A stretch of 64,000 nt of DNA from Rhodospirillaceae bacterium (GTDB taxonomy: Bacteria > Pseudomonadota > Alphaproteobacteria > Rhodospirillales > Casp-alpha2). Below are positions 1-64,000 of the stretch, one piece after another. The position numbers and the translations under genes were made by a program. Under the pieces are notes generated by a model, which was not told the origin of the DNA, ran no database searches, and saw nothing but the letters and a program-made list of their open reading frames with translations. Numbering within the stretch: the first letter of the stretch is position 1; each line of letters starts with the position of its first letter. Where the stretch lies: contig NZAZ01000114.1 in the NCBI GenBank assembly GCA_002686255.1, positions 1-64,000 of the forward strand, read 5' to 3'.

Positions 1-196
1 AAGCAGATAGGGACCCGATCCACGGATACCATCAGGGCCAGCGGTTCAACAGCACCGCATCAACAGGCCGGACACAAGACTGTACCTGACTTGGACGCTA
101 CGACGTCGAAAAGTCCTTGCAACGCGGGAGCCGTCCACACAGGACATTTGTGCTCATGCTCGCAGGTCGGCTAAGGGGCCATTGGCAGACCTTAAT

Positions 197-232
197 CAAA
201 CCGGGCATCAAACCGAGCACCAAACCAGGCAA
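197..232. repeat. Three tandem copies of a 12-bp unit (CAAACCRRGCAN)
   Basis: Three adjacent 12-bp units begin at 197, 209 and 221. They share CAAACC and a GCA near the end and differ at two or three positions. They lie about 30 bp upstream of the promoter at 261-289. No function is known to me; a protein-binding site is possible. Confidence 0.6.
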
Positions 233-260
233 AGGTCATTCAATTATTCCCCTTTTGTTC

Positions 261-289
261 TTGACTTCTATTTTTAAATACGATCTAAT
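261..289 (+). promoter_or_regulatory. Strong sigma70-type promoter
   Basis: TTGACT (261-266) and TCTAAT (284-289) are separated by exactly 17 bp, and each hexamer has one mismatch to consensus. The predicted start near 296 lies inside the inverted repeat at 286-316. The transcript would read rightward through the 11-bp array towards the lytic transglycosylase gene. Confidence 0.55.
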
Positions 290-316
290 TCCTTAATCTC
301 GTTTATTAAGGAATTA
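286..316. repeat. Perfect 12-bp inverted repeat, operator-like
   Basis: TAATTCCTTAAT (286-297) and ATTAAGGAATTA (305-316) are perfect reverse complements separated by 7 bp. The left arm overlaps the -10 hexamer and the repeat covers the predicted transcription start. A dimeric repressor would bind in this position. A partial third copy of the arm follows at 312-319. Confidence 0.6.
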
Positions 317-485
317 AGGTAAAAATCCAGCCGCGTCATGGGGCGCGTCCGAAGCCCCGTCACGCATCCCCTTTGTCAGCAGGCCTGGAAGGAGAAAATG
401 ACGACAAATGACGACTTCCACGGCCTTTTTTCGGACCGGAATCGTGCGAATTCAACGAGTTAAGGCGAAAAGGGCGGCAAAAAAT

Positions 486-600
486 GACGACATTCGGACG
501 ACATAAGGACGACATGGTGACGACATAATGACGACACAGGGACGACATGGTGACGACATTGGGACGACATGGGGACGATTTACCGACGACTTACCGACGG
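486..600. repeat. Eleven heptamers GACGACA at exact 11-bp spacing
   Basis: GACGACA or a close variant starts at 486, 497, 508, 519, 530, 541, 552, 563, 574, 585 and 596. The first eight copies are perfect heptamers and the last three degenerate. The four bases between copies vary. Two more copies start at 400 and 410. A 7+4 bp direct-repeat architecture at one helical turn is typical of binding sites for OmpR/PhoB-type response regulators, and iterons can look similar. The unit length rules out a coding repeat. Confidence 0.8.
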
Positions 601-648
601 TGCGGCCTCTCCGGCCTGCCTTCGCCGAACGACCCGTCGCCCGACCTT

Positions 649-679
649 CCTTCGCCTGCCGAAGCGGGCTTCGCGAAGG
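649..679. repeat. Nested GC-rich palindrome
   Basis: CCTTCGC (649-655) pairs with GCGAAGG (673-679), and inside it GAAGC (661-665) pairs with GCTTC (668-672). A similar GCTTCGCGC block recurs near 704. It resembles small dispersed palindromic elements of GC-rich bacteria. No other copy was confirmed in this window. Confidence 0.4.
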
Positions 680-772
680 CGGGAGGCTTTGGGCCGCAGG
701 GCGGCTTCGCGCGGGCAGGCAAAAGGCGGGTGGTAAATCCGTTCCGACGCCAAATGCGATTGCTTTTGCGGG

Positions 773-801
773 TTGCCCGCGGAATCGGGATGTTTTATAC
801 A
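773..801 (+). promoter_or_regulatory. Candidate promoter of the lytic transglycosylase gene
   Basis: TTGCCC (773-778) and TATACA (796-801) are 17 bp apart, and each matches consensus at four of six positions. Transcription would start near 808. That excludes the upstream in-frame ATG at 790 and supports translation from 841. Confidence 0.35.
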
Positions 802-840
802 AAACCAGGTTGTTCGGGGGGGGTTCTGCTTTATATTTTC

Positions 841-2709
841 ATGACCAAGCGTTTTTCCGTTCTGTTTCCGCTTGTCTTGGCGGCGGTGCTGGGATTCGGT
901 CCCGGCCCGGGCGCGCCGGGTGTGCCGGGCGCCGCCGCCGCCGGCCTCGAGACGGCGGACGCGTCGGCGTCGCTGAACGGCGGCGATCCCGCAGCCGACC
1001 CCGGGGCCGGCAACGTCGAACTGGTGTTTCCGAAAATCCTCGTCCACGCCGACGTCGATCTGTACCGGCAAATTTTCGGCGTCCAGGAAGACGGCGACTG
1101 GAAAACCGCCGACAGGTTGATCGCCGGGCTCCAGGACCGCGTGTTGATGGGCCACGTCATGGCGCAGCGCTATTTGCATCCGACCAAGTACCGTTCCAAG
1201 TACAAGGAACTGAAGGCGTGGATGGCCCAATACGCCGACCACCCGGACGCCCGCCGGCTCTACAAGCTGGCGCGCCGCCGCCAGCCCGCCAACTGGCGCG
1301 TCCCGAAACGCCCCGACCGGCTGCCGCCCCGGGTGGTCTCGGAATCGGCGAACGGCATCGCGGTCCCCGGAAAACGGCTGAAACGGGCCGACCGGCGCCG
1401 CGTCCGCGCCCTGCAACGCACGATCCGCGGCCGCCTCCGGCACGGCCACACGCTGGCGGTCAAGAAGCTGATCCAGACCGGGGAGGTCAAGCGCCTGTTC
1501 TCCGCCGCCCAGTACGACCAGGCGAAGGCGCAACTGGGATGGGGGTATTTTTCCGCCGGCCGCGACGAATGGGCGCTGATGTGGGCCGGGCAGGCGGCCG
1601 GGCGTTCGGGCCGGTATCTGCCCGAGGCCCATTGGACGGCGGGGCTGGCGGCGTGGCGGCTGAACAAGTTCGATGTCGCCGCCGGCCATTTCGAAGCCGT
1701 CGCCAGGCAGGACGCGGCCTCGCCGTGGCTGGTGTCGGCGGGCGCCTTCTGGGCCGCCCGCGCGCGCCTGGTCAACCGGCAACCGCAAAAGGTCAACCCG
1801 CTGCTAAAGACGGCGGCCGCCCACCCCCGCACCTTCTACGGGCTTCTGGCCCGCTACATGCTGGGCGAGGAGATGGGTTTCCGCTGGGCCGTGCCGCCGC
1901 TGGCCGAAGGCATCATCGAAAAGCTTTCGGCCCAGCCCCGGGGGCGGCGCGCCATGGCGCTGTCGTGGGTGGGAGAGAACCGCCGCGCCGAGCGCGAGCT
2001 CAGGAACCTCAGCGCCTTCGCCGACGACGAACTGGCGAGGGGCATTCTCGCCCTGGCCAGCCGCGGCTCCATGCCGTCGTTGGCGGTGCGCCTGGACAAC
2101 CGGCTTTATCCCAACGGCGGCGGCTTCGACGGCGCCGCCTATCCGTTGCCGGCGTGGACGCCGGATGGCGGCTTCAGGATCGACAAGGCGCTGATCTTCG
2201 CCCTGGTGCGCCAGGAATCGCGCTTCAACCCCAAGGCCAAAAGCTGGGCCGGGGCCCGGGGCCTGATGCAGTTGATGCCGAGGACCGCCAGCTTCGTCGC
2301 CCGCGACCGGCGCTATCACCGCCACGGCCACAAGCGCCGGACGCTGTTCAAGCCCGAGATCAACCTGTCCCTGGGCCAGAGATACATCGAAATCCTTTTG
2401 GCCGACGGAAAGATCCAGGGCGACCTGTTACTGATGGCGGCGGCCTGGAACGGCGGGCCCGGAAACCTGAACAAATGGCGGCGCAAGACCGACGACCTGA
2501 ACGACCCGCTGTTTTTCATCGAAAGCCTGCCGTCGCGCGAAACCCGCATCTTCATCGAGAAGGTGCTGAGCAACCTTTGGATCTACCGCAACCGTTTGGG
2601 ACAGCACGCGCCGTCCCTGGACGCCATTGCCGAAGGCCGGTGGCCGGTGTATACCGCCCTTGGTCAGGAACCTGCCGAGGTTGCGCAAAACGATGGGCCA
2701 CGCCGATAA
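841..2709 (+). CDS. slt: Soluble lytic murein transglycosylase (Slt family)
   Basis: This enzyme should cleave the MurNAc-GlcNAc bond of peptidoglycan in the periplasm, releasing 1,6-anhydro products. The product is 622 residues, close to E. coli Slt70. It begins with a signal peptide (MTKRFSVLF, a hydrophobic stretch, then Ala-rich). A long helical alpha-superhelix region follows. The C-terminal SLT domain has the catalytic Glu in the motif VRQESRFNP and the typical GLMQLMP and AAWNGGPGN motifs. The frame is open back to 547, but that part is repeat-derived. I chose ATG 841 because it starts the signal peptide and lies after a candidate promoter. The end overlaps moaB by 17 bp. Confidence 0.9.
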   Translation: MTKRFSVLFPLVLAAVLGFGPGPGAPGVPGAAAAGLETADASASLNGGDPAADPGAGNVELVFPKILVHADVDLYRQIFGVQEDGDWKTADRLIAGLQDRVLMGHVMAQRYLHPTKYRSKYKELKAWMAQYADHPDARRLYKLARRRQPANWRVPKRPDRLPPRVVSESANGIAVPGKRLKRADRRRVRALQRTIRGRLRHGHTLAVKKLIQTGEVKRLFSAAQYDQAKAQLGWGYFSAGRDEWALMWAGQAAGRSGRYLPEAHWTAGLAAWRLNKFDVAAGHFEAVARQDAASPWLVSAGAFWAARARLVNRQPQKVNPLLKTAAAHPRTFYGLLARYMLGEEMGFRWAVPPLAEGIIEKLSAQPRGRRAMALSWVGENRRAERELRNLSAFADDELARGILALASRGSMPSLAVRLDNRLYPNGGGFDGAAYPLPAWTPDGGFRIDKALIFALVRQESRFNPKAKSWAGARGLMQLMPRTASFVARDRRYHRHGHKRRTLFKPEINLSLGQRYIEILLADGKIQGDLLLMAAAWNGGPGNLNKWRRKTDDLNDPLFFIESLPSRETRIFIEKVLSNLWIYRNRLGQHAPSLDAIAEGRWPVYTALGQEPAEVAQNDGPRR

Positions 2710-3217
2710 AGATACTTTCCTTGCGGTCAACATTGCCGTTTTGACCGTTTCCGACACGCGCGCGCCGGGCGACGACCGTTCCGGCGATACACTTGTCGAA
2801 CGCCTCGAATCCACCGGGCACAAGCTGCGGGCCCGCGACATCGTCAAGGACGAGATCGGCCTGATCGCCGGCAAACTGCGGCAATACATCGACGACCCGG
2901 AAATCGACGTCGTCATCGCCACCGGCGGCACCGGCCTCACCGGCCGCGACGTGACGCCGGAAGCGCTGGCCCAGGTCGCCGAGAAGGACATCCCCGGCTT
3001 CGGCGAGATGTTCCGCATGATCGGCTACCAGAAGATCAAGACCTCGACCATCCAGTCCCGGGCCGCGGCCGGGGTCGCGGGCGGCACCTACCTGTTCGCG
3101 GTGCCGGGTTCGCCCGGCGCGTGCAAGGACGCCTGGGACGAGATCCTCGTCCATCAGCTCGATATCCGCACCCGGCCGTGCAATTTCGTCGAGATGATGT
3201 CGCGCCTGAAGGAATAA
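2693..3217 (+). CDS. moaB: Molybdenum cofactor biosynthesis protein B
   Basis: A MoaB/MogA-family protein of 174 residues. MoaB/MogA proteins adenylylate molybdopterin before metal insertion. The core motifs are VLTVSDTR near the N-terminus, TGGTGLTGRDVTPEA in the middle and VPGSPGA near the C-terminus. The start is ATG 2693, inside the end of the transglycosylase gene; the longer frame upstream encodes nothing family-like. Its product would help supply cofactor to the molybdenum and tungsten enzymes at 44-52 kb. Confidence 0.9.
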   Translation: MGHADKDTFLAVNIAVLTVSDTRAPGDDRSGDTLVERLESTGHKLRARDIVKDEIGLIAGKLRQYIDDPEIDVVIATGGTGLTGRDVTPEALAQVAEKDIPGFGEMFRMIGYQKIKTSTIQSRAAAGVAGGTYLFAVPGSPGACKDAWDEILVHQLDIRTRPCNFVEMMSRLKE

Positions 3218-3230
3218 GGGTGAAGGAGCG

Positions 3231-3860
3231 CTAAGGCCGCCCGCGCCGCCCCTTCTTCCATTTCGCGTACGCCTCGCCGCCGTCGACGTCTTCCAGCGTC
3301 TCCAGCAACGCATGGGTGTGGCCGGGGTCCAGGTTTTCGACGGTGTCGGAAAGGGCGTGTTCCGTCGACCAGCGGACGCCGGCGAAAACGTCCGCGAATC
3401 TCGGCCGCCGCCTCAGTCCGACCAGCCAATAGCCGCCGTCGGCCGCCGGGCCGAAAACGGCGTCGTGACGGCCCAGCGCCTTGAAGGCGGCGGCGATATG
3501 ATGGCGCCGGATGGCGGGCACGTCGGCGCCGACGATGACCACCGGGCCGGGCGGCAATGCCCTGGCGAGGCGGCCCATGCGGGCTCCCAGATCGCCTTCG
3601 CCCTGGTTGACCCGCCACCAGCCGCCGGGCCAGGTATTGCGCAGGTGAATGTCGGAGTCCGGGGTGACGGCGAGCCAGCACCGCCAGCGCCGGTCGCCCC
3701 CCCGATCGGCCCCAAGCCGCCTCAAAACCGAACTTAAGGTCAGGCGGTAAAAGGCCCAGGCGGCGACGGCGCCGATGTCGCGGCCGAGACGGGTCTTGAT
3801 CCTGCCCAGGCGCGGGGTCTTGGCGAAGACGACGAGATGATTGGAGAGTCCCCGCGTCAT
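3231..3860 (-). CDS. TIGR04282 family glycosyltransferase-like protein (DUF2064)
   Basis: A 209-residue protein of the DUF2064/TIGR04282 family, with a GT-A-like nucleotidyl/glycosyltransferase fold. Visible motifs are VVFAKTPRLGRIKTRL at the N-terminus, GADVPAI in the middle and FGPAADGGYWLVGL. The start ATG at 3860 overlaps the stop of the upstream glycosyltransferase by an ATGA. The two are commonly paired; in some bacteria the pair accompanies arsenosugar synthesis, but no ArsM or ArsS is visible here, so the substrate is unknown. Confidence 0.85.
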   Translation of the reverse strand: MTRGLSNHLVVFAKTPRLGRIKTRLGRDIGAVAAWAFYRLTLSSVLRRLGADRGGDRRWRCWLAVTPDSDIHLRNTWPGGWWRVNQGEGDLGARMGRLARALPPGPVVIVGADVPAIRRHHIAAAFKALGRHDAVFGPAADGGYWLVGLRRRPRFADVFAGVRWSTEHALSDTVENLDPGHTHALLETLEDVDGGEAYAKWKKGRRGRP

Positions 3861-4579
3861 TCGTAAAAGCCGTCGATCAGGCGCGACGGAAAGCCGGCGA
3901 AAAACAGCCCGACGCAAAGCAAATTACGCGCCGGGCGCAGCCAGTATCCGCCCTTGCGGTAGCGCTCGGCCGAGGTCACGGCGGCCACCGGCAGGAGCTT
4001 AAGCCGCCGCCGTCCGATGCGTCGCGCCATGTCGACGTCCTCCATCAGCGCCAGCGGCCGGAAGCCGCCGAGGAGGTCATGGAATTCGCGGCTGATCAAA
4101 AGCCCCTGGTCGCCGTAGGGCAGGCCGAAGACCCGGCACCGCCACCGGACCAGGGCTTCCAGCCGCCGCGCGCCCGGCGCCGGGTCGTTGAGGGCGAAGG
4201 CGAAATAGGCGGCCCGGAAGCGGTTTTCCGGATCGGCCATGAAGTCGTTGACGGCGTGGTTCCATCCCGGCCGCGGGCGGGTGTCGGCGTGCAGGAACAA
4301 CAGCCAACTCCCGGCCGCCATCTCCGCGCCGGCGGCCAGTTGCGGGCCGCGGCCGCCCGTCGCGGCGGTGAACCTGGCCCCAGCCTCGGCGGCGATGACC
4401 GGCGTCGCGTCGACGGAGCCGCCGTCGGCGACGATGACTTCCGTCCCCACGTCGGCGCCCTTGAGGCGGTCCAACGTTCGGGCCAACTCGTCGGCGGCGT
4501 TGAGGGTCGGGATGACGATGCTGAGCACTTGCGCCGAGGCTCCGGTTTCTAGGGACTCCACCCTTTCATACCACAACAA
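3857..4579 (-). CDS. TIGR04283 family glycosyltransferase (GT2)
   Basis: A family 2 glycosyltransferase of the TIGR04283 group. It shows LSIVIPTLNAADEL near the N-terminus, EVIVADGGSVDAT and LFLHADTRP, the last being the metal-binding region. Later EDVDMARRI matches the family's catalytic-loop region. The listed start is the first ATG of the frame. A GTG at 4528, directly before the conserved LSIVIP, is an alternative and would give 223 residues. It is translationally coupled to the downstream DUF2064 gene. The acceptor is unknown. Confidence 0.85.
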   Translation of the reverse strand: MLWYERVESLETGASAQVLSIVIPTLNAADELARTLDRLKGADVGTEVIVADGGSVDATPVIAAEAGARFTAATGGRGPQLAAGAEMAAGSWLLFLHADTRPRPGWNHAVNDFMADPENRFRAAYFAFALNDPAPGARRLEALVRWRCRVFGLPYGDQGLLISREFHDLLGGFRPLALMEDVDMARRIGRRRLKLLPVAAVTSAERYRKGGYWLRPARNLLCVGLFFAGFPSRLIDGFYE

Positions 4580-4653
4580 GGAGCGAAGCTCACACGAGGA
4601 GCGGCCCCGTTATTTGTTCTTGAAATGTTCCGCGCCTTCAGCTATCAATAGCC

Positions 4654-5742
4654 ATGGATTATCCGCAACTGGCATGGCCCATCAAGGGCCGCGGCGCGGT
4701 GACCAACCGCTCAGGCCGTTTCGAGCCCGAGAGCCGCGAAACCCTGGACGACGGCTGGGAGCTCGACGACGCAGACCTGCCGCCGCTCAGGACAACGGTG
4801 ACGTTCGAGCGCCCGAAGACCATCATCGCCCGCAACACCTCGCCCGATATCCCCTATGACCGTTCCATCAACCCCTATCGCGGCTGCGAGCACGGCTGCG
4901 TCTACTGCTACGCCCGGCCCAGCCACGCCTACCTGGGGCTGTCGCCGGGGCTCGATTTCGAAAGCCGCCTGTTGGCCAAGCCCGAGGCGGCGAAGCTCCT
5001 GGAACAGGAACTGTCGAAACCGGGGTATAAGCCCCAGGTCATCAACATCGGCGCCAACACCGACCCCTACCAGCCGGTCGAGCGCCGCCACAAGATCACC
5101 CGCCAGGTGCTGGAGGTGCTGTCGCGCTTCAACCACCCGGTGACCGTGATTACGAAATCCGACCTGATTTGCCGCGATATCGATATCCTGGCGCCGATGG
5201 CGGAAAAGGGCCTGGCCGCGGTCGGGGTGTCGGTGACGACGCTCGATCCGAAGCTGGCCCGGGCGCTGGAGCCCCGGGCGCCGAGGGCGGACAAGCGGCT
5301 GGCCGCGATCCGGACGTTATCCAACGCCGGCGTGCCGGTGACGGTGATGGCGGCACCGATGATCCCGGTGCTCAACGACGCCGAGCTGGAGCGGGTCCTG
5401 GAAGCCGCCGCCGAAGCCGGCGCCACCGGTGCCGGCTATATCCTGTTGCGCCTGCCGCTGGAGCTGAAGGACCTGTTCATGGAATGGCTCCGTACCCACG
5501 TCCCGGACATGGCCGATCACGTGCTGAGCCAGGTGCGCGAGACACGGGGCGGCGGGCTCTATGATTCGGAATTCAAGACCCGCATGAAAGGCACCGGCCA
5601 GCGGGCCGGGCTTCTGGCCAGGCGTTTCGATCTCGCCTGCAAGAGGTTGAATCTAAATAACGAACGCCACCCTGCGTTGGGCATTGATACGTCGCAATTC
5701 CGCGTTCCGCCACAGCCCGGCGATCAGTTGCGGCTTCTCTAA
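4654..5742 (+). CDS. PA0069 family radical SAM protein
   Basis: A 362-residue radical SAM protein of the PA0069 (SplB-like) group. The [4Fe-4S] cluster motif CEHGCVYCYARPSH is near residue 77. SAM-binding features follow, including VINIGANTDPYQPVE, VTVITKS and MAAPMIPVLND. The family is conserved but without an assigned substrate, although it resembles spore photoproduct lyase. The gene stands alone and is divergent from the TIGR04283 gene. The start is the first ATG, which gives the conserved N-terminus with KGRGAVTNRSGRFE. Confidence 0.88.
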   Translation: MDYPQLAWPIKGRGAVTNRSGRFEPESRETLDDGWELDDADLPPLRTTVTFERPKTIIARNTSPDIPYDRSINPYRGCEHGCVYCYARPSHAYLGLSPGLDFESRLLAKPEAAKLLEQELSKPGYKPQVINIGANTDPYQPVERRHKITRQVLEVLSRFNHPVTVITKSDLICRDIDILAPMAEKGLAAVGVSVTTLDPKLARALEPRAPRADKRLAAIRTLSNAGVPVTVMAAPMIPVLNDAELERVLEAAAEAGATGAGYILLRLPLELKDLFMEWLRTHVPDMADHVLSQVRETRGGGLYDSEFKTRMKGTGQRAGLLARRFDLACKRLNLNNERHPALGIDTSQFRVPPQPGDQLRLL

Positions 5743-5745
5743 TTC

Positions 5746-5773
5746 CCAAAAATAAACCCCGCCAAAAGCGGGG
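5746..5773 (-). terminator. Rho-independent terminator for the small zinc-finger-like gene
   Basis: CCCCGC (5757-5762) and GCGGGG (5768-5773) form a GC stem with a 5-base loop. On the minus strand it is followed by a T-rich tract (5748-5756, TTTATTTTT). It therefore terminates leftward transcription of the 5861-6046 gene. Confidence 0.65.
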
Positions 5774-5860
5774 CCGACGGCAACAACCCGGCACACGAAA
5801 GCGCCTCCCAGTTGCGATCATCCATTCCGTCGCGGTTCTTGTGTTCCTTTGACCGGCCCT

Positions 5861-6046
5861 CTAAGCGCTGCCGCCGTCTTCCTCGAGAAAGGCGTCGGGA
5901 CGTTTCCAAGTATGTTCGTCGCCGCAGGCACTGCACCGGACCGACTTTTCGCCGATTCTCACGTTTTCGAAAGATGGCCAGTCAAAGGTCATGCCCGTGT
6001 AAACGGATTCCCCCGTTTCCGGGCAGTTGATCATAACGCGTGCCAC
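5861..6046 (-). CDS. Small conserved protein with CPETG and CSACG motifs
   Basis: A 61-residue protein with a Cys in INCPETGESVYTG and a CSACG pair with a nearby His (CSACGDEHTW). This suggests a small zinc-ribbon-like fold. It looks like a short protein family common in alphaproteobacteria, with no known function. The start is chosen as GTG 6046 because a perfect AGGAGG lies 5 bases upstream; the in-frame ATG at 6034 is too far from it. A terminator follows at 5746-5773, so this is a single-gene transcript. Confidence 0.7.
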   Translation of the reverse strand: MARVMINCPETGESVYTGMTFDWPSFENVRIGEKSVRCSACGDEHTWKRPDAFLEEDGGSA

Positions 6047-6117
6047 TTTCACCTCCTGAGGGCATTTCTGCCCGGTGACAGTATACCATAAATGCATGTG
6101 TCGCCGGTAGCCCCCCC

Positions 6118-6146
6118 CTAAAACCGGTAAAAAAAGCGGTTTTTAG
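6118..6146. repeat. AT-rich inverted repeat between divergent genes
   Basis: CTAAAACCG (6118-6126) pairs with CGGTTTTTAG (6137-6146) with one extra T in the right arm and a 10-base loop. It lies between the divergent small gene and the antiporter and could be an operator or a weak hairpin. A single perfect DnaA-box 9-mer occurs at 6183-6191. Confidence 0.4.
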
Positions 6147-6242
6147 GTATTTTCCCGCCCTGAAACGGATTTTCCGGCAATTTTATCCACAGAATCCCGT
6201 CTGCCGTTTTGCCCCTTTCGGGGGTCATGCTAAGTTTTGAAA

Positions 6243-7841
6243 ATGGCCGAGGAAGCAAAGAAAGGTCCCCTGGAACAGGCCGCCGAAGGCGCCGTCGACG
6301 GCGCCCGGGAAGCCGTCGAAGGCGCGGTCCAGGGTGCCCGCGAAGCGGTCCAAGAGGTCCAGGAAGCCCTCGGCGGCGCCATCGAAACCGCCGCCGACGT
6401 CGCCATCCAGACGGCGGCCCCTTCCAACCTGACCGGGATCGCCGTCGTCGTGCTGGCGGCGCTGGTCTGCGGCATGGCCTTGGAAAGGCTGCGCCAGCCG
6501 GCCCTGGTCGGCTATATCCTTGCCGGGGTGCTGTTGGGCCCGTCGGCGCTGGCGGTGGTCGAAAGCCGCGAACAGATAGACGTGCTGGCGGAACTGGGCG
6601 TGCTGATGCTGCTGTTCATCGTCGGCATGGAGCTTTCCTTGCGCTCGTTCCGCAAGATCTGGGGCTTCGCGCTACTGGTGACGGGGTTCCAGATCGGCGC
6701 CTCGGTCGGCGTCATGCTGTTGCTGTCCATGGCCTTCGGCTGGCCGACGGGGTTGGCGGTGCTGCTCGGCTTCGTCGTCGCGCTGTCGTCGACCGCCGTC
6801 GCCATCAAGATCCTGGACGGCATCGGTGAGCTCCGCTCGCGCTCGGGCCGCATCGCCGTCGCCGTGCTGATCGCCCAGGACCTGGCGGTGGTGCCGATGA
6901 TGTTGGGAATCGGCGCCGCCGGAGGGGACGGCTTCGATTGGATCGCGGCGCCGAAAATCGCCCTGTCGGTGGCTTTTTTGGTGGCCCTGATCCTGTATCT
7001 CAGCCGCAGCCGCAAGATCAGCCTGCCCTTCGCCGCCATGGTCGCCGGCAACGCCGACCTGAAGCCCCTGGCGGCGGTCGCCTTTTGCGTCGGCTGCGCC
7101 GCGGTGACGGGGCTTTTGGGGCTGTCGGCGGCCTATGGCGCGTTTATCGCCGGGCTGATCATCGGCAACAGCCGCGAACGCCACGCCATGCTGGAGGCGA
7201 CGCGGCCGATCCAGAGCATCCTGATGATGGTGTTCTTCCTGTCCATCGGGCTGCTGATCGACCTCGACTATATCTGGTCCAATTTCGGCACCGTGCTGCT
7301 GCTGTTTTTGATGGTGTCGGTGTTCAAGACGGCGCTCAACGTCGGGTTTTTGGGGCTCATCGGCCAACCCTGGCACCACGCCTTCGTCGCCGGCATCGTC
7401 TTGGCCCAGATCGGCGAGTTTTCGTTCCTGTTGTCGGTGGTCGGCGTCGAGGCCGGCGTCATCAGCGACGAAGACCGCCGCCTGGTCGTCGCGGTGACGG
7501 TGTTGAGCCTGGCGCTGTCTCCGTTATGGGTGGTCACCGGCCGGCGCCTGGGCGTCCTGGCCAAACGCGGCATCACGTCGGGGACCGAATTGTTGAAATT
7601 GGTCTACGGGCCGGAGACCGAATTCGTCGCCATGACCCTGGACAAGGCGACGTCCAAAACCATGGTGGGATTGAGGGCGGCGGCGCTGTGGCTGCGGCGC
7701 CAGCGCGAGGCCCGCAAGAAAGGCCCTGCCCCGGGGAAGAAAGGGAAAGAAGCGGAGATCGTCCTGCCCGGCACCCCGGCCAACGAGGAGAAACCCGGCG
7801 GCAAGAAAGGGCCAACCAGGAGGCGCCGCAAAGATGCCTGA
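6243..7841 (+). CDS. CPA2-family monovalent cation:proton antiporter
   Basis: A 532-residue membrane antiporter of the KefB/CPA2 group, exchanging K+ or Na+ for protons. About a dozen membrane helices follow residue 60, with family motifs LRQPALVGYILAGVLLGP, LSSTAVAIKIL and AQIGEFSFLLSVV. There is no C-terminal TrkA-N (RCK) domain; the tail is short, basic and Pro/Lys-rich. The N-terminus is odd: residues 1-60 precede the first helix and contain two near-identical 11-residue repeats (15-25 and 26-36, pattern EGAVxGAREAV) that predict an amphipathic helix. ATG 6243 is preferred over TTG 6237. The stop overlaps rnhB by 8 bp. Confidence 0.85.
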   Translation: MAEEAKKGPLEQAAEGAVDGAREAVEGAVQGAREAVQEVQEALGGAIETAADVAIQTAAPSNLTGIAVVVLAALVCGMALERLRQPALVGYILAGVLLGPSALAVVESREQIDVLAELGVLMLLFIVGMELSLRSFRKIWGFALLVTGFQIGASVGVMLLLSMAFGWPTGLAVLLGFVVALSSTAVAIKILDGIGELRSRSGRIAVAVLIAQDLAVVPMMLGIGAAGGDGFDWIAAPKIALSVAFLVALILYLSRSRKISLPFAAMVAGNADLKPLAAVAFCVGCAAVTGLLGLSAAYGAFIAGLIIGNSRERHAMLEATRPIQSILMMVFFLSIGLLIDLDYIWSNFGTVLLLFLMVSVFKTALNVGFLGLIGQPWHHAFVAGIVLAQIGEFSFLLSVVGVEAGVISDEDRRLVVAVTVLSLALSPLWVVTGRRLGVLAKRGITSGTELLKLVYGPETEFVAMTLDKATSKTMVGLRAAALWLRRQREARKKGPAPGKKGKEAEIVLPGTPANEEKPGGKKGPTRRRRKDA

Positions 7842-8466
7842 TTTCAGCCTCGAGGACGAAGCGCGGGGCCTGGGCCACGCCGTCGTCTGCGGCATCGACG
7901 AAGCCGGACGCGGCCCGTGGGCGGGGCCGGTGGTGGCCAGCGCCGTGATCCTCGATAAGGGCCGCCTGTCGGCGGTTCTGGTGGCGGAACTCGACGATTC
8001 CAAGAAGCTCAGGCCGGGCAAGCGCGAAGCCCTGTTCGAGAGGCTACTCGCCGAGGCCCGGATCGGCGTCGGCCGGGCCGACGTCGCCGAGATCGACGAC
8101 CTCAATATCCTCGGCGCGACAATGCTGGCCATGGCCCGCGCCGTCGAGGCCTTGCCCCTTCGCCCTGACCTGGCGCTGGTCGACGGCAACCGCGAACCAG
8201 ACCTTTCGTGCCCGGCCCGGTGCGTGGTCCGGGGCGATTCACTGAGTCTTTCCATCGCCGCCGCGTCCATCGCCGCCAAGGTGACCCGGGACCGGATCAT
8301 GGCCGGCTTGGCCGGCGACTTCCCCGGCTACGGATGGGAGAGGAACGCCGGCTACGGCACCCGGGAACACCAGGCGGCGCTCGAACGCCTAGGGGTGACG
8401 CCCCAGCACCGGCGCCGCTTCGCACCCATCCGCAGGCTCCTGGAGCCGCAAGATATGGGGGCATGA
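7834..8466 (+). CDS. rnhB: Ribonuclease HII
   Basis: Removes ribonucleotides and RNA from RNA-DNA hybrids. The product is 210 residues, a normal length. The catalytic acidic residues are visible in GIDEAGRGPWAGPV (Asp22, Glu23) and ALVDGN, with DSKKLRPGKRE and SIAAKVTRDR also conserved. ATG 7834 lies inside the end of the antiporter gene, so the two are probably cotranscribed. The 3' end forms the left arm of the stem-loop at 8449-8489. Confidence 0.95.
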   Translation: MPDFSLEDEARGLGHAVVCGIDEAGRGPWAGPVVASAVILDKGRLSAVLVAELDDSKKLRPGKREALFERLLAEARIGVGRADVAEIDDLNILGATMLAMARAVEALPLRPDLALVDGNREPDLSCPARCVVRGDSLSLSIAAASIAAKVTRDRIMAGLAGDFPGYGWERNAGYGTREHQAALERLGVTPQHRRRFAPIRRLLEPQDMGA

Positions 8467-8489
8467 GGAGTCCCGACTCCCATATCTTG
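8449..8489. repeat. 11-bp stem-loop spanning the rnhB stop codon
   Basis: CAAGATATGGG (8449-8459) and CCCATATCTTG (8479-8489) are perfect complements. The loop contains the rnhB stop and a second, competing palindrome GGAGTC-CC-GACTCC (8467-8480), which includes two GANTC sites. No T-tract follows, so it is not a typical terminator. It may separate rnhB and ccrM expression or be a methylation-sensitive site. Confidence 0.6.
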
Positions 8490-8542
8490 AGTGCCGATTC
8501 CCTCCTAAGTCATTGAATCCATTTAATTGTTGACGGCGAGTC
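8468..8542. promoter_or_regulatory. Cluster of five GANTC methylation sites before ccrM
   Basis: GANTC occurs at 8468-8472, 8475-8479, 8496-8500, 8515-8519 and 8538-8542. That is five sites in 75 bp, where chance predicts about 0.3. The gene just downstream encodes the enzyme expected to methylate GANTC. In Caulobacter the ccrM promoter region carries GANTC sites and is methylation-sensitive, so autoregulation is likely. Confidence 0.7.
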
Positions 8543-8565
8543 CCGGCTTGCCCATTGTCCAAGCC

Positions 8566-9651
8566 ATGGGCAGGGATCGAAAAGTCGAAGACGATAAAGT
8601 AATTCAGGGGGAATGCCTCGAGGTCATGGCGGGGCTGCCCGAGGCGTCGGTGGACATGGTGTTCGCCGACCCGCCCTATAACCTGCAGCTCGAAGGCGAG
8701 CTTCTGCGCCCCAACAACCAGACCCGCGTCGCCGGCGTCGACAACGACTGGGACCGCTTCGACACCTTCCAGGCCTACGACCGGTTCACCACGTCCTGGC
8801 TCAAGGCGGCACGGCGGCTGTTGAAGCCCGACGGCACGCTGTGGGTCATCGGGTCCTATCACAACATCTACCGGGTCGGCGCGGCGCTGCAGGATCTGGG
8901 ATACTGGATCCTCAACGACGTCGTCTGGCGCAAGACCAACCCGATGCCCAACTTCCGCGGCCGGCGCTTCACCAATGCCCATGAAATCCTGATCTGGTGC
9001 GCGCGGGACAAGGAATCGCGCTACCGCTTCAACTACGAGGCGATGAAGAACCTCAACGACGATTTGCAGATGCGCTCGGACTGGCTGTTGCCGCTGTGCA
9101 CGGGCCCGGAGCGGCTGAAAATGAACGGCAAGAAGGCGCACCCGACGCAAAAGCCCGAGGCGCTTCTGCACCGGGCCGTGCTGGCGGCGACCGAGGTCGG
9201 CGACCTGGTGCTGGACCCGTTTTTCGGCTCCGGGACCACCGGGGCGGTGGCCAAGAAGCTGGGCCGGCGCTACCTCGGCATCGAGCAGGATTCCGGCTAC
9301 GTCAAGCTGGCCCGGCAACGGCTGGCCAAGGTCCGCCCCGCCGCCGAGGTGGAACTGCTGAGCACGCCGGCCAAGCGGGACGAGCCGCGCATCCCCTTCG
9401 GCTGGCTGGTCGAACGCGGCATCGTCGAACCCGGCACCACGCTCACCGACCACCGCCGCCGCCATACCGCCAAGGTGCGCGCCGACGGCTCGCTGGTGAC
9501 CGGCGATTTCCGCGGCTCCATCCATCAGGTCGGGGCCTACGTGCAAAAGGCGCCGGCCTGCAACGGCTGGCAGTTCTGGCACAAGGAAGAAAAAGGCAAG
9601 CTGGTGGTGATCGACGTCTACCGCCAGAAGCTCCGCGCCGAACTGCATTAA
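8566..9651 (+). CDS. ccrM: Cell-cycle adenine DNA methyltransferase CcrM (GANTC)
   Basis: N6-adenine methyltransferase of the beta class, 361 residues from ATG 8566. The catalytic motif DPPYNL (residues 35-40) comes first and the SAM-binding motif [10 protein letters not shown] comes later. The C-terminal extension typical of CcrM is present ([30 protein letters not shown]), which separates it from HinfI-like restriction enzymes. No restriction gene is nearby, so this is a solitary regulatory methylase. The frame extends to 8527, but ATG 8566 fits CcrM N-termini. The stop overlaps that of the convergent oxidoreductase gene (shared TTAA). Confidence 0.93.
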
Positions 9652-10661
9652 GTCAGCTTCACCAACTGCTTGCCCAGGTTTTCACCCCGCAGCATGCCGA
9701 TGAAGGCCTGGGGCGCGCTTTTAAGCCCCTGGGCGACGGTTTCCCGGTATTTGAGCTTTCCCGACGCCACCAGGTCCTCCAGCTCGGCCCGGGCCCGGTC
9801 CCATTGGTCACGGAATTCGCTGTTGAGGAACCCCTGCAGGCGAAGCTGCTTGTCGAAGATCAGGCGCGTGTTGGTGACGCCGTAATAGTCGTCCTCGGCG
9901 TTGTACTGCGACAGCACCCCGCACACCGGAATGCGTCCCTTGGCGTTCATCAACGCCAGGACCGTATCCAGCATTTCGCCGCCGACGTTGTCGAAATAGA
10001 CGTCGATGCCGTCGGGCGCGGCGTCCTTGATCTGTCGGCCCAGGTCGCCGCCCTTGTAGTCCAGGCAGGCGTCGAAGTTGAATTCTTCGGTCACCAGGCG
10101 GCATTTCTCCGTCCCGCCGGCGATGCCGACGGCCCGGCAGCCCATGGCCTTGGCGATCTGGCCGACGGCGCTGCCGACCGACCCGGCGGCGGCGGAAACG
10201 AGGACGGTTTCGCCTTCCTTGGGCTTGCCTATCATCTTCAGGCCGGCCCAGGCGGTGGTGCCGTTGGACCCGCAGACCCCCATGTAGGCGGTCAGCGGCA
10301 TCCCTTCCTTGGGCTCGACCTTGAAATCCAGGTCGGCGCCGTTGGAGACCGCGTATTCCTGCCAGCCGAGCCGCCCGACGATATGGTCGCCGGGCTTTAA
10401 GTCCGGGTGGCCGCTTTCGATGACTTCCCCCAGGATGCGGCCGACCATGACCTGGCCCTGCGTCATCCCGGTACCCAGGAACTTCCAGCCGCCGCCCATC
10501 AGCATCCGCATGTAGGGATCGAGGGAAAGATAGAGGCTTTTGGCGACAAACTGCCCCGGCCCCGGTTCGGGCATCGGGGTCTCGACGATCTCGAAATCGT
10601 CTTCCGTCGGCAGGCCCTGGGGCTGACGGCGGAAAAGCACTTGGGTGTTGGTCGGCGGCAT
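9648..10661 (-). CDS. NADP-dependent medium-chain oxidoreductase (curcumin/prostaglandin reductase-like)
   Basis: A 337-residue zinc-independent MDR-family enzyme that would reduce alpha,beta-unsaturated carbonyls with NADPH. It shows [11 protein letters not shown] near residue 50 and the nucleotide-binding motif [23 protein letters not shown] and ISQYN-like (LSQYNAED) motifs typical of this branch follow. The start is ATG 10661; the upstream frame overlaps the dehydrogenase gene and is not family-like. It lies 23 bp downstream of the 3-hydroxyacyl-CoA dehydrogenase gene on the same strand and may share its transcript. Confidence 0.88.
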
Positions 10662-10684
10662 TTTTCCGGCCTTTGCGGGGCGGC

Positions 10685-11566
10685 CTAGCGGGTCGGGACC
10701 GGGGTGTCGCCCGAATAGTCGTAGAAGCCGCGGCCGGTCTTGCGGCCGAGCCAGCCGGCCTCGACGTATTTGACCAGCAACGGACACGGCCGGTACTTGG
10801 TATCGGCGAGCCCGTCATGCAGCACGTGTATGACCGCCAGGCAGGTATCGAGGCCGATGAAGTCGGCCAGCTCCAGCGGCCCCATGGGATGACGGGTGCC
10901 GAGCTTCATGGCGGTGTCGATGGCCTCGACCGAACCGACGCCTTCGTACAGCGTATAGATGGCCTCGTTGATCATCGGCAGCAGGATGCGGTTGACGATA
11001 AAGGCCGGGAAGTCCTCGGCGTTGACCGGCGTCTTGCCCAGTTTCTCGACCAGGCCGCGTACCGCCTGATAGGTGTCTTCCTCGGTGGCGATGCCGCGGA
11101 TCATTTCCACCAGGTCCATCCTCGGCACCGGGTTCATGAAATGCATGCCGACGAACTTGCCGGGGCGGTCCGTCCGCGCGGCCAGCCGGGTGATCGAGAT
11201 GGAGGACGTGTTCGACGCGATCAGCGCCTCGGGGTCCAAATTCTTGCACAGGTCCCTGAGGATCTCTTTCTTGATCTGTTCGTCCTCGGTCGCCGCCTCG
11301 ATCACCAGTTGGCAACCCTTGAAACCCTTGTAATCCTTGCCGGTGGCGATGCGGTCCAGGGCCTTTTTCTTGTCGTCTTCGGAAATCTCCTGGCGGGCGA
11401 CCCGGCGGTCCATGTTTTTTTCGATGTCGTCCTTGGCTTTTTTGATGACATCGGCGTTGGCGTCCATCAGGCACACATCAAGCCCGGCGACGGCGCACAC
11501 GTGGGCGATGCCCTTGCCCATCTGGCCGCTGCCGATGATACCGATCTTTTTAAAATCCAAAACCAT
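10685..11566 (-). CDS. 3-hydroxyacyl-CoA (3-hydroxybutyryl-CoA) dehydrogenase
   Basis: An NAD-dependent dehydrogenase of 293 residues that oxidises 3-hydroxyacyl-CoA to the 3-ketoacyl form. The Rossmann motif is KIGIIGSGQMGKGIA. SNTSSISIT, the catalytic-region motif GMHFMNPVP and GRKTGRGFYDY all match short-chain 3-hydroxybutyryl-CoA dehydrogenases. Unlike the 57309-59636 protein it has no hydratase domain. It lies just downstream of etfBA on the same strand, so the four genes probably form one redox operon. Confidence 0.93.
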   Translation of the reverse strand: MVLDFKKIGIIGSGQMGKGIAHVCAVAGLDVCLMDANADVIKKAKDDIEKNMDRRVARQEISEDDKKKALDRIATGKDYKGFKGCQLVIEAATEDEQIKKEILRDLCKNLDPEALIASNTSSISITRLAARTDRPGKFVGMHFMNPVPRMDLVEMIRGIATEEDTYQAVRGLVEKLGKTPVNAEDFPAFIVNRILLPMINEAIYTLYEGVGSVEAIDTAMKLGTRHPMGPLELADFIGLDTCLAVIHVLHDGLADTKYRPCPLLVKYVEAGWLGRKTGRGFYDYSGDTPVPTR

Positions 11567-11598
11567 TTTTCCTACCTCTGGGCGCTATGGGAGCCCGT

Positions 11599-12549
11599 TT
11601 AACCCTGTTTGTCCAGTTCCGATGACAATTCCGGCAGCGCCTCGAACAGATCCTGGACCAGGCCGTAGTCGGCGACCTGGAAGATCGGCGCTTCCTCGTC
11701 CTTGTTGATGGCGACGATGACCTTGGAATCCTTCATCCCCGCCAGGTGCTGAATGGCGCCGGAAATGCCGACGGCGATGTAAAGGTCCGGGGCCACCACC
11801 TTGCCGGTCTGGCCGACCTGGTAATCGTTGGGCACGAAGCCCGCGTCCACGGCGGCGCGGCTGGCGCCGACGGCGGCGCCCAGCTTGTCGGCGATGTCTT
11901 CCAGCATCTTGAAATTTTCCCCCGACCGCATGCCCCGGCCGCCGGAGATGACGATGGAAGCGCTGGTCAGTTCCGGGCGTTCGGATTTGGTCAGTTCATG
12001 GCCGACGAAAGAGGACAAGCCGGAATCGCTCCCGCCGCCGATTTCCTCGATAGCGGCCGAGCCGCCGCCCCCATCGTCATTTGCTTGCGCCGCCTCGAAG
12101 GCGGTCATGCGCACGGTGACGACCTTGACGGAATCGGCGCTTTGCACCGTCGTCATGGCGTTGCCGGCGTAAATGGGGCGGACGAAGGTGTCCTCGCTTT
12201 CGACGGCGGTAATTTCGGAAATCTGCTGCACGTCCAGCAGCGCCGCCACCCGGGGCATCAGGTTCTTGCCGAAGGTGGTCGCCGGGGCCAGCACGTGGCC
12301 GTATTCGCCGCCCATGCCCTGGATCAGCGGCGCCAGGTTTTCCGCCAGCCCGTGTTCGAGCGCCGGATCGTCGGCCAACAGCACCTTGGCGACGCCTGCG
12401 GTCGCGGCGGCGGCCTCGGCCGCCGGGCGGCAGTTCGACCCCGCCACCAGCACCGTCACCTCGCCCAAGGCCATGGCCGCGGTGACGGTGCTCAGCGTCG
12501 CCGGGCTGAGGGACGCGTTGTCGTGTTCGGCAATGACCAGGACGCTCAT
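11599..12549 (-). CDS. etfA: Electron transfer flavoprotein, alpha subunit
   Basis: The FAD-binding subunit of ETF, 316 residues, which carries electrons from acyl-CoA dehydrogenases to ETF-quinone oxidoreductase. The C-terminal FAD-binding half shows [25 protein letters not shown] and [12 protein letters not shown]. The start codon overlaps the etfB stop by one base (TGATG), which implies coupled translation. It is a natural acceptor for the FadE encoded at 59650-62070; the quinone oxidoreductase is not in this window. Confidence 0.95.
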
Positions 12550-13298
12550 CAGATCACCTTCGCTTCGTTCCTGAGCTTGTCCACCAACTCGGCCACGGTC
12601 TCGACCATGGTCCCGGCCTCCCGGTCTTGCGGCTCCTCGACCTTCAGGGTCTTCAGCCGGGGCGCGGCGTCAACGCCGAGGTCTTCGGGCGTCATCGTGT
12701 CGATGGGTTTTTTCTTCGCCTTCATGATGTTCGGCAGCGACGCATAGCGGGGCTCGTTAAGGCGCAAATCCGCCGTCACCACCGCCGGCAGGGTCAGGGC
12801 GACGGTTTCAAGCCCGCCGTCGATTTCACGGGTCACCGTGACCTTGCCGTCGCCAAACTCGATGCCGGAAGCGAACGTTCCCTGCCCCCAACCCAGCAAC
12901 GCCGCCAGCATCTGGCCGGTCTGGTTGCAGTCGTCGTCGATGGCCTGCTTGCCGAGGATCACCAGGTCGGGGCTTTCCTTCCCGGTAATGGCCTTCAACA
13001 GCTTGGCCACGGTCAGCGGTTCGAGCTCGGCGTCGGTCTCGACCAGGATGCCGCGGTCGACGCCCATGGCCAGCGCCGTGCGGATGGTTTCCTGGCATTG
13101 TCGGGGGCCCATCGACACGGCGATCAGTTCGTTGGCCGTGCCGGCCTCACGCATGCGCACGCCTTCCTCGACGGCGATCTCGTCGAACGGGTTCATGGAC
13201 ATCTTGACGTTGCCGGTCTCGACGCCCGTGCCGTCCGATTTGACCCGGATTTTGACGTTGAAATCGACGACCCGCTTGACCGCGACCAGAACCTTCAT
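12549..13298 (-). CDS. etfB: Electron transfer flavoprotein, beta subunit
   Basis: The AMP-binding subunit of ETF, 249 residues, the usual length. It begins [19 protein letters not shown]. It also has [19 protein letters not shown], a signature region, and [20 protein letters not shown] near the C-terminus. It is first in the operon etfB-etfA-dehydrogenase-oxidoreductase. The 175 bp upstream separates it from the cobalamin adenosyltransferase gene on the same strand; I could not assign a promoter there with confidence. Confidence 0.95.
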
Positions 13299-13473
13299 GG
13301 TGGACCTGCCGTTGATTCGAAAACCCCGTTGCCGGGGTCAAGAGACAAAAAAAGAATGGTTATATGGCCTTGAAATAAAAGCGTTTCCTGGGATGCCCCC
13401 CTTCTTCGCACTTGCACAATAGGAGCAAGGAAACCACAGGTCAAGGGACCTTTACACGGGGTTTTTGGGTGCC

Positions 13474-14040
13474 TCAGCGGTTGGCGCCGGGCTGCCAGAG
13501 CACGTCCTTTTTGCCCTGGTCATTGGTGCGCCGGGCGAGCACGAACAGGTGGTCCGACAGCCGGTTGATGTATTTCACCGCTTCCGGGTTGACGCTTTCG
13601 TTTTCCGCCAGTTCGCACATCAGCCTCTCGCAGCGCCGCACCACGGTGCGGGCCAGGTGCAGCCACGCCGCCGTTTCCGTGCCGCCGGGGAGGATAAAGG
13701 AGGTCAGCGGCTCGAGTTCTTCGTTCATGGCGTCGATCTCGTCTTCCAGGCGCTTGACCTGGACGCCGGAAATGCGGAGCGGTTCCGTGCCTTCCATTTC
13801 GCTTCCTTCGGGCCGGCACAGGTCGGCGCCAAGGTCGAACAGGTCGTTCTGAATCCGCGCCAGCATGGCGTTCGTCTCGCCCTCCGACTTGAGACGCGCC
13901 AGGCCGATGACCGCATTGGCCTCGTCGGCGGTGCCGTAGGCGGCGACCCGGGTATGGTGCTTAGGCACCCGCCGGCCGGAACCGAGCGAGGTCTCGCCCT
14001 TGTCGCCGCCGCGGGTATAGATCTTGTCGAGCTTGACCAC
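13474..14040 (-). CDS. Cob(I)alamin adenosyltransferase, PduO type
   Basis: Transfers the adenosyl group of ATP to cob(I)alamin to make adenosylcobalamin. It is 188 residues. The PduO/MMAB motifs are KIYTRGGDKGETSL (ATP-binding N-terminus), AAYGTADEANAVIG and the C-terminal RLMCELAENESVNPEAVKYI with NRLSDHLFVLAR. It would supply the cofactor of the class II ribonucleotide reductase encoded at 30670-33045. No cobalamin riboswitch was recognised upstream. Confidence 0.93.
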   Translation of the reverse strand: MVKLDKIYTRGGDKGETSLGSGRRVPKHHTRVAAYGTADEANAVIGLARLKSEGETNAMLARIQNDLFDLGADLCRPEGSEMEGTEPLRISGVQVKRLEDEIDAMNEELEPLTSFILPGGTETAAWLHLARTVVRRCERLMCELAENESVNPEAVKYINRLSDHLFVLARRTNDQGKKDVLWQPGANR

Positions 14041-14163
14041 GTTTTGGCCTTTGACCTTCCAACGAACTTACGGTTTCGACTGATATAGACGCTTACGCGA
14101 TCAAGGTCATGGAAAAACCGGCGCCGAGGGAGTACTAACGGCGGGTCAGGAACGAGGTAGCCC

Positions 14164-14877
14164 ATGGACGACAAAACCCTGGAAACGCTGGGCGCCATCA
14201 GCGCCGCCACCGTCACCATGCAGCTTTTAAAGCGCGGCATCCGCAATATTTCCATGGCCGGCGTCCGGCCCCTGAACGATCCTCCCCAGCGCCTGGCCGG
14301 TCCCGCCTATACGCTGCGCTACGTGCCCTTGCGCGAGGACCTCTCGACCCCGGAAGTCCTGGGCCACCCCGACTATCCGCCGCGCCTCGCCATCGAACAG
14401 GCGCCCGAGGGCTCGGTCCTGGTCATCGACGGGCGCGGCATCGCCGACATCGCCGTGGTCGGGGACCTTCTAGTCGAGCGGCTGAAAATCCGCGGCGTCG
14501 CCGGCGTCGTCTCCGACGGCGGCGTGCGCGACTGCGCCGAGGCCCTCGCAGTCGGCCTGGCGCTTTATGCCGCCGGCCCCGCGGCCCCGGCCAGCGTCGC
14601 CGGGCACGCGGCGGCCGACATCGAAACCCCGATCGCCTGCGGCGGCGTCGCCGTCTTTCCCGGCGACATCATTTGCGCCGACGGCGACGGCGTGGTGGTG
14701 GTGCCGAAGGCGTTGGCGGCGGAAGTCGCCAAAGACGGGCTCGAACAGGAACGCTACGAGAGATTCGCCAAGCTGAAGATCAAGAAGGGCCGGAAGGTGC
14801 CCGGCGTCTACCCGCCGAACGAGGAAACCAAGGCCGAATACGCCGAATGGCTGAAGGCCGGCGAGCCGGAGGAGTGA
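14164..14877 (+). CDS. RraA-like family protein
   Basis: A 237-residue protein of the RraA / HMG-CHA aldolase superfamily. The signature GDLLVERLKIRGVAGVVSDG followed by GVRD is present, and FPGDIICADGDGVVVVP closes the domain. In E. coli RraA inhibits RNase E, but many homologues are divalent-metal-dependent aldolases or decarboxylases, so the role is open. It is a monocistronic gene, divergent from the adenosyltransferase gene, with a short intergenic gap. Confidence 0.85.
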   Translation: MDDKTLETLGAISAATVTMQLLKRGIRNISMAGVRPLNDPPQRLAGPAYTLRYVPLREDLSTPEVLGHPDYPPRLAIEQAPEGSVLVIDGRGIADIAVVGDLLVERLKIRGVAGVVSDGGVRDCAEALAVGLALYAAGPAAPASVAGHAAADIETPIACGGVAVFPGDIICADGDGVVVVPKALAAEVAKDGLEQERYERFAKLKIKKGRKVPGVYPPNEETKAEYAEWLKAGEPEE

Positions 14878-14890
14878 GAAACCGCCGCCC

Positions 14891-15091
14891 TCAGATATTG
14901 AGCAGGATGGCGGCCAGCCCCATCAGCACCACGGCGGTGCCCTGAACGGCGACCCGCCAGCGCATCAACTGGTTCGAGACCTTTTCGTTGAAGAACTTGT
15001 TCTCGAACCCCATCGAAACCAGGCCCGCCACCAGGATCAGGGCCGTCGCCACCAGGGCGATGCCGACGATTATGTTGACAAAAATGGCCAT
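14891..15091 (-). CDS. HIG1 domain twin-transmembrane protein
   Basis: A 66-residue protein with two membrane helices (about 5-27 and 47-65) joined by a short loop. The loop carries NQLMRWRVAVQG, matching the RxRxxxQ core of HIG1 proteins. Family members associate with respiratory complexes, notably cytochrome oxidase, in mitochondria and alphaproteobacteria. The gene is convergent with the RraA-like gene (13 bp gap) and lies downstream of the aminopeptidase gene, but a hairpin between them probably separates transcription. Confidence 0.75.
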   Translation of the reverse strand: MAIFVNIIVGIALVATALILVAGLVSMGFENKFFNEKVSNQLMRWRVAVQGTAVVLMGLAAILLNI

Positions 15092-15186
15092 GGGTCATGA
15101 TACCGCGACGGTAAGGCCGCGGCCAAAAAATTCGGCGGCGAATTAAGAAGCGTTCCAGGGCGCGCCCGGCGTCCGAGGGAACACCG

Positions 15187-15215
15187 ACCACCGGTCATTT
15201 CTAATGACCGGTGGT
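15187..15215 (-). terminator. Perfect 13-bp hairpin after aminopeptidase P
   Basis: ACCACCGGTCATT (15187-15199) and AATGACCGGTGGT (15203-15215) pair fully around a 3-base loop, beginning 1 bp past the stop codon. There is no clear T-tract on the minus strand, so termination may be Rho-assisted, or the stem may protect the mRNA 3' end. Confidence 0.6.
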
Positions 15216-15216
15216 A

Positions 15217-17244
15217 TTAAGCGATCGGCGCCGCCGCCTCGGCCAGCCATTCCGCCGTCGCCTCATCGACCAATGGCGTGATCTCGTCCAGCACCCGGGC
15301 GTGATATGCGTCGAGCCAGGCCGCCTCGGCGCCATCCAGCATGTCGGCAACGACAAGCGCCCGGTCGATGGGGGCCAGGGTCAGGGTCTCGAACCCTAAA
15401 AGCTGCTTTTCGGCGTCTCCTTCCACTTGAACGACGGTGACCAGGTTCTCGATCCGGATGCCGTAGGCGCCGGCCTTGTAGTAACCGGGCTCGTTGGACA
15501 CCACCATGCCCGGCGCCAAAGCCACCCGGTTGGACCGTTTGGAAATGCGGTGCGGCCCTTCGTGGACGCCGAGGAAATGCCCGACCCCGTGGCCGGTGCC
15601 GTGGTCGTAATCCAGCCCCACCCGCCACAGCGCCACCCGGGCCAGGGTGTCGAGCTGGCTGCCGGTGGTGCCTTCGGGGAAACGGGCGGTGGCGAGCGCG
15701 ATGTGGCCCTTGAGCACGAGGGTGAAGTTGCGCCGCATCTCGTCCGTCGGCCCGCCGATGGCAATAGTGCGGGTGACGTCGGTGGTGCCGTCCAGGTACT
15801 GGGCCCCGGAATCGACCAGGTACAGGGACTTAGGCCTTAGCGGGGCGTCGGTTTCCCCGCTCACCCGATAATGGACGACGGCGCCGTTGGCGCCGGCGCC
15901 GGAAATGGTCGGAAAGCTGAGGCCCTGGAAATGATCGTTGCCGCGCCTCAGCGATTCCAGCTTGTCGGCGCAGGCGGTCTCGGTCAGGGAACCGTTTGCC
16001 GCTTCGCCGCCGAGCCAGGCCAGGAACCGCGTCAGCGACGCACCGTCGCGCCGGTGCGCGGCCCGGATGCCGTCCATCTGGGCGGCGGTTTTAATGGCCT
16101 TCGGCAATTGGCACGGGTCGTCGCCGCGATCGACGACGGCGCCGGCCTTCTGCAGGCGGTCGAACACCCACCGCGGCGCGGTGTCGGCGCTCACGCGCAC
16201 GGTTTTGCCGTCCTTGCCGAGCTTGTCCAGGGCCGGGCCGAAGGCGTCGGGCTCCAGGACTTCGACGTCCGGGCCCAGGTGGTACGGGGTCCCCGGCGCC
16301 AGCTTGCGGCCGTCCATGAACAGCTCGGCGCTAGCGTCGGCGTAAAGGACAGCGAACGACAGCGCCAACGGCGTAAACGGCACGTCGCCGCCGCGAACGT
16401 TCAACAGCCAGGCGATGGAATCGGGGGCCGTCAACACCGCCGCGCCGGCCTTGTCGGCCTTCAGGCCGTCGGCGATCCGGCGGCGTTTGTCGGCCGACGG
16501 GTCCCCGGCGAAGGCGCCGTCGTGGGCGACGACGGGTGATATGGGCGCCGCCGGCTGGCCCGTCCACACCGCATCGACGGGGTTTCCGTCCGAGGCCGCG
16601 AGCTCGGCCCCGGCTTTCTTGCAGGCGGCCTGATAGCGGGCGGCCTGGACCGGGGTCAACAGCCACGGGTCGTATCCCAGCCGGGCGCCCGGGGCCAGGT
16701 TGGCGGCGATCCAATCGGCCGGCGGCCTGTCGATCAGGTGGCAATGTTCGAAAAGGCCGCCGTCGATTTCCTTTTCCGCCTGCAGGGTATAGCGGCTGTC
16801 GACAAAGACCGCCGCCCTGTCGGCCAAGACAACCGTCATGCCAGCCGATCCGGTGAACCCGGTCAGCCAGGCCAGGCGCTCGGATTTGCGGGCCACGTAT
16901 TCGCCCTGGTGTTCGTCGCTTCGGGGCAGGATGAAGCCGTCCAGGTCCCGGCGTTGGAGTTCTTTCCGCAAGGCATCGAGGCGGGCCGGGTCGGTGGGGC
17001 CGCCGTCGAGGCCATCGTCGGCGGCGGTCTGGATTTCCGTTTTTAGCGCCGCCAGCGATTGCTTGAGTTCGCCGCCCGGTTCGGGAACCACCAGCGACAT
17101 CCAGGCTTCCGCCTCGACACCCGGCGGCGCGGCGATGACGCCCTGGACCAAATCCCGGACTCCGGCCGCGTCCAGGGCCGATCCGGCCTCGGACAAAAGC
17201 CGTTCCAGGGTCTCGTCGCCGGATTTGTTGCCGTTCAGGGCCAT
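15217..17244 (-). CDS. Aminopeptidase P family protein (M24, Xaa-Pro aminopeptidase)
   Basis: A 675-residue cytosolic metallopeptidase that removes N-terminal residues before proline. Like eukaryotic APP1 it has three domains: two creatinase-like N-terminal domains and a C-terminal pita-bread domain. Metal ligands are visible in VDSGAQYLDGTTDVTRTI (two Asp), GTGHGVGHFLGVHEGP (His) and SNEPGYYKAGAYGIRIEN (two Glu). The length is normal for the long bacterial form. It is transcribed alone and ends at a strong hairpin. Confidence 0.93.
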   Translation of the reverse strand: MALNGNKSGDETLERLLSEAGSALDAAGVRDLVQGVIAAPPGVEAEAWMSLVVPEPGGELKQSLAALKTEIQTAADDGLDGGPTDPARLDALRKELQRRDLDGFILPRSDEHQGEYVARKSERLAWLTGFTGSAGMTVVLADRAAVFVDSRYTLQAEKEIDGGLFEHCHLIDRPPADWIAANLAPGARLGYDPWLLTPVQAARYQAACKKAGAELAASDGNPVDAVWTGQPAAPISPVVAHDGAFAGDPSADKRRRIADGLKADKAGAAVLTAPDSIAWLLNVRGGDVPFTPLALSFAVLYADASAELFMDGRKLAPGTPYHLGPDVEVLEPDAFGPALDKLGKDGKTVRVSADTAPRWVFDRLQKAGAVVDRGDDPCQLPKAIKTAAQMDGIRAAHRRDGASLTRFLAWLGGEAANGSLTETACADKLESLRRGNDHFQGLSFPTISGAGANGAVVHYRVSGETDAPLRPKSLYLVDSGAQYLDGTTDVTRTIAIGGPTDEMRRNFTLVLKGHIALATARFPEGTTGSQLDTLARVALWRVGLDYDHGTGHGVGHFLGVHEGPHRISKRSNRVALAPGMVVSNEPGYYKAGAYGIRIENLVTVVQVEGDAEKQLLGFETLTLAPIDRALVVADMLDGAEAAWLDAYHARVLDEITPLVDEATAEWLAEAAAPIA

Positions 17245-17513
17245 GAGGCGCGGGGGCTCCGTGGGTGGTGCCGATTGTGCGGAAACTAACAGGCCCGCCG
17301 GTTCCTGTCATATGCCATCGACAAGGGGTGCAATTTAGGTGATACAGGCCACTAGCTATGCGTTTTATGCAATGGTGCGGTGCAACATTAACGGTTTACC
17401 ACCGCCTCAAGGCGACTATTTTACCCGTGAGAGGTCAATTTCTCTCAAAGAAAAAAGATAAAGTACACGGTGGAGCGCCGTCATCCGGATATCGAGACCT
17501 AAGGAGATTCGTT

Positions 17514-17912
17514 ATGCAAATTCAGAATAACAACCATGGAAACGCGGCCGCCCTTGCCGTCAACGACTCTCGGCGGATCGATCCGCTCAGCGCCGGCGTT
17601 CTCGGCCGCTTCGCGCGCCAGAAGGCAATAGCCCGCTTCATCGGTAAAGCCGCCCCCGTGTTTGTCCAGGGCGTTCGGTGGCTGGCCAAGCCGTTTTTAA
17701 ACTGGAACCACCGCAACGTCCTCTACAATGAGCTTCAGGCCCTGCCGGACTATCTGCTCAAGGACATCGGCTTCACCCGCGACGAGATCGCCGCCGTGGT
17801 CAATCACGAGTTCCGGCGCCAGCCCTTGTCGCTCAGCCCGACCCGTGGTCAGCCGGCATCCAGTGTTTCCGGCACCGAAAACCGGAAAGAGGAAAAGCCG
17901 CTGGCCGCATAA
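17514..17912 (+). CDS. DUF1127 domain protein
   Basis: A 132-residue basic protein. The DUF1127 core is near residues 70-100 (NVLYNELQALPDYLLKDIGF then TRDEIAAVV). It is preceded by an Arg/Lys-rich amphipathic segment and followed by a low-complexity tail. Small DUF1127 proteins in alphaproteobacteria bind RNA or act in phosphate and stress adaptation; this one is longer than most. ATG 17514 is chosen because AAGGAG lies 7 bases upstream. It is monocistronic and ends at the terminator 17938-17972. Confidence 0.8.
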   Translation: MQIQNNNHGNAAALAVNDSRRIDPLSAGVLGRFARQKAIARFIGKAAPVFVQGVRWLAKPFLNWNHRNVLYNELQALPDYLLKDIGFTRDEIAAVVNHEFRRQPLSLSPTRGQPASSVSGTENRKEEKPLAA

Positions 17913-17937
17913 TCAAGGCCAACGCGCAAACAAAAAG

Positions 17938-17972
17938 ACGGCGGTCACTTGATGTGGCCGCCGTTTTGTTTT
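17938..17972 (+). terminator. Rho-independent terminator of the DUF1127 gene
   Basis: An 11-bp stem (17938-17948 with 17954-17964, one G-U pair) has a 5-base loop. It is followed by a T-rich tract, TTTTGTTTT (17964-17972). Confidence 0.85.
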
Positions 17973-18101
17973 CCGCTCAAGGCCGGGATTGGTTCTTAGC
18001 TTTGGTCATTTCGGTTGCCGGACGATGCGCAGGTAGGGCTTCGGCGCCTCTTTAAGACAGCTTTCGAACGGCCGCCGACAGGGCGCCGCCAAGCGGGGTC
18101 T

Positions 18102-18698
18102 TCAACTTCCCAGGCATTGCCTTAACAAGGCGACGGCTTCTTCCGAATCCCATTCGGCGGCGCCGAGGGCGCGGCCGATTTCCCGGCCCCGCTTGTCGAT
18201 CAACAGCGTCGTCGGCAGGCCGAAGACCTTCGATCCGCTGAGCACCTTGCGGCCCTTGTCGATGAAGATGTCCAGGTTCCTTATCCGGTTGACGTCATAG
18301 AACTTCTTCACCAACGGCGTCCCGGCCCGGTCCACCGAGATGGCCAGGACCTCGATCTTGTCCCCGGCCAGTATTTTCTTGAGCCTGTCCAATTGCGGCA
18401 TTTCGCGCACGCAGGGCGCGCACCAGGTAGCCCAGAAATTCAAGACCACGGCCCTACCCCGGAAATCGGCGAGGGTGATTCGGGCCCCGGTTGCGTCGAA
18501 GAAGGGCTGTTCGGTGACCGGCCGGGGGGGCTGGACAAGGTCGAAATTATCGAGCACGCCGACGGGGGCCGAGCATTTTCCGCCTTCCGCACTTGCCAGC
18601 GGACGTGATATGGAGACAATCGCCGCTAGTAACAGCCAAAGCAGGGCCGGAAAGGCTGTTCGCCGAAGCGTGGCAATGGATGATTGCGGGCGTTTCAA
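18102..18698 (-). CDS. TlpA-family thiol:disulfide oxidoreductase
   Basis: A 198-residue exported thioredoxin-fold protein. The N-terminus is a signal or anchor sequence (about residues 14-37). The active site is WCAPC (Cys93, Cys96), with the cis-Pro in GLPTTLLID. TlpA/ResA-type proteins reduce disulfides in the periplasm, often for cytochrome c or oxidase assembly. It is divergent from argH, with only 40 bp between the start codons, so the promoters must overlap. Confidence 0.9.
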   Translation of the reverse strand: MKRPQSSIATLRRTAFPALLWLLLAAIVSISRPLASAEGGKCSAPVGVLDNFDLVQPPRPVTEQPFFDATGARITLADFRGRAVVLNFWATWCAPCVREMPQLDRLKKILAGDKIEVLAISVDRAGTPLVKKFYDVNRIRNLDIFIDKGRKVLSGSKVFGLPTTLLIDKRGREIGRALGAAEWDSEEAVALLRQCLGS

Positions 18699-18738
18699 GG
18701 TTTGGCGTCCTTCCGGTTATTCGAACGGGTTTTGAACC

Positions 18739-20166
18739 ATGGCAAGGAAATCCAAAAAGCCGGGCCCCCAAGTGAGCGGACCGGGCATCAAGGGAATCCG
18801 GGGCGGTCGTTTCAAGGCCGGGCCCGCGGACGTCATGCGGGAAATCAATGCCTCCATTGATTTCGACAGGCACCTTCATGCCCAGGACATCGCCGGTTCC
18901 AAGGCCCACGCGGCAATGCTGGCCAAGACCGGCATCATATCCCAAGAAGACGGCGATGCCATCATCAAGGGCCTGGACTCCATCGCCGAGGAGATCGAAA
19001 GCGGCGACTTCGAATTCAGCCAAGCCTTGGAGGACATTCACATGAATGTCGAATCACGTTTGGGCGATCTGATCGGCGCCGCCGCCGGGCGGCTGCACAC
19101 GGCCCGGTCCCGGAACGACCAGGTGGCCACCGATTTACGGCTTTGGGTGCGCGACGCCCTCGACCGCCTGGATGCCGAGATCCAGGGCCTGCAGGCGGCC
19201 CTAATCGGCCGCGCCGAGGAGCATGCGGCCGACGTCATGCCCGGCCTGACCCACCTGCAAGGGGCGCAGCCGGTGACGCTGGGCCATCATCTGCTGGCTT
19301 ACGTGGAGATGCTGGGCCGCGACCGGAGCCGGGCCCAGGATTGCCGGCGGCGGCTCAACGAATGCCCGCTGGGATCGGCCGCGTTGGCCGGCACGTCGTT
19401 TCCCATCGACCGCGAGAAGACGGCCTCGGCGCTCGGCTTCGACAAGCCGATGGCGAATTCCATGGATGGCGTTTCAGACCGGGATTTCGCCCTCGAATAC
19501 TTAGGGCTAGCGGCGATCCTGGCCGTCCATCTGTCGCGCCTGGCCGAGGAAATCGTGCTCTGGTGTTCGGGGCCGTTCTCCTATGCCCGCATGCCCGATG
19601 CGTTTTCGACCGGCTCTTCGATGATGCCGCAGAAACGCAACCCCGACGCCGCCGAACTGGTGCGGGCCAAGGCCGGCGGCGTCATCGGCGCCCTCGGCGC
19701 GCTGCTGGTGGTGATGAAGGGGCTGCCCCTGGCTTATGGAAAGGACTTGCAGGAAGACAAGGTGCCGGTGTTCGAAACCGCCGAAACGCTTTCGCTTTCG
19801 CTGGCCGTCATGGCCGGCATGGTGAGCGGGATGGAATTCGACACCGGGCGGATGAAGGCCGACGCCGGCGGCGGGTTCTCGACCGCCACGGATCTGGCCG
19901 ATTGGCTGGTCCGGGAACTGGACATGCCGTTCCGGGACGCCCATCGGGTCACCGGGCGGTTGGTCGGGCTGGCCGAGGAAAAGGGCTTAAGCCTTGACGG
20001 CTTGAGCCTGAATGACATGCAATCGGTGGAAAAGGGGATCACCGAGGCCGTTTTCGGGGTCCTCGGCGTCGACAATTCGGTGACCAGCCGGGACAGTTTT
20101 GGCGGCACCGCGCCCGAAAGGGTGCGCCAAGCGGTAAGTGCCGCCCGCAAAAGGTTTTTGACATGA
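18739..20166 (+). CDS. argH: Argininosuccinate lyase
   Basis: Cleaves argininosuccinate to arginine and fumarate, the last step of arginine synthesis. It is 475 residues. The superfamily signature [12 protein letters not shown] is near residue 292. [18 protein letters not shown] and [13 protein letters not shown], which carry catalytic residues, are also present. The stop overlaps the start of the small lipoprotein gene by ATGA, placing argH first in argH-lptM-lysA-DUF4175, a common alphaproteobacterial order. Confidence 0.96.
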
Positions 20167-20456
20167 CCCAGAATGACCAAGCGCCGGTACGTCGAATGGT
20201 CCCCGGGACGGCGGCGGTGACAAGAAGGACGATGATCCGGAGGGGCTTGATGATTCTGGCTGCCTTGGCAATTGCTGCGCCATTGGCTGCCTGCGGCAAG
20301 AAAGGATCGCCCCGCCATCCGAAGGGAACCAAAATGCGCCAGTACCCGGAACCAGAAGAGAATAAGGAACAAAATGAACAAACGCAACCCAAGGAGGGAG
20401 CCGTGGGGCCGGGGGGGGTCATATACGAATATCCGAACCGGCCCCCGTCTAAATAA
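20163..20456 (+). CDS. lptM: Small LptM/YifL-like lipoprotein
   Basis: A 97-residue lipoprotein with a signal peptide ending in the lipobox LAAC (lipidated Cys44), followed by the conserved GKKGSP of the LptM family. In E. coli LptM assists LptD maturation in the outer membrane. The C-terminal part ([16 protein letters not shown]) is typical of alphaproteobacterial members found next to lysA. ATG 20163 overlaps argH; ATG 20232, nearer the hydrophobic segment, is an alternative start. Confidence 0.85.
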
Positions 20457-20500
20457 TCTAAATAACCCGGCACGGGCACAGCCCGGACAGGGGCGAAAAA

Positions 20501-21796
20501 ATGGACCATTTTCAATATACCGATGGTGAATTGTGCGCCGAGGCGGTGCCGATAAGGCGGATCGCCGACGATGTCGGCACGCCCTTTTACTGCTATTCGA
20601 CGGCCACCCTGGAGCGCCATTACCGGGTCTTCGCCGAAGCTGTCGGCGGACTCGACGCCACCATCTGCTACGCCGTCAAGGCCAATTCCAACCTCGCCGT
20701 GATCGCCACCCTGGCCCGGCTGGGGTCCGGCGCCGACGTGGTTTCGGGGGGCGAGTTGAAGCGCGCCCTGGTTGCCGGGGTGCCGGCGTCGAAGATCGTT
20801 TTTTCCGGCGTCGGCAAGACAGCATCGGAAATGGCCGCCGCGCTCAATGCCGGGGTCATGCAGGTCAATGTCGAATCGGTGCCGGAACTGGAAACCCTTT
20901 CGGGCGTCGCGTCGTCGCTTGGCATCGACGCCAACGTCGCCATCCGGGTCAACCCGGACGTCGATGCGCCGACCCATGAAAAGATCGCCACCGGCAAAAG
21001 CGAAAACAAGTTCGGCATCGATTGGCGGCACGTCCCCGGCGTTTACCGGCAGGCGGCCGGGCTGCCGGGCATTCGGGTTGCCGGCGTCGCCGTCCATATC
21101 GGCTCGCAGCTTCTCGAACTGGCGCCGTTTCGGGAAGCCTATGGGCGTGTTGTCGAGCTGGCCGGGACGCTCAAGGCCGACGGCCACGCAATCGAAACCC
21201 TGGACCTGGGCGGCGGCCTGGGCATTCCCTATGAGGACGAACGACCGCCGAGCCCGCGGGAATATGGCGAAATGGTCACCTCCGTGGTCGGCGGTCTCGG
21301 ATGCCGGGTCCTTTTCGAGCCGGGCCGCATGATCGCCGGCAACGCCGGAATCCTGGTAACCCGGGTGGTCAACGTCAAGCAAGGAGCGAAGCGCGCCTTC
21401 GTCATCGTCGATGCGGGGATGAATGACCTTGTCCGCCCGACGCTCTATAATGCCCACCATGCCATCGTACCGGTGGCCGACCCTCCCGCCGGCGCCGATT
21501 TGAAGGAGGTAGAGGTGGTCGGTCCGATCTGTGAAACCGGGGATACCTTCGGCAAGCCCCGGCCGTTGCCGGAAATCCGGGCCGGCGATCTTTTGGCCGT
21601 CCGCACCGCCGGCGCCTATGGGGCGGTCATGGCGTCGGCCTACAACTCCCGGCCCCTGGTGCCCGAAATTATGGTCAATGAAGGGGATTTCGCCATCGTC
21701 CGCGAACGCATCACTGTCGACGACATGCTGGCGCGCGAGGGACTGCCCGGTTGGCTTGCCGAAGGCAAGGAGGCCCGGCGCGAGGCCGGCGAATGA
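20501..21796 (+). CDS. lysA: Diaminopimelate decarboxylase
   Basis: A PLP enzyme converting meso-diaminopimelate to lysine, 431 residues. The PLP lysine is Lys60 in CYAVKANSN. The glycine loop LDLGGGLGIPY and the substrate-binding GPICETGDTFGK are also present. The start ATG 20501 follows the lipoprotein gene by 44 bp. The stop overlaps the start of the DUF4175 gene (ATGA). Confidence 0.96.
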   Translation: MDHFQYTDGELCAEAVPIRRIADDVGTPFYCYSTATLERHYRVFAEAVGGLDATICYAVKANSNLAVIATLARLGSGADVVSGGELKRALVAGVPASKIVFSGVGKTASEMAAALNAGVMQVNVESVPELETLSGVASSLGIDANVAIRVNPDVDAPTHEKIATGKSENKFGIDWRHVPGVYRQAAGLPGIRVAGVAVHIGSQLLELAPFREAYGRVVELAGTLKADGHAIETLDLGGGLGIPYEDERPPSPREYGEMVTSVVGGLGCRVLFEPGRMIAGNAGILVTRVVNVKQGAKRAFVIVDAGMNDLVRPTLYNAHHAIVPVADPPAGADLKEVEVVGPICETGDTFGKPRPLPEIRAGDLLAVRTAGAYGAVMASAYNSRPLVPEIMVNEGDFAIVRERITVDDMLAREGLPGWLAEGKEARREAGE

Positions 21797-24396
21797 ACGA
21801 AAGCCGGAAAAATACACCGCAAGCCCTCCCGGAAACCCAAACCGGCGTTCCCCTCAAAAAAGGATGGCAAAGACACTACCGCCTGCTTCTGGGTCTGGCG
21901 CGGGCGGCCCTGATGTGGGAACGGCTGTGGCCCTGCCTGTGGCCGGCGGTGGGGGTGGCGGCGGTGTTCGTATCGGTGGCGCTTTTGGATTGGCTGCCGA
22001 TGCTGCCGTTCTGGGTCCATTCCCTGGTGCTGATCGTTTTTGCCGGCGCCTTCGGGTTCATGGTCCGCGGCGCCGCCCAGGGGTTCAAGGCGGCTGACGA
22101 AAAATCGGCGCGGCATCGTCTGGAACGGGACAGCGGCCTCTCTCACCGGCCACTTATGGCGCTCCATGACCACCTCGCCATCGGGGCCGACGATTCCGGG
22201 ACCCAATCGCTGTGGCGGGTTCATCTCGGGCGCATGGCCAAGGCGGCGGCTAAGCTCAGGGTTTCCCTGCCGTCGCCGGGCCTGGCCCGCTTCGATCCTT
22301 ATGCCTTGAGGGCGGTCGTCTTGCTGTTGCTGATCATTGCCGCGGCGGCCGGCGGCGGCGAGGCCGGGGCGCGGCTGGAACGGGCCCTGGTGCCCCGGGC
22401 CGAAATCGGCGGCGGCGGACCGTTGGAACTCGACGTTTGGATCACGCCCCCCGCCTATACCGGTTTGGCGCCGATGTTTCTGGAGCTTCCGGTGATGACG
22501 GCCGCCGCCGGCAACGGCGAGGAACGGGCTCCGCCGACGATCCAGGTGCCCGTGGGGTCGGCGCTATTGGCCCAGGCCGGCGGCACCGGCGACGCCCCGA
22601 TACTGAAGATAGGCGCCAAGATCATTCAATTCGCCGCCGTCGGCAAAACCGGGGAGGAGACGGAAAACGGAGGAAGTTACCGGGTCGAAACCATCCTTGA
22701 GGACGCCGACCGGGACGCCGACACCCTGGAGGTGACGGTTGGTGGCCGGCCGCTGGGCCGTTGGGCCCTCAGGGTGGTTGCCGACAAGCCGCCCGAGGTC
22801 GAATTCACCCGGGCGCCGTCCGGTGCCGGACGGGCGCAATTGCAAGTCGCCTACGAGGCCGGTGACGATTACGGGCTGGCTGGCCTGCAGGTGGTGATTC
22901 GTCACCCCAAGGGCCGGGCCGTTCCCGGCGGCCGGCCCGCCATCCGCGCCGAACTGCCGCTACCGGGGCTGGGCTCGAAAAAGGTTGAAGGCAGCAGCCT
23001 GCAGGATTTCAGCGCCCACCCGTGGGCCGGGCTGCCGGTTCTGGTGCAACTGCAGGCCATCGACGCCCGCGGCCAGGCGGGGCAAAGCGACATCATCGCC
23101 ATCATCCTGCCGGAACGGATATTCAATCACCCGGTGGCCCGCGCCATCGCCGAAGCGCGCAAGAAATTGAGCACTCCCGACGATGATGTCGTCGCCGAGG
23201 TCGTCGAGGCGTTGAACGATATCGCCAGCCGGCCGAAACACTTCTTCGACGACACCATCGTCTTCCTGGCGCTTAGCGTCGCCGCCAGCCGCCTGATCCA
23301 TGACGGCTCCGACGCCGGCATCGGCGCCGTGCAGGAGCTTTTGTGGGAAACCGCGCTGAGGATCGAAGACGGCGAGTTGGCCCTGGCCGAACGCGACCTC
23401 AAGGAGATCCAGGGCCGGCTGATGCGGGCCTTGCGGGACGGCGAGGATTCGTCCGAGATCGAACGTCTTCTGGACGAGTTGAGCCAGGCCCTCGACAAAT
23501 ACATGGCCGCCTTGGCCGAACACCTGGCCAAGCAGGGGTTGGCGCAATTGCCGGCCAATCCCTCGTCGCGTTTCTTGGACAGCACCGATCTGCAACGGAT
23601 GATCGAGGAGGCCCGGGAACTGGCCCGGACCGGATCGTTGGAATCGGCCAGGCGGATGCTGTCGGAGCTCAGGCGCATGCTGGAAGGCATCCGCAACGGC
23701 CTGCAACGGGGCCAGCCCCGTCAGGATCTGGTCAAGGCGAGGGAGATGATGGATAGCCTTCGCAAGCTGACCGATCGCCAGCGCCGGGAACTGGATAAAA
23801 CGTTCAAACGCCGCCAGCAGTCCCAAGGCGCTTTGCGCGCGCGCCCCGAACCGGGGGGGCGGCAAAAAGGACAGAGCCAAGGGGACGGCCAGGGGGACAG
23901 GCAGGGCGAAGACCCCGGCGCCCGTCGACAACAGGCGCTTCGCCGCGATCTCGGGCGCCAGATGTTGCGGATGGACGAATTTTTCGGCGATATCCCGTCC
24001 GCCTTCGGCAAGGCCGAGCGGGCCATGAACGATGCCGTCCAGGCGTTGGCAAAAGGCCGATACGGCGACGCCGTGCCGAGCCAGACCGAAGCCCTGGAAC
24101 AATTGCGCCGGGGCATGGACGCCATGGCTGAACGGATGGCGCGGCGGCTGGGCGGTGCCTTTGGCGTGGCCCGCGGACGGCGTGGTCAACCGCCGGGAGA
24201 AGGCAACGATCCTTTCGGGCGCCGGCCGGGCGGAGCCTTCGGTTCGACCATCGATGACGGCGACGTCAAGATTCCCAGTCACATGGAACGGCGCCGGGCC
24301 CGGGAAATTCTGCACGAACTCCACCGCCGCGCCGGTGAGCACCAGCGCCCGGTCATGGAACGGCAATACATCGACCGCCTGTTGAAGCGGTTTTAG
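21793..24396 (+). CDS. TIGR02302 family protein (DUF4175)
   Basis: An 867-residue protein of the alphaproteobacterial TIGR02302 family, of unknown function. Two N-terminal membrane helices lie at about 39-95, a third near 175-190, and a large periplasmic or cytoplasmic part follows. The C-terminal half is strongly charged and helical with Leu/Arg heptads and a Gln/Gly/Asp-rich linker (about 680-720). It then has a conserved end with RRAREILHELHRRAGE. ATG 21793 overlaps lysA by four bases. Linkage to argH, lptM and lysA is usual for the family and suggests envelope or peptidoglycan work, which is inference. Confidence 0.85.
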   Translation: MNESRKNTPQALPETQTGVPLKKGWQRHYRLLLGLARAALMWERLWPCLWPAVGVAAVFVSVALLDWLPMLPFWVHSLVLIVFAGAFGFMVRGAAQGFKAADEKSARHRLERDSGLSHRPLMALHDHLAIGADDSGTQSLWRVHLGRMAKAAAKLRVSLPSPGLARFDPYALRAVVLLLLIIAAAAGGGEAGARLERALVPRAEIGGGGPLELDVWITPPAYTGLAPMFLELPVMTAAAGNGEERAPPTIQVPVGSALLAQAGGTGDAPILKIGAKIIQFAAVGKTGEETENGGSYRVETILEDADRDADTLEVTVGGRPLGRWALRVVADKPPEVEFTRAPSGAGRAQLQVAYEAGDDYGLAGLQVVIRHPKGRAVPGGRPAIRAELPLPGLGSKKVEGSSLQDFSAHPWAGLPVLVQLQAIDARGQAGQSDIIAIILPERIFNHPVARAIAEARKKLSTPDDDVVAEVVEALNDIASRPKHFFDDTIVFLALSVAASRLIHDGSDAGIGAVQELLWETALRIEDGELALAERDLKEIQGRLMRALRDGEDSSEIERLLDELSQALDKYMAALAEHLAKQGLAQLPANPSSRFLDSTDLQRMIEEARELARTGSLESARRMLSELRRMLEGIRNGLQRGQPRQDLVKAREMMDSLRKLTDRQRRELDKTFKRRQQSQGALRARPEPGGRQKGQSQGDGQGDRQGEDPGARRQQALRRDLGRQMLRMDEFFGDIPSAFGKAERAMNDAVQALAKGRYGDAVPSQTEALEQLRRGMDAMAERMARRLGGAFGVARGRRGQPPGEGNDPFGRRPGGAFGSTIDDGDVKIPSHMERRRAREILHELHRRAGEHQRPVMERQYIDRLLKRF

Positions 24397-24429
24397 AGCC
24401 CATCAAGTCCGAATGATTCCATTCAAACT

Positions 24430-25389
24430 CTAGCCGCCGTTTTTTTTCAGTTCGCTGAAGGTGACTTCCAGCCGCCGGGCCAACGCCGACGGTTCGGGGA
24501 GCTTGGCGCTGAATCCGATCGTCGCTCCCGGTTGCAGCCGGTTCTTCAGCGGCGGCGCGAAGAAGTGCTGGACTTCCTCGCCGTCACCGTCATAAAGGGC
24601 GACCCGGATCACCGGCACCATGCGGTCTTTCTCGGTGATGTTGGCGACGACGCCGCGAACCACTAGAACATCGACTCCGGCTTCTACTTTGCGGGACGAT
24701 TTGACGTCACGGATGTCGAGGCCGGCGCCCAGCCCGGCGCCCCCGGGGCCCGCCATGCCGGGCCACAGGTCGATGATGAACGAACGGCCGAAGAACGCCC
24801 CGGCGCCAAGGGCGATCACGACGGCGGCGACGATGCCGATAACCTTGCCCTTGCCGCCCTTGTCCAGGTCCTTGTCGTCGATGGGGCCGTCATCATCGGG
24901 CGAGAAAACCTTAGGAATGGGCTCGGGGTCGGGGATATTCTCCGGATCGGCCTCTTCATCGGCGTCATCAGCCGGCGGTTTGGTGTCCGCCATCGATTTG
25001 AAGGAGTCCGGTTCGGCGTCTTCGCCGAACATTTCGTCCAATTGCCCGGGCGACAAGGCGTCGCCTTCGGCGACCGGCTCGGCGGCTTCTTCGGCTTCGC
25101 CTTCCGGCGCCGCTTCGGCTTCGCTTTTCGGGGCCGCTTCGGGTTCCGGCGCGGTTTCGGCTTCGCCTTCCGGGGCCGGTTCGGGTTCCGGCATCGGTTC
25201 CGGTTCGGGCACCGGGGCTTGCGCGATAGGCGGCTGTTCGGCCATTGCCGCCGGTTGCGGCGGCGCCTCCTGAACGGGATTTTGATGCCACGAATTGCCG
25301 CAGTTGTGGCACTGAACCCTCTTGCCCCCACCCAGGACTTCGGCGTCAAGGGAATAGTGCGTTTGACAGTTCTGACAGGTTATGATCAT
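24430..25389 (-). CDS. MJ0042-type zinc-finger / DUF3426 membrane protein
   Basis: A 319-residue protein. Residues 1-35 form a zinc ribbon with two CxxC pairs (CQNCQTHY and CHNCGNSW). Residues 45-160 are an acidic Pro/Glu/Ala-rich linker encoded by degenerate repeats. One membrane helix is near 190-205. The C-terminus is a DUF3426-type beta domain with VVRGVVANITEKDRMVP. This is a known alphaproteobacterial architecture next to ftsE, of unknown role, perhaps linking a cytosolic sensor to an extracytoplasmic domain. It is divergent from ftsE and convergent with the DUF4175 gene. Confidence 0.85.
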   Translation of the reverse strand: MIITCQNCQTHYSLDAEVLGGGKRVQCHNCGNSWHQNPVQEAPPQPAAMAEQPPIAQAPVPEPEPMPEPEPAPEGEAETAPEPEAAPKSEAEAAPEGEAEEAAEPVAEGDALSPGQLDEMFGEDAEPDSFKSMADTKPPADDADEEADPENIPDPEPIPKVFSPDDDGPIDDKDLDKGGKGKVIGIVAAVVIALGAGAFFGRSFIIDLWPGMAGPGGAGLGAGLDIRDVKSSRKVEAGVDVLVVRGVVANITEKDRMVPVIRVALYDGDGEEVQHFFAPPLKNRLQPGATIGFSAKLPEPSALARRLEVTFSELKKNGG

Positions 25390-25555
25390 TGCCGGAAGCT
25401 TGCTCTAAGCGTTTGTCGTTTATAGGCATTTGCCGCATTTAACGCAACCCGCGGCAAAGCCCGGCCCGGTTGCCCGAGAGCGCTGGACGGCGGGGCTTTT
25501 AACATGGCATTGTTCGCCACCTAATACCTATGATTCATTATCACCGCTCCTTGGT

Positions 25556-26359
25556 ATGAGGGGTTCCAAGGTGACCACCGACGACAGCGAAAACGTTGTG
25601 CGATTTGAAAATGTCGGCCTGAGGTACGGGCTCGGCCCCGAGGTTCTTCAGGACGTCACGTTTTCCCTGCCGGCGGGATCCTTTCATTTCCTCGTCGGCG
25701 ACAGCGGCGCCGGCAAATCGTCTCTGTTGAAGCTTATATACCTGGCCTTGAAACCGTCCCGGGGGTTGATATCGCTGTTCGGTCGCGACATCGCGACGAC
25801 GCCGCGGCGCGAACTGCCGGCCATGCGCCGGCGGGTCGGCGTCGTGTTTCAGGAATTCCGGCTGCTCAACCATCTTTCCGCCTTCGATAACGTGGCGTTG
25901 CCGCTTCGGGTCGCCGGTGTCCACAAGAGCGAAATTCAAAAACACGTGGTCGAACTTCTGAGCTGGGTCGGGTTGAAGGACCATCTGGATGCCCGGCCGC
26001 CGGTCCTTTCCGGCGGCCAACAACAACGGGTATCCATCGCCCGGGCGGTGATCTCCCGGCCCAAGCTGCTGCTGGCGGACGAACCGACCGGCAACGTCGA
26101 CGACCGCATGGCCATGCGCCTGTTGCACCTGTTCGAGGAACTCAACAAACTCGGCACCACCGTGATAATCGCCACCCATAACAGCCACCTGGTCGAAAAG
26201 ATGGGATTTCCGAAAATGCACCTCGACGAAGGGTGGCTGGAAATGGTCGGCGCCGACACTGACCGGGCGTCCGTCCCGCCCGCCTCCGAACCCGGCGGCA
26301 GGCTGCTTGACGACGGCGACGATGACGGGACCCGGCCGGACATGGAAAAGCTTTTTTGA
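25556..26359 (+). CDS. ftsE: Cell division ATP-binding protein FtsE
   Basis: ATPase of the FtsEX complex, which couples ATP hydrolysis at the septum to peptidoglycan hydrolase activation. It is 267 residues. Walker A is GDSGAGKSS, the signature [14 protein letters not shown] and Walker [13 protein letters not shown], the last typical of FtsE. A C-terminal tail of about 40 residues past the core is Asp-rich and longer than in E. coli. The start is ATG 25556, with GTG 25571 an alternative. ftsX begins on the next base after the stop. Confidence 0.92.
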
Positions 26360-27241
26360 ATGTTTACCCGCCGATCCGACCTGCCCCTCGACAAGGATGC
26401 GCACAGCCGTTTTCTGCCCTGGCTGATCGCCTTCATGGTCTTTCTGGCGATCATGGCGATGGCCGGGATGCTGGTGTTGAACGCCACCGCGTCGCGCTGG
26501 GACCAGGGAATCCGCGGCACCTTGACCGTCCAGGTCATGCCGGCGGAAGACCCGGCCAAGGACGACGAGCGCCTGCAGGCGGTGCTGTCGGTACTGGCGC
26601 AAACGCCCGAGATCGACAGTTACGAGACGCTCACCGACGACAGGCTGTTGAAGCTCCTGGAACCCTGGCTGGGCCCCGCCTCCGGGTCGCGGGATCTGCC
26701 GTTGCCCAGGCTTGTCGACGTGGAATTGAAGACCGGCGCCGATCTGGACGCCGAGGTGCTGTCGCGGCGGTTGGTGGCCCGGGTCCCCGGCGCCAGCGTC
26801 GACGACCACCGAATCTGGCTGAAGCACCTGGTGCGCCTGATCCAAACCGTCGAGGGCCTGGCGACCCTGGTGCTGGCCTTCATCGCCCTGGCCACCGTCG
26901 GCACGGTCGTGTTCACTACCCGCACCGGGCTGGACGTCCACCGCGAGGCGATCGAGGTCCTGCATTTGATCGGCGCCCAGGATTCCTACGTCGCCGGACA
27001 GTTCGCCAACCGCGCCTTTTCCCTCGGCCTGAGGGGCGGTTTTTTCGGCCTGTTGCTGGCGGTGCCGACGCTTCTGGGAATCGGGTACCTGGCCCAGCAA
27101 ATGGATTCCAGCCTACTGCCGGACGTCACCCTGGGTCCCGTCCATTGGTCGGCCTTGGCCGGCCTGCCGCTGGTGGTGTCCCTGATCGCCATGGTGACGG
27201 CGCGGATGACGGTAATGAAGACGCTTTCCAGGATGCTCTAG
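26360..27241 (+). CDS. ftsX: Cell division protein FtsX
   Basis: The membrane partner of FtsE, 293 residues with four predicted helices: one N-terminal (about 19-40) and three in the C-terminal half. A periplasmic loop of roughly 120 residues lies between helices 1 and 2 and would contact hydrolase regulators. The C-terminal FtsX domain includes [18 protein letters not shown]. Zero spacing from ftsE implies coupled translation. The divergence of the N-terminal loop is normal for the family. Confidence 0.92.
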
Positions 27242-27244
27242 GCC

Positions 27245-27904
27245 GTGCGCGGGAAACGCGATCACCAGGGCCGGCGGTTGGGGTTCAATCTTGGCCTGGC
27301 GGGCGCGGCGGCGGCCGTCCTTTGGGTCGCCGGCCTGTTTCAATTCGCTTCCCTGGTGCCCAAACAGGTGGCCGACCCGTCCACCCGCACCGACGCCATC
27401 GTGGTGTTGACCGGCGGCAGCCGGCGCCTCGGCGAAGGCCTTGAACTGCTGTCCCGGGGCCTGGCCGAAAAATTGTTTGTGTCGGGAGTCTATCAGGGCG
27501 TCGACGTGCGCGAACTGTTACAGATCGTCAGGCGCAACCCGCGGGAACTGGAAACCCAGATCGGCATCGGCAACGCCACCAATACGGCCGAAAACGCCCT
27601 CGAGACCATGGCCTGGATGCGGGCCCGGGATTACCGTTCCCTGCGTCTGGTCACCGCCGCCTACCATATGCCCCGGAGCCTGTTGGAATTCCGCCACGCC
27701 ATGCCGGCCGTCACCCTGGTGGCGCATCCGGTGTTTCCCGAAAACGTCAAACAGGACCGCTGGTGGGCGTGGCCGGGCACGGGCAGCCTGATGATCGGCG
27801 AATACAACAAATTCCTGCTTGCTTGGTCGCGCCATTGGGCCGGGCGGATTCTCGAAAAAGCCAGTCCCGGTCCCGGCCGCCAAAACGCGTCCGCCAAATC
27901 CTGA
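27245..27904 (+). CDS. YdcF family protein (DUF218)
   Basis: A 219-residue DUF218 protein with one N-terminal membrane helix (about 15-35). The family motifs are AIVVLTGGSRRLGEGLELL, NATNTAENA and LVTAAYHMPRS. Relatives such as SanA/ElyC act in envelope or peptidoglycan precursor homeostasis. The start is GTG 27245, 3 bp after ftsX, so it belongs to the ftsEX operon. This gene order is common in alphaproteobacteria. Confidence 0.85.
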   Translation: MRGKRDHQGRRLGFNLGLAGAAAAVLWVAGLFQFASLVPKQVADPSTRTDAIVVLTGGSRRLGEGLELLSRGLAEKLFVSGVYQGVDVRELLQIVRRNPRELETQIGIGNATNTAENALETMAWMRARDYRSLRLVTAAYHMPRSLLEFRHAMPAVTLVAHPVFPENVKQDRWWAWPGTGSLMIGEYNKFLLAWSRHWAGRILEKASPGPGRQNASAKS

Positions 27905-27911
27905 TCCCGAC

Positions 27912-28667
27912 ATGACCGTAATCCGATCCGTTCTGTTCAATATATTCCTTCTGTTTTTTCACCTTTTCCTGGTGGTGGGGATGCTGGTGCTTCTGCCTTT
28001 CCCCCGGCCCTGGATGCAGACGGCGGTCCGCCTTTGGACCAACGTCATGGGGGCGGGGCTGAAGCTGATCATCGGCCTGGATATCGAGGTCCGCGGCCTC
28101 GAAAACCTGCCCCAGGGCGCCGCCGTCATCGCCTGCAAGCACCTGTCGGCCTGGGACACCTTCGTTTTTTACCGGCTGGCACGCGACCCCAACTATATCC
28201 TGAAGAAGGAGCTGATGGAGATGCCCGTTTGGGGCTGGCACGCGCGCAAATGCGGCGCCATTTCCGTCGACCGCGACGGCGGCGCCGGCGCCCTCAAGCA
28301 GATGGTGCGCGACGTCGAAGACCGGTTATCGAAGGACCGCCAGGTGATCATCTTTCCCGAAGGCACCCGCGCCGCGCCCGGAACCCGTCACCCCTACCTG
28401 CCGGGAATCGCCGCCGTCTATAACAAAACCAAGGCGCCGGTGGTGCCGGTGGCGTTGAATTCGGGGCTGTTCTGGGGCCGGCGCAGTTTCCACAAAAAAC
28501 CCGGCGTGATTACCATCGAGTTCTTGGAACCGATGCCCCAGGGCCTCGACCGCCGCCGGTTCATGGACGAACTGGAAAAGAGAATCGAGACCGCCACCGA
28601 TGCCCTGATCGCCGAGGCCCGCTCCCGTTTCCCCGATACCGTCGAAGACCCCGCCGGGCCTTCCTGA
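27912..28667 (+). CDS. plsC: 1-acyl-sn-glycerol-3-phosphate acyltransferase (PlsC family)
   Basis: Makes phosphatidic acid from lysophosphatidic acid at the membrane. It is 251 residues with an N-terminal membrane helix. The catalytic HxxxxD motif is CKHLSAWDTF and the substrate-binding motif is FPEGTRAAPG. ATG 27912 is chosen because it opens the hydrophobic helix; the frame upstream overlaps the YdcF gene. It is probably the last gene of the ftsEX transcript. Here the catalytic acid is Asp, unlike the fused enzyme at 52025. Confidence 0.9.
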   Translation: MTVIRSVLFNIFLLFFHLFLVVGMLVLLPFPRPWMQTAVRLWTNVMGAGLKLIIGLDIEVRGLENLPQGAAVIACKHLSAWDTFVFYRLARDPNYILKKELMEMPVWGWHARKCGAISVDRDGGAGALKQMVRDVEDRLSKDRQVIIFPEGTRAAPGTRHPYLPGIAAVYNKTKAPVVPVALNSGLFWGRRSFHKKPGVITIEFLEPMPQGLDRRRFMDELEKRIETATDALIAEARSRFPDTVEDPAGPS

Positions 28668-29047
28668 ACCCCTTCCCGCTGCCGTTCCGACTCGTTCCGG
28701 TCCCACCGCAGGGCCCCGCCGGCAGGCGTGGTGAAAGCCCGGTCAGCCATATAATCAAAAGAAGGGTTCCCTTAAATAAACCACTTTGCCGAGAGCTTCC
28801 TTCGCGGTTTCGAAAGGGTGCAATGTCATGGTTAATTTAGCCTGAAAAAGACCGGCGATTTGGCGCTGCCGAGGGACAAGGAACGGGCTGCGGAAACGAA
28901 GCCCTTGCTGGACCATGGGGGTTGTCTGCTACATTCGGGCAATGATCGTCTGCAAGGCCTTTCCCGGGACAGCGGGAAGGGCGGCGCAAAATGGCCCCAC
29001 GAGCGTCTGGCTATACGGCTTGCGCTTCGGGACGAGGATCACCACAC
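28668..29047. other. Intergenic region between plsC and a small charged ORF
   Basis: I see no gene in these 380 bp. Short frames here lack a ribosome-binding site and have no recognisable product. The middle (28750-28850) is comparatively AT-rich. A candidate promoter is listed at 28905-28934. No terminator with a clear T-tract was found after plsC. Confidence 0.5.
28905..28934 (+). promoter_or_regulatory. Candidate promoter for the 29048 ORF and antiporter
   Basis: TTGCTG (28905-28910) and CTACAT (28929-28934) are 18 bp apart. GCTACATT around the -10 resembles the alphaproteobacterial GCTANAWC pattern. The start point would be near 28941, about 107 bp before the ORF. Confidence 0.35.
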
Positions 29048-29305
29048 GTGACGGCTCATTTTGACCAGATAATTACCGAAATGATGAAGTTAGTAAAATC
29101 GAGAGCCGAGGAAGCGTTTGCTATGTTCAATAGGCAGCAGGAGAAGGAGACCCGGAAAGAGAAGAAAAAGGTGCGCCAGGAGAAGGCGGAACACGTGGCA
29201 GGCCTGCGTGGGCTTCGCTTGGCCAAGGAAGCCGCAAAATTCATAAAGCGTCGCGTTAGCCCCAGGCTCGCCGAAATGTTCACGGACAACCGGAACCTCG
29301 TGTAA
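29048..29305 (+). CDS. Small charged hypothetical protein
   Basis: An 85-residue, strongly basic helical protein with a Lys/Glu/Arg-rich run (about 35-55) that suggests a coiled coil. I recognise no family. The start is taken at GTG 29048; an ATG pair at 29081/29084 is an alternative. It lies 13 bp before the antiporter gene on the same strand, so it may be cotranscribed. Its lower GC than the neighbours leaves some doubt that it is coding. Confidence 0.45.
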   Translation: MTAHFDQIITEMMKLVKSRAEEAFAMFNRQQEKETRKEKKKVRQEKAEHVAGLRGLRLAKEAAKFIKRRVSPRLAEMFTDNRNLV

Positions 29306-29318
29306 GCGGGTCGAGTCA

Positions 29319-30275
29319 GTGGTCGATATCTTCTTCGTCATTTCCGGACTCACGATCCTGTTGATCGCCGGCGAGGCAACCTTACGCGGCGCCATCGACC
29401 TCGCCCGCTCCCTCAACGTTTCGCCCGCTGTGATCGGCTTGACCGTGGTCGGCTTCGGTACCTCGCTGCCGGAACTCGTGGTCTGTATCGAGGCGGCGAT
29501 CGTCGGTAAGCCGGATTTCGCCGTCGGCAACGTCATCGGCTCGAACATTTCCAACACCCTGCTGATCCTCGGCGTTGGGGCGATGATCCGGCCGCTCGCC
29601 TGCGATCCACGCGCGGTGCACCGCGACGGAACGATGATGCTGGTGGCAATAGCCATCATCTTCATCCTGGGCGTCACCGGCGAGATAGTCGCCTGGCAGG
29701 GTCTGCTGTTGCTGCTGGCGTTGGCCGGATTCATGGGCTGGTCGTTTTTCATGGACCGCCGCCACCACGGGCCGGCCGCGGAACTGCACGAACGCGAGGC
29801 CGAGAACATTCCGGCGGCGCCGGCCAGCGGCGCGCGAACCTTGTTCTATGTGATCGCGGGCCTTGCCGGGCTGACCGGCGGCGCCAACCTGCTGGTCGAC
29901 GGCGCGGAAGGCATCGCGCGATCCGCCGGTGTGCCGGACTACATCATCGGCCTGACGATTCTCGCGATCGGCACCTCGCTGCCCGAGCTGTTCGCCTCGA
30001 TCTCCGCAGCGCTAAGGGGACACAGCGACCTCGCCGTCGCCAACGTGCTCGGCAGCAACATGTTCAACGTGCTCGGCATCCTCGGCGCCACCTCGCTGGT
30101 CACGACCCTCCCCTTCGCGCCGGAAATCCAGACCATCGATCTTTGGGTAATGGCGGGATCGAGCGTCGTGCTGATCCCGATCCTGATCACCGGCTGGCGC
30201 ATCGCGCGCTCCGAGGGCGCGCTGTTGCTCGCAGGCTATGCCGGCTACATCGCGAGCATCGCATACCGTCTCTAA
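29319..30275 (+). CDS. Calcium/sodium antiporter (CaCA family, YrbG-like)
   Basis: A 318-residue membrane exchanger with about ten helices in two inverted halves. Each half carries the ion-binding alpha repeat: GFGTSLPELVV with GNVIGSNISN in the first, and AIGTSLPELFAS with ANVLGSNMFN in the second. The acidic residues in both repeats are intact. It would export Ca2+ using the Na+ or proton gradient. The start is GTG 29319. It appears unlinked functionally to nrdJ downstream. Confidence 0.92.
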   Translation: MVDIFFVISGLTILLIAGEATLRGAIDLARSLNVSPAVIGLTVVGFGTSLPELVVCIEAAIVGKPDFAVGNVIGSNISNTLLILGVGAMIRPLACDPRAVHRDGTMMLVAIAIIFILGVTGEIVAWQGLLLLLALAGFMGWSFFMDRRHHGPAAELHEREAENIPAAPASGARTLFYVIAGLAGLTGGANLLVDGAEGIARSAGVPDYIIGLTILAIGTSLPELFASISAALRGHSDLAVANVLGSNMFNVLGILGATSLVTTLPFAPEIQTIDLWVMAGSSVVLIPILITGWRIARSEGALLLAGYAGYIASIAYRL

Positions 30276-30523
30276 CGGTCGGCACCTTGACATCGGGCCG
30301 CCGAAGTCATATGTTCCTTTTTTGTTCCGATGCGGTTTTGGCTGGCCGTGACATCCTTCGGCCGCTGGCTGAACAACTAACACTTTATATATCAATGGGT
30401 TAATGGTGAATTTGCCAACCGTCCGGCGGCTTTCGCCACCCGCACCCGGCTTTTGTGGACAAATCCGACGCAAGGGCTGTGAAAAACGGGCATAAGTCCC
30501 TAAATTTCAAGCGTTGTCAGGGT

Positions 30524-30552
30524 TTGAATAGGCGACCAAAAGTGAATAGAAT
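30524..30552 (+). promoter_or_regulatory. Promoter of nrdJ
   Basis: TTGAAT (30524-30529) and TAGAAT (30547-30552) are 17 bp apart, a close match to sigma70 consensus. The predicted start near 30559 gives a leader of about 110 bases. Confidence 0.55.
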
Positions 30553-30581
30553 AGTGGAAACATAACCAGAACTTTTGTTGA

Positions 30582-30599
30582 CCCCGGCCGTTTCCGGGG
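30582..30599 (+). repeat. GC hairpin in the nrdJ leader
   Basis: CCCCGG (30582-30587) and CCGGGG (30594-30599) form a 6-bp stem with a 6-base loop, about 25 bases into the predicted transcript. There is no T-tract. It may stabilise the mRNA or be incidental in GC-rich DNA. Confidence 0.35.
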
Positions 30600-30669
30600 C
30601 CAAGATTAACGGCGAACCGTCCCAGGATCCCAACGCCGTGTCGTCGGAGACGACATCCGGAATTTTTAA

Positions 30670-33045
30670 ATGACCAAGCCCGCCCACATATCGCAGCAGA
30701 TCTGGGAGATGAAATACCGCCTCAAGGGCGCCGACGGCCGGCCCGTGGACAAGACCATGGCCGACAGCTGGCGCCGGGTGGCGCGCGCCCTGGCCGAACC
30801 GGAAAAAGACTCCGTCCCGTGGCAGCAGCGCTTCTTCGAGGCGATGGAGGACTTCCGTTTCCTGCCCGCCGGCCGCATCCTGGCCGGGGCCGGGGCCAAG
30901 CGCCGGGTGACGCTGTTCAACTGTTTCGTCATGGGCGACATCCCCGACGACATGACCGGCATCTTCGAGCACCTGAAGGAAGCGGCGCTGACCATGCAGC
31001 AGGGCGGCGGCATCGGCTACGACTTCTCGTCGCTGCGGCCCAAGGGGGCCCCGGTGAACCGCGTCGGCGCCGACGCCTCCGGGCCCTTGAGCTTCATGGA
31101 CGTCTGGGACTCCATGTGCCGCACCATCATGAGCGCCGGGTCGCGCCGCGGCGCCATGATGGGGGTGTTGGCCTGCGACCACCCGGATATCGAGGCCTTC
31201 ATCGAGGCCAAGCGTGAACCGGGGCGGCTGCGCATGTTCAACCTGTCGGTGCTGATTACCGACGCCTTCATGCAGGCGGTTCGCGAGGACGCGGCGTGGG
31301 AGCTGAAATTCGACGGCGTCACGGACAGGAGCCTGCCGGCGCGCGAACTGTGGGAAACCATCATGCGGTCCACCTATGCTTATGCCGAGCCGGGGGTGGT
31401 GTTCATCGACCGCATCAACGTCCAGAACAACCTCCATTACTGCGAGACCATCCACGCCACCAACCCGTGCGGTGAGCAACCGCTGCCGCCCTACGGGGCG
31501 TGCCTTCTGGGTTCGGTCAACCTGGCGCGGCTGGTCGCCGATCCGTTCACCGGGAAGGCCCGCCTCGACGTCGGGGCCCTGGAAGACCTGGTGACGACGG
31601 CGGTCAGGATGCTGGACAACGCCATCGACGTTTCCAACTTCCCGCTGCCCGCCCAACGGCACGAAGCCACGGCCAAGCGCCGCTTAGGCGTAGGCGTGAC
31701 CGGGCTGGCCGATGCGCTGATCATGTGCGGGGCGCGCTATGGCGGCGGCAAGGCGGTGAAGCTGACCGAAAACTGGATGCGCGCCCATCAGCGCGCCGCT
31801 TATCTGGCGTCGGTGGAACTGGCCCGCGAAAAGGGGTCGTTTCCGCTTTACGACAAGGAAAAGTACTTAAGCGGAGAAACGGTGGCGAAGCTGGATAAAG
31901 ACGTCCGCGACGCCATCGCCGAGCACGGGATCCGCAACGCGTTGCTGACCTCGATCGCGCCGACGGGGACGATCTCGCTTTTGGCCGGCAACGTTTCGTC
32001 TGGGCTGGAGCCGGTGTTCAGCTTCAAATATACGCGCCGGGTGATGATGCCCGACGGCGCGCGGCGCGAGGAAGACGTCACCGATTACGCCTATCGCCTC
32101 TTCCGCCGCCAGTTCGGCGACGATGCGCCGTTGACCGACGCCTTCGTCGACGCGCAAGGGCTCACGCCCAACGACCACCTGGTGATGCAGGCGGCGGTGC
32201 AGAAATACGTCGATTCCTCGATCTCGAAGACCATCAACTGCCCCGAGGGCATCACCTTCGACGCCTTCAAGGACATCTACGCCCAGGCCTTCGATCTCGG
32301 CTGCAAGGGCTGCACCACCTACCGCCCCAATGAGATTACCGGCGCCGTGCTCGAGGTCAAGGGGGGCAAGGGGCCGAAGGGCAGGGACGCCAGCCCGGAC
32401 GAACCGGAACTGCCGCTGCAAAGCCCGGTGGTGACGGCGACGCCGAAGGACCTGGGCGACGCCGGGCCGGTGACGCGGCTGTTCCAGCCGCTGGATAGGC
32501 CTGATGATCTAAGGGGTAAAACATATAAGTTGCGCTGGCCGGAAAGCGACCATGCCATCTACATCACCTTGAACGACATCATCGACGACCAAGGCCGCAC
32601 GCGGCCGTTCGAGATTTTCATCAACTCCAAGAACACCGAGCACTATGCCTGGACGGTCGCCTTGACGCGCATGATCTCGGCCGTGTTCCGGCGCGGCGGC
32701 GACGTGTCGTTCGTGGTCGAGGAGTTGAAGGCCGTGTTCGACCCCCGCGGCGGGCAGTGGATGGGCGGGCGCTACGTGCCGTCGCTGCTGGCGGCTATCG
32801 GCGAGGTCATCGAACAGCACATGATCCTCACCGGATTCCTGGCCCGGTACGGGACCCCTATCGGCGACGACGAGGCGAAGCCGCTGAAAATAAAGGCCAT
32901 GGGCGGCGGGGACGCCGAAGTCGGCGAAGGGCCGGACCTAAGCGCCGCTCCCTTCCGGCAATGCCCGAAATGCGGTCAGGCCAGCCTGGTCCACGAGGAA
33001 GGCTGCGACAACTGCCGCTCGTGCGGCTATTCGAAGTGCGCTTAA
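30670..33045 (+). CDS. nrdJ: Adenosylcobalamin-dependent (class II) ribonucleotide reductase
   Basis: Reduces ribonucleotides to deoxyribonucleotides without needing or being inhibited by oxygen. It is 791 residues. NPCGE supplies Asn265, the thiyl radical Cys267 and Glu269. The redox pair is Cys85 (LFNCFVMG) and Cys278 (GACLLGSVN), the usual 11-residue spacing from Cys267. A C-terminal Cys-rich tail (CPKCGQ, CDNCRSCGYSKC) would reduce the active site. There is no N-terminal ATP cone and no intein. No other reductase gene is in the window. The cofactor could come from the adenosyltransferase at 13474-14040. Confidence 0.96.
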   Translation: MTKPAHISQQIWEMKYRLKGADGRPVDKTMADSWRRVARALAEPEKDSVPWQQRFFEAMEDFRFLPAGRILAGAGAKRRVTLFNCFVMGDIPDDMTGIFEHLKEAALTMQQGGGIGYDFSSLRPKGAPVNRVGADASGPLSFMDVWDSMCRTIMSAGSRRGAMMGVLACDHPDIEAFIEAKREPGRLRMFNLSVLITDAFMQAVREDAAWELKFDGVTDRSLPARELWETIMRSTYAYAEPGVVFIDRINVQNNLHYCETIHATNPCGEQPLPPYGACLLGSVNLARLVADPFTGKARLDVGALEDLVTTAVRMLDNAIDVSNFPLPAQRHEATAKRRLGVGVTGLADALIMCGARYGGGKAVKLTENWMRAHQRAAYLASVELAREKGSFPLYDKEKYLSGETVAKLDKDVRDAIAEHGIRNALLTSIAPTGTISLLAGNVSSGLEPVFSFKYTRRVMMPDGARREEDVTDYAYRLFRRQFGDDAPLTDAFVDAQGLTPNDHLVMQAAVQKYVDSSISKTINCPEGITFDAFKDIYAQAFDLGCKGCTTYRPNEITGAVLEVKGGKGPKGRDASPDEPELPLQSPVVTATPKDLGDAGPVTRLFQPLDRPDDLRGKTYKLRWPESDHAIYITLNDIIDDQGRTRPFEIFINSKNTEHYAWTVALTRMISAVFRRGGDVSFVVEELKAVFDPRGGQWMGGRYVPSLLAAIGEVIEQHMILTGFLARYGTPIGDDEAKPLKIKAMGGGDAEVGEGPDLSAAPFRQCPKCGQASLVHEEGCDNCRSCGYSKCA

Positions 33046-33048
33046 GGC

Positions 33049-33603
33049 TTAGGCAGACGCTTCCTCGGCCAGCCTGACCAGCCGGTGCAAAGGCCCGTCC
33101 GGGATGCCGAGTTCATCGAGGTGGCGGACAAGGTTCTGGACGTAATCCAGGCACGTGCCCGTCTTGCCCCGGCCCTGGAGGATCAAGCGGACGGCTTCGG
33201 CCTCGGAAAGGCGGGTGACGAATTTCTCGTGGCCGCGGTTGGCGACGAAGGTATAGGCCCGGACTTTTTTTTCTCCGCCCCCAGCCCCCGCCGGCAGCGC
33301 CACCGGCAGCCACTTGGCCACGTAGACCCGGTTGATCATTTCACGCTCGTGCAGATAGGCGATGACTTCGTCGGCGTCCTTGTCGGCGACTTTCATGGCC
33401 TGGCCCCGGCACGAACCGCCCCGGTCCAGCCCCAGGACCAGCCCCGGCTGTTCCCAGGTGCCCCGGTATTCGGTCGAATAAATGCAAAGCGCGCGGTGAT
33501 AGCCGCGCAGCAGCGCCGGCCCGACCTCGGTGTACGGGAAGTTGGGCCGCCACATCAGCGACCCGTAGCCGAAGATCCAGATATCGCCTTCGGGACGTTC
33601 CAT
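33049..33603 (-). CDS. ChaC-family gamma-glutamylcyclotransferase
   Basis: A 184-residue enzyme that degrades glutathione to 5-oxoproline and Cys-Gly. The N-terminal WIFGYGSLMWRP carries the YGSL substrate loop, and ALCIYSTEYRGT and GLVLGLDRGGSC match ChaC. The start is ATG 33603, with an AGGAG 9 bases upstream; the longer frame is not conserved. The gene is convergent with nrdJ, with 3 bp between stops, and divergent from the DUF2125 gene with 29 bp between starts. Confidence 0.88.
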   Translation of the reverse strand: MERPEGDIWIFGYGSLMWRPNFPYTEVGPALLRGYHRALCIYSTEYRGTWEQPGLVLGLDRGGSCRGQAMKVADKDADEVIAYLHEREMINRVYVAKWLPVALPAGAGGGEKKVRAYTFVANRGHEKFVTRLSEAEAVRLILQGRGKTGTCLDYVQNLVRHLDELGIPDGPLHRLVRLAEEASA

Positions 33604-33632
33604 GTAAAAGTCTCCTGACGGAAACAAAGACC

Positions 33633-34763
33633 ATGGCGGTGAAAAAGCAAACAGATATTTCACCTGCCGCTGACGCCCCGCCGCCGGGCCCGGCGGCGAA
33701 TGGGGGCGGCAAGCGGGTTTTGACGGCCTTGGCCGTGGCCGCCGCCGTTGCCCTGGTTTACGGCGGCTATTGGTCGTTCCTGGCGGCGCAGGTCGAGACC
33801 GGGGTCGAACAATGGTTCGCAGAACGCAAATCGGAAGGCCTCAAAGCCGGTTATGCATCCCTTCGGGTCGGCGGTTTTCCGTTCCAACTCGTGGCGGTGA
33901 TCGAGGCCCCTCGGCTGGCGGCGCCCCAGGGGCTTAAACCGTGGTCGTGGAAAGGCCCGGCGCTGGTGCTGAAGGCCCGGCCGTGGCGGTTGACGCGTGT
34001 AAGGCTTTCCGCCCCCGGCCGGCACCATTTTACGGTGACCCAAAAAGGCCGCACGGTGGCTTTCACCGTCGACGCCGGGGCATTGTGGTTGAAGCTCAAG
34101 CACCGGGGAGACGGAACCGGGCGCGCCATGCTGTCGGTCAGGGAGGTAACGCTTAGGGACGCCTCCGAAAAGGCCGTTGCCGGGGTGGCCGCCGCCGATT
34201 TCATCGTCGAAAGGCCGGGCCGGGCGGATGACGGCGGCGCGCCGCCGGCCCTGGATTTTCTGGCGGAGGCGGAGGGAATCTCCTATCCGGCGGCGCCGGT
34301 CCGGGGCCTGGGGCGGACGACGGCGCGGCTGGTCGTACAGGTGTCGGTGACGGGGGAGGTCGATGATGCTCTTGGGTCCGGCCAATTGGGGCCCGGGAAA
34401 TTCGGCGCCGAGGCCATGGTCCTGTGGCGGGATTCGGGCGGCACGCTGGAGGTCAAACGCTTCGCCCTCAACCACGGGCCGTTGGCGCTCGATGGCGACG
34501 GCACGCTGGCGCTCGACGTCGCCATGCGCCCTATCGGCGCGTTTTCGCTCCGGGTCAAGGGGTTCGAGGAAGCGCTCGACCGGCTCGCCGGCGCCGGCGT
34601 CATCAAGCCCCATCCGGCGGCGCTGGCGAAGACGGTGTTGAAGGCGCTGGCGCGAAAACAAGGCGTCCCCGGCAGCGGGGAATTCAAGGTCCCGCTTAGC
34701 CTTCAGGACGGGTGGCTTTATGTCGGGCCGGTACCACTGGCGAAGCTGCCGCCGATCCTCTAG
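33633..34763 (+). CDS. DUF2125 domain protein
   Basis: A 376-residue protein with a Pro/Ala-rich cytosolic N-terminus and one membrane helix (about 31-52). A long beta-rich extracytoplasmic domain matches DUF2125 (SLRVGGFPFQLVAVIEAPRL near residue 75). The family is alphaproteobacterial, of unknown function, and resembles AsmA-like envelope proteins in overall layout. It is followed after 73 bp by the exported YqgE gene. Confidence 0.75.
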   Translation: MAVKKQTDISPAADAPPPGPAANGGGKRVLTALAVAAAVALVYGGYWSFLAAQVETGVEQWFAERKSEGLKAGYASLRVGGFPFQLVAVIEAPRLAAPQGLKPWSWKGPALVLKARPWRLTRVRLSAPGRHHFTVTQKGRTVAFTVDAGALWLKLKHRGDGTGRAMLSVREVTLRDASEKAVAGVAAADFIVERPGRADDGGAPPALDFLAEAEGISYPAAPVRGLGRTTARLVVQVSVTGEVDDALGSGQLGPGKFGAEAMVLWRDSGGTLEVKRFALNHGPLALDGDGTLALDVAMRPIGAFSLRVKGFEEALDRLAGAGVIKPHPAALAKTVLKALARKQGVPGSGEFKVPLSLQDGWLYVGPVPLAKLPPIL

Positions 34764-34836
34764 CCATGACGCCGGGGCCGGGCATCTTCCCGGACAATGA
34801 TGCATTGGGCGCGGTTTCTGATATGATGGGGTGGCC

Positions 34837-35478
34837 ATGATTTGCATGATGCCCGGCCCGGTCCGCTTCCTGTTGGCAGGTCTTTGCATGTTCGCCGTCC
34901 TGACGGCCTCTTCCGTTCGGGCCGAGGGAACCCCGGCGCCCGAGGTCCGGAATTCATCTTATTTCGCCGGGCAGTTGCTGGTGGCGTCGCCGCGGATCGG
35001 CGATCCCCGCTTCGCCCGCACCGTGATCTACATGATTTCCCACGACAAGGACGGCGCCTTGGGCCTGGTGGTCAACAAGGCCTATGGTTCGGGCCCGATG
35101 GAGAAGTTCCTGAAGGGCTTCAACATCGACCCCGGCCAACTCAAGGGCGACATCCGCCTCCATTACGGCGGCCCGGTGGAACCGGGCGCCGGCTTCGTGC
35201 TCCATACCGCCGATTACCGTGGGCCGAGCACCCGCGTCGTCAACGCTACCATGGCCCTGAGCACGGAAATGAGCGTGTTTAAGGCCATCGTCGAGGGTCA
35301 CGGCCCCCGTCACAGCCTGTTCGCGCTGGGCTATTCGGGATGGGGACCGGGACAGCTGGAAAACGAAATCGCCCGCGGCGACTGGCTCAGCGCCCCGGCC
35401 GACGAAAACCTGATCTTCGACGACGACCTGAAAACCAAATGGGACCGCGCCTCGGGAAAGGCGGGGTTGAAGCTGTAG
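34837..35478 (+). CDS. YqgE/AlgH family protein with a signal peptide
   Basis: A 213-residue member of the YqgE/AlgH family (UPF0301). The family core is clear: GQLLVASPRIGDPRF, VIYMISHDKDGALGLVVNK, HYGGPVEPG and GYSGWGPGQLENEI. Unusually, the core is preceded by a Sec signal peptide (hydrophobic residues about 12-27, likely cleavage after VRA). Known homologues start directly at the core and are cytoplasmic. ATG 34837 is chosen; GTG 34831 and ATG 34846 are alternatives and all keep the signal sequence. Confidence 0.88.
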   Translation: MICMMPGPVRFLLAGLCMFAVLTASSVRAEGTPAPEVRNSSYFAGQLLVASPRIGDPRFARTVIYMISHDKDGALGLVVNKAYGSGPMEKFLKGFNIDPGQLKGDIRLHYGGPVEPGAGFVLHTADYRGPSTRVVNATMALSTEMSVFKAIVEGHGPRHSLFALGYSGWGPGQLENEIARGDWLSAPADENLIFDDDLKTKWDRASGKAGLKL

Positions 35479-35551
35479 GGTAGATTGAGGGCGGGAGAGC
35501 CTGAGGCCCCGGGACTTTAGGGTGCTGGGGGGGTACAGGGGGCCCGTTCAC

Positions 35552-36448
35552 TTAGTCCTGTTTCGCTTCGATGACGCCGCGGCGGATGCCGCGGGTGCGG
35601 GTGAAGTGGTCCTCGAGCGCCTTTTCCTCGCCGCGGCGGATGGCCCGTTGCAGCGCCGTCAGGTCTTCGGTGAAGCGGCCCAGGACCTCGAGCAGCGCGT
35701 CCTTGTTGTTCAAAAAGATATCCCGCCACATCACCGGGTCGGAAGCGGCGATACGGGTGAAGTCGCGGAAGCCCCCGGCCGCGAACTTGAACACCTCTTT
35801 TTTAAGCTCGTCCCCGAGGTCGGTGGCGGTGCCGACGATGGTATAGGCGATCAGGTGCGGCAGGTGCGAGGTCAGGGCCAGAACCTGATCGTGGTGGGCG
35901 GCATCCATGATTTCGACCGTCATCCCGGCGCGCCGCCAAAGCTCGCTCAAACGCTCGACGGCATCGGCGTCGGTTTCCGGGCCCGGGGTCAGGATGCACC
36001 ACCGGCCCTCGAACAGCTCGGCGAAGCCGGCTTCTGGGCCCGAATGCTCGGTGCCGGCGACGGGGTGCCCCGGCACCATGTAGACGCCTTCGGGCAGGTG
36101 CGGGGCGACGTCGGTAAACATGATTTCCTTGCATGAGCCGACGTCGCTGACGATGGCGCCGGATTTCAGGGCCGGGGCGATGGCCTCGGCGATCGAGCCG
36201 TAAACGCCGAGCGGCGTGCACAGGACCACCAGGTCGGCGTCTTTGGCCGCTTCGGCGGGGTTAGGGTTGACGCTGTCGGCGAAACCCAATTCCATGGCCT
36301 TGTCCAGGGTCGCCTGGGTGCGCGCGCAAACGGCTATATGGCCGGCCAGTCCTTGGCGGCGCACGACGCGGGCCAGCGACGACCCGATCAGGCCGGCGCC
36401 GATCAACGCCATGCGTGGGAACAGGATATCCTTGTCGGCGGTGCCCAT
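35552..36448 (-). CDS. tyrA: Prephenate/arogenate (cyclohexadienyl) dehydrogenase
   Basis: An NAD(P)-dependent enzyme of tyrosine synthesis, 298 residues. The Rossmann motif is MALIGAGLIGSSLARVV. Active-site residues are visible in VPGHPVAGTEHSGPEAG (His) and SHLPHLIAYT (His). It is the last of three overlapping or abutting genes, chorismate mutase, hisC-like and tyrA, a Tyr/Phe pathway operon. The start codon is 3 bp from the aminotransferase stop. Confidence 0.93.
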   Translation of the reverse strand: MGTADKDILFPRMALIGAGLIGSSLARVVRRQGLAGHIAVCARTQATLDKAMELGFADSVNPNPAEAAKDADLVVLCTPLGVYGSIAEAIAPALKSGAIVSDVGSCKEIMFTDVAPHLPEGVYMVPGHPVAGTEHSGPEAGFAELFEGRWCILTPGPETDADAVERLSELWRRAGMTVEIMDAAHHDQVLALTSHLPHLIAYTIVGTATDLGDELKKEVFKFAAGGFRDFTRIAASDPVMWRDIFLNNKDALLEVLGRFTEDLTALQRAIRRGEEKALEDHFTRTRGIRRGVIEAKQD

Positions 36449-36451
36449 CGG

Positions 36452-37540
36452 TTACTCCTGAAATGCCGCCACGGCATCGACGAGGGCGCGCATTTCGTCC
36501 TCCTGGCCGATGGTGATGCGCAGGCAATCCTCCAGCCCATAAGCCTCCATGCGCCGGACGATGATGCCGCGGTCCTTGAGGAAGGCGTCGGCGGACTCGG
36601 CGTCGCGGCCGGGCCCGGTTGGAAACCGGACCAACACGAAATTGCCGGCGCTGGGGGTCACCTCAAGGCCGAGGTCTGATAACCGCTCGCCGGTCCAGGC
36701 GCGCCAGGTCTCGTTGTGTTTGCGGGCGTTGTCGGTGAATTCCGTATCGTCCAACGCCGCCACGCCGGCCGCCATGGCCGGGGCGCTGACGTTGAAGGGG
36801 CCGCGCATGCGGTTGAGGACGCCGGCGATATCCTTAGGGCAGTAGGCCCAGCCGAGACGCAAGCCCCCCAACCCGAAGATCTTGGAAAAGGTGCGCGTCA
36901 TCACCACGTTTCCGCCGCCGTCCACAAGGTCGTTGCCGGGGGAGTAGTCTTCCTCGGTGACGAATTCCGCATAGGCCGCGTCGATGACCAGGATCACGCC
37001 GTCGTCGAGGCCGCGGCGCAACCGCCACAATTCTTCCGCCGGCAGGCACGTGCCCGTCGGGTTGTTGGGGTTGGCCAAGAACAGAAGCCGGGTGTTGTCG
37101 TTGACTTGGCCCAACAACGCGTCCACATCCGCCGTCAGGTCCTTTTCCGGGGCAAACACAGGGCTCGCCCCGGCGGCCTTGGCGGCAATCGGGTACATCA
37201 GGAACCCGTGTTCGCTGTAAAGCACCTCGTCTCCCGGTCCGGCATAGGCCTGGCACAAAAGACCGATCAGCTCGTCGGAGCCGGCGCCGCAGACGATCCT
37301 CGCCGCGTCCAGGCCGTGCAGCGCCGCCAGCGCCTCGCGCAGCGCCCGGCAATCGCCGTCGGGATAGCGGTGCAGTTCCTCTCCCGCGTCGTTATAGGCG
37401 GCGGCGGCCTTGGGGCTGGGCCCGAAAGCGCTTTCGTTGCTCGACAGCTTGATGACCTTGTCCCGGCCGTCGAGAGACGTTTCGCCGCCCACGTAGGGGT
37501 CGATGTCCATGATGCCGGGGCGGGGGACGGGGTTGTTCAT
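36452..37540 (-). CDS. hisC: Histidinol-phosphate / aromatic aminotransferase
   Basis: A class I/II PLP aminotransferase of the HisC family, 362 residues. It shows IKLSSNESAFGPSPKA, NPNNPTGT and the PLP lysine in RTFSKIFGLGGLRLGW. Located between chorismate mutase and cyclohexadienyl dehydrogenase, it probably transaminates prephenate or phenylpyruvate; HisC enzymes in this context are often dual-function. The ATG overlaps the chorismate mutase stop by four bases. Confidence 0.92.
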   Translation of the reverse strand: MNNPVPRPGIMDIDPYVGGETSLDGRDKVIKLSSNESAFGPSPKAAAAYNDAGEELHRYPDGDCRALREALAALHGLDAARIVCGAGSDELIGLLCQAYAGPGDEVLYSEHGFLMYPIAAKAAGASPVFAPEKDLTADVDALLGQVNDNTRLLFLANPNNPTGTCLPAEELWRLRRGLDDGVILVIDAAYAEFVTEEDYSPGNDLVDGGGNVVMTRTFSKIFGLGGLRLGWAYCPKDIAGVLNRMRGPFNVSAPAMAAGVAALDDTEFTDNARKHNETWRAWTGERLSDLGLEVTPSAGNFVLVRFPTGPGRDAESADAFLKDRGIIVRRMEAYGLEDCLRITIGQEDEMRALVDAVAAFQE

Positions 37541-38442
37541 GATCCCGTCTCGCGTTCGTCATCGGCATCGTCTTCCAGGGCCAGTTCGGCTTCGCCCAGA
37601 GGCGTTGCGTAGCCGCCCAGGTGGAGCAGCAGCTTTATCCGCTCGTCGAGGCCGTCGGCCAGGCTCTGAATCTGCTGTCCCTCGGGGTCGATGAACCCGT
37701 AAATCTCGACCAAATAGGTCCAGGCGGCGGGCTGGTCCGGATCGTGCCAGGTCTGATGGAAGGCGATGGAAAATCCGGCTTGGCTGAGGGCGCTTTCGAT
37801 CGCCTTGAAACCGATGTCCTGTTCCGCCTCGATGGCCAGGAACGAACGGTCGCGGCCGGTTTCCTCCTGGCCGACGATGCAGACCGCCAAGGCGTCCAGT
37901 TTCGCGCCCGGGCTGTTGTCGCCGGCGATGAACGGCAACCGGGCGATGATCCTGGGCGTATCGGGGGCTTCCGAAACCAAAAGCCGCCACCAGTGTTCGC
38001 TATCGTCTGGGCGCGGCATGGGCAGGATGCCCACCGTGGCGTCTCCGTTGCACACCGCCTCGACGACGGCGCGGGATGACACATGGCGGGTCATCGGCGT
38101 GAACGAGCCGTATTGGTCGCGGGCCAAGTCCCAGCACCCCTCTTCGTCCTCGGAAACGAAGACGGAGACGGAAAAAGGCCCCTCAAAGCGAAGCGTGGCG
38201 ACGATCATCTCGCGCCACATGCGGGACAGTTCGCGTTTCGGGAAAGCGCCCGAGTGGCGGGCCATCAGGCGGTAGAGGATTTCCGCCTCCCGGGCCGGCC
38301 TGATCTTGATCTTGTCGCTTTTTTTGGCGTCGCGCACCCTTTCCACCACGCGCGTCCGCTCGATGATCAAATCATGGAGGGAATCGTCGATGGCGTCTAT
38401 TTTCCGGCGCAAGGCCCGGAGTTTGTCTTCGTCGGTTGTCAT
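37537..38442 (-). CDS. Chorismate mutase with degenerate prephenate-dehydratase-like domain
   Basis: A 301-residue protein. Residues 1-90 are an AroQ-class chorismate mutase (LRRKIDAIDDSLHDLIIERT, DAKKSDKIKIRPAREAEI). Residues about 95-200 resemble the binding-protein fold of prephenate dehydratase (AVVEAVCNGDATVGILPM). The catalytic Thr-Arg-Phe is absent: the equivalent region reads RIIARLPF. Residues about 205-280 look ACT-like. It probably converts chorismate to prephenate with an allosteric, non-catalytic C-terminus. The start is ATG 38442. It is first in the operon. Confidence 0.85.
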   Translation of the reverse strand: MTTDEDKLRALRRKIDAIDDSLHDLIIERTRVVERVRDAKKSDKIKIRPAREAEILYRLMARHSGAFPKRELSRMWREMIVATLRFEGPFSVSVFVSEDEEGCWDLARDQYGSFTPMTRHVSSRAVVEAVCNGDATVGILPMPRPDDSEHWWRLLVSEAPDTPRIIARLPFIAGDNSPGAKLDALAVCIVGQEETGRDRSFLAIEAEQDIGFKAIESALSQAGFSIAFHQTWHDPDQPAAWTYLVEIYGFIDPEGQQIQSLADGLDERIKLLLHLGGYATPLGEAELALEDDADDERETGS

Positions 38443-38590
38443 GGCGCGTGCCTGCCAAATTCCAATGGGGTCTCCGACCCTGGCCACGAGCGCCGCCGGG
38501 CCATTAACAAAAGGCTTGGCGGGCAACAATCGAGGCCAGGAAAGGCGGGCCTAGTGATAATGGCATGACCCCGTAAAATCAAAGAAAACA

Positions 38591-38619
38591 TTGACACTCC
38601 ACAGCTTGACTCCTAGCTA
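38591..38619 (+). promoter_or_regulatory. Candidate promoter of metX
   Basis: A perfect TTGACA (38591-38596) lies 17 bp before a weak -10, TAGCTA (38614-38619). The start would be near 38626, giving a leader of about 57 bases. It lies in the divergent gap between the chorismate mutase and metX genes. Confidence 0.45.
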
Positions 38620-38625
38620 TGAGAC

Positions 38626-38675
38626 CGTTTTCAGGACCTTGGAAAACGACCCTTTGAAAACGCCTACGAGGCGGA
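38626..38675 (+). promoter_or_regulatory. Structured metX leader with alternative stems
   Basis: CGTTTTC (38626-38632) can pair with GAAAACG at 38642-38648 or with an identical GAAAACG at 38656-38662. A separate small hairpin, CGCCT/AGGCG (38661-38673), overlaps the second copy and the likely ribosome-binding site. Two competing stems could form a switch. It does not match the SAM-II consensus as I know it. Confidence 0.4.
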
Positions 38676-38682
38676 ACAGATC

Positions 38683-39876
38683 ATGACCGCGCACAAAAGC
38701 CATCCCAACGGCCCAACGGAAACGGCAACGGCGGCCCCGTCTTTGCCGGGCCATCACGTGCGCCTGGGGGTTGAAAAGCCCCTTAAGCTCGATTGCGGCA
38801 TGGAGATCGCCGATTTTCCCGTCGCCTATCAGACCTATGGCGAACTGAACGCGGATAAATCCAACGCCATTTTCGTCTGCCACGCGTTGACCGGCGATCA
38901 ATACCTGGCCGAAACCCACCCCGTCACCGGCAAGGAAGGATGGTGGGAATTAATGGTCGGGCCGGGCAAGACCATCGACACGAAGCGCTATTTCGTCATC
39001 TGCCCCAATATCCTGGGCGGCTGCATGGGCACCTTCGGACCAAAGGAAACCAACCCGGAAACGGGGAAACCCTGGGGTCTGGATTTTCCGGTCATCACCA
39101 TCGGCGATATGGTCCGGTGCCAGGTGCTGTTGCTGGACCACCTGGGCATCGACAAGCTTTTTGCCGTCACCGGCGGCTCCATGGGCGGCATGCAGGTCCT
39201 GGAATGGGCTTCCAAGCACCCCAAGCGGCTGTTCGCGGCGATCCCGATCGCCGCCGCCGCCCACCATTCGGCCCAGAACATCGCCTTTCACGAAGTCGGG
39301 CGCCAGGCCATCATGGCCGATCCAGACTGGTGCGGGGGCGATTACCTGAACCAGGGAAAAAACCCGACGAAGGGGTTGGCCGTGGCGCGCATGGCCGCCC
39401 ACATCACGTATCTGTCGGACCAGTCCCTGCACCGTAAATTCGGACGCCGGTTGCAGGACCGCGACTCCTTGACCTATGGGTTCGATGCCGATTTCCAGGT
39501 CGAAAGCTACCTCCGCCACCAGGGTATTACCTTCGTTGACCGGTTCGACGCCAATTCATACCTCTATATCACCCGGGCGATGGACTACTTCGACCTGGCG
39601 GCGAACCATAACGGCAACCTGGCCGATGCCTTCAAGAACACACCGGTGCGGTTTTGCGTGATTTCGTTTACCGGCGACTGGCTGTATCCGACGGAAGAAA
39701 ACCGCCGCATCGTCCATGCCCTCAATTCGGTCGCCGCCAACGTCAGCTTCGCGGAAATCGAATCCGACAAGGGCCACGACGCCTTCCTGCTGGACGAGCT
39801 CGAATTCCATCGGCTGTTGAAGGGGTTCCTGGATGGCGCCGGCGAAAACATGGCCAACGCCGCCGGAAGCGAGTGA
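38683..39876 (+). CDS. metX: Homoserine O-acetyltransferase
   Basis: Acetylates homoserine with acetyl-CoA in methionine synthesis; some homologues use succinyl-CoA. It is 397 residues, an alpha/beta-hydrolase. The nucleophile is Ser166 in GGSMGGMQ, the acid Asp is in [11 protein letters not shown] and the His in [10 protein letters not shown]. The N-terminus carries the conserved [13 protein letters not shown]. The stop overlaps the metW start by one base. metX and metW form the usual two-gene operon. Confidence 0.94.
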
Positions 39877-40499
39877 TGGTCCCGGATCGCAAGTCCATCC
39901 GCGTCGACCTGCAATTGATCGCCGACATGATCGAGCCGCATTCGCGGGTGCTCGACGTCGGTTGCGGGGACGGCACGTTGTTGGATTACCTGGTCCATTT
40001 CCGCCATGTGGATGGGCGCGGAATCGAGCTCAGCACCGAAGGGGTGAAGATCTCGATCAGCGCCGGGCTGACGGTGATCCAGGGCGACGCCGACACCGAT
40101 CTCAAGGATTACCCGGACGACGCCTTCGATTACGTGGTCTTGAGCCAGGCCCTGCAGGCCATGGTCCAGCCCAAGGTGGTGCTTTCCCACCTGTTGCGTA
40201 TTTCCCGGCGCGCCATCGTGTCGTTTCCGAATTTTGCCCACTGGCGGGCGCGCCTGTCGCTGGGGATTTTGGGCCGGATGCCGGTCAGCACCACGCTGCC
40301 TCATGAATGGTACGAAACGCCCAACATTCACCTTTGCACGATCAGGGATTTCGTCGCCCTATGCCGCGAACTGGACATCCCCATCGAGTCGCAAAAGATT
40401 CTCGACGCCAGGGGCCGCGTCCGCCACGTCAGCATCGGCCTGTTTTCGGCCAATGTGTTCGGCGAACAGGCGGTGTTCCTGCTGCGAAAGAAAGACTAA
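39876..40499 (+). CDS. metW: Methionine biosynthesis protein MetW
   Basis: A 207-residue SAM-methyltransferase-fold protein that works with MetX. It shows RVLDVGCGDGTLLDYL (SAM-binding), DYVVLSQALQAM, and the MetW-specific PNFAHWRAR and LPHEWYETPNIHLCT. ATG 39876 lies in TGATG at the metX stop, so translation is coupled. The stop overlaps the stop of the convergent methyltransferase gene, leaving no intergenic space. Confidence 0.94.
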   Translation: MVPDRKSIRVDLQLIADMIEPHSRVLDVGCGDGTLLDYLVHFRHVDGRGIELSTEGVKISISAGLTVIQGDADTDLKDYPDDAFDYVVLSQALQAMVQPKVVLSHLLRISRRAIVSFPNFAHWRARLSLGILGRMPVSTTLPHEWYETPNIHLCTIRDFVALCRELDIPIESQKILDARGRVRHVSIGLFSANVFGEQAVFLLRKKD

Positions 40500-41218
40500 A
40501 CCCGAGGCGTGCGTTCCGGCACCGGCAGGTACCGGCGGCGCTTGCGGGCCGGTACGGCCCCGGCGGCGTAGATTTGTTTCACGGCTTCGGTCATGACGAC
40601 CCCGGAAAAAGTGGTGAAGGCCCTTTGCCCGACCTTTTCCCAGGCCGGGGCGGAACTGAGGATCATACGCGAGGGCATTGGCGGCACGAACAGGGCGCGG
40701 TGGGATTCGATGGGCGTGAACAGGTTGTCCCGCAAGACCCTGGAAAGCTGCCCCGGGGTGTAGGGGAGTCCGTTTCCGAAGGGGGTGCGCTCGACCCGGG
40801 CCCAGATGCCGCGCCGGTTGGGCACCACCACCAACAGCCGGCCGCTGCCCGAAAGCACGCGCCAGACCTCGCGCATCATGGGCCGCACCTGTTCGGCGCA
40901 TTCGAGGGCATGAATCAGCAGCACCCGGTCCATGCTGAGATCGGGGAAAGGCAGTTCCAGTTCATCGACAAGGGTCGTCAGGCCCGGCTCGTCCGCCGGC
41001 CAGCGCAGCACCCCCTGGGCCGCCGGCATCGCCGCCAGGATCCGCCCGGCCTGGCCCCGGAAACCATTGAGGTAAGGGGTCGCATAGCCGAGGCCGAGGA
41101 CGCTTTGGCCGGTGACGTCCGGCCACAATTCGCGCAGGCGGCGGCGGATCATCCGCCGGGCGACCTGGCCCAGGGTGGAGGCGTAAAAATCCCTTAGATC
41201 AACGGCATCGGTCCACAT
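40496..41218 (-). CDS. Class I SAM-dependent methyltransferase
   Basis: A 240-residue methyltransferase-like protein. The SAM motif is present in altered form (SVLGLGYATPYL in place of VLDLGCGxG), and DRVLLIHALECAEQ and LSGSGRLLVVVPNRRG follow. The basic C-terminus (ARKRRRYLPVPER) is typical of an alphaproteobacterial family often found near metW and glyoxalase II genes. The substrate is unknown. The start is taken at ATG 41218; ATG 41233 is an alternative. Confidence 0.8.
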   Translation of the reverse strand: MWTDAVDLRDFYASTLGQVARRMIRRRLRELWPDVTGQSVLGLGYATPYLNGFRGQAGRILAAMPAAQGVLRWPADEPGLTTLVDELELPFPDLSMDRVLLIHALECAEQVRPMMREVWRVLSGSGRLLVVVPNRRGIWARVERTPFGNGLPYTPGQLSRVLRDNLFTPIESHRALFVPPMPSRMILSSAPAWEKVGQRAFTTFSGVVMTEAVKQIYAAGAVPARKRRRYLPVPERTPRV

Positions 41219-41291
41219 GACGAGTGCCAGCATATAACAGATGCCCTGCGTTTGGCAGGTTTCCGGGCCCTGGCCATGAATGGGTCCCGGT

Positions 41292-41546
41292 TTAAGGGGT
41301 GAAGTCCCCGTCGCCGTCGGTGGCCGCGCGCTGAAGCTGTTCGAGCGCATGTTCCAGAAAGGCGGCGGGTAGGGGGTTCTGCCCAGGACACGCAATCTGT
41401 CGTCCAAGGAGGCAACGGCATAGAGAGTTTACGTCCAAGAGTTTCGCGAAAACGGAAATGATGTCCCTGTCGGGGCGGTGAGCCTTTAAATCACGAAAGA
41501 CCGCTTCTGTCATAAGAAACAAGTCGTTTTCGGCGATGGTGCTCAA
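41292..41546 (-). CDS. Small hypothetical protein
   Basis: An 84-residue protein without a recognised domain. It looks helical, with a Cys pair in SLCRCLL and a third Cys near residue 53. The start is a TTG at 41546 preceded by AGGA eight bases upstream, which supports translation despite the rare start codon. It sits upstream of the methyltransferase gene on the same strand, with a 73-bp gap, and may share its transcript. Confidence 0.5.
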   Translation of the reverse strand: MSTIAENDLFLMTEAVFRDLKAHRPDRDIISVFAKLLDVNSLCRCLLGRQIACPGQNPLPAAFLEHALEQLQRAATDGDGDFTP

Positions 41547-41650
41547 TGTTTTTTTCCTGCCTTTTGTTTATATTGTGCCGACGGCGGGCGCTGGAGGCCT
41601 AAATAAGGGTTGCCGTCCCAACCTTCAATCCCGTCTTTGTCCTTGATTGA

Positions 41651-42940
41651 TTATCCTGTTTTTTCGAACCGGTCCCACAGCCAGCGGCCGCAGTTAAGGG
41701 CCTTCGCATCTTCTCCCCGGCGCCCGATTACCTGGACGCCGATGGGCATGCCGTCGGTGCCTTTGAGCAACGGCACCGAAACCGAGGGCACGCCCAAAAG
41801 CGTCCACATGCCGTTGAAAACATGGTTGCCGGTGAAGCCAAGACCCACGGGCGCCTGTCCGGCCGCCGACGGAGTGAGCAGGGCGTCATAGTGGTCGAAC
41901 AGCCGGTCCAGCGCCTGGGCCTGCGCTTCGGCCCGGCCCAGCGCCCGGATGTAATCGGCCGACGCGATGGCGTTGCCGGCATCCACCCGTTCCATGGTTT
42001 CCTTGCGCATCTTGTCCGGCGCCTTTTCCGCCGCTTCGCCCAGGTTGGCGGCGACGTTGGCATGCATGACGGTCCTGTGGGTGGGGACGATGTCGGCGAA
42101 AACGCCCTCCAGCTCGACCTCCCGGACCCGATCGCCGAGGCCGGCGATATATTCCTCCAGGGCCTTGGCCATGTCGTCCTCGGCCTCGTTCCAGGCGGGC
42201 GTGCGGACGAAGGCAAGGCGGGGGGGATCGGCTGGTCTTTCTTCCAGCGCCGCCACCAGCTCCTGGCCCGGGGACGAACGCATGTCCCAGTCTCCGGGGT
42301 CGTGGACCATCAGCGCGTCGGCCAAAAGGGCGAGGTCTTCGACCTCGCGGCCATAGACGCCGATAGTGTCCAGCCGCCGGGCGAGCATGCTTATGCCGCA
42401 CCGGGGGATGGACCCGAACGTCGGCTTGTAGCCGAAAACGCCGCAAAAGGACGCCGGACGGATCATCGAGCCGCCGGTCTGGGTGCCGATGGACAACGGC
42501 ACCATGTTATCGGCAACCGAGGCCGCCGAACCGGAGGAAGAACCGCCGGGGGTGCGTTTCGAATCATGGGGATTGGCCGTCTTTCCCGGCGCCGTAAGCG
42601 CCCATTCCGTTGTCACCGTCTTGCCCATGATCACCGCCCCGGCCCGGCGAAGGAGCGCCGCCACCGCCGAATCTTCCAGCGGCCGGCGTCCGGCGTAATA
42701 TTCGGACCCGCATTCGGTCGGCATGTCGGCGGTGTCGAAGATATCCTTAACCCCGACCGGCAGGCCGTGCAGCGGCCCCAGCGTCTCGCCGGCGTCTTTC
42801 TTGGCGTCCAGCGCCCGGGCCTGGTCAAGGGCCAGGTTTTCGTCCAAGTACGCCCAGGCGCCGACCACCTCCTCGCGCTCGGCGATGCGGTCCAGACAGG
42901 CCCGGGTCAGTTCCTCGGCCGTGAATTCGCCGGCCTCCAT
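41651..42940 (-). CDS. Amidase signature family protein
   Basis: A Ser-cisSer-Lys hydrolase of the amidase family, at least 429 residues. Lys65 (GVKDIFDTA), Ser134 (PGGSSSGSAAS) and nucleophile Ser158 (GTQTGGSMIRP) form the triad. The first ATG (42940) truncates the family's N-terminal helix. The frame stays open and family-like upstream (SALSATAALGA), but no ATG, GTG or TTG precedes it in the intergenic space. A non-standard ATT at 42997, nine bases after GAGGGGAG, is a candidate start. It is divergent from the GntR gene. The substrate is unknown. Confidence 0.88.
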   Translation of the reverse strand: MEAGEFTAEELTRACLDRIAEREEVVGAWAYLDENLALDQARALDAKKDAGETLGPLHGLPVGVKDIFDTADMPTECGSEYYAGRRPLEDSAVAALLRRAGAVIMGKTVTTEWALTAPGKTANPHDSKRTPGGSSSGSAASVADNMVPLSIGTQTGGSMIRPASFCGVFGYKPTFGSIPRCGISMLARRLDTIGVYGREVEDLALLADALMVHDPGDWDMRSSPGQELVAALEERPADPPRLAFVRTPAWNEAEDDMAKALEEYIAGLGDRVREVELEGVFADIVPTHRTVMHANVAANLGEAAEKAPDKMRKETMERVDAGNAIASADYIRALGRAEAQAQALDRLFDHYDALLTPSAAGQAPVGLGFTGNHVFNGMWTLLGVPSVSVPLLKGTDGMPIGVQVIGRRGEDAKALNCGRWLWDRFEKTG

Positions 42941-43024
42941 CGCGCCCAGGGCGGCAGTGGCGCTGAGCGCCGAAAGTTGTCGTTCGGGTACGGAAATGGT
43001 CTGGGACTCCCCTCTTTGATCTCT

Positions 43025-43036
43025 ATTGTATACAAT
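43025..43036. promoter_or_regulatory. Perfect 12-bp palindrome, likely GntR/FCD operator
   Basis: ATTGTATACAAT is a perfect palindrome between the divergent amidase and GntR genes. The core TTGTATACAA fits the tGTnnACa-type sites of FadR/FCD-subfamily regulators. It is placed to control both genes. Confidence 0.7.
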
Positions 43037-43122
43037 CCGGCATTGAAGCCGCTAGCCTTCCCTTGTTTGGTCGAGCATCTTAGGGCAGGCGCGCCCCTGG
43101 TGAAACAACGCTGGAACCGCCG

Positions 43123-43800
43123 ATGACGACGGACACCCTTAAACAAGCGGCCCCGGAAAATCAGGGGACCTCGCTCGGCGAATTCGTGTTGGGGCGGCTT
43201 AGAGACGCCATCCGCGATCGCCGCTATCAGCCGGGACAGCGTATCCGCGAGGCCGAGGTCGCCCAGTGGTTGGGCGTCAGCCGGACGCCGGTCCGCGAAG
43301 CCTTCCGGCGGTTGCAGGCGGACGGTCTATTGGTGCTGACCCCATGGCGCGGCGCCCAGGTGGCGGAACTGGGCCGCCAACAGGTGGTGGAACTTTACGC
43401 CATGCGCCAGGCCCTGGAAGGCACCGCCGCCGGGCTTGCCGCCGAACACGCAAGCGCGGCCGAGGTCGACCTGTTGTTTGACCTTATTGAGCAGGACCAG
43501 GCCGCCCAAGGAGAGCCGAACCGTTTGGCGGAAATCAACCGGCGTTTCCACGAAGCCGTCTACGGGGCGGCCCATAACCGGTATCTGTTGGAAGCCTTGA
43601 ATGCGCTTGACGATTCGCTGGCGCTTCTCAAATCCACCACCTACGAGGTACCGGGCCGGGCCGAGGCGGCGCGCCAGGAGCATATCGGGATTGCCGAGGC
43701 CATCAGGCGGCGCGATTCGGAGACCGCCGAACAAGCCGCCAGGGCGCATATCTCGACCGCCGAAAAGGCGCGGCTGAAGCTTCTTTTCGGTGATGATTGA
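43123..43800 (+). CDS. GntR family transcriptional regulator, FCD subfamily
   Basis: A 225-residue regulator. The N-terminal winged helix includes LRDAIRDRRYQPGQRIREAE and LGVSRTPVREAFRRLQADG. The C-terminal all-helical FCD ligand domain keeps the metal/ligand pattern (MRQALEGTAAGLAAEHA, NRRFHEAVYGAAHN, EHIGIAEAI with His). It probably represses the divergent amidase gene through the palindrome at 43025-43036, and possibly the downstream aldehyde oxidoreductase gene. Confidence 0.92.
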   Translation: MTTDTLKQAAPENQGTSLGEFVLGRLRDAIRDRRYQPGQRIREAEVAQWLGVSRTPVREAFRRLQADGLLVLTPWRGAQVAELGRQQVVELYAMRQALEGTAAGLAAEHASAAEVDLLFDLIEQDQAAQGEPNRLAEINRRFHEAVYGAAHNRYLLEALNALDDSLALLKSTTYEVPGRAEAARQEHIGIAEAIRRRDSETAEQAARAHISTAEKARLKLLFGDD

Positions 43801-44107
43801 CGCCAGCCGCCCCCGGCCCTAGTGGATAGGATCCAACATAGGGACCCCATACGATGGCTCCCCAAGTTCATCCGGAAAGGCGCGCGATGCGTGGTGATGC
43901 TGGCCCATCACAAGCATCGGGCAACGCCTCCGGTGGGCTTGGGAAGCCGCCCCCCCCTGGGGCGCTTTGGGGTGCCGCTTTGTGGGTCCCCTATCCCGGC
44001 TTCTTGGGGCGGCAAGTTTCGCTTGAGTTTCCGGGCCGTTGACCCCAATTTTTCTCCAAAGGCCGGGCAAAGACCGAGCCCCGCGCCGGCAAAAGGATAA
44101 CCAAGAC
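43801..44107. other. Intergenic region before the aldehyde oxidoreductase gene
   Basis: A 307-bp gap, open in several frames but with no ribosome-binding site or known product, and rich in runs of C and G (43949-43995). I saw no terminator or clear promoter. It might be a decayed gene fragment or a dispersed repeat; nothing in this window repeats it. Confidence 0.4.
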
Positions 44108-45829
44108 ATGCGCAAATACCTTCATATCGACCTCGAAAATCAGTCCATCGATTCCGAAGAGCTTGAGGGCGAAACCCTGGCGCGGGCCGGCCGGTACCAT
44201 ATCGTCAAGACACTGCTGGACCGGGGGACGGCGACCATCGACCCCCTGTCGGCCGATAATCCGCTGATTTTCTCCGCCGGGCCGTTCGCCGGGACCAATT
44301 TTTCCAACGCCAACCGCATCAGCGTCGGCTGCAAAAGCCCGCTCACCGGCGGGATCAAGGAATCCAACGCCGGCGGCACCTTCGCCTTCGCCCTGGGGCA
44401 ATTGGAACTGGCGGGGTTCACGCTCCTGGGCGCCTCAAAGGACTGGGTCGTCATCCGCATCACCAAGGAAGGCGAGGTCACCTTCGATGACGCCGAACCG
44501 TACCTGGGCAAGGGCCTGTTCGAGGCCGCCGCCCTGCTGCACGAAAAATACGGCGACAAGGTTTCGATCGGCATTTGCGGCCCGGTCGCCGAATACGGCG
44601 GCCTGATCGCCGGCATCGCGTTCTCGGACCAGGAAAACCGCCCCGTCCGCATTTCCGCCCGCGGCGGCGTCGGCGCGGTGATGGGGTCCAAGAAGGTCAA
44701 GGCCATCATCGTCGACAAGCACAAGATGCCGCCTTTCCACGACCGCAAGAAGCTGATGTCGTCGGTCCGGGAATACGGGGCGAAGCTGGACGACGACGCG
44801 GCGATCAAGAGCCTGGGGCGCAACGGCACCGCCCAGGTGGCGGACATCATCAATCATATGGGCGGGCTGCCGGTGCGCAACTTCTCCAACGGCCAGGTGG
44901 TCGGCCACGACAAGGGGACGCTGAAGATGGGCGGCGACTTTATCCGCGAGCAGAACACCGCCCGCGGCGGCGACACAACCCATGCCTGCATGCCCGGGTG
45001 CATGATCAAGTGCTCCAACGTTTACAACGACGCCGACGGCAACGAGGTCGTCTCGCCCCTGGAATATGAGACCATCGGGCTTTTGGGCACCAATTGCGGG
45101 CTCACCGACCCCGACGAGGTGGCGCGGCTGAACTGGACCGCCAACGACCTCGGCATCGACACCATCGAGACCGGCGCGCTGCTGGGCATCCTGATGGATT
45201 CCGGCCAGGCTGAATACGGCGACGTCGGCTTTATGGAAGCGGCCCTGGATGACATCCGCCAGGGCAACGAGCGCGGCCGGCTCCTGGCCCAGGGGACGGC
45301 GCGGGTCGGCGAGCATTTCGGCATCGAACGGGTGCCGGTGATCAAGAAGCAGGCCATCAGCGCCTATGACCCCCGGGCAATCGAGGTCACCGGCATTTCC
45401 ATGATGGTGACGGCGCAAGGGGCCGATCACGCCACCGGCAGCCTTTTCAACATCGAAACCAAGGACAAGGACACCGAGGAACTGACCGCCGCCAGCATGG
45501 AGGTGCAGATGATGTGCGCCGCCGCCGATTCGCTGGGGCTATGCGTGTTCGGACGCTCGGTCACCAACATCAACCTGGAACTGATCGTCACCGCCCTCAA
45601 CAATGCCTTGGGCACGGACCTGGATGTCGGGTTCTTCGCCCGGCTCGGCCTGGAGACGCTGGAGCTGGAAATACAATTCAACGAACAGGCGGGCTTTACC
45701 GAGGCCGACGACGAGCTGCCGGCGTTCTTTTACGACAACCCCTTGCCGCCCACCGACAAGGCGGCGCGGCATCACAGCGCCGAGGTCAACCGTTTCCGCA
45801 AGGTTTGGATGGCCGCCCAGCCCAGTTAA
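44108..45829 (+). CDS. Aldehyde:ferredoxin oxidoreductase family tungsten enzyme
   Basis: A 573-residue AOR-family protein binding bis-pterin tungsten and one [4Fe-4S] cluster. The N-terminal domain shows FSAGPFAGTNFSNANR and the pterin-binding ISARGGVGAVMGSKKVKAI. Cluster ligands are Cys294, Cys298, Cys302 (CMPGCMIKC) and Cys479 (LGLCVFG). These enzymes interconvert aldehydes or acyl groups and carboxylates. The start is ATG 44108; upstream codons are not family-like. The stop overlaps that of the convergent xdhC gene. No ferredoxin or electron-transfer partner is adjacent. Confidence 0.92.
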   Translation: MRKYLHIDLENQSIDSEELEGETLARAGRYHIVKTLLDRGTATIDPLSADNPLIFSAGPFAGTNFSNANRISVGCKSPLTGGIKESNAGGTFAFALGQLELAGFTLLGASKDWVVIRITKEGEVTFDDAEPYLGKGLFEAAALLHEKYGDKVSIGICGPVAEYGGLIAGIAFSDQENRPVRISARGGVGAVMGSKKVKAIIVDKHKMPPFHDRKKLMSSVREYGAKLDDDAAIKSLGRNGTAQVADIINHMGGLPVRNFSNGQVVGHDKGTLKMGGDFIREQNTARGGDTTHACMPGCMIKCSNVYNDADGNEVVSPLEYETIGLLGTNCGLTDPDEVARLNWTANDLGIDTIETGALLGILMDSGQAEYGDVGFMEAALDDIRQGNERGRLLAQGTARVGEHFGIERVPVIKKQAISAYDPRAIEVTGISMMVTAQGADHATGSLFNIETKDKDTEELTAASMEVQMMCAAADSLGLCVFGRSVTNINLELIVTALNNALGTDLDVGFFARLGLETLELEIQFNEQAGFTEADDELPAFFYDNPLPPTDKAARHHSAEVNRFRKVWMAAQPS

Positions 45830-46854
45830 TCGCCACACATTTCGTTGATGATCTCGGCCATGATGGCAACCGCGATCTCCCCCGGCAACACGGCGCCAAT
45901 ATCGAGACCGACGGGGCCGTGGATTTTCTCCAATTCCGCCGGGCCCAGCCCCAATGCCGCCAGCCTTTCGGCCCGCTTGGCCTGGGTCTTTTTGCTGCCC
46001 AGGGCGCCGACGTAGAACGCCGGCGACGTCAGCGCGGCTTTCAGGGCCGGGTCGTCCAGCTTTGGGTCATGGGTCAGGGTGACGACGGCGGTCTGGTTGT
46101 CGAGGGCGAGGCCGCCCAGCGCCGCTTCCGGCCATTCGGCGATCACCTTGACGTCGGGGAACCTTTCATCGGTGGCGAAGGCTTGCCGAGGGTCGATGAC
46201 GACGACATGAAAACCGGCGATCTTCGCCAGCGGCGCCAGCGCCTGGGCTATATGAACGGCGCCGATGAGCACCAGGCGCCGGGGCGCGGCGACGGCTTCG
46301 ATGAAATAGGGCTCGGCGCCGTCCTCGACCAGGCGGCTTTGCTTTTCCATGACCGCCTTTCCGGCGCCTTCCAAGACCGTTTCGGGTACCTCTAGCGGTC
46401 CCTCGGGCTCGCCCTCGGTGATAAGGGCCGAAACGCCGTCGGCAAGCCGGGTGACGATGGCCGACGGCTTGCCTTCCCGGAGCCGTTCACGGGCGGCTTC
46501 GTGAAGCGCCGCTAAGTCATCGAGGCGCCGGACCAGGACGCGAATTTCGCCGCCGCAGGCGAGGCCCACCTCCCACGCCATCTCGTCGGTGACGCCGTAG
46601 TCGAACACGGCTGTTTCGGCGCCCTTCAAAATCTCCAGCGCCTCGTTGACCACGGCCCCCTCGACGCAGCCCCCGGAGACCGAGCCGACCATGGCGCCGT
46701 CGTCGCGGACGCACAGATGGCTGCCGACCGGAAGGGGCGATGACCCCCAGGTCGAGACCACGGTGGCGAGGACCGCCCCGCGCCCCGATTCAAGCCATTC
46801 CAAGCCCTGTCCGAGGACATCGCCGTTGGCCATGGTGATCTTATCGAGGTTCAT
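45826..46854 (-). CDS. xdhC: XdhC/CoxF-type molybdenum hydroxylase maturation factor
   Basis: A 342-residue XdhC/CoxI-family protein, which carries and protects Mo cofactor and helps its sulfuration before insertion. The N-terminal XdhC domain has ATVVSTWGSSPLPVG and VSGGCVEGAVV. The C-terminal Rossmann-like domain has LVLIGAVHIAQALAPLA and YVGALGSKKTQAKR. It heads away from the coxSML-like genes, in a leftward group with coxG and the cytidylyltransferase. ATG 46833 is an alternative start. Confidence 0.9.
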   Translation of the reverse strand: MNLDKITMANGDVLGQGLEWLESGRGAVLATVVSTWGSSPLPVGSHLCVRDDGAMVGSVSGGCVEGAVVNEALEILKGAETAVFDYGVTDEMAWEVGLACGGEIRVLVRRLDDLAALHEAARERLREGKPSAIVTRLADGVSALITEGEPEGPLEVPETVLEGAGKAVMEKQSRLVEDGAEPYFIEAVAAPRRLVLIGAVHIAQALAPLAKIAGFHVVVIDPRQAFATDERFPDVKVIAEWPEAALGGLALDNQTAVVTLTHDPKLDDPALKAALTSPAFYVGALGSKKTQAKRAERLAALGLGPAELEKIHGPVGLDIGAVLPGEIAVAIMAEIINEMCGD

Positions 46855-46866
46855 GGGCCTGAACCC

Positions 46867-47403
46867 TTATTTCAGCAACAAGTACGCGGCCAGTCCCATG
46901 ACGGCCAGGCAAATGGCGGCCATGACCAGCCACCGGTTGGCTTGTGGTTCCGGCTCGGGGGCTTCGCCGGCGACGATGCGCTCGAAGGATTGGAAAAACT
47001 CCCCGGCCAGCTTCTTCGACGTCGCTTCCACCAGCCGGCCACCCAGTTGCGACAGCTTGCCGCCGACCTCGGCGGTGACCTCATAGGTCAGCCGCGTGCC
47101 GTCCGGATTCTCCTCCAGCCGCACCCGGGCCGAACCCTTGGCGAAACCCGCCGGGCCGGCCTTGCCTTCGCCGTTGATGGTGTAGCCTTCGGGGGCAACG
47201 ATATCGGAAAGGGTAACGCCGCCCTTGAAGGTGGCTTTCACCGGGCCGACCTTGGTGACGACCGTGGCGGTGAATTCGTTGTCCGATATTTTCTCCAGGG
47301 TCTGGCACCCCGGTATGGCCTCGGTCAAAACGTCGGGATCGTTGAGCGCCGCGAAGACCGTCTCGCGCGGCGCCTGGATCAGGATTTCGTCCTTCAGTTT
47401 CAT
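46867..47403 (-). CDS. coxG: CoxG-like SRPBCC protein
   Basis: A 178-residue protein with a START/SRPBCC domain of the CoxG family (MKLKDEILIQAPRETVFAAL near the start, then KVGPVKATFKG). It ends in a single membrane helix (about 157-176). CoxG anchors CO dehydrogenase to the membrane in Oligotropha, and homologues accompany many molybdenum hydroxylases. It lies 12 bp upstream of the xdhC-like gene. Confidence 0.9.
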   Translation of the reverse strand: MKLKDEILIQAPRETVFAALNDPDVLTEAIPGCQTLEKISDNEFTATVVTKVGPVKATFKGGVTLSDIVAPEGYTINGEGKAGPAGFAKGSARVRLEENPDGTRLTYEVTAEVGGKLSQLGGRLVEATSKKLAGEFFQSFERIVAGEAPEPEPQANRWLVMAAICLAVMGLAAYLLLK

Positions 47404-47511
47404 GTCGGTCTCTTGTTATTTTATGAAACGCTTATCTGTACTTCCGGGGCCGAAAGATCAAGGCGCTTCACCGGATAAACGTCACCCCCCCCCGGCAAGT
47501 CGTCCGGCAAA

Positions 47512-48141
47512 TCACCCCAGTAGATTCCCGGGGCCGTCGACGTCGAAATGAATGTCCGCGGTATCGACCTCGACCGCCGATATTTCGGCGGCGTTTTTTT
47601 TCAGCAGATCACGGCCGCCGGTATCGCCGGAAATCTCCAGCAGTTGCGGGAAAAATCGCCTCGGCCACAACACCGGGTGGCCCCGCCGGCCGTCAAAGAC
47701 GGGAGCGCAGATATCGGTTTCGCCGCCTTCTTCGAAGCGCCCGATCAAAAGGTCGATGATGTCGGCTGATATACGGGGCATATCGGCAAGCAGCACCAAC
47801 GCCCCCGGCCGCCCGTCCGGGACCGCCGATATCCCGGCCTTCAAGGAGGTGCTGAGCCCGTCCCGGTAATCGGGGTTATGGACGGCCCTAAGGTCCAAGC
47901 CGGCGAGGGCGGCGGTGATGAGGTCGGCCTCATGCCCGGTGACGGCGATCACCTCCGCCGCCCGGGAGGCCAGGGCGGCCGCCGCGACCCGGCGGACAAG
48001 AGGCGCGCCGTCGGCCTCAAACAGCAGTTTGTTGGTTTTGCCGGAACGCCTGGATTCCCCGGCCGCCAGGATGATCGCGGCAACGCCGTTATCAACTTCC
48101 CTGGCGCCGGAATCATTCGAATTTTGGTCCTGGTTCGGCAT
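47512..48141 (-). CDS. mocA: Molybdenum cofactor cytidylyltransferase-like protein
   Basis: A 209-residue NTP-transferase with [15 protein letters not shown] at the N-terminus, VLLADMPRI (metal-binding) in the middle and [14 protein letters not shown]. This matches MocA, which makes molybdopterin cytosine dinucleotide, the cofactor used by CO-dehydrogenase-like hydroxylases. It is first of the leftward maturation genes and divergent from the small subunit gene by 96 bp. Confidence 0.9.
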
Positions 48142-48152
48142 CCAAGGCCGGG

Positions 48153-48181
48153 CTTTCGTTTATGGAAACGCCTGTTATAAA
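48153..48181 (+). promoter_or_regulatory. Candidate promoter of the molybdenum hydroxylase genes
   Basis: TATAAA (48176-48181) is preceded by TG at 48173-48174, an extended -10 element. The -35 match (CTTTCG, 48153-48158, 17-bp spacing) is poor. It lies in the divergent gap, about 57 bp before the small subunit gene. Confidence 0.35.
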
Positions 48182-48237
48182 GGTTTTCGGCCATCGGCGC
48201 GAAAACGGGCCGAAACCCGCATCGATGGGGATGGATA

Positions 48238-48705
<468 letters not shown>

Positions 48706-48708
48706 ACG

Positions 48709-49521
48709 GTGCAGGATTTCGAATACCAAAAGCCGAAAACCGTGGCCGCGGCCGGTGACGCCTTCGACGCCCAATCGGACGGCTCCTTCCTTGCCGGCGG
48801 GCAAACGCTGATCCCGGTGATGAAACAGGGCTTGGCCATGCCGTCGGGGCTCATCGACCTTTCCGGGATCGAGGACCTGCAAGGCATCACCGTTGCCGAT
48901 GGGTCCCTCTCCATCGGCGCCATGACGACCCATGCCCGGGTGGCGGCGTCGGAAGAGGTTCGCCGAGCGATTCCCGTCCTGGCCGGGCTGGCCGGCGGCA
49001 TCGGCGACCCGCAGGTGCGTAACCGGGGGACCCTCGGCGGCTCGCTGGCCAACAACGACCCTTCCGCCGATTACCCGGCCGCCGTGCTGGCCCTTTCGGC
49101 GGCGGTGATGACGGACAAGCGCCGCATCCCGGCGGACGGGTTCTTCACCGGCATGTTCGAAACCGCGCTCAACGAAGGGGAACTGATCACCGGCGTCGAG
49201 TTTCCGGTTGCCGAGCGCGCCGCCTATGCGAAGTTCGCCAACCCGGCGTCCCGGTACGCTGTGGCCGGGGTCTTCGTCGCCCGCGTTGACGGGGCGGTTC
49301 GCGTCGCCGTCACCGGCGCCGGGCCGGGGGTGTTCCGGGTTGCGGAAATGGAGGCCGCCCTGGACAAGGATTTCCGGGCCGAAGCCCTGAAGGGCATCGC
49401 CGTCACCGAGGCCGACCTGATTGCCGACATCCACGCCTCGGCCGGATACCGGGCCCATTTGATCGGCGTCATGGCCCGCCGCGCCGTTGACGCGGCCAAC
49501 GGGGAAGGGGGTGCGGCATGA
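48709..49521 (+). CDS. coxM: Molybdenum hydroxylase, FAD-binding medium subunit
   Basis: A 270-residue flavoprotein subunit of the CoxM/CutM type. It has the FAD pyrophosphate-binding motif [16 protein letters not shown] and the second FAD motif [18 protein letters not shown]. The start is GTG 48709, 3 bp after the small subunit stop. The stop overlaps the large subunit start (ATGA). It is shorter than CO dehydrogenase medium subunits by about 20 residues. Confidence 0.93.
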
Positions 49522-51884
49522 CCGACGTAGCCATCGGCCAACCGGTGAAACGGTCCGAGGACGAGCGGTTCCTCACCGGCCGTGGCCGGTACATCGACGA
49601 CATCAACCTGGAAGGCCAGGCCCGCGCCGCGGTGCTGCGCTCGGTCCATGCCCATGCCGACATCAAGAACATCGACGCATCCCAAGCGCTGGCCATGGAA
49701 GGCGTGCTTCTGGTGGTCACCGGCCAGGACTGGATCGCCGAGGGGTTCGGCCCGATGCCGACGAAAACGGCGGTGCGGAAGAACCGCGACGGATCGGAGC
49801 TGTCGGAACCGCCGCGCCATTGCCTGGCCATCGACCGGGTGCGCTACGTCGGCGAGCCGGTGGCCCTGGTGGTTGCCGAAACGGATCAGATCGCGCGGGA
49901 CGCCCTGGATCTCATCAACGTCGACTATGAGTCCCTGGACGCGGTCACCGACGCGGTCAAGGCGTTGACTCCGGACGCACCGCAACTGTGGGACGACATC
50001 CCGGGGAACCTGTGTATCGATTTCGAGCTCGGCGACCGGGAAGGGGTCGAAAAGGCCTTCGAGGAGGCCGACCACGTGATCACCCTCGACCTGGAAAACA
50101 ACCGCGTCACCGCGGTGCCGATCGAGCCCCGCGGCTGCGTCGGCGGCTACGACCCCGAGACCGAAACCTACCTGCTCTACAACGCCACCCAGAACGTCCA
50201 CGCCAACCGCGACACCTTCGCCGAGAACGTCTTCGGCATCGACAAGGAGAAAATTCACCACATCGCGCCGGACGTAGGCGGCGGCTTCGGGGTCAAGAAC
50301 AGCGCCTATCCGGAACCGCCCCTGGTGCTCTATGCGGCAAAAAAACTCGGCCGGCCGGTCAAGTGGATCAACAACCGCTCCGAAAGCTTCCTTTCCGACA
50401 CCCACGGCCGGGGACAGACCAGCCGCGTGCAGCTTGCCATCGACAACGACGGCACCTTCCGGGCGCTGCGTACGGAAACGGTTGCCGGCATCGGCGCCTA
50501 TTGCTGGACCATTGGGCCGTTTACGCCGACCGGCGGCTCGGCCCGGACACAGGGTGGACCTTATGACTTTCCGGTGATGTACTACCGCGGCCGCGCCGTT
50601 TTCATCAACACCGGGCCCATGGACCCCTATCGTGGCGCCGGGCGGCCGGAGGCGACGTTCCAGACCGAGCGCATCATCGAATACGCGGCGCGCCAGCTCG
50701 GCATGGACCCGGTCGAGATCAGGCGCAAGAATCTGATGCCGCCGGAAAAACTCCCCCATAAGACGTCCATGGGGCTGAACATCGATTGCGGCGATTTCCC
50801 CAAGGTGTTCGAGCGGACCCTGGAACTGGCCGATCCCGGGTCGTTTGCCGAAAGGGCCGAACAGTCCAAGACCGCCGGCCGCCTTTTCGGTTTCGCCATC
50901 GCTCCTTACCTGGAATGCACCGGCGGCGGGCCGAAGGAATTCGCCGGCGTCGCCTTTCGCGCCGACGGAACGGTATCGCTGTCGGTCGGCAGCCAGTCCA
51001 CGGGCATGGGCCACGAGACATCTATGGCGCAGTTGCTGGCGGCCCGTTTGGGGATTCCGTTCGAGCGCGTCGAATACCACCAGGCCGACACCGACAAGAC
51101 CCCCATCGGCGGCGGTCACGGCGGGTCCCGGGGGTTGGAACTGGGCGGCAACGCCGTCGCCCAGGCCGCCCAAGAGGTGATCGAAAAGGCGTCCGGGTTG
51201 GCGGCGCATCTATTGCAGTCGAAGGCCGCCGACCTGACCTTTGAGGGCGGTAGCTTCACGGATTCCGGTTCCGGCGCATCGGTGTCGATGGTTGAGGTTA
51301 TCGAGGCCTCCTTCGACCCCGAGCGCCTTCCCGACGACCTGGAGCCGGGGTGCCTGGATACGGGCTCGACCTTCGAAAGGGGCGAGATTTCGATCCCCAA
51401 CGGCTGTCACGCGGCGGCGGTGGAGGTCGATCCCGAGACCGGCGCCATCCGTCTTTTGGGGTATTGGGTGGTTGACGACTTCGGCACCATCATCAATCCG
51501 CTGCTCGCCGACGGACAGGTCATGGGCGGCGTCGCCCAGGGGATCGGGCAGGTCCTGACGGAGAACATCGTCTTTGACGAAAGCGGCCAATTGATCACCG
51601 GCTCGCTGATGGATTACGGGTTGCCGCGCGCCGATGCCGTCCCCGACATGGTCATCGAATACTATGAGGGGGCGCCGACGAAGAAAAACCCGCTTGGTGT
51701 TAAAGGCGCCGGCGAAGCCGGCTGCGTCGGCTCGCTGCCGGCGGTCGTCAACGCCGTCCTCGATGCGCTCAAGGAATTTGGCGTCGTCCACATCGACATC
51801 CCCCTGACGCCGGAGAAGGTGTGGCGCGCGATCCAGGACCAGGGCGCCCATGATCCAAAAGGATTGATGGAAAACGCCCTCTAA
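49518..51884 (+). CDS. Molybdenum hydroxylase large subunit, form II CoxL-like
   Basis: A 788-residue molybdopterin-binding subunit of the xanthine oxidase superfamily. It has GRYIDDINLEGQARAAVLRS and VGGGFGVKNSAYPEPPLV, which bind the cofactor. The active-site loop is PYRGAGR (370-376), the form II signature, not the AYxCSFR of true CO dehydrogenases. The catalytic Glu733 is in KGAGEAGCVG. It therefore probably hydroxylates an organic aldehyde or N-heterocycle; the substrate is unknown. Confidence 0.92.
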   Translation: MTDVAIGQPVKRSEDERFLTGRGRYIDDINLEGQARAAVLRSVHAHADIKNIDASQALAMEGVLLVVTGQDWIAEGFGPMPTKTAVRKNRDGSELSEPPRHCLAIDRVRYVGEPVALVVAETDQIARDALDLINVDYESLDAVTDAVKALTPDAPQLWDDIPGNLCIDFELGDREGVEKAFEEADHVITLDLENNRVTAVPIEPRGCVGGYDPETETYLLYNATQNVHANRDTFAENVFGIDKEKIHHIAPDVGGGFGVKNSAYPEPPLVLYAAKKLGRPVKWINNRSESFLSDTHGRGQTSRVQLAIDNDGTFRALRTETVAGIGAYCWTIGPFTPTGGSARTQGGPYDFPVMYYRGRAVFINTGPMDPYRGAGRPEATFQTERIIEYAARQLGMDPVEIRRKNLMPPEKLPHKTSMGLNIDCGDFPKVFERTLELADPGSFAERAEQSKTAGRLFGFAIAPYLECTGGGPKEFAGVAFRADGTVSLSVGSQSTGMGHETSMAQLLAARLGIPFERVEYHQADTDKTPIGGGHGGSRGLELGGNAVAQAAQEVIEKASGLAAHLLQSKAADLTFEGGSFTDSGSGASVSMVEVIEASFDPERLPDDLEPGCLDTGSTFERGEISIPNGCHAAAVEVDPETGAIRLLGYWVVDDFGTIINPLLADGQVMGGVAQGIGQVLTENIVFDESGQLITGSLMDYGLPRADAVPDMVIEYYEGAPTKKNPLGVKGAGEAGCVGSLPAVVNAVLDALKEFGVVHIDIPLTPEKVWRAIQDQGAHDPKGLMENAL

Positions 51885-51925
51885 CCCCCCCCAAGCACAA
51901 AAAATTTACTAGAATCATGCAATTA

Positions 51926-51957
51926 ATTAAGTACAAAAACCGCCAATTCGTACTAAT
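51926..51957. promoter_or_regulatory. Imperfect inverted repeat upstream of the lipid operon
   Basis: ATTAAGTAC (51926-51934) and GTACTAAT (51950-51957) face each other across 15 bp in an AT-rich gap of 140 bp. This is a plausible operator for the five-gene operon. No regulator gene is adjacent. Confidence 0.35.
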
Positions 51958-52024
51958 CTGGTTGCGGGGGCCTAAGACGTTAAGACCGATTCGATAAGAC
52001 CGGCTTTGGTCGAGAGGTCAACGA

Positions 52025-54364
52025 ATGGACATTCGTCCCGCGCCGGAGATTAACGAAACCACTTATGAGTGGTGCGTCCGGGCGTTTTCGCTCTTGCATG
52101 ACCAGCTTGGAATCAACGTCAAGGTCCATGGCGCCGACGGCAAGCTCGAGGACGGGCAGATATTCCTGTTCAATCACTTCGCCCGCTTAGAAACGGTCAT
52201 TCCCCAATACATCATTCACGAGGCGACGGGCGGTTTCTGCCGTTGCGTCGCGGCGGGCGAATTGTTCGAAGGAAGCGACTCCTTTGCCAAGTTCCTGTGG
52301 GATGTCGGCGCGGTACCGACCGATTACCCGGGACTGCTTTCCTTTCTCACCGCCGAGATTCTCAGGGGCCGCAAAGTCATCGTTTTTCCCGAAGGCGGGA
52401 TGATCAAAGACCGCCAAGTCGTCGACAACAAAGGCGATTTCGAAATTTTTTCACCGGGGGATAAGGCCCAGCGCAAACTCCACAAGGGCGCCGCGGCGAT
52501 CGCGTTGACCCTTGAAATCTTCAAGAAGCGCATCCTCATGGTCCACGAAGCCGACGATGCGCCCCGGCTTCAGAGATGGGTCGAAGCCTTGGGGCTGGAC
52601 AGCGTCGAAACCCTCATCGCCGCGGCTCGTCAACGGACCCTGGTCGTGCCCGGCAACATCACTTTCTATCCGATCCGCAATGACGAAAACATTCTCAGCA
52701 AGGGCGCGGCGCTGTTCGGCGGCGAAATCGCGCGCGCGGCCCAGGAAGAGCTTTTGATCGAAGGCAACATCCTGTTCAAAAGCACGGACATGGACGTCCG
52801 CTTCGGCCGGCCGATTGCGCCGGGCGTTTCATGGAACTGGTGGGAGCGGGTGGTTTTGGAACGGGTGTTTCAGCGCATCGACAGCCTCCATGACCTGTTC
52901 GCCCTGAAACCGGATTCCGGACGCTGGATCGACCGCATGGTGTCCATGGTGCTGGGGCGCCAAACGCGGCTGCTTCGCGACGAATACACCCGCGAAATCT
53001 ACTTCAACGTCACCGTCAATCTGTGCCACCTGGCTTCGCGATTGATCCTGACCCTGCTTGAGCGGGGGACAACCGAAATCGGACACGAGCCCTTTCACAC
53101 GCTCCTTTATCTCAGCGTCAAGAACGCGCAACGGGAGCCTTCCATTCACCTGCATCGGAGCCTGGTCATCCCGGAAAGATACGACGGCATCCACAAGGGC
53201 GTCTGGAAGCGGTTCCAACAGTTTCTCGACATGGCGATCAAGTCGGAGTTGATCGAAATTACGCCGGACAAATACCGCTTTTTGCCGAAACTGCAGCAGG
53301 AACACGGCTTTCACGAAGTGCGATTGGAAAATACGGTATCCGTCTATGCTAACGAAATCGCCCCGGTAGAGGCCGCCTGCCGGGCCGTGGAGCAGGCAAT
53401 TCAGTCGAATTCGGCGGCCGAAAAAACGAACCTGGCCAGGCTGTTGTTCGACGACGAAATCCGCGCCTTCCGGTGGTGCCGGGGAAACTATTCCAAGCCG
53501 CGGCACGCCCACATCAACGATCAGGAAACGGCGACCAAAAACCCGGAGCCCTATCTTATGGTTCCCGAGAACGCCCGGGAAATCGGCGTCGTCCTGGTGC
53601 ACGGATTTCTCGCCTCCCCGGCCGAGCTCAGGTCCTATGGCGAGAAGCTGGCGGCCTTGGGGTATCCGGTCATCGGCGTCCGTCTTCGCGGCCACGGAAC
53701 GTCACCTTGGGACCTGCGCGACCGCAATTGGAAGGAATGGCTGGGTTCGGCACGCCGGGGGTTTGAGATCATTTCAGCCTTCGCCGACCATATATGCGTG
53801 GTTGGATTTTCCACCGGCGGCGCGCTGGCGCTCCGGCTCGCCGCCGAGCAACCGGAAAACCTTGCCGGCGTCGTGGCGGTTTCCGTCCCCGTCAAGTTCC
53901 GCAACCGCAACCTGATTTTCGTTTCCGTCATCCACGGCATCAACAAACTGACGAAGTGGGTGACGTCGCTGGAGGGGCTGATGCCGTTCCGTTCCAACGA
54001 ATCCGAACACCCTGACATCAATTACCGGCACATTCCCATGCGCGGACTGTTCGAGTTGCACCGGCTGGTCGACGACATGAAACAACGCCTGTCAGACGTC
54101 GCCTGCCCGGTCGCCGTGATCCAAGGAACGGAAGATCAAATCATCGATCCCAAAAGCGCCGAAATCGTCCTCGACAAGATCGCTTCGACGGATACATCGC
54201 TTCACATGATCCCGTCCAAGCGGCACGGCATCCTGAGCGAGGACATAGGCGGCACCCAGGAGCTGGTGACCTCATTCCTGATGTCGCTGTCGCCGGAGGA
54301 AGAAGACCCTTCCGCGGCGGAGCGGCCTGAGATGGAGCGGACCGGAGAAAGCGTATGCGGATAA
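52025..54364 (+). CDS. Fusion of PlsC-type acyltransferase and alpha/beta-hydrolase
   Basis: A 779-residue two-domain protein. The N-terminal part (about 40-330) is a glycerolipid acyltransferase: FNHFARLET at 49-57 supplies His51 with Glu56 in place of the usual Asp (HxxxxE), and FPEGGM at 121-126 is the acceptor motif. A linker of about 180 residues follows. The C-terminal part (about 518-755) is an alpha/beta-hydrolase with VLVHGFLAS (oxyanion), nucleophile Ser596 in GFSTGG, Asp704 and His734, like monoacylglycerol lipase. It could deacylate and reacylate the same lipid, feeding fatty acids to the fadD gene, whose start it overlaps. No signal peptide is seen. Confidence 0.85.
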   Translation: MDIRPAPEINETTYEWCVRAFSLLHDQLGINVKVHGADGKLEDGQIFLFNHFARLETVIPQYIIHEATGGFCRCVAAGELFEGSDSFAKFLWDVGAVPTDYPGLLSFLTAEILRGRKVIVFPEGGMIKDRQVVDNKGDFEIFSPGDKAQRKLHKGAAAIALTLEIFKKRILMVHEADDAPRLQRWVEALGLDSVETLIAAARQRTLVVPGNITFYPIRNDENILSKGAALFGGEIARAAQEELLIEGNILFKSTDMDVRFGRPIAPGVSWNWWERVVLERVFQRIDSLHDLFALKPDSGRWIDRMVSMVLGRQTRLLRDEYTREIYFNVTVNLCHLASRLILTLLERGTTEIGHEPFHTLLYLSVKNAQREPSIHLHRSLVIPERYDGIHKGVWKRFQQFLDMAIKSELIEITPDKYRFLPKLQQEHGFHEVRLENTVSVYANEIAPVEAACRAVEQAIQSNSAAEKTNLARLLFDDEIRAFRWCRGNYSKPRHAHINDQETATKNPEPYLMVPENAREIGVVLVHGFLASPAELRSYGEKLAALGYPVIGVRLRGHGTSPWDLRDRNWKEWLGSARRGFEIISAFADHICVVGFSTGGALALRLAAEQPENLAGVVAVSVPVKFRNRNLIFVSVIHGINKLTKWVTSLEGLMPFRSNESEHPDINYRHIPMRGLFELHRLVDDMKQRLSDVACPVAVIQGTEDQIIDPKSAEIVLDKIASTDTSLHMIPSKRHGILSEDIGGTQELVTSFLMSLSPEEEDPSAAERPEMERTGESVCG

Positions 54365-56148
54365 GCGGCAAAATTGGCCGCGTCCTTGAGGCGCTTGCCG
54401 GCCCCTTAAAGCGGCGGGGCGCGCCCCCGACATCCGAAACCGGCGGGGCCTTCCCATGGGAGAAGTCCTATCCGGCGGATATCGACTGGCGGGCCGACAT
54501 CACGCCCCGCCCCTTGCCGGATTTGCTCAACGAAGCGGCGGCGGCCTATGGCGATCAAACCTGCATCAGCTTCCGCGGCCGGCGCTTTCATTACCGGGAG
54601 GTCGCCGATCAGGTGAACCGCGCGGCCAAGGGGTTCCAGGCGCTCGGCGTCCACAAGGGGATCAAGGTCGGTTTGATGCTGCCGAACTGCCCTTATGCGG
54701 TGATCTGTTATTACGCGGTGCTCAAGGCCGGCGGCATCGTCGTCAACATCAATCCGCTTTACTCCGAAAGCGAAATCAAGAAGCAGGTTGCGGATTCGGG
54801 GCTTTGCATCCTGGTGACCCTGAACATGAAAGCCCTTTACCCCAAGGTGGCGCCGCTGCTGGCAACCAACGGGCGGCTGGAGACGGTTGTCGTTTGCTCC
54901 ATGGGCGGGGTTCTCCGGTTCCATGAAAAGGTCCTGTTCAAGCTTCTCAAGCGCCGGGAAATCGCCGACATACCCGAAGACAGCCGCCATTACTCCTTTG
55001 ACCGCCTGATCGACAACGACGGCGCCCCCGAACCCGTTTCCATCGACCCGAAAAACGACGTCGCGGTCTTCCAGTTCACTGGCGGCACCACCGGTTTTCC
55101 CAAGGCCGCGCGCCTGACGCATGCCAATCTTTACGCCAATGCGGCCCAAATCGCGCTCTGGGCCGCCGAGGTCAAGGCGGGCGAGGAGAAAATCCTCGGT
55201 GTGCTGCCGCTTTTCCATGCCTTCGGCATGACGGCGGTGATGAACTTAGGCGTAAGGATCGGGGCCGAGCTTATCCTGCTGCCGCATTTCAAAACCGCCG
55301 AGGTGCTTGAGGCCATCGAAAGCGAACGGCCGACTATCTTCATCGGCGTGCCGACGATGTATTCGGCGCTCAACGCCGTCCGCGACATCGACAGATACGA
55401 TATTTCAAGCCTCGAATTCTGCATTTCCGGCGGCGCGCCGTTGCCGACGGAAATTCAGCGCCGTTTCGAGGACATGACCGGTTGCACCCTGGTCGAGGGT
55501 TATGGTTTGAGCGAAACCAGCCCGGTCATCACCATCAATCCTTTTTCCGGCGACGGAAAACCGGGGTCCGTCGGGCTGCCGCTTCCGGGGACGGTGGTCA
55601 CCATCGTTTCCACGGACGACCCCGATAAGGTCCTGGCCGTCGGCGAAAGGGGCGAGGTCTGCGTCACCGGCCCCCAGGTCATGGTGGGTTATGCCAACCG
55701 GGCGAGGGACAATATGGAAATCTTCCAAGGCGGCCACCTGCACACCGGGGATGTCGGATACCTGGACAAAGACGGTTACCTTTTTATTGTCGACAGGATC
55801 AAGGATCTGATCCTGAACGGCGGTTTCAACGTCTACCCGCGCATGGTCGAGGAAGCGATCTACCTTCACCCGGCGGTGGAGGAAGCCGCCGTTTGCGGGG
55901 TGCCGGACCAGCACCGCGGCGAAACCATCAAGGCCTTCGTCAAGCTGAAACAGGGAGAAGAGGTTTCGGCGGCGGAACTGCGCGCCTTTCTCAAGGATAA
56001 GCTGGCGCCGTTCCAAATGCCCCGGCAGATCGAATTTTGCGAGACCCTGCCGAAGACGTTGATCGGCAAGATTTCGAAGAAAGACCTGCTTGCGGAGGAG
56101 GCGGCCGCGCCAAAGGAAACCAAGACCGTTTCCACCGCCGGAGAATGA
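54355..56148 (+). CDS. fadD: Long-chain fatty acid--CoA ligase
   Basis: Activates fatty acids to acyl-CoA with ATP. It is 597 residues. The AMP-binding P-loop motif FTGGTTGFPKAA is near 241-252, EGYGLSETSP near 381, GDVGYLDKDGYLFIVDR near 465, and the catalytic Lys lies near the C-terminus in TLIGKISKKD. ATG 54355 overlaps the end of the fusion gene by 10 bp, so the two are translationally linked. It is second in the five-gene operon. Confidence 0.94.
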   Translation: MRISGKIGRVLEALAGPLKRRGAPPTSETGGAFPWEKSYPADIDWRADITPRPLPDLLNEAAAAYGDQTCISFRGRRFHYREVADQVNRAAKGFQALGVHKGIKVGLMLPNCPYAVICYYAVLKAGGIVVNINPLYSESEIKKQVADSGLCILVTLNMKALYPKVAPLLATNGRLETVVVCSMGGVLRFHEKVLFKLLKRREIADIPEDSRHYSFDRLIDNDGAPEPVSIDPKNDVAVFQFTGGTTGFPKAARLTHANLYANAAQIALWAAEVKAGEEKILGVLPLFHAFGMTAVMNLGVRIGAELILLPHFKTAEVLEAIESERPTIFIGVPTMYSALNAVRDIDRYDISSLEFCISGGAPLPTEIQRRFEDMTGCTLVEGYGLSETSPVITINPFSGDGKPGSVGLPLPGTVVTIVSTDDPDKVLAVGERGEVCVTGPQVMVGYANRARDNMEIFQGGHLHTGDVGYLDKDGYLFIVDRIKDLILNGGFNVYPRMVEEAIYLHPAVEEAAVCGVPDQHRGETIKAFVKLKQGEEVSAAELRAFLKDKLAPFQMPRQIEFCETLPKTLIGKISKKDLLAEEAAAPKETKTVSTAGE

Positions 56149-56172
56149 AGGCCTTTAACGGAGGATTTGAGA

Positions 56173-57312
56173 ATGAAAAACGTCGTCATCGCCGGATACG
56201 TCCGGTCCCCCTTTACCTTCGCTGGAAAGGGCGCATTGAAAAAAAAGCGCCCTGACGAACTGGCGGCCGAGGTCATCAAGGGGTTGATCGGCAAGATGGG
56301 CGTCAAGGCCGAGGACATCGAGGACCTCATCCTGGGCTGCGCCTTCCCGGAGGCCGAGCAAGGGCTGAACTTGGCGCGGCTGGTGACGTTTCTGGCCGAA
56401 TTGCCGTTGAGCGTCGCCGGGGTCACCGTCAACCGGTTCTGCGGATCGTCCATGTACGCTATCCACATGGCCGCCGGCGCCATCCAGATGAACGCCGGCG
56501 AGGTATTTATCTGCGCCGGGGTCGAATCCATGACCCGGGTGCCGATCATGGGCTACAACCCGATGCCTCATCCGGGCCTCGCCGAAAGGTTCCCGCAGGC
56601 CTACATCCCCATGGGCGAAACGGCGGAAAACGTCGCCACCAAGTATCAGATCACCCGCGAGGCGCAGGAAGCCTTCGCCGTCCAATCCCATGCCAAGGCG
56701 GCGGCGGCCCAGGCGGCGGGTAAGCTCGACGACGAAATCATCCCCATCAAAAGCAACGGCGCCGTGGTCGATGCCGACGGCTGCATCCGGCCCGAAACGA
56801 CGGCGGAGGGGCTGTCGGAACTGAAGCCGGCGTTCGACGAGAACGGCACGGTCACCGCCGGCACCTCGTCGCCGTTGACCGACGGCGCGGCGGCGACGTT
56901 GGTCTGCAGCGAAGACTACGCGGAAAGAACCGGTCTTCGACCGCTGGCCCGGATCAAGAGCATCGCCGTCGCCGGATGCGCGCCGGAAATCATGGGCATC
57001 GGGCCGGTGCCGGCTTCAAGGAAGGCGCTAGAGAGGGCGGGGCTTTCCATTGCCGACATCGATCTTGCCGAGGTCAACGAAGCCTTTGCCTCGCAAAGCC
57101 TGGCCTGCCTGCGCGACCTGGACCTGGACGCGGACCGGGTCAACCTGGACGGCGGCGCCATCGCCCTTGGCCATCCGCTGGGCGCCACCGGCGCGCGCAT
57201 CACCGGCAAGGCGGCGGCGTTGCTCGGCCGCGAAGGCGGCACCTATGCGCTTTCGACCCAGTGCATCGGCGGCGGTCAGGGAATCGCCACGATCCTTGAG
57301 GCGACGAAGTGA
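56173..57312 (+). CDS. fadA: Acetyl-CoA acyltransferase (thiolase)
   Basis: Cleaves 3-ketoacyl-CoA with CoA in the last step of beta-oxidation. It is 379 residues. The nucleophile is Cys90 (NRFCGSS), His334 is in ALGHPLGATGAR and Cys364 in TQCIGGGQG. ATG 56173 is chosen because GGAGG lies 8 bases upstream. The stop overlaps the GTG of the next gene (GTGA), which encodes its likely partner subunit. Confidence 0.94.
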   Translation: MKNVVIAGYVRSPFTFAGKGALKKKRPDELAAEVIKGLIGKMGVKAEDIEDLILGCAFPEAEQGLNLARLVTFLAELPLSVAGVTVNRFCGSSMYAIHMAAGAIQMNAGEVFICAGVESMTRVPIMGYNPMPHPGLAERFPQAYIPMGETAENVATKYQITREAQEAFAVQSHAKAAAAQAAGKLDDEIIPIKSNGAVVDADGCIRPETTAEGLSELKPAFDENGTVTAGTSSPLTDGAAATLVCSEDYAERTGLRPLARIKSIAVAGCAPEIMGIGPVPASRKALERAGLSIADIDLAEVNEAFASQSLACLRDLDLDADRVNLDGGAIALGHPLGATGARITGKAAALLGREGGTYALSTQCIGGGQGIATILEATK

Positions 57313-59636
57313 CTGAGATCAAAAAAGCCGCCGTTTTCGGCGCCGGCGTCATGGGCGCCGGGATCGCCGCCCAAATCGCCAATGCCGGCATGCCGGTGGT
57401 GCTGCTCGATATCGCCGCCGAGGACGGCGACAACCGGAGCGCCATCGCCGAAGGGGCGGTGGAAAAGCTGCTCAAGACCGACCCGGCGCCGTTGATGCAC
57501 AAACTGGGCGCCCATTTGATCACCACCGGCAACATCGACGACGACATGGCCCTGATTGCCGATTGCGACTGGATCGTCGAGGCGATCATCGAACGGCTCG
57601 ACCTCAAACAGGGCCTTTACAAAAAAATACAAGCCGCCCGCAAGCCGGGCTCTATCGTGTCGTCGAACACCTCGACCATTCCCCTTGCCCGGCTGATCGA
57701 GGGCATGCCCGGGGATTTCCAATCCGACTTCCTGATCACCCATTTCTTCAACCCGCCAAGGTATCTCAGGCTTCTGGAGATGGTGGCCGGCGAACGCACC
57801 CGCGCCCACGCCGTCAACACGATCCGCCGGTTCGCCGATTTCAGGCTCGGCAAGACCATCGTTCCGTGCAAGGACACGCCGGGCTTCATCGCCAACCGGA
57901 TCGGTATCTATTGGCTGCAATGTGGTGTCGTCCATGCCATGGACGAGGGGCTTTCGATCGAAGAAGCCGATGCGGTCATGGGCCGCCCGGCGGGAATTCC
58001 CAAAACCGGCGTGTTCGGTCTTCTCGACATGGTCGGCCTCGACCTGATGCCGCACGTGCTCGGCAGCATGGCCGAGGCGCTGCCCGAACAGGATCCCTTC
58101 CATGAGGTGTTCCGCGAACCCGAACTGATCAAACGGATGATCGGCGACGGCTATGCGGGCCGCAAGGGCAAGGGCGGCTTTTACCGGCTCAAGCCGGAGG
58201 CCGAGGAAAAGATCAAGGAGGCGATCGACCTTGAAACCGGCGAATACAGCACGGCCCAAAAACCGAAATTGAAAAGCGTCGCCAAGGCCAAGAAAGGCGG
58301 CCTCAAGGCGATGTTGGAGCACGGCGACAAGACCGCCAATTACGCCTGGTGGGTGCTGGCCCGCACCTTGGGCTACGCGGCCCGGTTGGTGCCTGAAATT
58401 TCCGATGATATCGTCGGCGTCGATGACGCCATGCGCCTCGGCTACAACTGGAAATTCGGACCGTTCGAGCTCATCGACCAGTTGGGGACCGGCTGGTTCG
58501 CCGAACGGCTGCGGGCCGACGGCCTGCCGGTACCGAAGCTTTTGGAAATGGCCGACGGGCGGCCCTTTTACCGCACCGAAAACGGCCGCCTTCGGTTCCT
58601 CGGCACCGAGGGCGAATACCATGACGTCATACGCCCCGAAGGCGTGCTTATGCTGGCCGATATCAAGCGCCGCCGGAAACCGCTGGCGAAAAACCTCTCG
58701 GCCAGCCTGTGGAACATCGGCGACGGCGTGCTGTGCCTGGAATTCCACAGCAAGATGAATTCCCTCAACCCGTTTATCCTGTCGATGATCGAAACGGCCA
58801 TCGACCTGGTGCCGAAGGGATATCGGGGGTTGGTGATCTACAACGAAGCCTCCAACTTCTCCGTCGGCGCCAACATCGGCCTGTTGCTGATCGCCATGAA
58901 ACTCAGGGCGTGGTTCGCCGTCCGTTACCTGGTCCGCCGCGGGCAAAACGTCTACAAAGCCCTGAAACACGCGCCTTTCCCAGTGGTCGGCGCGCCTGCC
59001 GGCATGGCGCTCGGCGGCGGCTGCGAGATCCTCCTTCATTGCGACGCCGTGCAAGCCCACGCCGAGACCTACACCGGCCTCGTCGAGGTCGGCGTCGGCG
59101 TCGTCCCCGGGTGGGGCGGGTGCAAGGAAATGCTGCTCCGGTGGTCCAACACCCCCGACCGGCGGGGTGGGCCGATGCCGCCGGTAATCAAGGTATTCGA
59201 GATCATCGGCATGGCGGCGGTGGCGAAATCGGCGGTCGAAGCTCGGGACCTTCTGATCCTGCGCCCCGAAGACGGAATCACCATGAACCGCGACCGCCTG
59301 CTGGCCGACGCCAAGGCCAAGGTCCTGGCCCTAGCCGAGGGTTACGGCGCCCCCGAGGCGCGGGAAATTCCGCTGCCGGGCAAAACCGCCCTGACGGCGA
59401 TGTCGATGGCGGTTGACGGGTTCCGCCTCAGCGGTAAGGCTGCCCCCCATGACGTGACCGTGGGCAAGGCCTTGGCCGGGGTGTTGAGCGGCGGCGACAC
59501 GGACATCACCGAAACCTTGGGCGAGGACGACCTGCTGGTTCTGGAACGGGACGCCTTCGTCGCCTTGTCCCGGAACCCGGCCAGCATCGCCCGCGTATCG
59601 CAGATGCTGAAAACCGGCAAACCCTTGCGCAATTGA
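57309..59636 (+). CDS. Bifunctional 3-hydroxyacyl-CoA dehydrogenase / enoyl-CoA hydratase
   Basis: A 775-residue beta-oxidation enzyme. Unlike E. coli FadB, the dehydrogenase comes first: Rossmann motif AAVFGAGVMGAGIAAQ, then SSNTSTIPLARL, FFNPPRYLRLLE and a second dehydrogenase C-terminal domain. The hydratase follows (about 470-700), with both catalytic Glu residues in GGGCEILLH and GLVEVGVGVVPGWGG. This order occurs in many alphaproteobacterial and actinobacterial long-chain enzymes. The start is GTG 57309, overlapping the thiolase gene. Confidence 0.93.
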   Translation: MTEIKKAAVFGAGVMGAGIAAQIANAGMPVVLLDIAAEDGDNRSAIAEGAVEKLLKTDPAPLMHKLGAHLITTGNIDDDMALIADCDWIVEAIIERLDLKQGLYKKIQAARKPGSIVSSNTSTIPLARLIEGMPGDFQSDFLITHFFNPPRYLRLLEMVAGERTRAHAVNTIRRFADFRLGKTIVPCKDTPGFIANRIGIYWLQCGVVHAMDEGLSIEEADAVMGRPAGIPKTGVFGLLDMVGLDLMPHVLGSMAEALPEQDPFHEVFREPELIKRMIGDGYAGRKGKGGFYRLKPEAEEKIKEAIDLETGEYSTAQKPKLKSVAKAKKGGLKAMLEHGDKTANYAWWVLARTLGYAARLVPEISDDIVGVDDAMRLGYNWKFGPFELIDQLGTGWFAERLRADGLPVPKLLEMADGRPFYRTENGRLRFLGTEGEYHDVIRPEGVLMLADIKRRRKPLAKNLSASLWNIGDGVLCLEFHSKMNSLNPFILSMIETAIDLVPKGYRGLVIYNEASNFSVGANIGLLLIAMKLRAWFAVRYLVRRGQNVYKALKHAPFPVVGAPAGMALGGGCEILLHCDAVQAHAETYTGLVEVGVGVVPGWGGCKEMLLRWSNTPDRRGGPMPPVIKVFEIIGMAAVAKSAVEARDLLILRPEDGITMNRDRLLADAKAKVLALAEGYGAPEAREIPLPGKTALTAMSMAVDGFRLSGKAAPHDVTVGKALAGVLSGGDTDITETLGEDDLLVLERDAFVALSRNPASIARVSQMLKTGKPLRN

Positions 59637-59649
59637 GAGGACCGAAACC

Positions 59650-62070
59650 ATGACCATCGCTTTGCTCGTTTTGGCCGGGCTCGGTTTCGTGGCCCTTCTT
59701 TATGCCGGGCGCGGCTATTGGGCCTGGGTTTCGGCGTTGGGCCTGGTGCTGGCGGCGTGGTGGCAGGCGGGTGTTCAGTCACCGGCGGCGTTCATGACCA
59801 CGGCCGGATTGGTGATCGCCGCGGCTTTGGTATTCGGCGTGCCGGCCATTCGCCGGCCCTTGATCTCGGCCCCGGTCATGGGTCTTGTCCGTTCCCTCCT
59901 TCCAACCATTGGCGATACCGAGCGCATCGCGCTCGAGGCGGGCACCGTATGGTGGGACGGCGACCTGTTTTCCGGCAACCCCGATTGGCGGAAGCTCTTG
60001 GACTTCACGCCGCGGGTGCTGTCGGAACGCGAGCGGGCCTTCCTCGACGGGCCGACGGAGGAACTGTGCCGAATGGTCGATGACTGGCGCATTGTCCAGG
60101 ACCGCGACCTATCACCGGAGATTTGGGACTTTCTTAAGCGCCAGCGCTTCTTCGGCATGATCGTTCCGGAGGAATACGGCGGCCTGGGTTTCTCGGCCGT
60201 CGGCCATTCCGCCGTCGTCGCCAAGATTTCCAGCCGCAGCGTTACCGCCGCCGTCACGGTGATGGTGCCCAACTCCCTGGGCCCGGCGGAACTTCTCCTC
60301 CATTACGGCACCGACGAGCAGAAGCAATATTACCTGCCGCGTCTGGCGCGGGGCGAGGAGGTTCCCTGCTTCGCCCTGACCGAGCCCCACGCCGGCAGCG
60401 ACGCCGCATCGACCCGCAGCACGGGCGTCGTCTGCCGCGGCACCTATGAGGGCAGGCAAGTTCTCGGCATCCGCCTCAATTGGAACAAACGCTATATCAC
60501 CCTGGCCCCGGTGGCCACTGTTATCGGCCTCTCCTTCCGCCTGTTCGATCCTGACGGGCTTTTGGGTGGCGAAGAGGATATCGGTATTACCTGTGCGCTA
60601 ATCCCCAGCGATGTGCCGGGAATCCAAATCGGCGACCGGCATGATCCCATGGGGGTGCCGTTCCAGAACGGGCCGATCACCGGCACCGACGTGTTCGTTC
60701 CGGTCGATTTCGTCATCGGCGGCCGCGACGGCGTCGGCCGGGGATGGATGATGCTGATGGATAGCCTGGCCGCCGGGCGTTCGGTCTCGCTGCCGGCGCT
60801 GTCGGTGGCCGCCGTTGAGTTGGCGGCGCGCGCGACCGGCGCATATGCCACCGTGCGCGAGCAGTTCAACCTGCCGATCGGCCGTTTCGAGGGCGTCGAG
60901 GAGCCGTTGGCCCGGATCGCCGGTCATGCCTATCTGATGAACGCGGCCCGGGCGCTGACCTGCGCCGCCGTCGACGCCGGCGAGAAGCCGGCGGTGCTGT
61001 CGGCCGTGGTCAAGGCCTACCTCACCGAAGGCATGCGCAAGTCCGTGATTGACGCCATGGACATCATGGCCGGGGCGGCGATTTGCGGCGGCCCCCGCAA
61101 TATCTTGTCCAGGGTCTACGTTTCCGCCCCCATCGGCATCACCGTCGAGGGCGCCAACATCCTGACCCGGTCTTTGATCATCTTCGGCCAGGGTTCGATC
61201 CGCTGCCATCCGTTCGTCCATGACGAGATGCTCTCGGTGCAGACGGACGATCTCAAGGGATTCGACCGGGCGTTTTTCGGCCACCTCGGGTTCGTCCACC
61301 GCAACGCCATGCGCGCGGTTTTGCTGGCGTTGACGGGAGGGAGGCTTGCGGCGGTCCCACCCGGTGGCCCGATGGCCGGATATTTCCGCGCCTTGACCCG
61401 CTACAGCGCCGCGTTCGCGCTGATTACCGACGTCGCCCTGGCGACGCTGGGGGGGGCGCTCAAGCGGCGCGAGAAGATCAGCGGCCGTTTGGCCGATGCT
61501 CTGGCGTGGCTGTACCTGGCGTCGGCCACGCTCAAGCGTTTCCATGACGACGGCCGACCGGCCCATGACCTGCCGTTCCTCAAATGGTCATGCGATTTGG
61601 CGTTGTGGAACATCCAGGAAGCGCTTCGGGGCGTCCTCGACAACCTGCCCAACCGGCTGGTCGCCATGAAGGTGCGTTTCCTGGTCTTTCCCCTGGGCGC
61701 CCGCCGCCGGCCGCCGGCGGACGGCCTGGGGGCCGAGGTGGCCCGTTGCCTGCTCGACGGCAACGAGGCCCGGCTCAGGCTGAGCGCCGACATCTTCGTC
61801 CCCGGCCCCGGCGAGGACGGCCTCGGGCGGCTGGAGGAGACCCTGCGCCTGGTGATCGCGGCCCGCGACGCCCAGGGCAAGGTGCGCGACGCGATCAAAG
61901 CCGAAAAGCTGGAACCGGCGCCGGAAAGCACCCTCGGCGAACGCGCCCTCGCCGCCGGGATCATCGACGCCCAGGAACGCATGCGTCTGGAGGCCGCCGA
62001 GGAAGCCCGGGACGACGTCATCCAGGTCGATACCTTCGATCCCGAAACCTACGCCGGGCTCAAAGGGTAA
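59650..62070 (+). CDS. fadE: FadE-type acyl-CoA dehydrogenase
   Basis: Introduces the first double bond in beta-oxidation and passes electrons to ETF. It is 806 residues, the long FadE form, with two or three N-terminal membrane helices (about 3-65). It shows FFGMIVPEEYGGLGFS, CFALTEPHAGSDAAS (flavin-binding) and GITVEGANILTRSLI with FGQGSIRCHPF, characteristic of FadE. The C-terminal DUF1974 domain is present. It lies 13 bp after the bifunctional gene and is last in the operon. Confidence 0.94.
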   Translation: MTIALLVLAGLGFVALLYAGRGYWAWVSALGLVLAAWWQAGVQSPAAFMTTAGLVIAAALVFGVPAIRRPLISAPVMGLVRSLLPTIGDTERIALEAGTVWWDGDLFSGNPDWRKLLDFTPRVLSERERAFLDGPTEELCRMVDDWRIVQDRDLSPEIWDFLKRQRFFGMIVPEEYGGLGFSAVGHSAVVAKISSRSVTAAVTVMVPNSLGPAELLLHYGTDEQKQYYLPRLARGEEVPCFALTEPHAGSDAASTRSTGVVCRGTYEGRQVLGIRLNWNKRYITLAPVATVIGLSFRLFDPDGLLGGEEDIGITCALIPSDVPGIQIGDRHDPMGVPFQNGPITGTDVFVPVDFVIGGRDGVGRGWMMLMDSLAAGRSVSLPALSVAAVELAARATGAYATVREQFNLPIGRFEGVEEPLARIAGHAYLMNAARALTCAAVDAGEKPAVLSAVVKAYLTEGMRKSVIDAMDIMAGAAICGGPRNILSRVYVSAPIGITVEGANILTRSLIIFGQGSIRCHPFVHDEMLSVQTDDLKGFDRAFFGHLGFVHRNAMRAVLLALTGGRLAAVPPGGPMAGYFRALTRYSAAFALITDVALATLGGALKRREKISGRLADALAWLYLASATLKRFHDDGRPAHDLPFLKWSCDLALWNIQEALRGVLDNLPNRLVAMKVRFLVFPLGARRRPPADGLGAEVARCLLDGNEARLRLSADIFVPGPGEDGLGRLEETLRLVIAARDAQGKVRDAIKAEKLEPAPESTLGERALAAGIIDAQERMRLEAAEEARDDVIQVDTFDPETYAGLKG

Positions 62071-62103
62071 CGGAGAAACAGCGGTGGCCCTCGGGCTATC
62101 CGA

Positions 62104-62523
62104 TCAGGCCTTTTCCGGTTTCGCCTTTTCTTCGATGAAGCTCTTGAACTCCATATCCGTGGTGATGACGTCGTCCATCAGGAAAAAGACCAGTTCCTTG
62201 CGCAGGCTGTCGCCGGCCATCTGGTTTTCCCCGGCCATTTTCGCGAACTCCAGAAGGTGCTCCATCTTGGTGTTCAGGCTCTTGTGATGGTCCTGGTGCT
62301 TCTTGAGGTTGGGATAGCCGACCTTGATCAGCAACGCCTCCTCGTTGGCGAAATGCGATTTGGTCGATTGGACTAAATCGATGACCAAGTCTTCGCATTT
62401 CTCCGCCTCGCCGTCGTCGATCGCTTGAACGATCCGATTGACGATGTTGGCGAGGTGCTGATGGTCCCGATCCAGGGATTCGTATTCCAGCATGAATGAC
62501 GGAGTCAGCTCTACCATTTCCAT
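62104..62523 (-). CDS. Bacteriohemerythrin-like protein lacking one His ligand
   Basis: A 139-residue single-domain hemerythrin, normally an oxygen-binding di-iron four-helix protein. Ligands His21, His57, Glu61, His76, His80 and Asp123 are in place. The His expected in the last-helix pattern WLxxHIxxxD is replaced by Asp118 (FLMDDVITTD). Oxygen binding may be altered, or the di-iron site may work differently. The gene is convergent with fadE and upstream of nothing on its strand within 30 bp; the iron transporter genes lie beyond its start on the same strand. Confidence 0.88.
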   Translation of the reverse strand: MEMVELTPSFMLEYESLDRDHQHLANIVNRIVQAIDDGEAEKCEDLVIDLVQSTKSHFANEEALLIKVGYPNLKKHQDHHKSLNTKMEHLLEFAKMAGENQMAGDSLRKELVFFLMDDVITTDMEFKSFIEEKAKPEKA

Positions 62524-62573
62524 TTCCTTCCGTCCGGCGCGGTAATTATACCGTCACCTCGGCAAAGACAAAA

Positions 62574-63692
62574 TTATTCCGCCGCTTCGGGTTGAGACAC
62601 CGATATGTTTCCGTTGCCGGACATGCCGCCTTCTTTATCCAAGGGGAAGATAAAGGCGTATTCCGGGTCGACGCCAGCGGTAATCCGTTTGCTCAGTTCC
62701 GGTTCAAACGCATGGTGGATACGGACGTAAAGCTCTTTCCCGTTTTCATCCCCAGCCTTTTCCGTCAGCCGCACGCGGACGATGTTGTCGTGCCCCAGCA
62801 GGTGGGTGGAAATCACCTCGACGGGGGTGCCGTTGTCGCTGTCGCTTTCAAGGGTGACGCCCTCGGGACGGACCAGAACCTCGACCTTCCGGCCTTCACC
62901 CATGCCCTTGGCGCGAATTTTCCCAATCGGAATTTCGACGCACCCGCCTTTGACGACGCCTTCGAACCGGTTCATCAACCCGAACAGCTTGGCGACGAAT
63001 TCGTGCCGTGGGTGGTAATAGATTTCATGCGGCCTGCCGGCCTGAAGGATGCGGCCGTTGGCGCCGAGAATCTTGATCCGGTCGGCCATGAACATCGCTT
63101 CTTCGGGGTCGTGGGTGACCATCACGGTGGCGACGCCGCTGGCCTTGAGAACGCTCAGGGTCTGTTCGCGGATCTGGCCGCGCATGTTGGTGTCGAGGCC
63201 CGAGAACGGCTCGTCCAACAGCAGGACCTTCGGTTCGGGGGCCAGCGCGCGGGCCAGTGCGACGCGCTGTTGCTGGCCGCCCGACAACCTATGAGGATAG
63301 CTTGTCGCATGCCGTGTCATGCCCACCTGATCGAGCATGTCCATGGCCCGGCGGCGGGCCTGGTCCTTGGGCTGGCCGAACAGGCCGAAGGTCACGTTGT
63401 CGATGATGTAAAGGTGCGGGAACAGGGCGTAATCCTGGAACATCAGCCCGATGCCCCGATGTTCGGGCGCAACATGCGTGTCCTTGTCGGCGACGATCTC
63501 GTCGTCGATGGCGATCCGTCCCTTTTGCAACCGTTCCAACCCGCCGGCAAGGCGCAACAACGTGGTCTTGCCGGACCCCGATGGGCCCAGCAAGCAGACC
63601 ACCTCGCCGGCCGGGATCAACAACGATGCGTTGTCGAGAACCTGTTTGTCTCCGTAGGCGTGGGAAACGCCGACGACATGCAGCCCTTTCAC
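62574..63692 (-). CDS. fbpC: Ferric iron ABC transporter, ATP-binding protein
   Basis: ATPase of an Fe3+ importer, 372 residues. Walker A is GPSGSGKTT, the Q-loop FQDYALFPH, the signature [15 protein letters not shown] and Walker B VLLLDEPFSGLD. A C-terminal TOBE-like domain (about 245-355) includes EVLVRPEGVTLES. Resemblance to FbpC/FutC is strong, but a thiamine or putrescine importer is not fully excluded. The start overlaps the permease stop (ATGA), as in fbpABC operons. Confidence 0.9.
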   Translation of the reverse strand: MKGLHVVGVSHAYGDKQVLDNASLLIPAGEVVCLLGPSGSGKTTLLRLAGGLERLQKGRIAIDDEIVADKDTHVAPEHRGIGLMFQDYALFPHLYIIDNVTFGLFGQPKDQARRRAMDMLDQVGMTRHATSYPHRLSGGQQQRVALARALAPEPKVLLLDEPFSGLDTNMRGQIREQTLSVLKASGVATVMVTHDPEEAMFMADRIKILGANGRILQAGRPHEIYYHPRHEFVAKLFGLMNRFEGVVKGGCVEIPIGKIRAKGMGEGRKVEVLVRPEGVTLESDSDNGTPVEVISTHLLGHDNIVRVRLTEKAGDENGKELYVRIHHAFEPELSKRITAGVDPEYAFIFPLDKEGGMSGNGNISVSQPEAAE

Positions 63693-64000
63693 GACGATTG
63701 ACCTTCTGCTGTATGGCCCGGCCGGGACCGGGTTATGGCGAAGCTAAACACGATAACCGGCAAAATGCCAAAACCAACGATAGCCAGCGCCGCCAGGGAC
63801 GCCTCGCCCAACTGTTCGTCGGAGGCGTATTGATGCACATAGGTCGCCAGGGTGTGAAAATTGAACGGCCTGAGGATCACCGTCATCGGCAGTTCCTTCA
63901 TGCTGTCGACAAAGACCAGCATCGCCGCCGTCAGCATACTGCCCCGGATCAGCGGAAGGTGGATGCGGCGCAGCGTGCTCAACGGGCCGTGCCCGAGGCT
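63689..64000 (-). CDS. fbpB: Ferric iron ABC transporter permease (partial, 5' end outside window)
   Basis: The last 103 codons of a permease of the FbpB type; the frame continues past the right edge. It begins inside the cytoplasmic EAA loop (SLGHGPLSTLRRIHLPLIRG) that contacts the ATPase. Two membrane helices and the conserved VFVDSMKELPMTVILRPFNF typical of iron permeases follow. The substrate-binding protein gene would be expected upstream, outside the window. Confidence 0.88.
   Translation of the reverse strand, partial: SLGHGPLSTLRRIHLPLIRGSMLTAAMLVFVDSMKELPMTVILRPFNFHTLATYVHQYASDEQLGEASLAALAIVGFGILPVIVFSFAITRSRPGHTAEGQSS

What the first reader, a model, noticed from the sequence alone, without database searches (positions are those of the whole stretch)
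52025..54364. Acyltransferase-hydrolase fusion heading a beta-oxidation operon
One polypeptide joins a PlsC-type acyltransferase, with HxxxxE instead of HxxxxD, to an alpha/beta-hydrolase with an intact Ser596-Asp704-His734 triad. It overlaps fadD and is followed by thiolase, hydratase/dehydrogenase and acyl-CoA dehydrogenase genes. Inference: the hydrolase releases a fatty acid for FadD and beta-oxidation, while the acyltransferase restores or traps the lysolipid, giving a self-contained lipid-remodelling or storage-lipid mobilising enzyme. The Glu substitution may mean altered or lost transferase activity. I know of no characterised protein with this architecture.
Basis: partly seen in the sequence, partly recalled or inferred. 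Interest (0 to 1): 0.75.

Follow-up and report, generated by a model that had tools for sequence, protein, structure and literature searches.

The report
Fused lipid-recycling enzyme heading fat-burning operon
This is a real and widespread bacterial protein that joins a glycerolipid-acyltransferase-like half to a monoacylglycerol-lipase-like half, is often tied to (and in some species physically fused with) the enzyme that activates fatty acids for burning, and whose function is still untested.

Summary
ORF 52025-54364 (779 aa) has a weak PF01553 acyltransferase match, HFARLE at 51-56, and a hydrolase with Ser596/Asp704/His734; it overlaps fadD by 10 nt and heads fadD-fadA-fadB-fadE. The linkage is not unique: in a class-wide draw, 8 of 11 fetched loci have fadA downstream. 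In at least 11 genomes the gene and fadD form one open frame (1317-1409 codons), with three junction types. The Glu is not decay: H51, R54 and E56 are invariant in 73 of 73 aligned homologues, and HX4E acyltransferases (LpxL, LpxM) are active. The N-terminal half is GPAT1-like by predicted fold (Z 19.2, 321 residues), without significant sequence similarity to PlsB and without its motif II arginine. The hydrolase resembles bacterial monoacylglycerol lipase (Z 32.3). Kiloniella and Novispirillum forms have Ala or Gly for the nucleophile but keep the acyltransferase motif. Best reading: a lipid-salvage enzyme that frees a fatty acid from a monoacyl lipid, passes it to FadD, and can return acyl-CoA to a lipid acceptor. 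Substrates are untested; most gammaproteobacterial copies lack the linkage. New variant of a known kind.

The parts
52025..54364 (+). whole gene 'TF': GPAT1-like acyltransferase half fused to monoacylglycerol-lipase-like hydrolase, 779 aa
   Evidence: predicted structure pLDDT 86.6, pTM 0.86
52025..52894 (+). acyltransferase core (about residues 1-290)
   Evidence: PF01553 at 32-137; PlsC 5kym Z 13.1, squash GPAT 1iuq Z 11.3
52175..52192 (+). motif I HFARLE (H51...E56); H51, R54, E56 invariant in 73 of 73 aligned
52385..52402 (+). motif III FPEGGM (121-126); P122, E123, G124 invariant in 73 of 73 aligned
52895..53539 (+). second helical, winged-helix-like part (about residues 291-505)
   Evidence: secondary structure; GPAT1 alignment reaches residue 449
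53540..54298 (+). alpha/beta hydrolase domain (about residues 506-758), monoacylglycerol-lipase-like
   Evidence: PF12146; Geobacillus and Bacillus MGL Z 32.3
53810..53812 (+). nucleophile Ser596 (GFSTG); Ser in 69 of 73 aligned, Ala 3, Gly 1
54134..54136 (+). acid Asp704; Asp in 71 of 73 aligned, Glu in 2
54224..54226 (+). base His734; His in 73 of 73 aligned
54355..56148 (+). fadD, acyl-CoA ligase, overlapping the TF stop by 10 nt
   Evidence: PF00501 303.4 bits, PF13193 77.4 bits; junction printed
56167..57312 (+). fadA, thiolase
   Evidence: PF00108, PF02803; TIGR01930 above cut-off
57309..59636 (+). fadB-type 3-hydroxyacyl-CoA dehydrogenase / enoyl-CoA hydratase
   Evidence: PF02737, PF00725, PF00378
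59650..62070 (+). fadE, acyl-CoA dehydrogenase
   Evidence: PF09317 335 bits; NF007000 1085.7 bits, cut-off 600

Best explanation
A multi-domain lipid-salvage enzyme, probably soluble or membrane-peripheral. SHOWN by sequence and structure prediction: a GPAT1-like acyltransferase half with an invariant H-x4-E site, a monoacylglycerol-lipase-like hydrolase, close spacing, overlap or outright fusion with a FadD-type acyl-CoA ligase gene in many genomes, and a following beta-oxidation set. INFERRED: the hydrolase cleaves the acyl ester of a monoacyl lipid (monoacylglycerol or lysophospholipid), the fatty acid is passed locally to FadD, and the acyl-CoA goes either into beta-oxidation (FadE, FadB, FadA) or, through the acyltransferase half, back onto a lipid acceptor that is probably not glycerol-3-phosphate. 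It would act as a branch point between burning a scavenged acyl chain and re-esterifying it, comparable in logic to E. coli Aas (ligase plus acyltransferase for lysolipid recycling) with a deacylating domain added.
For: Domains and triad. H51, R54, E56 and P122-E123-G124 invariant in 73 of 73 aligned (two pairs of rows are the same records or nearly so), and NHFAR-x-E in 80 of 80 genome-contig loci. N-half predicted alone (pLDDT 82.5, pTM 0.83) matches human GPAT1 best: Foldseek E 1.5e-8 over 488 columns, Z 19.2, rmsd 3.6 over 321 residues against 13.1 for the next row. Hydrolase matches MGL, Z 32.3, rmsd 2.2, 26% identity over 245 residues. Of 58 genome-contig loci with at least 4 kb downstream, 24 have fadD adjacent, 26 have fadA and 27 have either; in the class-wide draw 8 of 11 fetched loci have fadA downstream. 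One-frame TF-FadD in 9 of 80 genome-contig loci plus G360 and G270, ligase domain confirmed by Pfam in one. 'Fused' needs 5 changes on the tree, at least 4 forced by starred branches, with three junction types read by eye. Where the genes are separate, 6 of 22 listed loci have a 4-nt overlap, taking the first start codon of the fadD frame. Co-occurrence with the FadB orthologue in 61 genomes: 13 TF, 16 FadB, 11 both, Fisher p 6.7e-7, not corrected for kinship. PlsY is present in the genome, so this need not be its primary GPAT. LpxL and LpxM use HX4E and need the Glu (PMC6286764, passages).
Against: No substrate is shown for either domain. Most gammaproteobacterial copies lack the beta-oxidation link: 19 of 20 judgeable. 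Three class-draw loci (L167, L170, L172) have fadA, fadB and fadE but no fadD match in the fetched stretch, so FadD pairing is not obligatory. In Kiloniella, a related Rhodospirillales genome and Novispirillum the nucleophile is Ala or Gly, so ordinary serine hydrolysis cannot be the essential step there. The MGL glycerol-binding Glu156 aligns with D664, acidic in only 41 of 73, so a monoacylglycerol headgroup is not assured. PF01553 is weak: one fused homologue (L012) shows no PF01553 match at E <= 0.001 and L016 scores 22.4, below the cut-off. Profile-profile comparison with PlsB is not significant (probability 0.4%), so GPAT likeness rests on predicted structure. FadB-type loci without a TF hit exist in G040, G049 and G058.
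Confidence: 0.42

Rival explanations
1. Aas-like re-acylation enzyme: the real job is anabolic salvage, in which FadD makes acyl-CoA and the acyltransferase half re-acylates lysolipids; the hydrolase is an accessory editing or acyl-binding domain.
For: The acyltransferase core has the most near-invariant columns (48 of 290 against 27 of 255 in the hydrolase). The nucleophile is lost in Kiloniella and Novispirillum while motif I stays, and fadD remains adjacent in the five Kiloniella-type loci with Ala or Gly (L081, L086, L087, L100, L104). Hydrolase dN/dS in four Ser-to-Ala pairs (dS 0.9-1.6, near saturation) is 0.02-0.07, so the altered domain is still under purifying selection.
Against: 69 of 73 keep Ser596 and 73 of 73 keep His734, so hydrolysis is normally retained. 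Linkage is to the fadA-fadB-fadE set, which is catabolic.
Confidence: 0.3
2. The hydrolase is a thioesterase or esterase acting on acyl-CoA or beta-oxidation intermediates, a safety valve that frees CoA, and the acyltransferase half is a substrate-binding platform.
For: Linkage to fadA, fadB and fadE even without a fadD match in L167, L170, L172.
Against: The closest solved relatives listed are monoacylglycerol lipases, lipases and carboxylesterases; an invariant H-x4-E site is not expected of a mere platform.
Confidence: 0.12
3. The N-terminal half is a catalytically dead scaffold and the protein is simply a lipase.
For: Asp of HX4D replaced by Glu; motif II lacks the PlsB FFxRR arginines in the (not significant) profile alignment.
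Against: Invariant H51, R54, E56, P122-E123-G124, NHFAR-x-E in 80 of 80 loci, and in the four Ser-to-Ala pairs the acyltransferase core has the lowest dN/dS, 0.01-0.02; LpxL and LpxM use HX4E.
Confidence: 0.1

Closest known systems
Human GPAT1 / bacterial PlsB glycerol-3-phosphate acyltransferases
   Same: Predicted fold of the N-half including part of the second helical domain (Z 19.2 over 321 residues); the profile alignment with PlsB, though not significant, sets the motif blocks in order, HFARLE against HRSHMD and FPEGG against FVEGG
   Different: Glu for Asp in motif I, no motif II arginine (GAVPN-like against GAFFIRR), profile comparison probability 0.4%, fused to a hydrolase; the window's genome gave no hit to E. 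coli PlsB at E <= 1e-20 and has PlsY
Bacterial monoacylglycerol lipase (Bacillus sp. H257, Geobacillus sp. 12AMOR)
   Same: Fold and triad; Z 32.3, 26% identity over 245 residues; phmmer E 9.4e-27
   Different: Carried on an acyltransferase-like half; glycerol-binding Glu156 not conserved across the family
E. coli Aas (acyltransferase / acyl-ACP synthetase)
   Same: Couples fatty-acid activation and acyltransfer in one chain, as the FadD-fused forms would (PMC13170283, abstract and passages)
   Different: No hydrolase; hhalign gives only a 28-column motif III match, probability 13.9; its E. coli neighbours in the stretch viewed are lplT and others, not fad genes
Plant and algal phytyl ester synthases (PES)
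   Same: Hydrolase fold plus acyltransferase-type acceptor pocket in one protein (PMC12526585, passages)
   Different: Hydrolase first or central, acyltransferase part at the C-terminus; chloroplast proteins
LpxL / LpxM lipid A acyltransferases
   Same: HX4E catalytic motif (PMC6286764, passages); LpxM Z 8.5
   Different: Enzymes of lipid A without a hydrolase domain (recalled)

Membership tests
PlsC/LPLAT acyltransferase superfamily (PF01553) | Match above the curated cut-off | tested here: met
   24.7 bits, cut-off 23, a bare pass; relatives vary: L009 24.7, L016 22.4, L012 no match at E <= 0.001
PlsC/LPLAT acyltransferase superfamily (PF01553) | HX4D motif in the strict form | tested here: not met
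   HX4E in 73 of 73 aligned; HX4E is a working variant in LpxL/LpxM
PlsC/LPLAT acyltransferase superfamily (PF01553) | Acyltransferase fold | tested here: met
   PlsC 5kym Z 13.1, squash GPAT 11.3, PatA 10.3, LpxM 8.5, on a predicted model
PlsB/GPAT1 glycerol-3-phosphate acyltransferase | Two-part fold | tested here: met
   GPAT1 8e4y Z 19.2, 321 residues, model residues 1-449, on a predicted model
PlsB/GPAT1 glycerol-3-phosphate acyltransferase | Motif II arginines of PlsB (FFxRR) | tested here: not met
   Family has G-A-V-P-(N/H/T) at the aligned place, though the aligning comparison is itself not significant
PlsB/GPAT1 glycerol-3-phosphate acyltransferase | Significant sequence-profile match | tested here: not met
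   hhalign probability 0.4%
Monoacylglycerol lipase family | Ser-Asp-His triad and MGL fold | tested here: met
Monoacylglycerol lipase family | Cap glutamate binding glycerol (Glu156) | tested here: inconclusive
   Aligned D664 is acidic in 41 of 73 (29 D, 12 E)
Monoacylglycerol lipase family | Hydrolysis of monoacylglycerol | not testable with these tools
   -
Aas | PlsC-type domain joined directly to an AMP-binding ligase, no hydrolase | tested here: not met
   hydrolase lies between in the fused forms read; in the window the ligase is a separate gene
Aas | Bound ACP / acyl-ACP formation | not testable with these tools
   -
Phytyl ester synthase | Hydrolase before the acyltransferase | tested here: not met
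   opposite order; PES layout from PMC12526585, passages

The most novel reading that the evidence does not exclude
A single-chain lipid-recycling machine: in the FadD-fused lineages one polypeptide deacylates a monoacyl lipid, activates the released fatty acid and re-esterifies it or hands it to beta-oxidation, a deacylation-activation-reacylation cycle in one protein that sets the split between burning and re-using acyl chains.
Probability: 0.3. Interest if true: 0.78.

Novelty: new variant of a known kind. Interest (0 to 1): 0.6.

Why it matters
If right, it gives a function to an unassigned family found across many Pseudomonadota (507 encoding stretches at E <= 1e-3 in one genome collection, best 80 inspected) and gives bacteria a dedicated branch point between oxidising and re-esterifying scavenged acyl chains, a choice in which GPAT1 takes part in animals (recalled). 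It also offers natural variants for dissecting the function: fused, unfused, unlinked and nucleophile-less forms. An active HX4E site in a GPAT1-like fold would extend what is known of acyltransferase catalysis beyond LpxL and LpxM.

Tried and rejected
Reading Glu56 as decay: rejected by its invariance. Reading the linkage as local: rejected. Membrane-anchor reading: no 19-residue window above 1.39 on the Kyte-Doolittle scale. Stand-alone N-half: sought with the N-half profile in 398 genomes of the phylum; the 5 matching genomes all have open frames of at least 743 aa, and the distant one that I read (G582, 740 aa) still shows NHFTRME and GFSAG. Direct sequence proof of GPAT kinship: single PlsB, a 16-row PlsB profile and PDB sequences gave nothing significant. 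WS/DGAT in the own genome: no hit, but nothing rang in the controls either, so uninformative. Plasmid records: no match at E <= 1e-20. Other genes shared by at least 3 linked loci (ORFs of 120 aa or more): none beyond the fad genes except groups confined to the five Kiloniella-type loci. Unlinked gammaproteobacterial loci have varied neighbours. In the VIA list a chain of a complex I assembly intermediate (7zkq_T, Z 13.0) ties with PlsC; not followed. Literature: looked for this architecture and for HX4E acyltransferases, for phytyl ester synthases; nothing matched, two and six unrelated-looking papers, I saw 8 of 108. No paper describing this architecture was seen, but subscription papers are not held, so this is weak evidence of absence. 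No NCBIfam family passes its cut-off for the window protein.

Rows dropped: A2 holds the window, 60 of the 80 genome-contig loci and 12 class-search loci. Left out were L097 (stops in the match stretch) and L032, L036, L040, L053, L057, L060, L061, L063, L066, L070, L075, L087, L093, L094, L098, L100, L102, L104, L109 (near copies, partial, or to limit size). L033/L113 and L085/L118 are the same records or nearly so, so 73 rows are about 71 distinct ones. The motif I count covers all 80 loci; the nucleophile pattern there failed on 7 of 80, of which L084, L088, L096, L103 and L110 show Ser in A2, L036 lacks the stretch and L097 was dropped. Ten of 73 tree rows carried no state label.
Full report
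OBSERVATION. The ORF at 52025-54364 codes for 779 aa. Pfam places an acyltransferase match at 32-137 (24.7 bits, cut-off 23) and Hydrolase_4 at 522-739 (82.1 bits). fadD begins 10 nt before the end of the gene; fadA, fadB and fadE follow on the same strand, with gaps of at most 18 nt, and their domains are as named.

DISTRIBUTION. Among 61 genomes of relatives including the own one, 13 have a match at E <= 1e-20, 6 of 10 in the window's genus; many are incomplete MAGs, and G004, counted as lacking it, has the tail of a copy at a contig start. In an even draw of the class, 17 of 385 genomes including the own one; with the N-half profile in the phylum, 5 of 398 including the own one. A scan of genome contigs found 507 stretches encoding relatives at tblastn E <= 1e-3; only the best 80 were kept and seen: Alpha- and Gammaproteobacteria, a few Betaproteobacteria, and MAGs labelled Acidobacteriota, Polarisedimenticolia or Nitrospinota. 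Named isolates include Kiloniella, Sedimenticola, Terasakiella and Novispirillum.

OPERON LINKAGE. Among the 80 loci, 31 have fadD adjacent, 32 have fadA within 5 kb and 35 have either. Among the 58 with at least 4 kb downstream: 24, 26 and 27. Of 47 loci with at least 7.7 kb downstream, 19 have all four fad genes, 2 have fadA, fadB and fadE without fadD, and 24 have none. Alphaproteobacteria: 20 of 24 judgeable loci have fadD or fadA. Gammaproteobacteria: 1 of 20 (L099), with two short Methylococcaceae contigs (L072, L077) showing an adjacent, more distant fadD of 33-36% identity. The 80 were chosen by similarity; the class draw was not, and there 8 of 11 fetched loci have fadA downstream (L161, L166-L172), L160 has only the fused fadD, L162 none, and L165 is a 4.3-kb contig. 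Five further class hits (G265, G334, G365, G410, G427) were not fetched with wide flanks. So the linkage is old and repeated in Alphaproteobacteria but not universal.

FUSION. In nine of 80 loci (L035, L047, L067, L069, L073, L074, L075, L079, L082) the open frame runs to 1317-1408 codons and includes the FadD match; two class genomes, G360 (one contig, 98% complete) and G270, do the same with 1402 and 1409. Of the five fused relatives found first (G005, G007, G011, G018, G024), four are the same records as L069, L067, L082 and L075; G005 is a further one whose start is cut by the contig end. Pfam on the G007 form (L012) shows Hydrolase_4 at 520-742 and AMP-binding at 783-1170, and no PF01553 match at E <= 0.001, although it aligns with the window protein throughout. 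The start of a G004 contig also reads, by eye, from the end of the hydrolase into FadD. Junctions are of three kinds by eye: a long linker with the FadD N-terminus kept (L035, L160, L161), a short linker with it kept (L047, L073, L074, L079), and a trimmed FadD N-terminus (L067, L069, L075, L082). On a 73-row tree the fused state needs 5 changes, at least 4 forced by starred branches; changes may be gains or losses. Where the genes are separate, 6 of 22 listed loci show a 4-nt overlap when the first start codon of the fadD frame is taken. Co-occurrence with the FadB orthologue (E <= 1e-150) in 61 genomes: 13 TF, 16 FadB, 11 both, Fisher p 6.7e-7, not corrected for kinship. Of the five FadB genomes without a TF hit, G004 carries a TF tail, G048's contig starts inside fadD so it cannot be judged, and G040, G049 and G058 show none.

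THE N-TERMINAL HALF. In 73 aligned homologues (35-67% identical to the window protein; about 71 distinct records) N50, H51, F52, R54 and E56 are invariant, as are P122, E123, G124, P209 and P216; NHFAR-x-E is found in 80 of 80 genome-contig loci. The half predicted alone (pLDDT 82.5, pTM 0.83) matches human GPAT1 first (Foldseek E 1.5e-8, 488 columns, TM 0.44 by query length; VIA Z 19.2, rmsd 3.6 over 321 residues, model 1-449), above PlsC (13.1), a complex I assembly-intermediate chain (13.0), squash GPAT (11.3), PatA (10.3) and LpxM (8.5). The match to GPAT1 reaches into the second helical part, whose winged-helix-like stretch alone resembles ORC and CRP/FNR-type domains at Z about 5-6. Sequence comparison with PlsB is not significant (probability 0.4%) although its alignment sets the four motif blocks in order; in it the motif II arginines are missing. 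I therefore call it GPAT1-like and do not file it as a GPAT; the missing arginines suggest an acceptor other than glycerol-3-phosphate (inference). The Glu is a known working variant: alanine mutants of H132 and E137 of LpxL lose 1000- and 3000-fold activity, and E127 of LpxM is critical (PMC6286764, passages).

THE HYDROLASE. Best solved relatives are Geobacillus and Bacillus monoacylglycerol lipases (phmmer E 9.4e-27; Z 32.3, 26% identity). Ser596 is kept in 69 of 73, Asp704 in 71 (Glu in 2), His734 in 73. The glycerol-binding Glu156 of the Bacillus enzyme (PMC3829422, abstract and passages) aligns with Asp664, acidic in 41 of 73, so the headgroup is open. In four pairs of the Ala forms (dS 0.9-1.6, near saturation) the hydrolase dN/dS is 0.02-0.07 and the acyltransferase core 0.01-0.02, so the altered domain is still selected. 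Two more pairs were too far apart for a ratio. This suggests, but does not prove, that the hydrolase is the more dispensable activity.

MECHANISM. Most likely (0.42): monoacyl-lipid hydrolysis, local hand-over of the fatty acid to FadD, then oxidation or re-esterification. Shown: architecture, conservation, linkage, fusion, predicted folds. Inferred: substrates, direction, channelling. The Aas-like rival (0.3) explains the nucleophile-less forms better; the two differ mainly in whether hydrolysis is the main or an accessory step. PlsY in the genome argues against a housekeeping GPAT role.

KNOWN AND NEW. The pieces are known. The combination, with repeated fusion to FadD, was not met in five searches for it in an open-access library (of one search's 108 papers 8 were listed), which is a limited test. 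Phytyl ester synthases combine similar domains in the other order (PMC12526585, passages). I rate it a new variant of a known kind, the multifunctional lipid-salvage enzymes exemplified by Aas (PMC13170283, abstract and passages).

Noticed in passing
L031:11904-14792 (-), contig C24 of the window's genome: A 963-aa ORF that reads as carrier protein, AMP-binding ligase and PlsC-type acyltransferase in one chain: PF01553 hit over cut-off and a distant FadD match. The carrier-protein reading is by eye.
   Followed up: partly
L081, L086, L087, L100, L104, L107, L123: The hydrolase nucleophile is Ala or Gly while motif I is kept; in the four pairs of Ala forms measured the domain stays under purifying selection. 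Natural forms that probably cannot hydrolyse.
   Followed up: partly
48238-51884: Molybdenum hydroxylase genes (2Fe-2S and FAD subunits by eye; MoCoBD domains by Pfam) end 140 bp upstream; the large subunit is also upstream in L020.
   Followed up: no
L142 (G058:C80:58852-61161): The FadB orthologue lies in a 1098-aa open frame, longer than the others listed (up to 845), possibly another fusion.
   Followed up: no
57309-59636: FadB has the dehydrogenase first (6-293) and the hydratase last (473-605), in line with the NCBIfam Staph_FadB model that matches end to end (below its cut-off); E. coli FadB has the reverse order.
   Followed up: no
L111: A MAG contig titled Klebsiella pneumoniae carries a copy that groups with uncultured Gammaproteobacteria; probably a mislabelled bin.
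   Followed up: no
L089, L092, L093, L094, L098, L101: In Sedimenticola-type loci the gene follows a 646-679-aa ORF on the same strand with 26-27% identity to FadD, acetyl-CoA synthetase-like by eye.
   Followed up: no
27819-28664: A separate PlsC-type acyltransferase with an ordinary FPEGTR motif lies in the same window.
   Followed up: no
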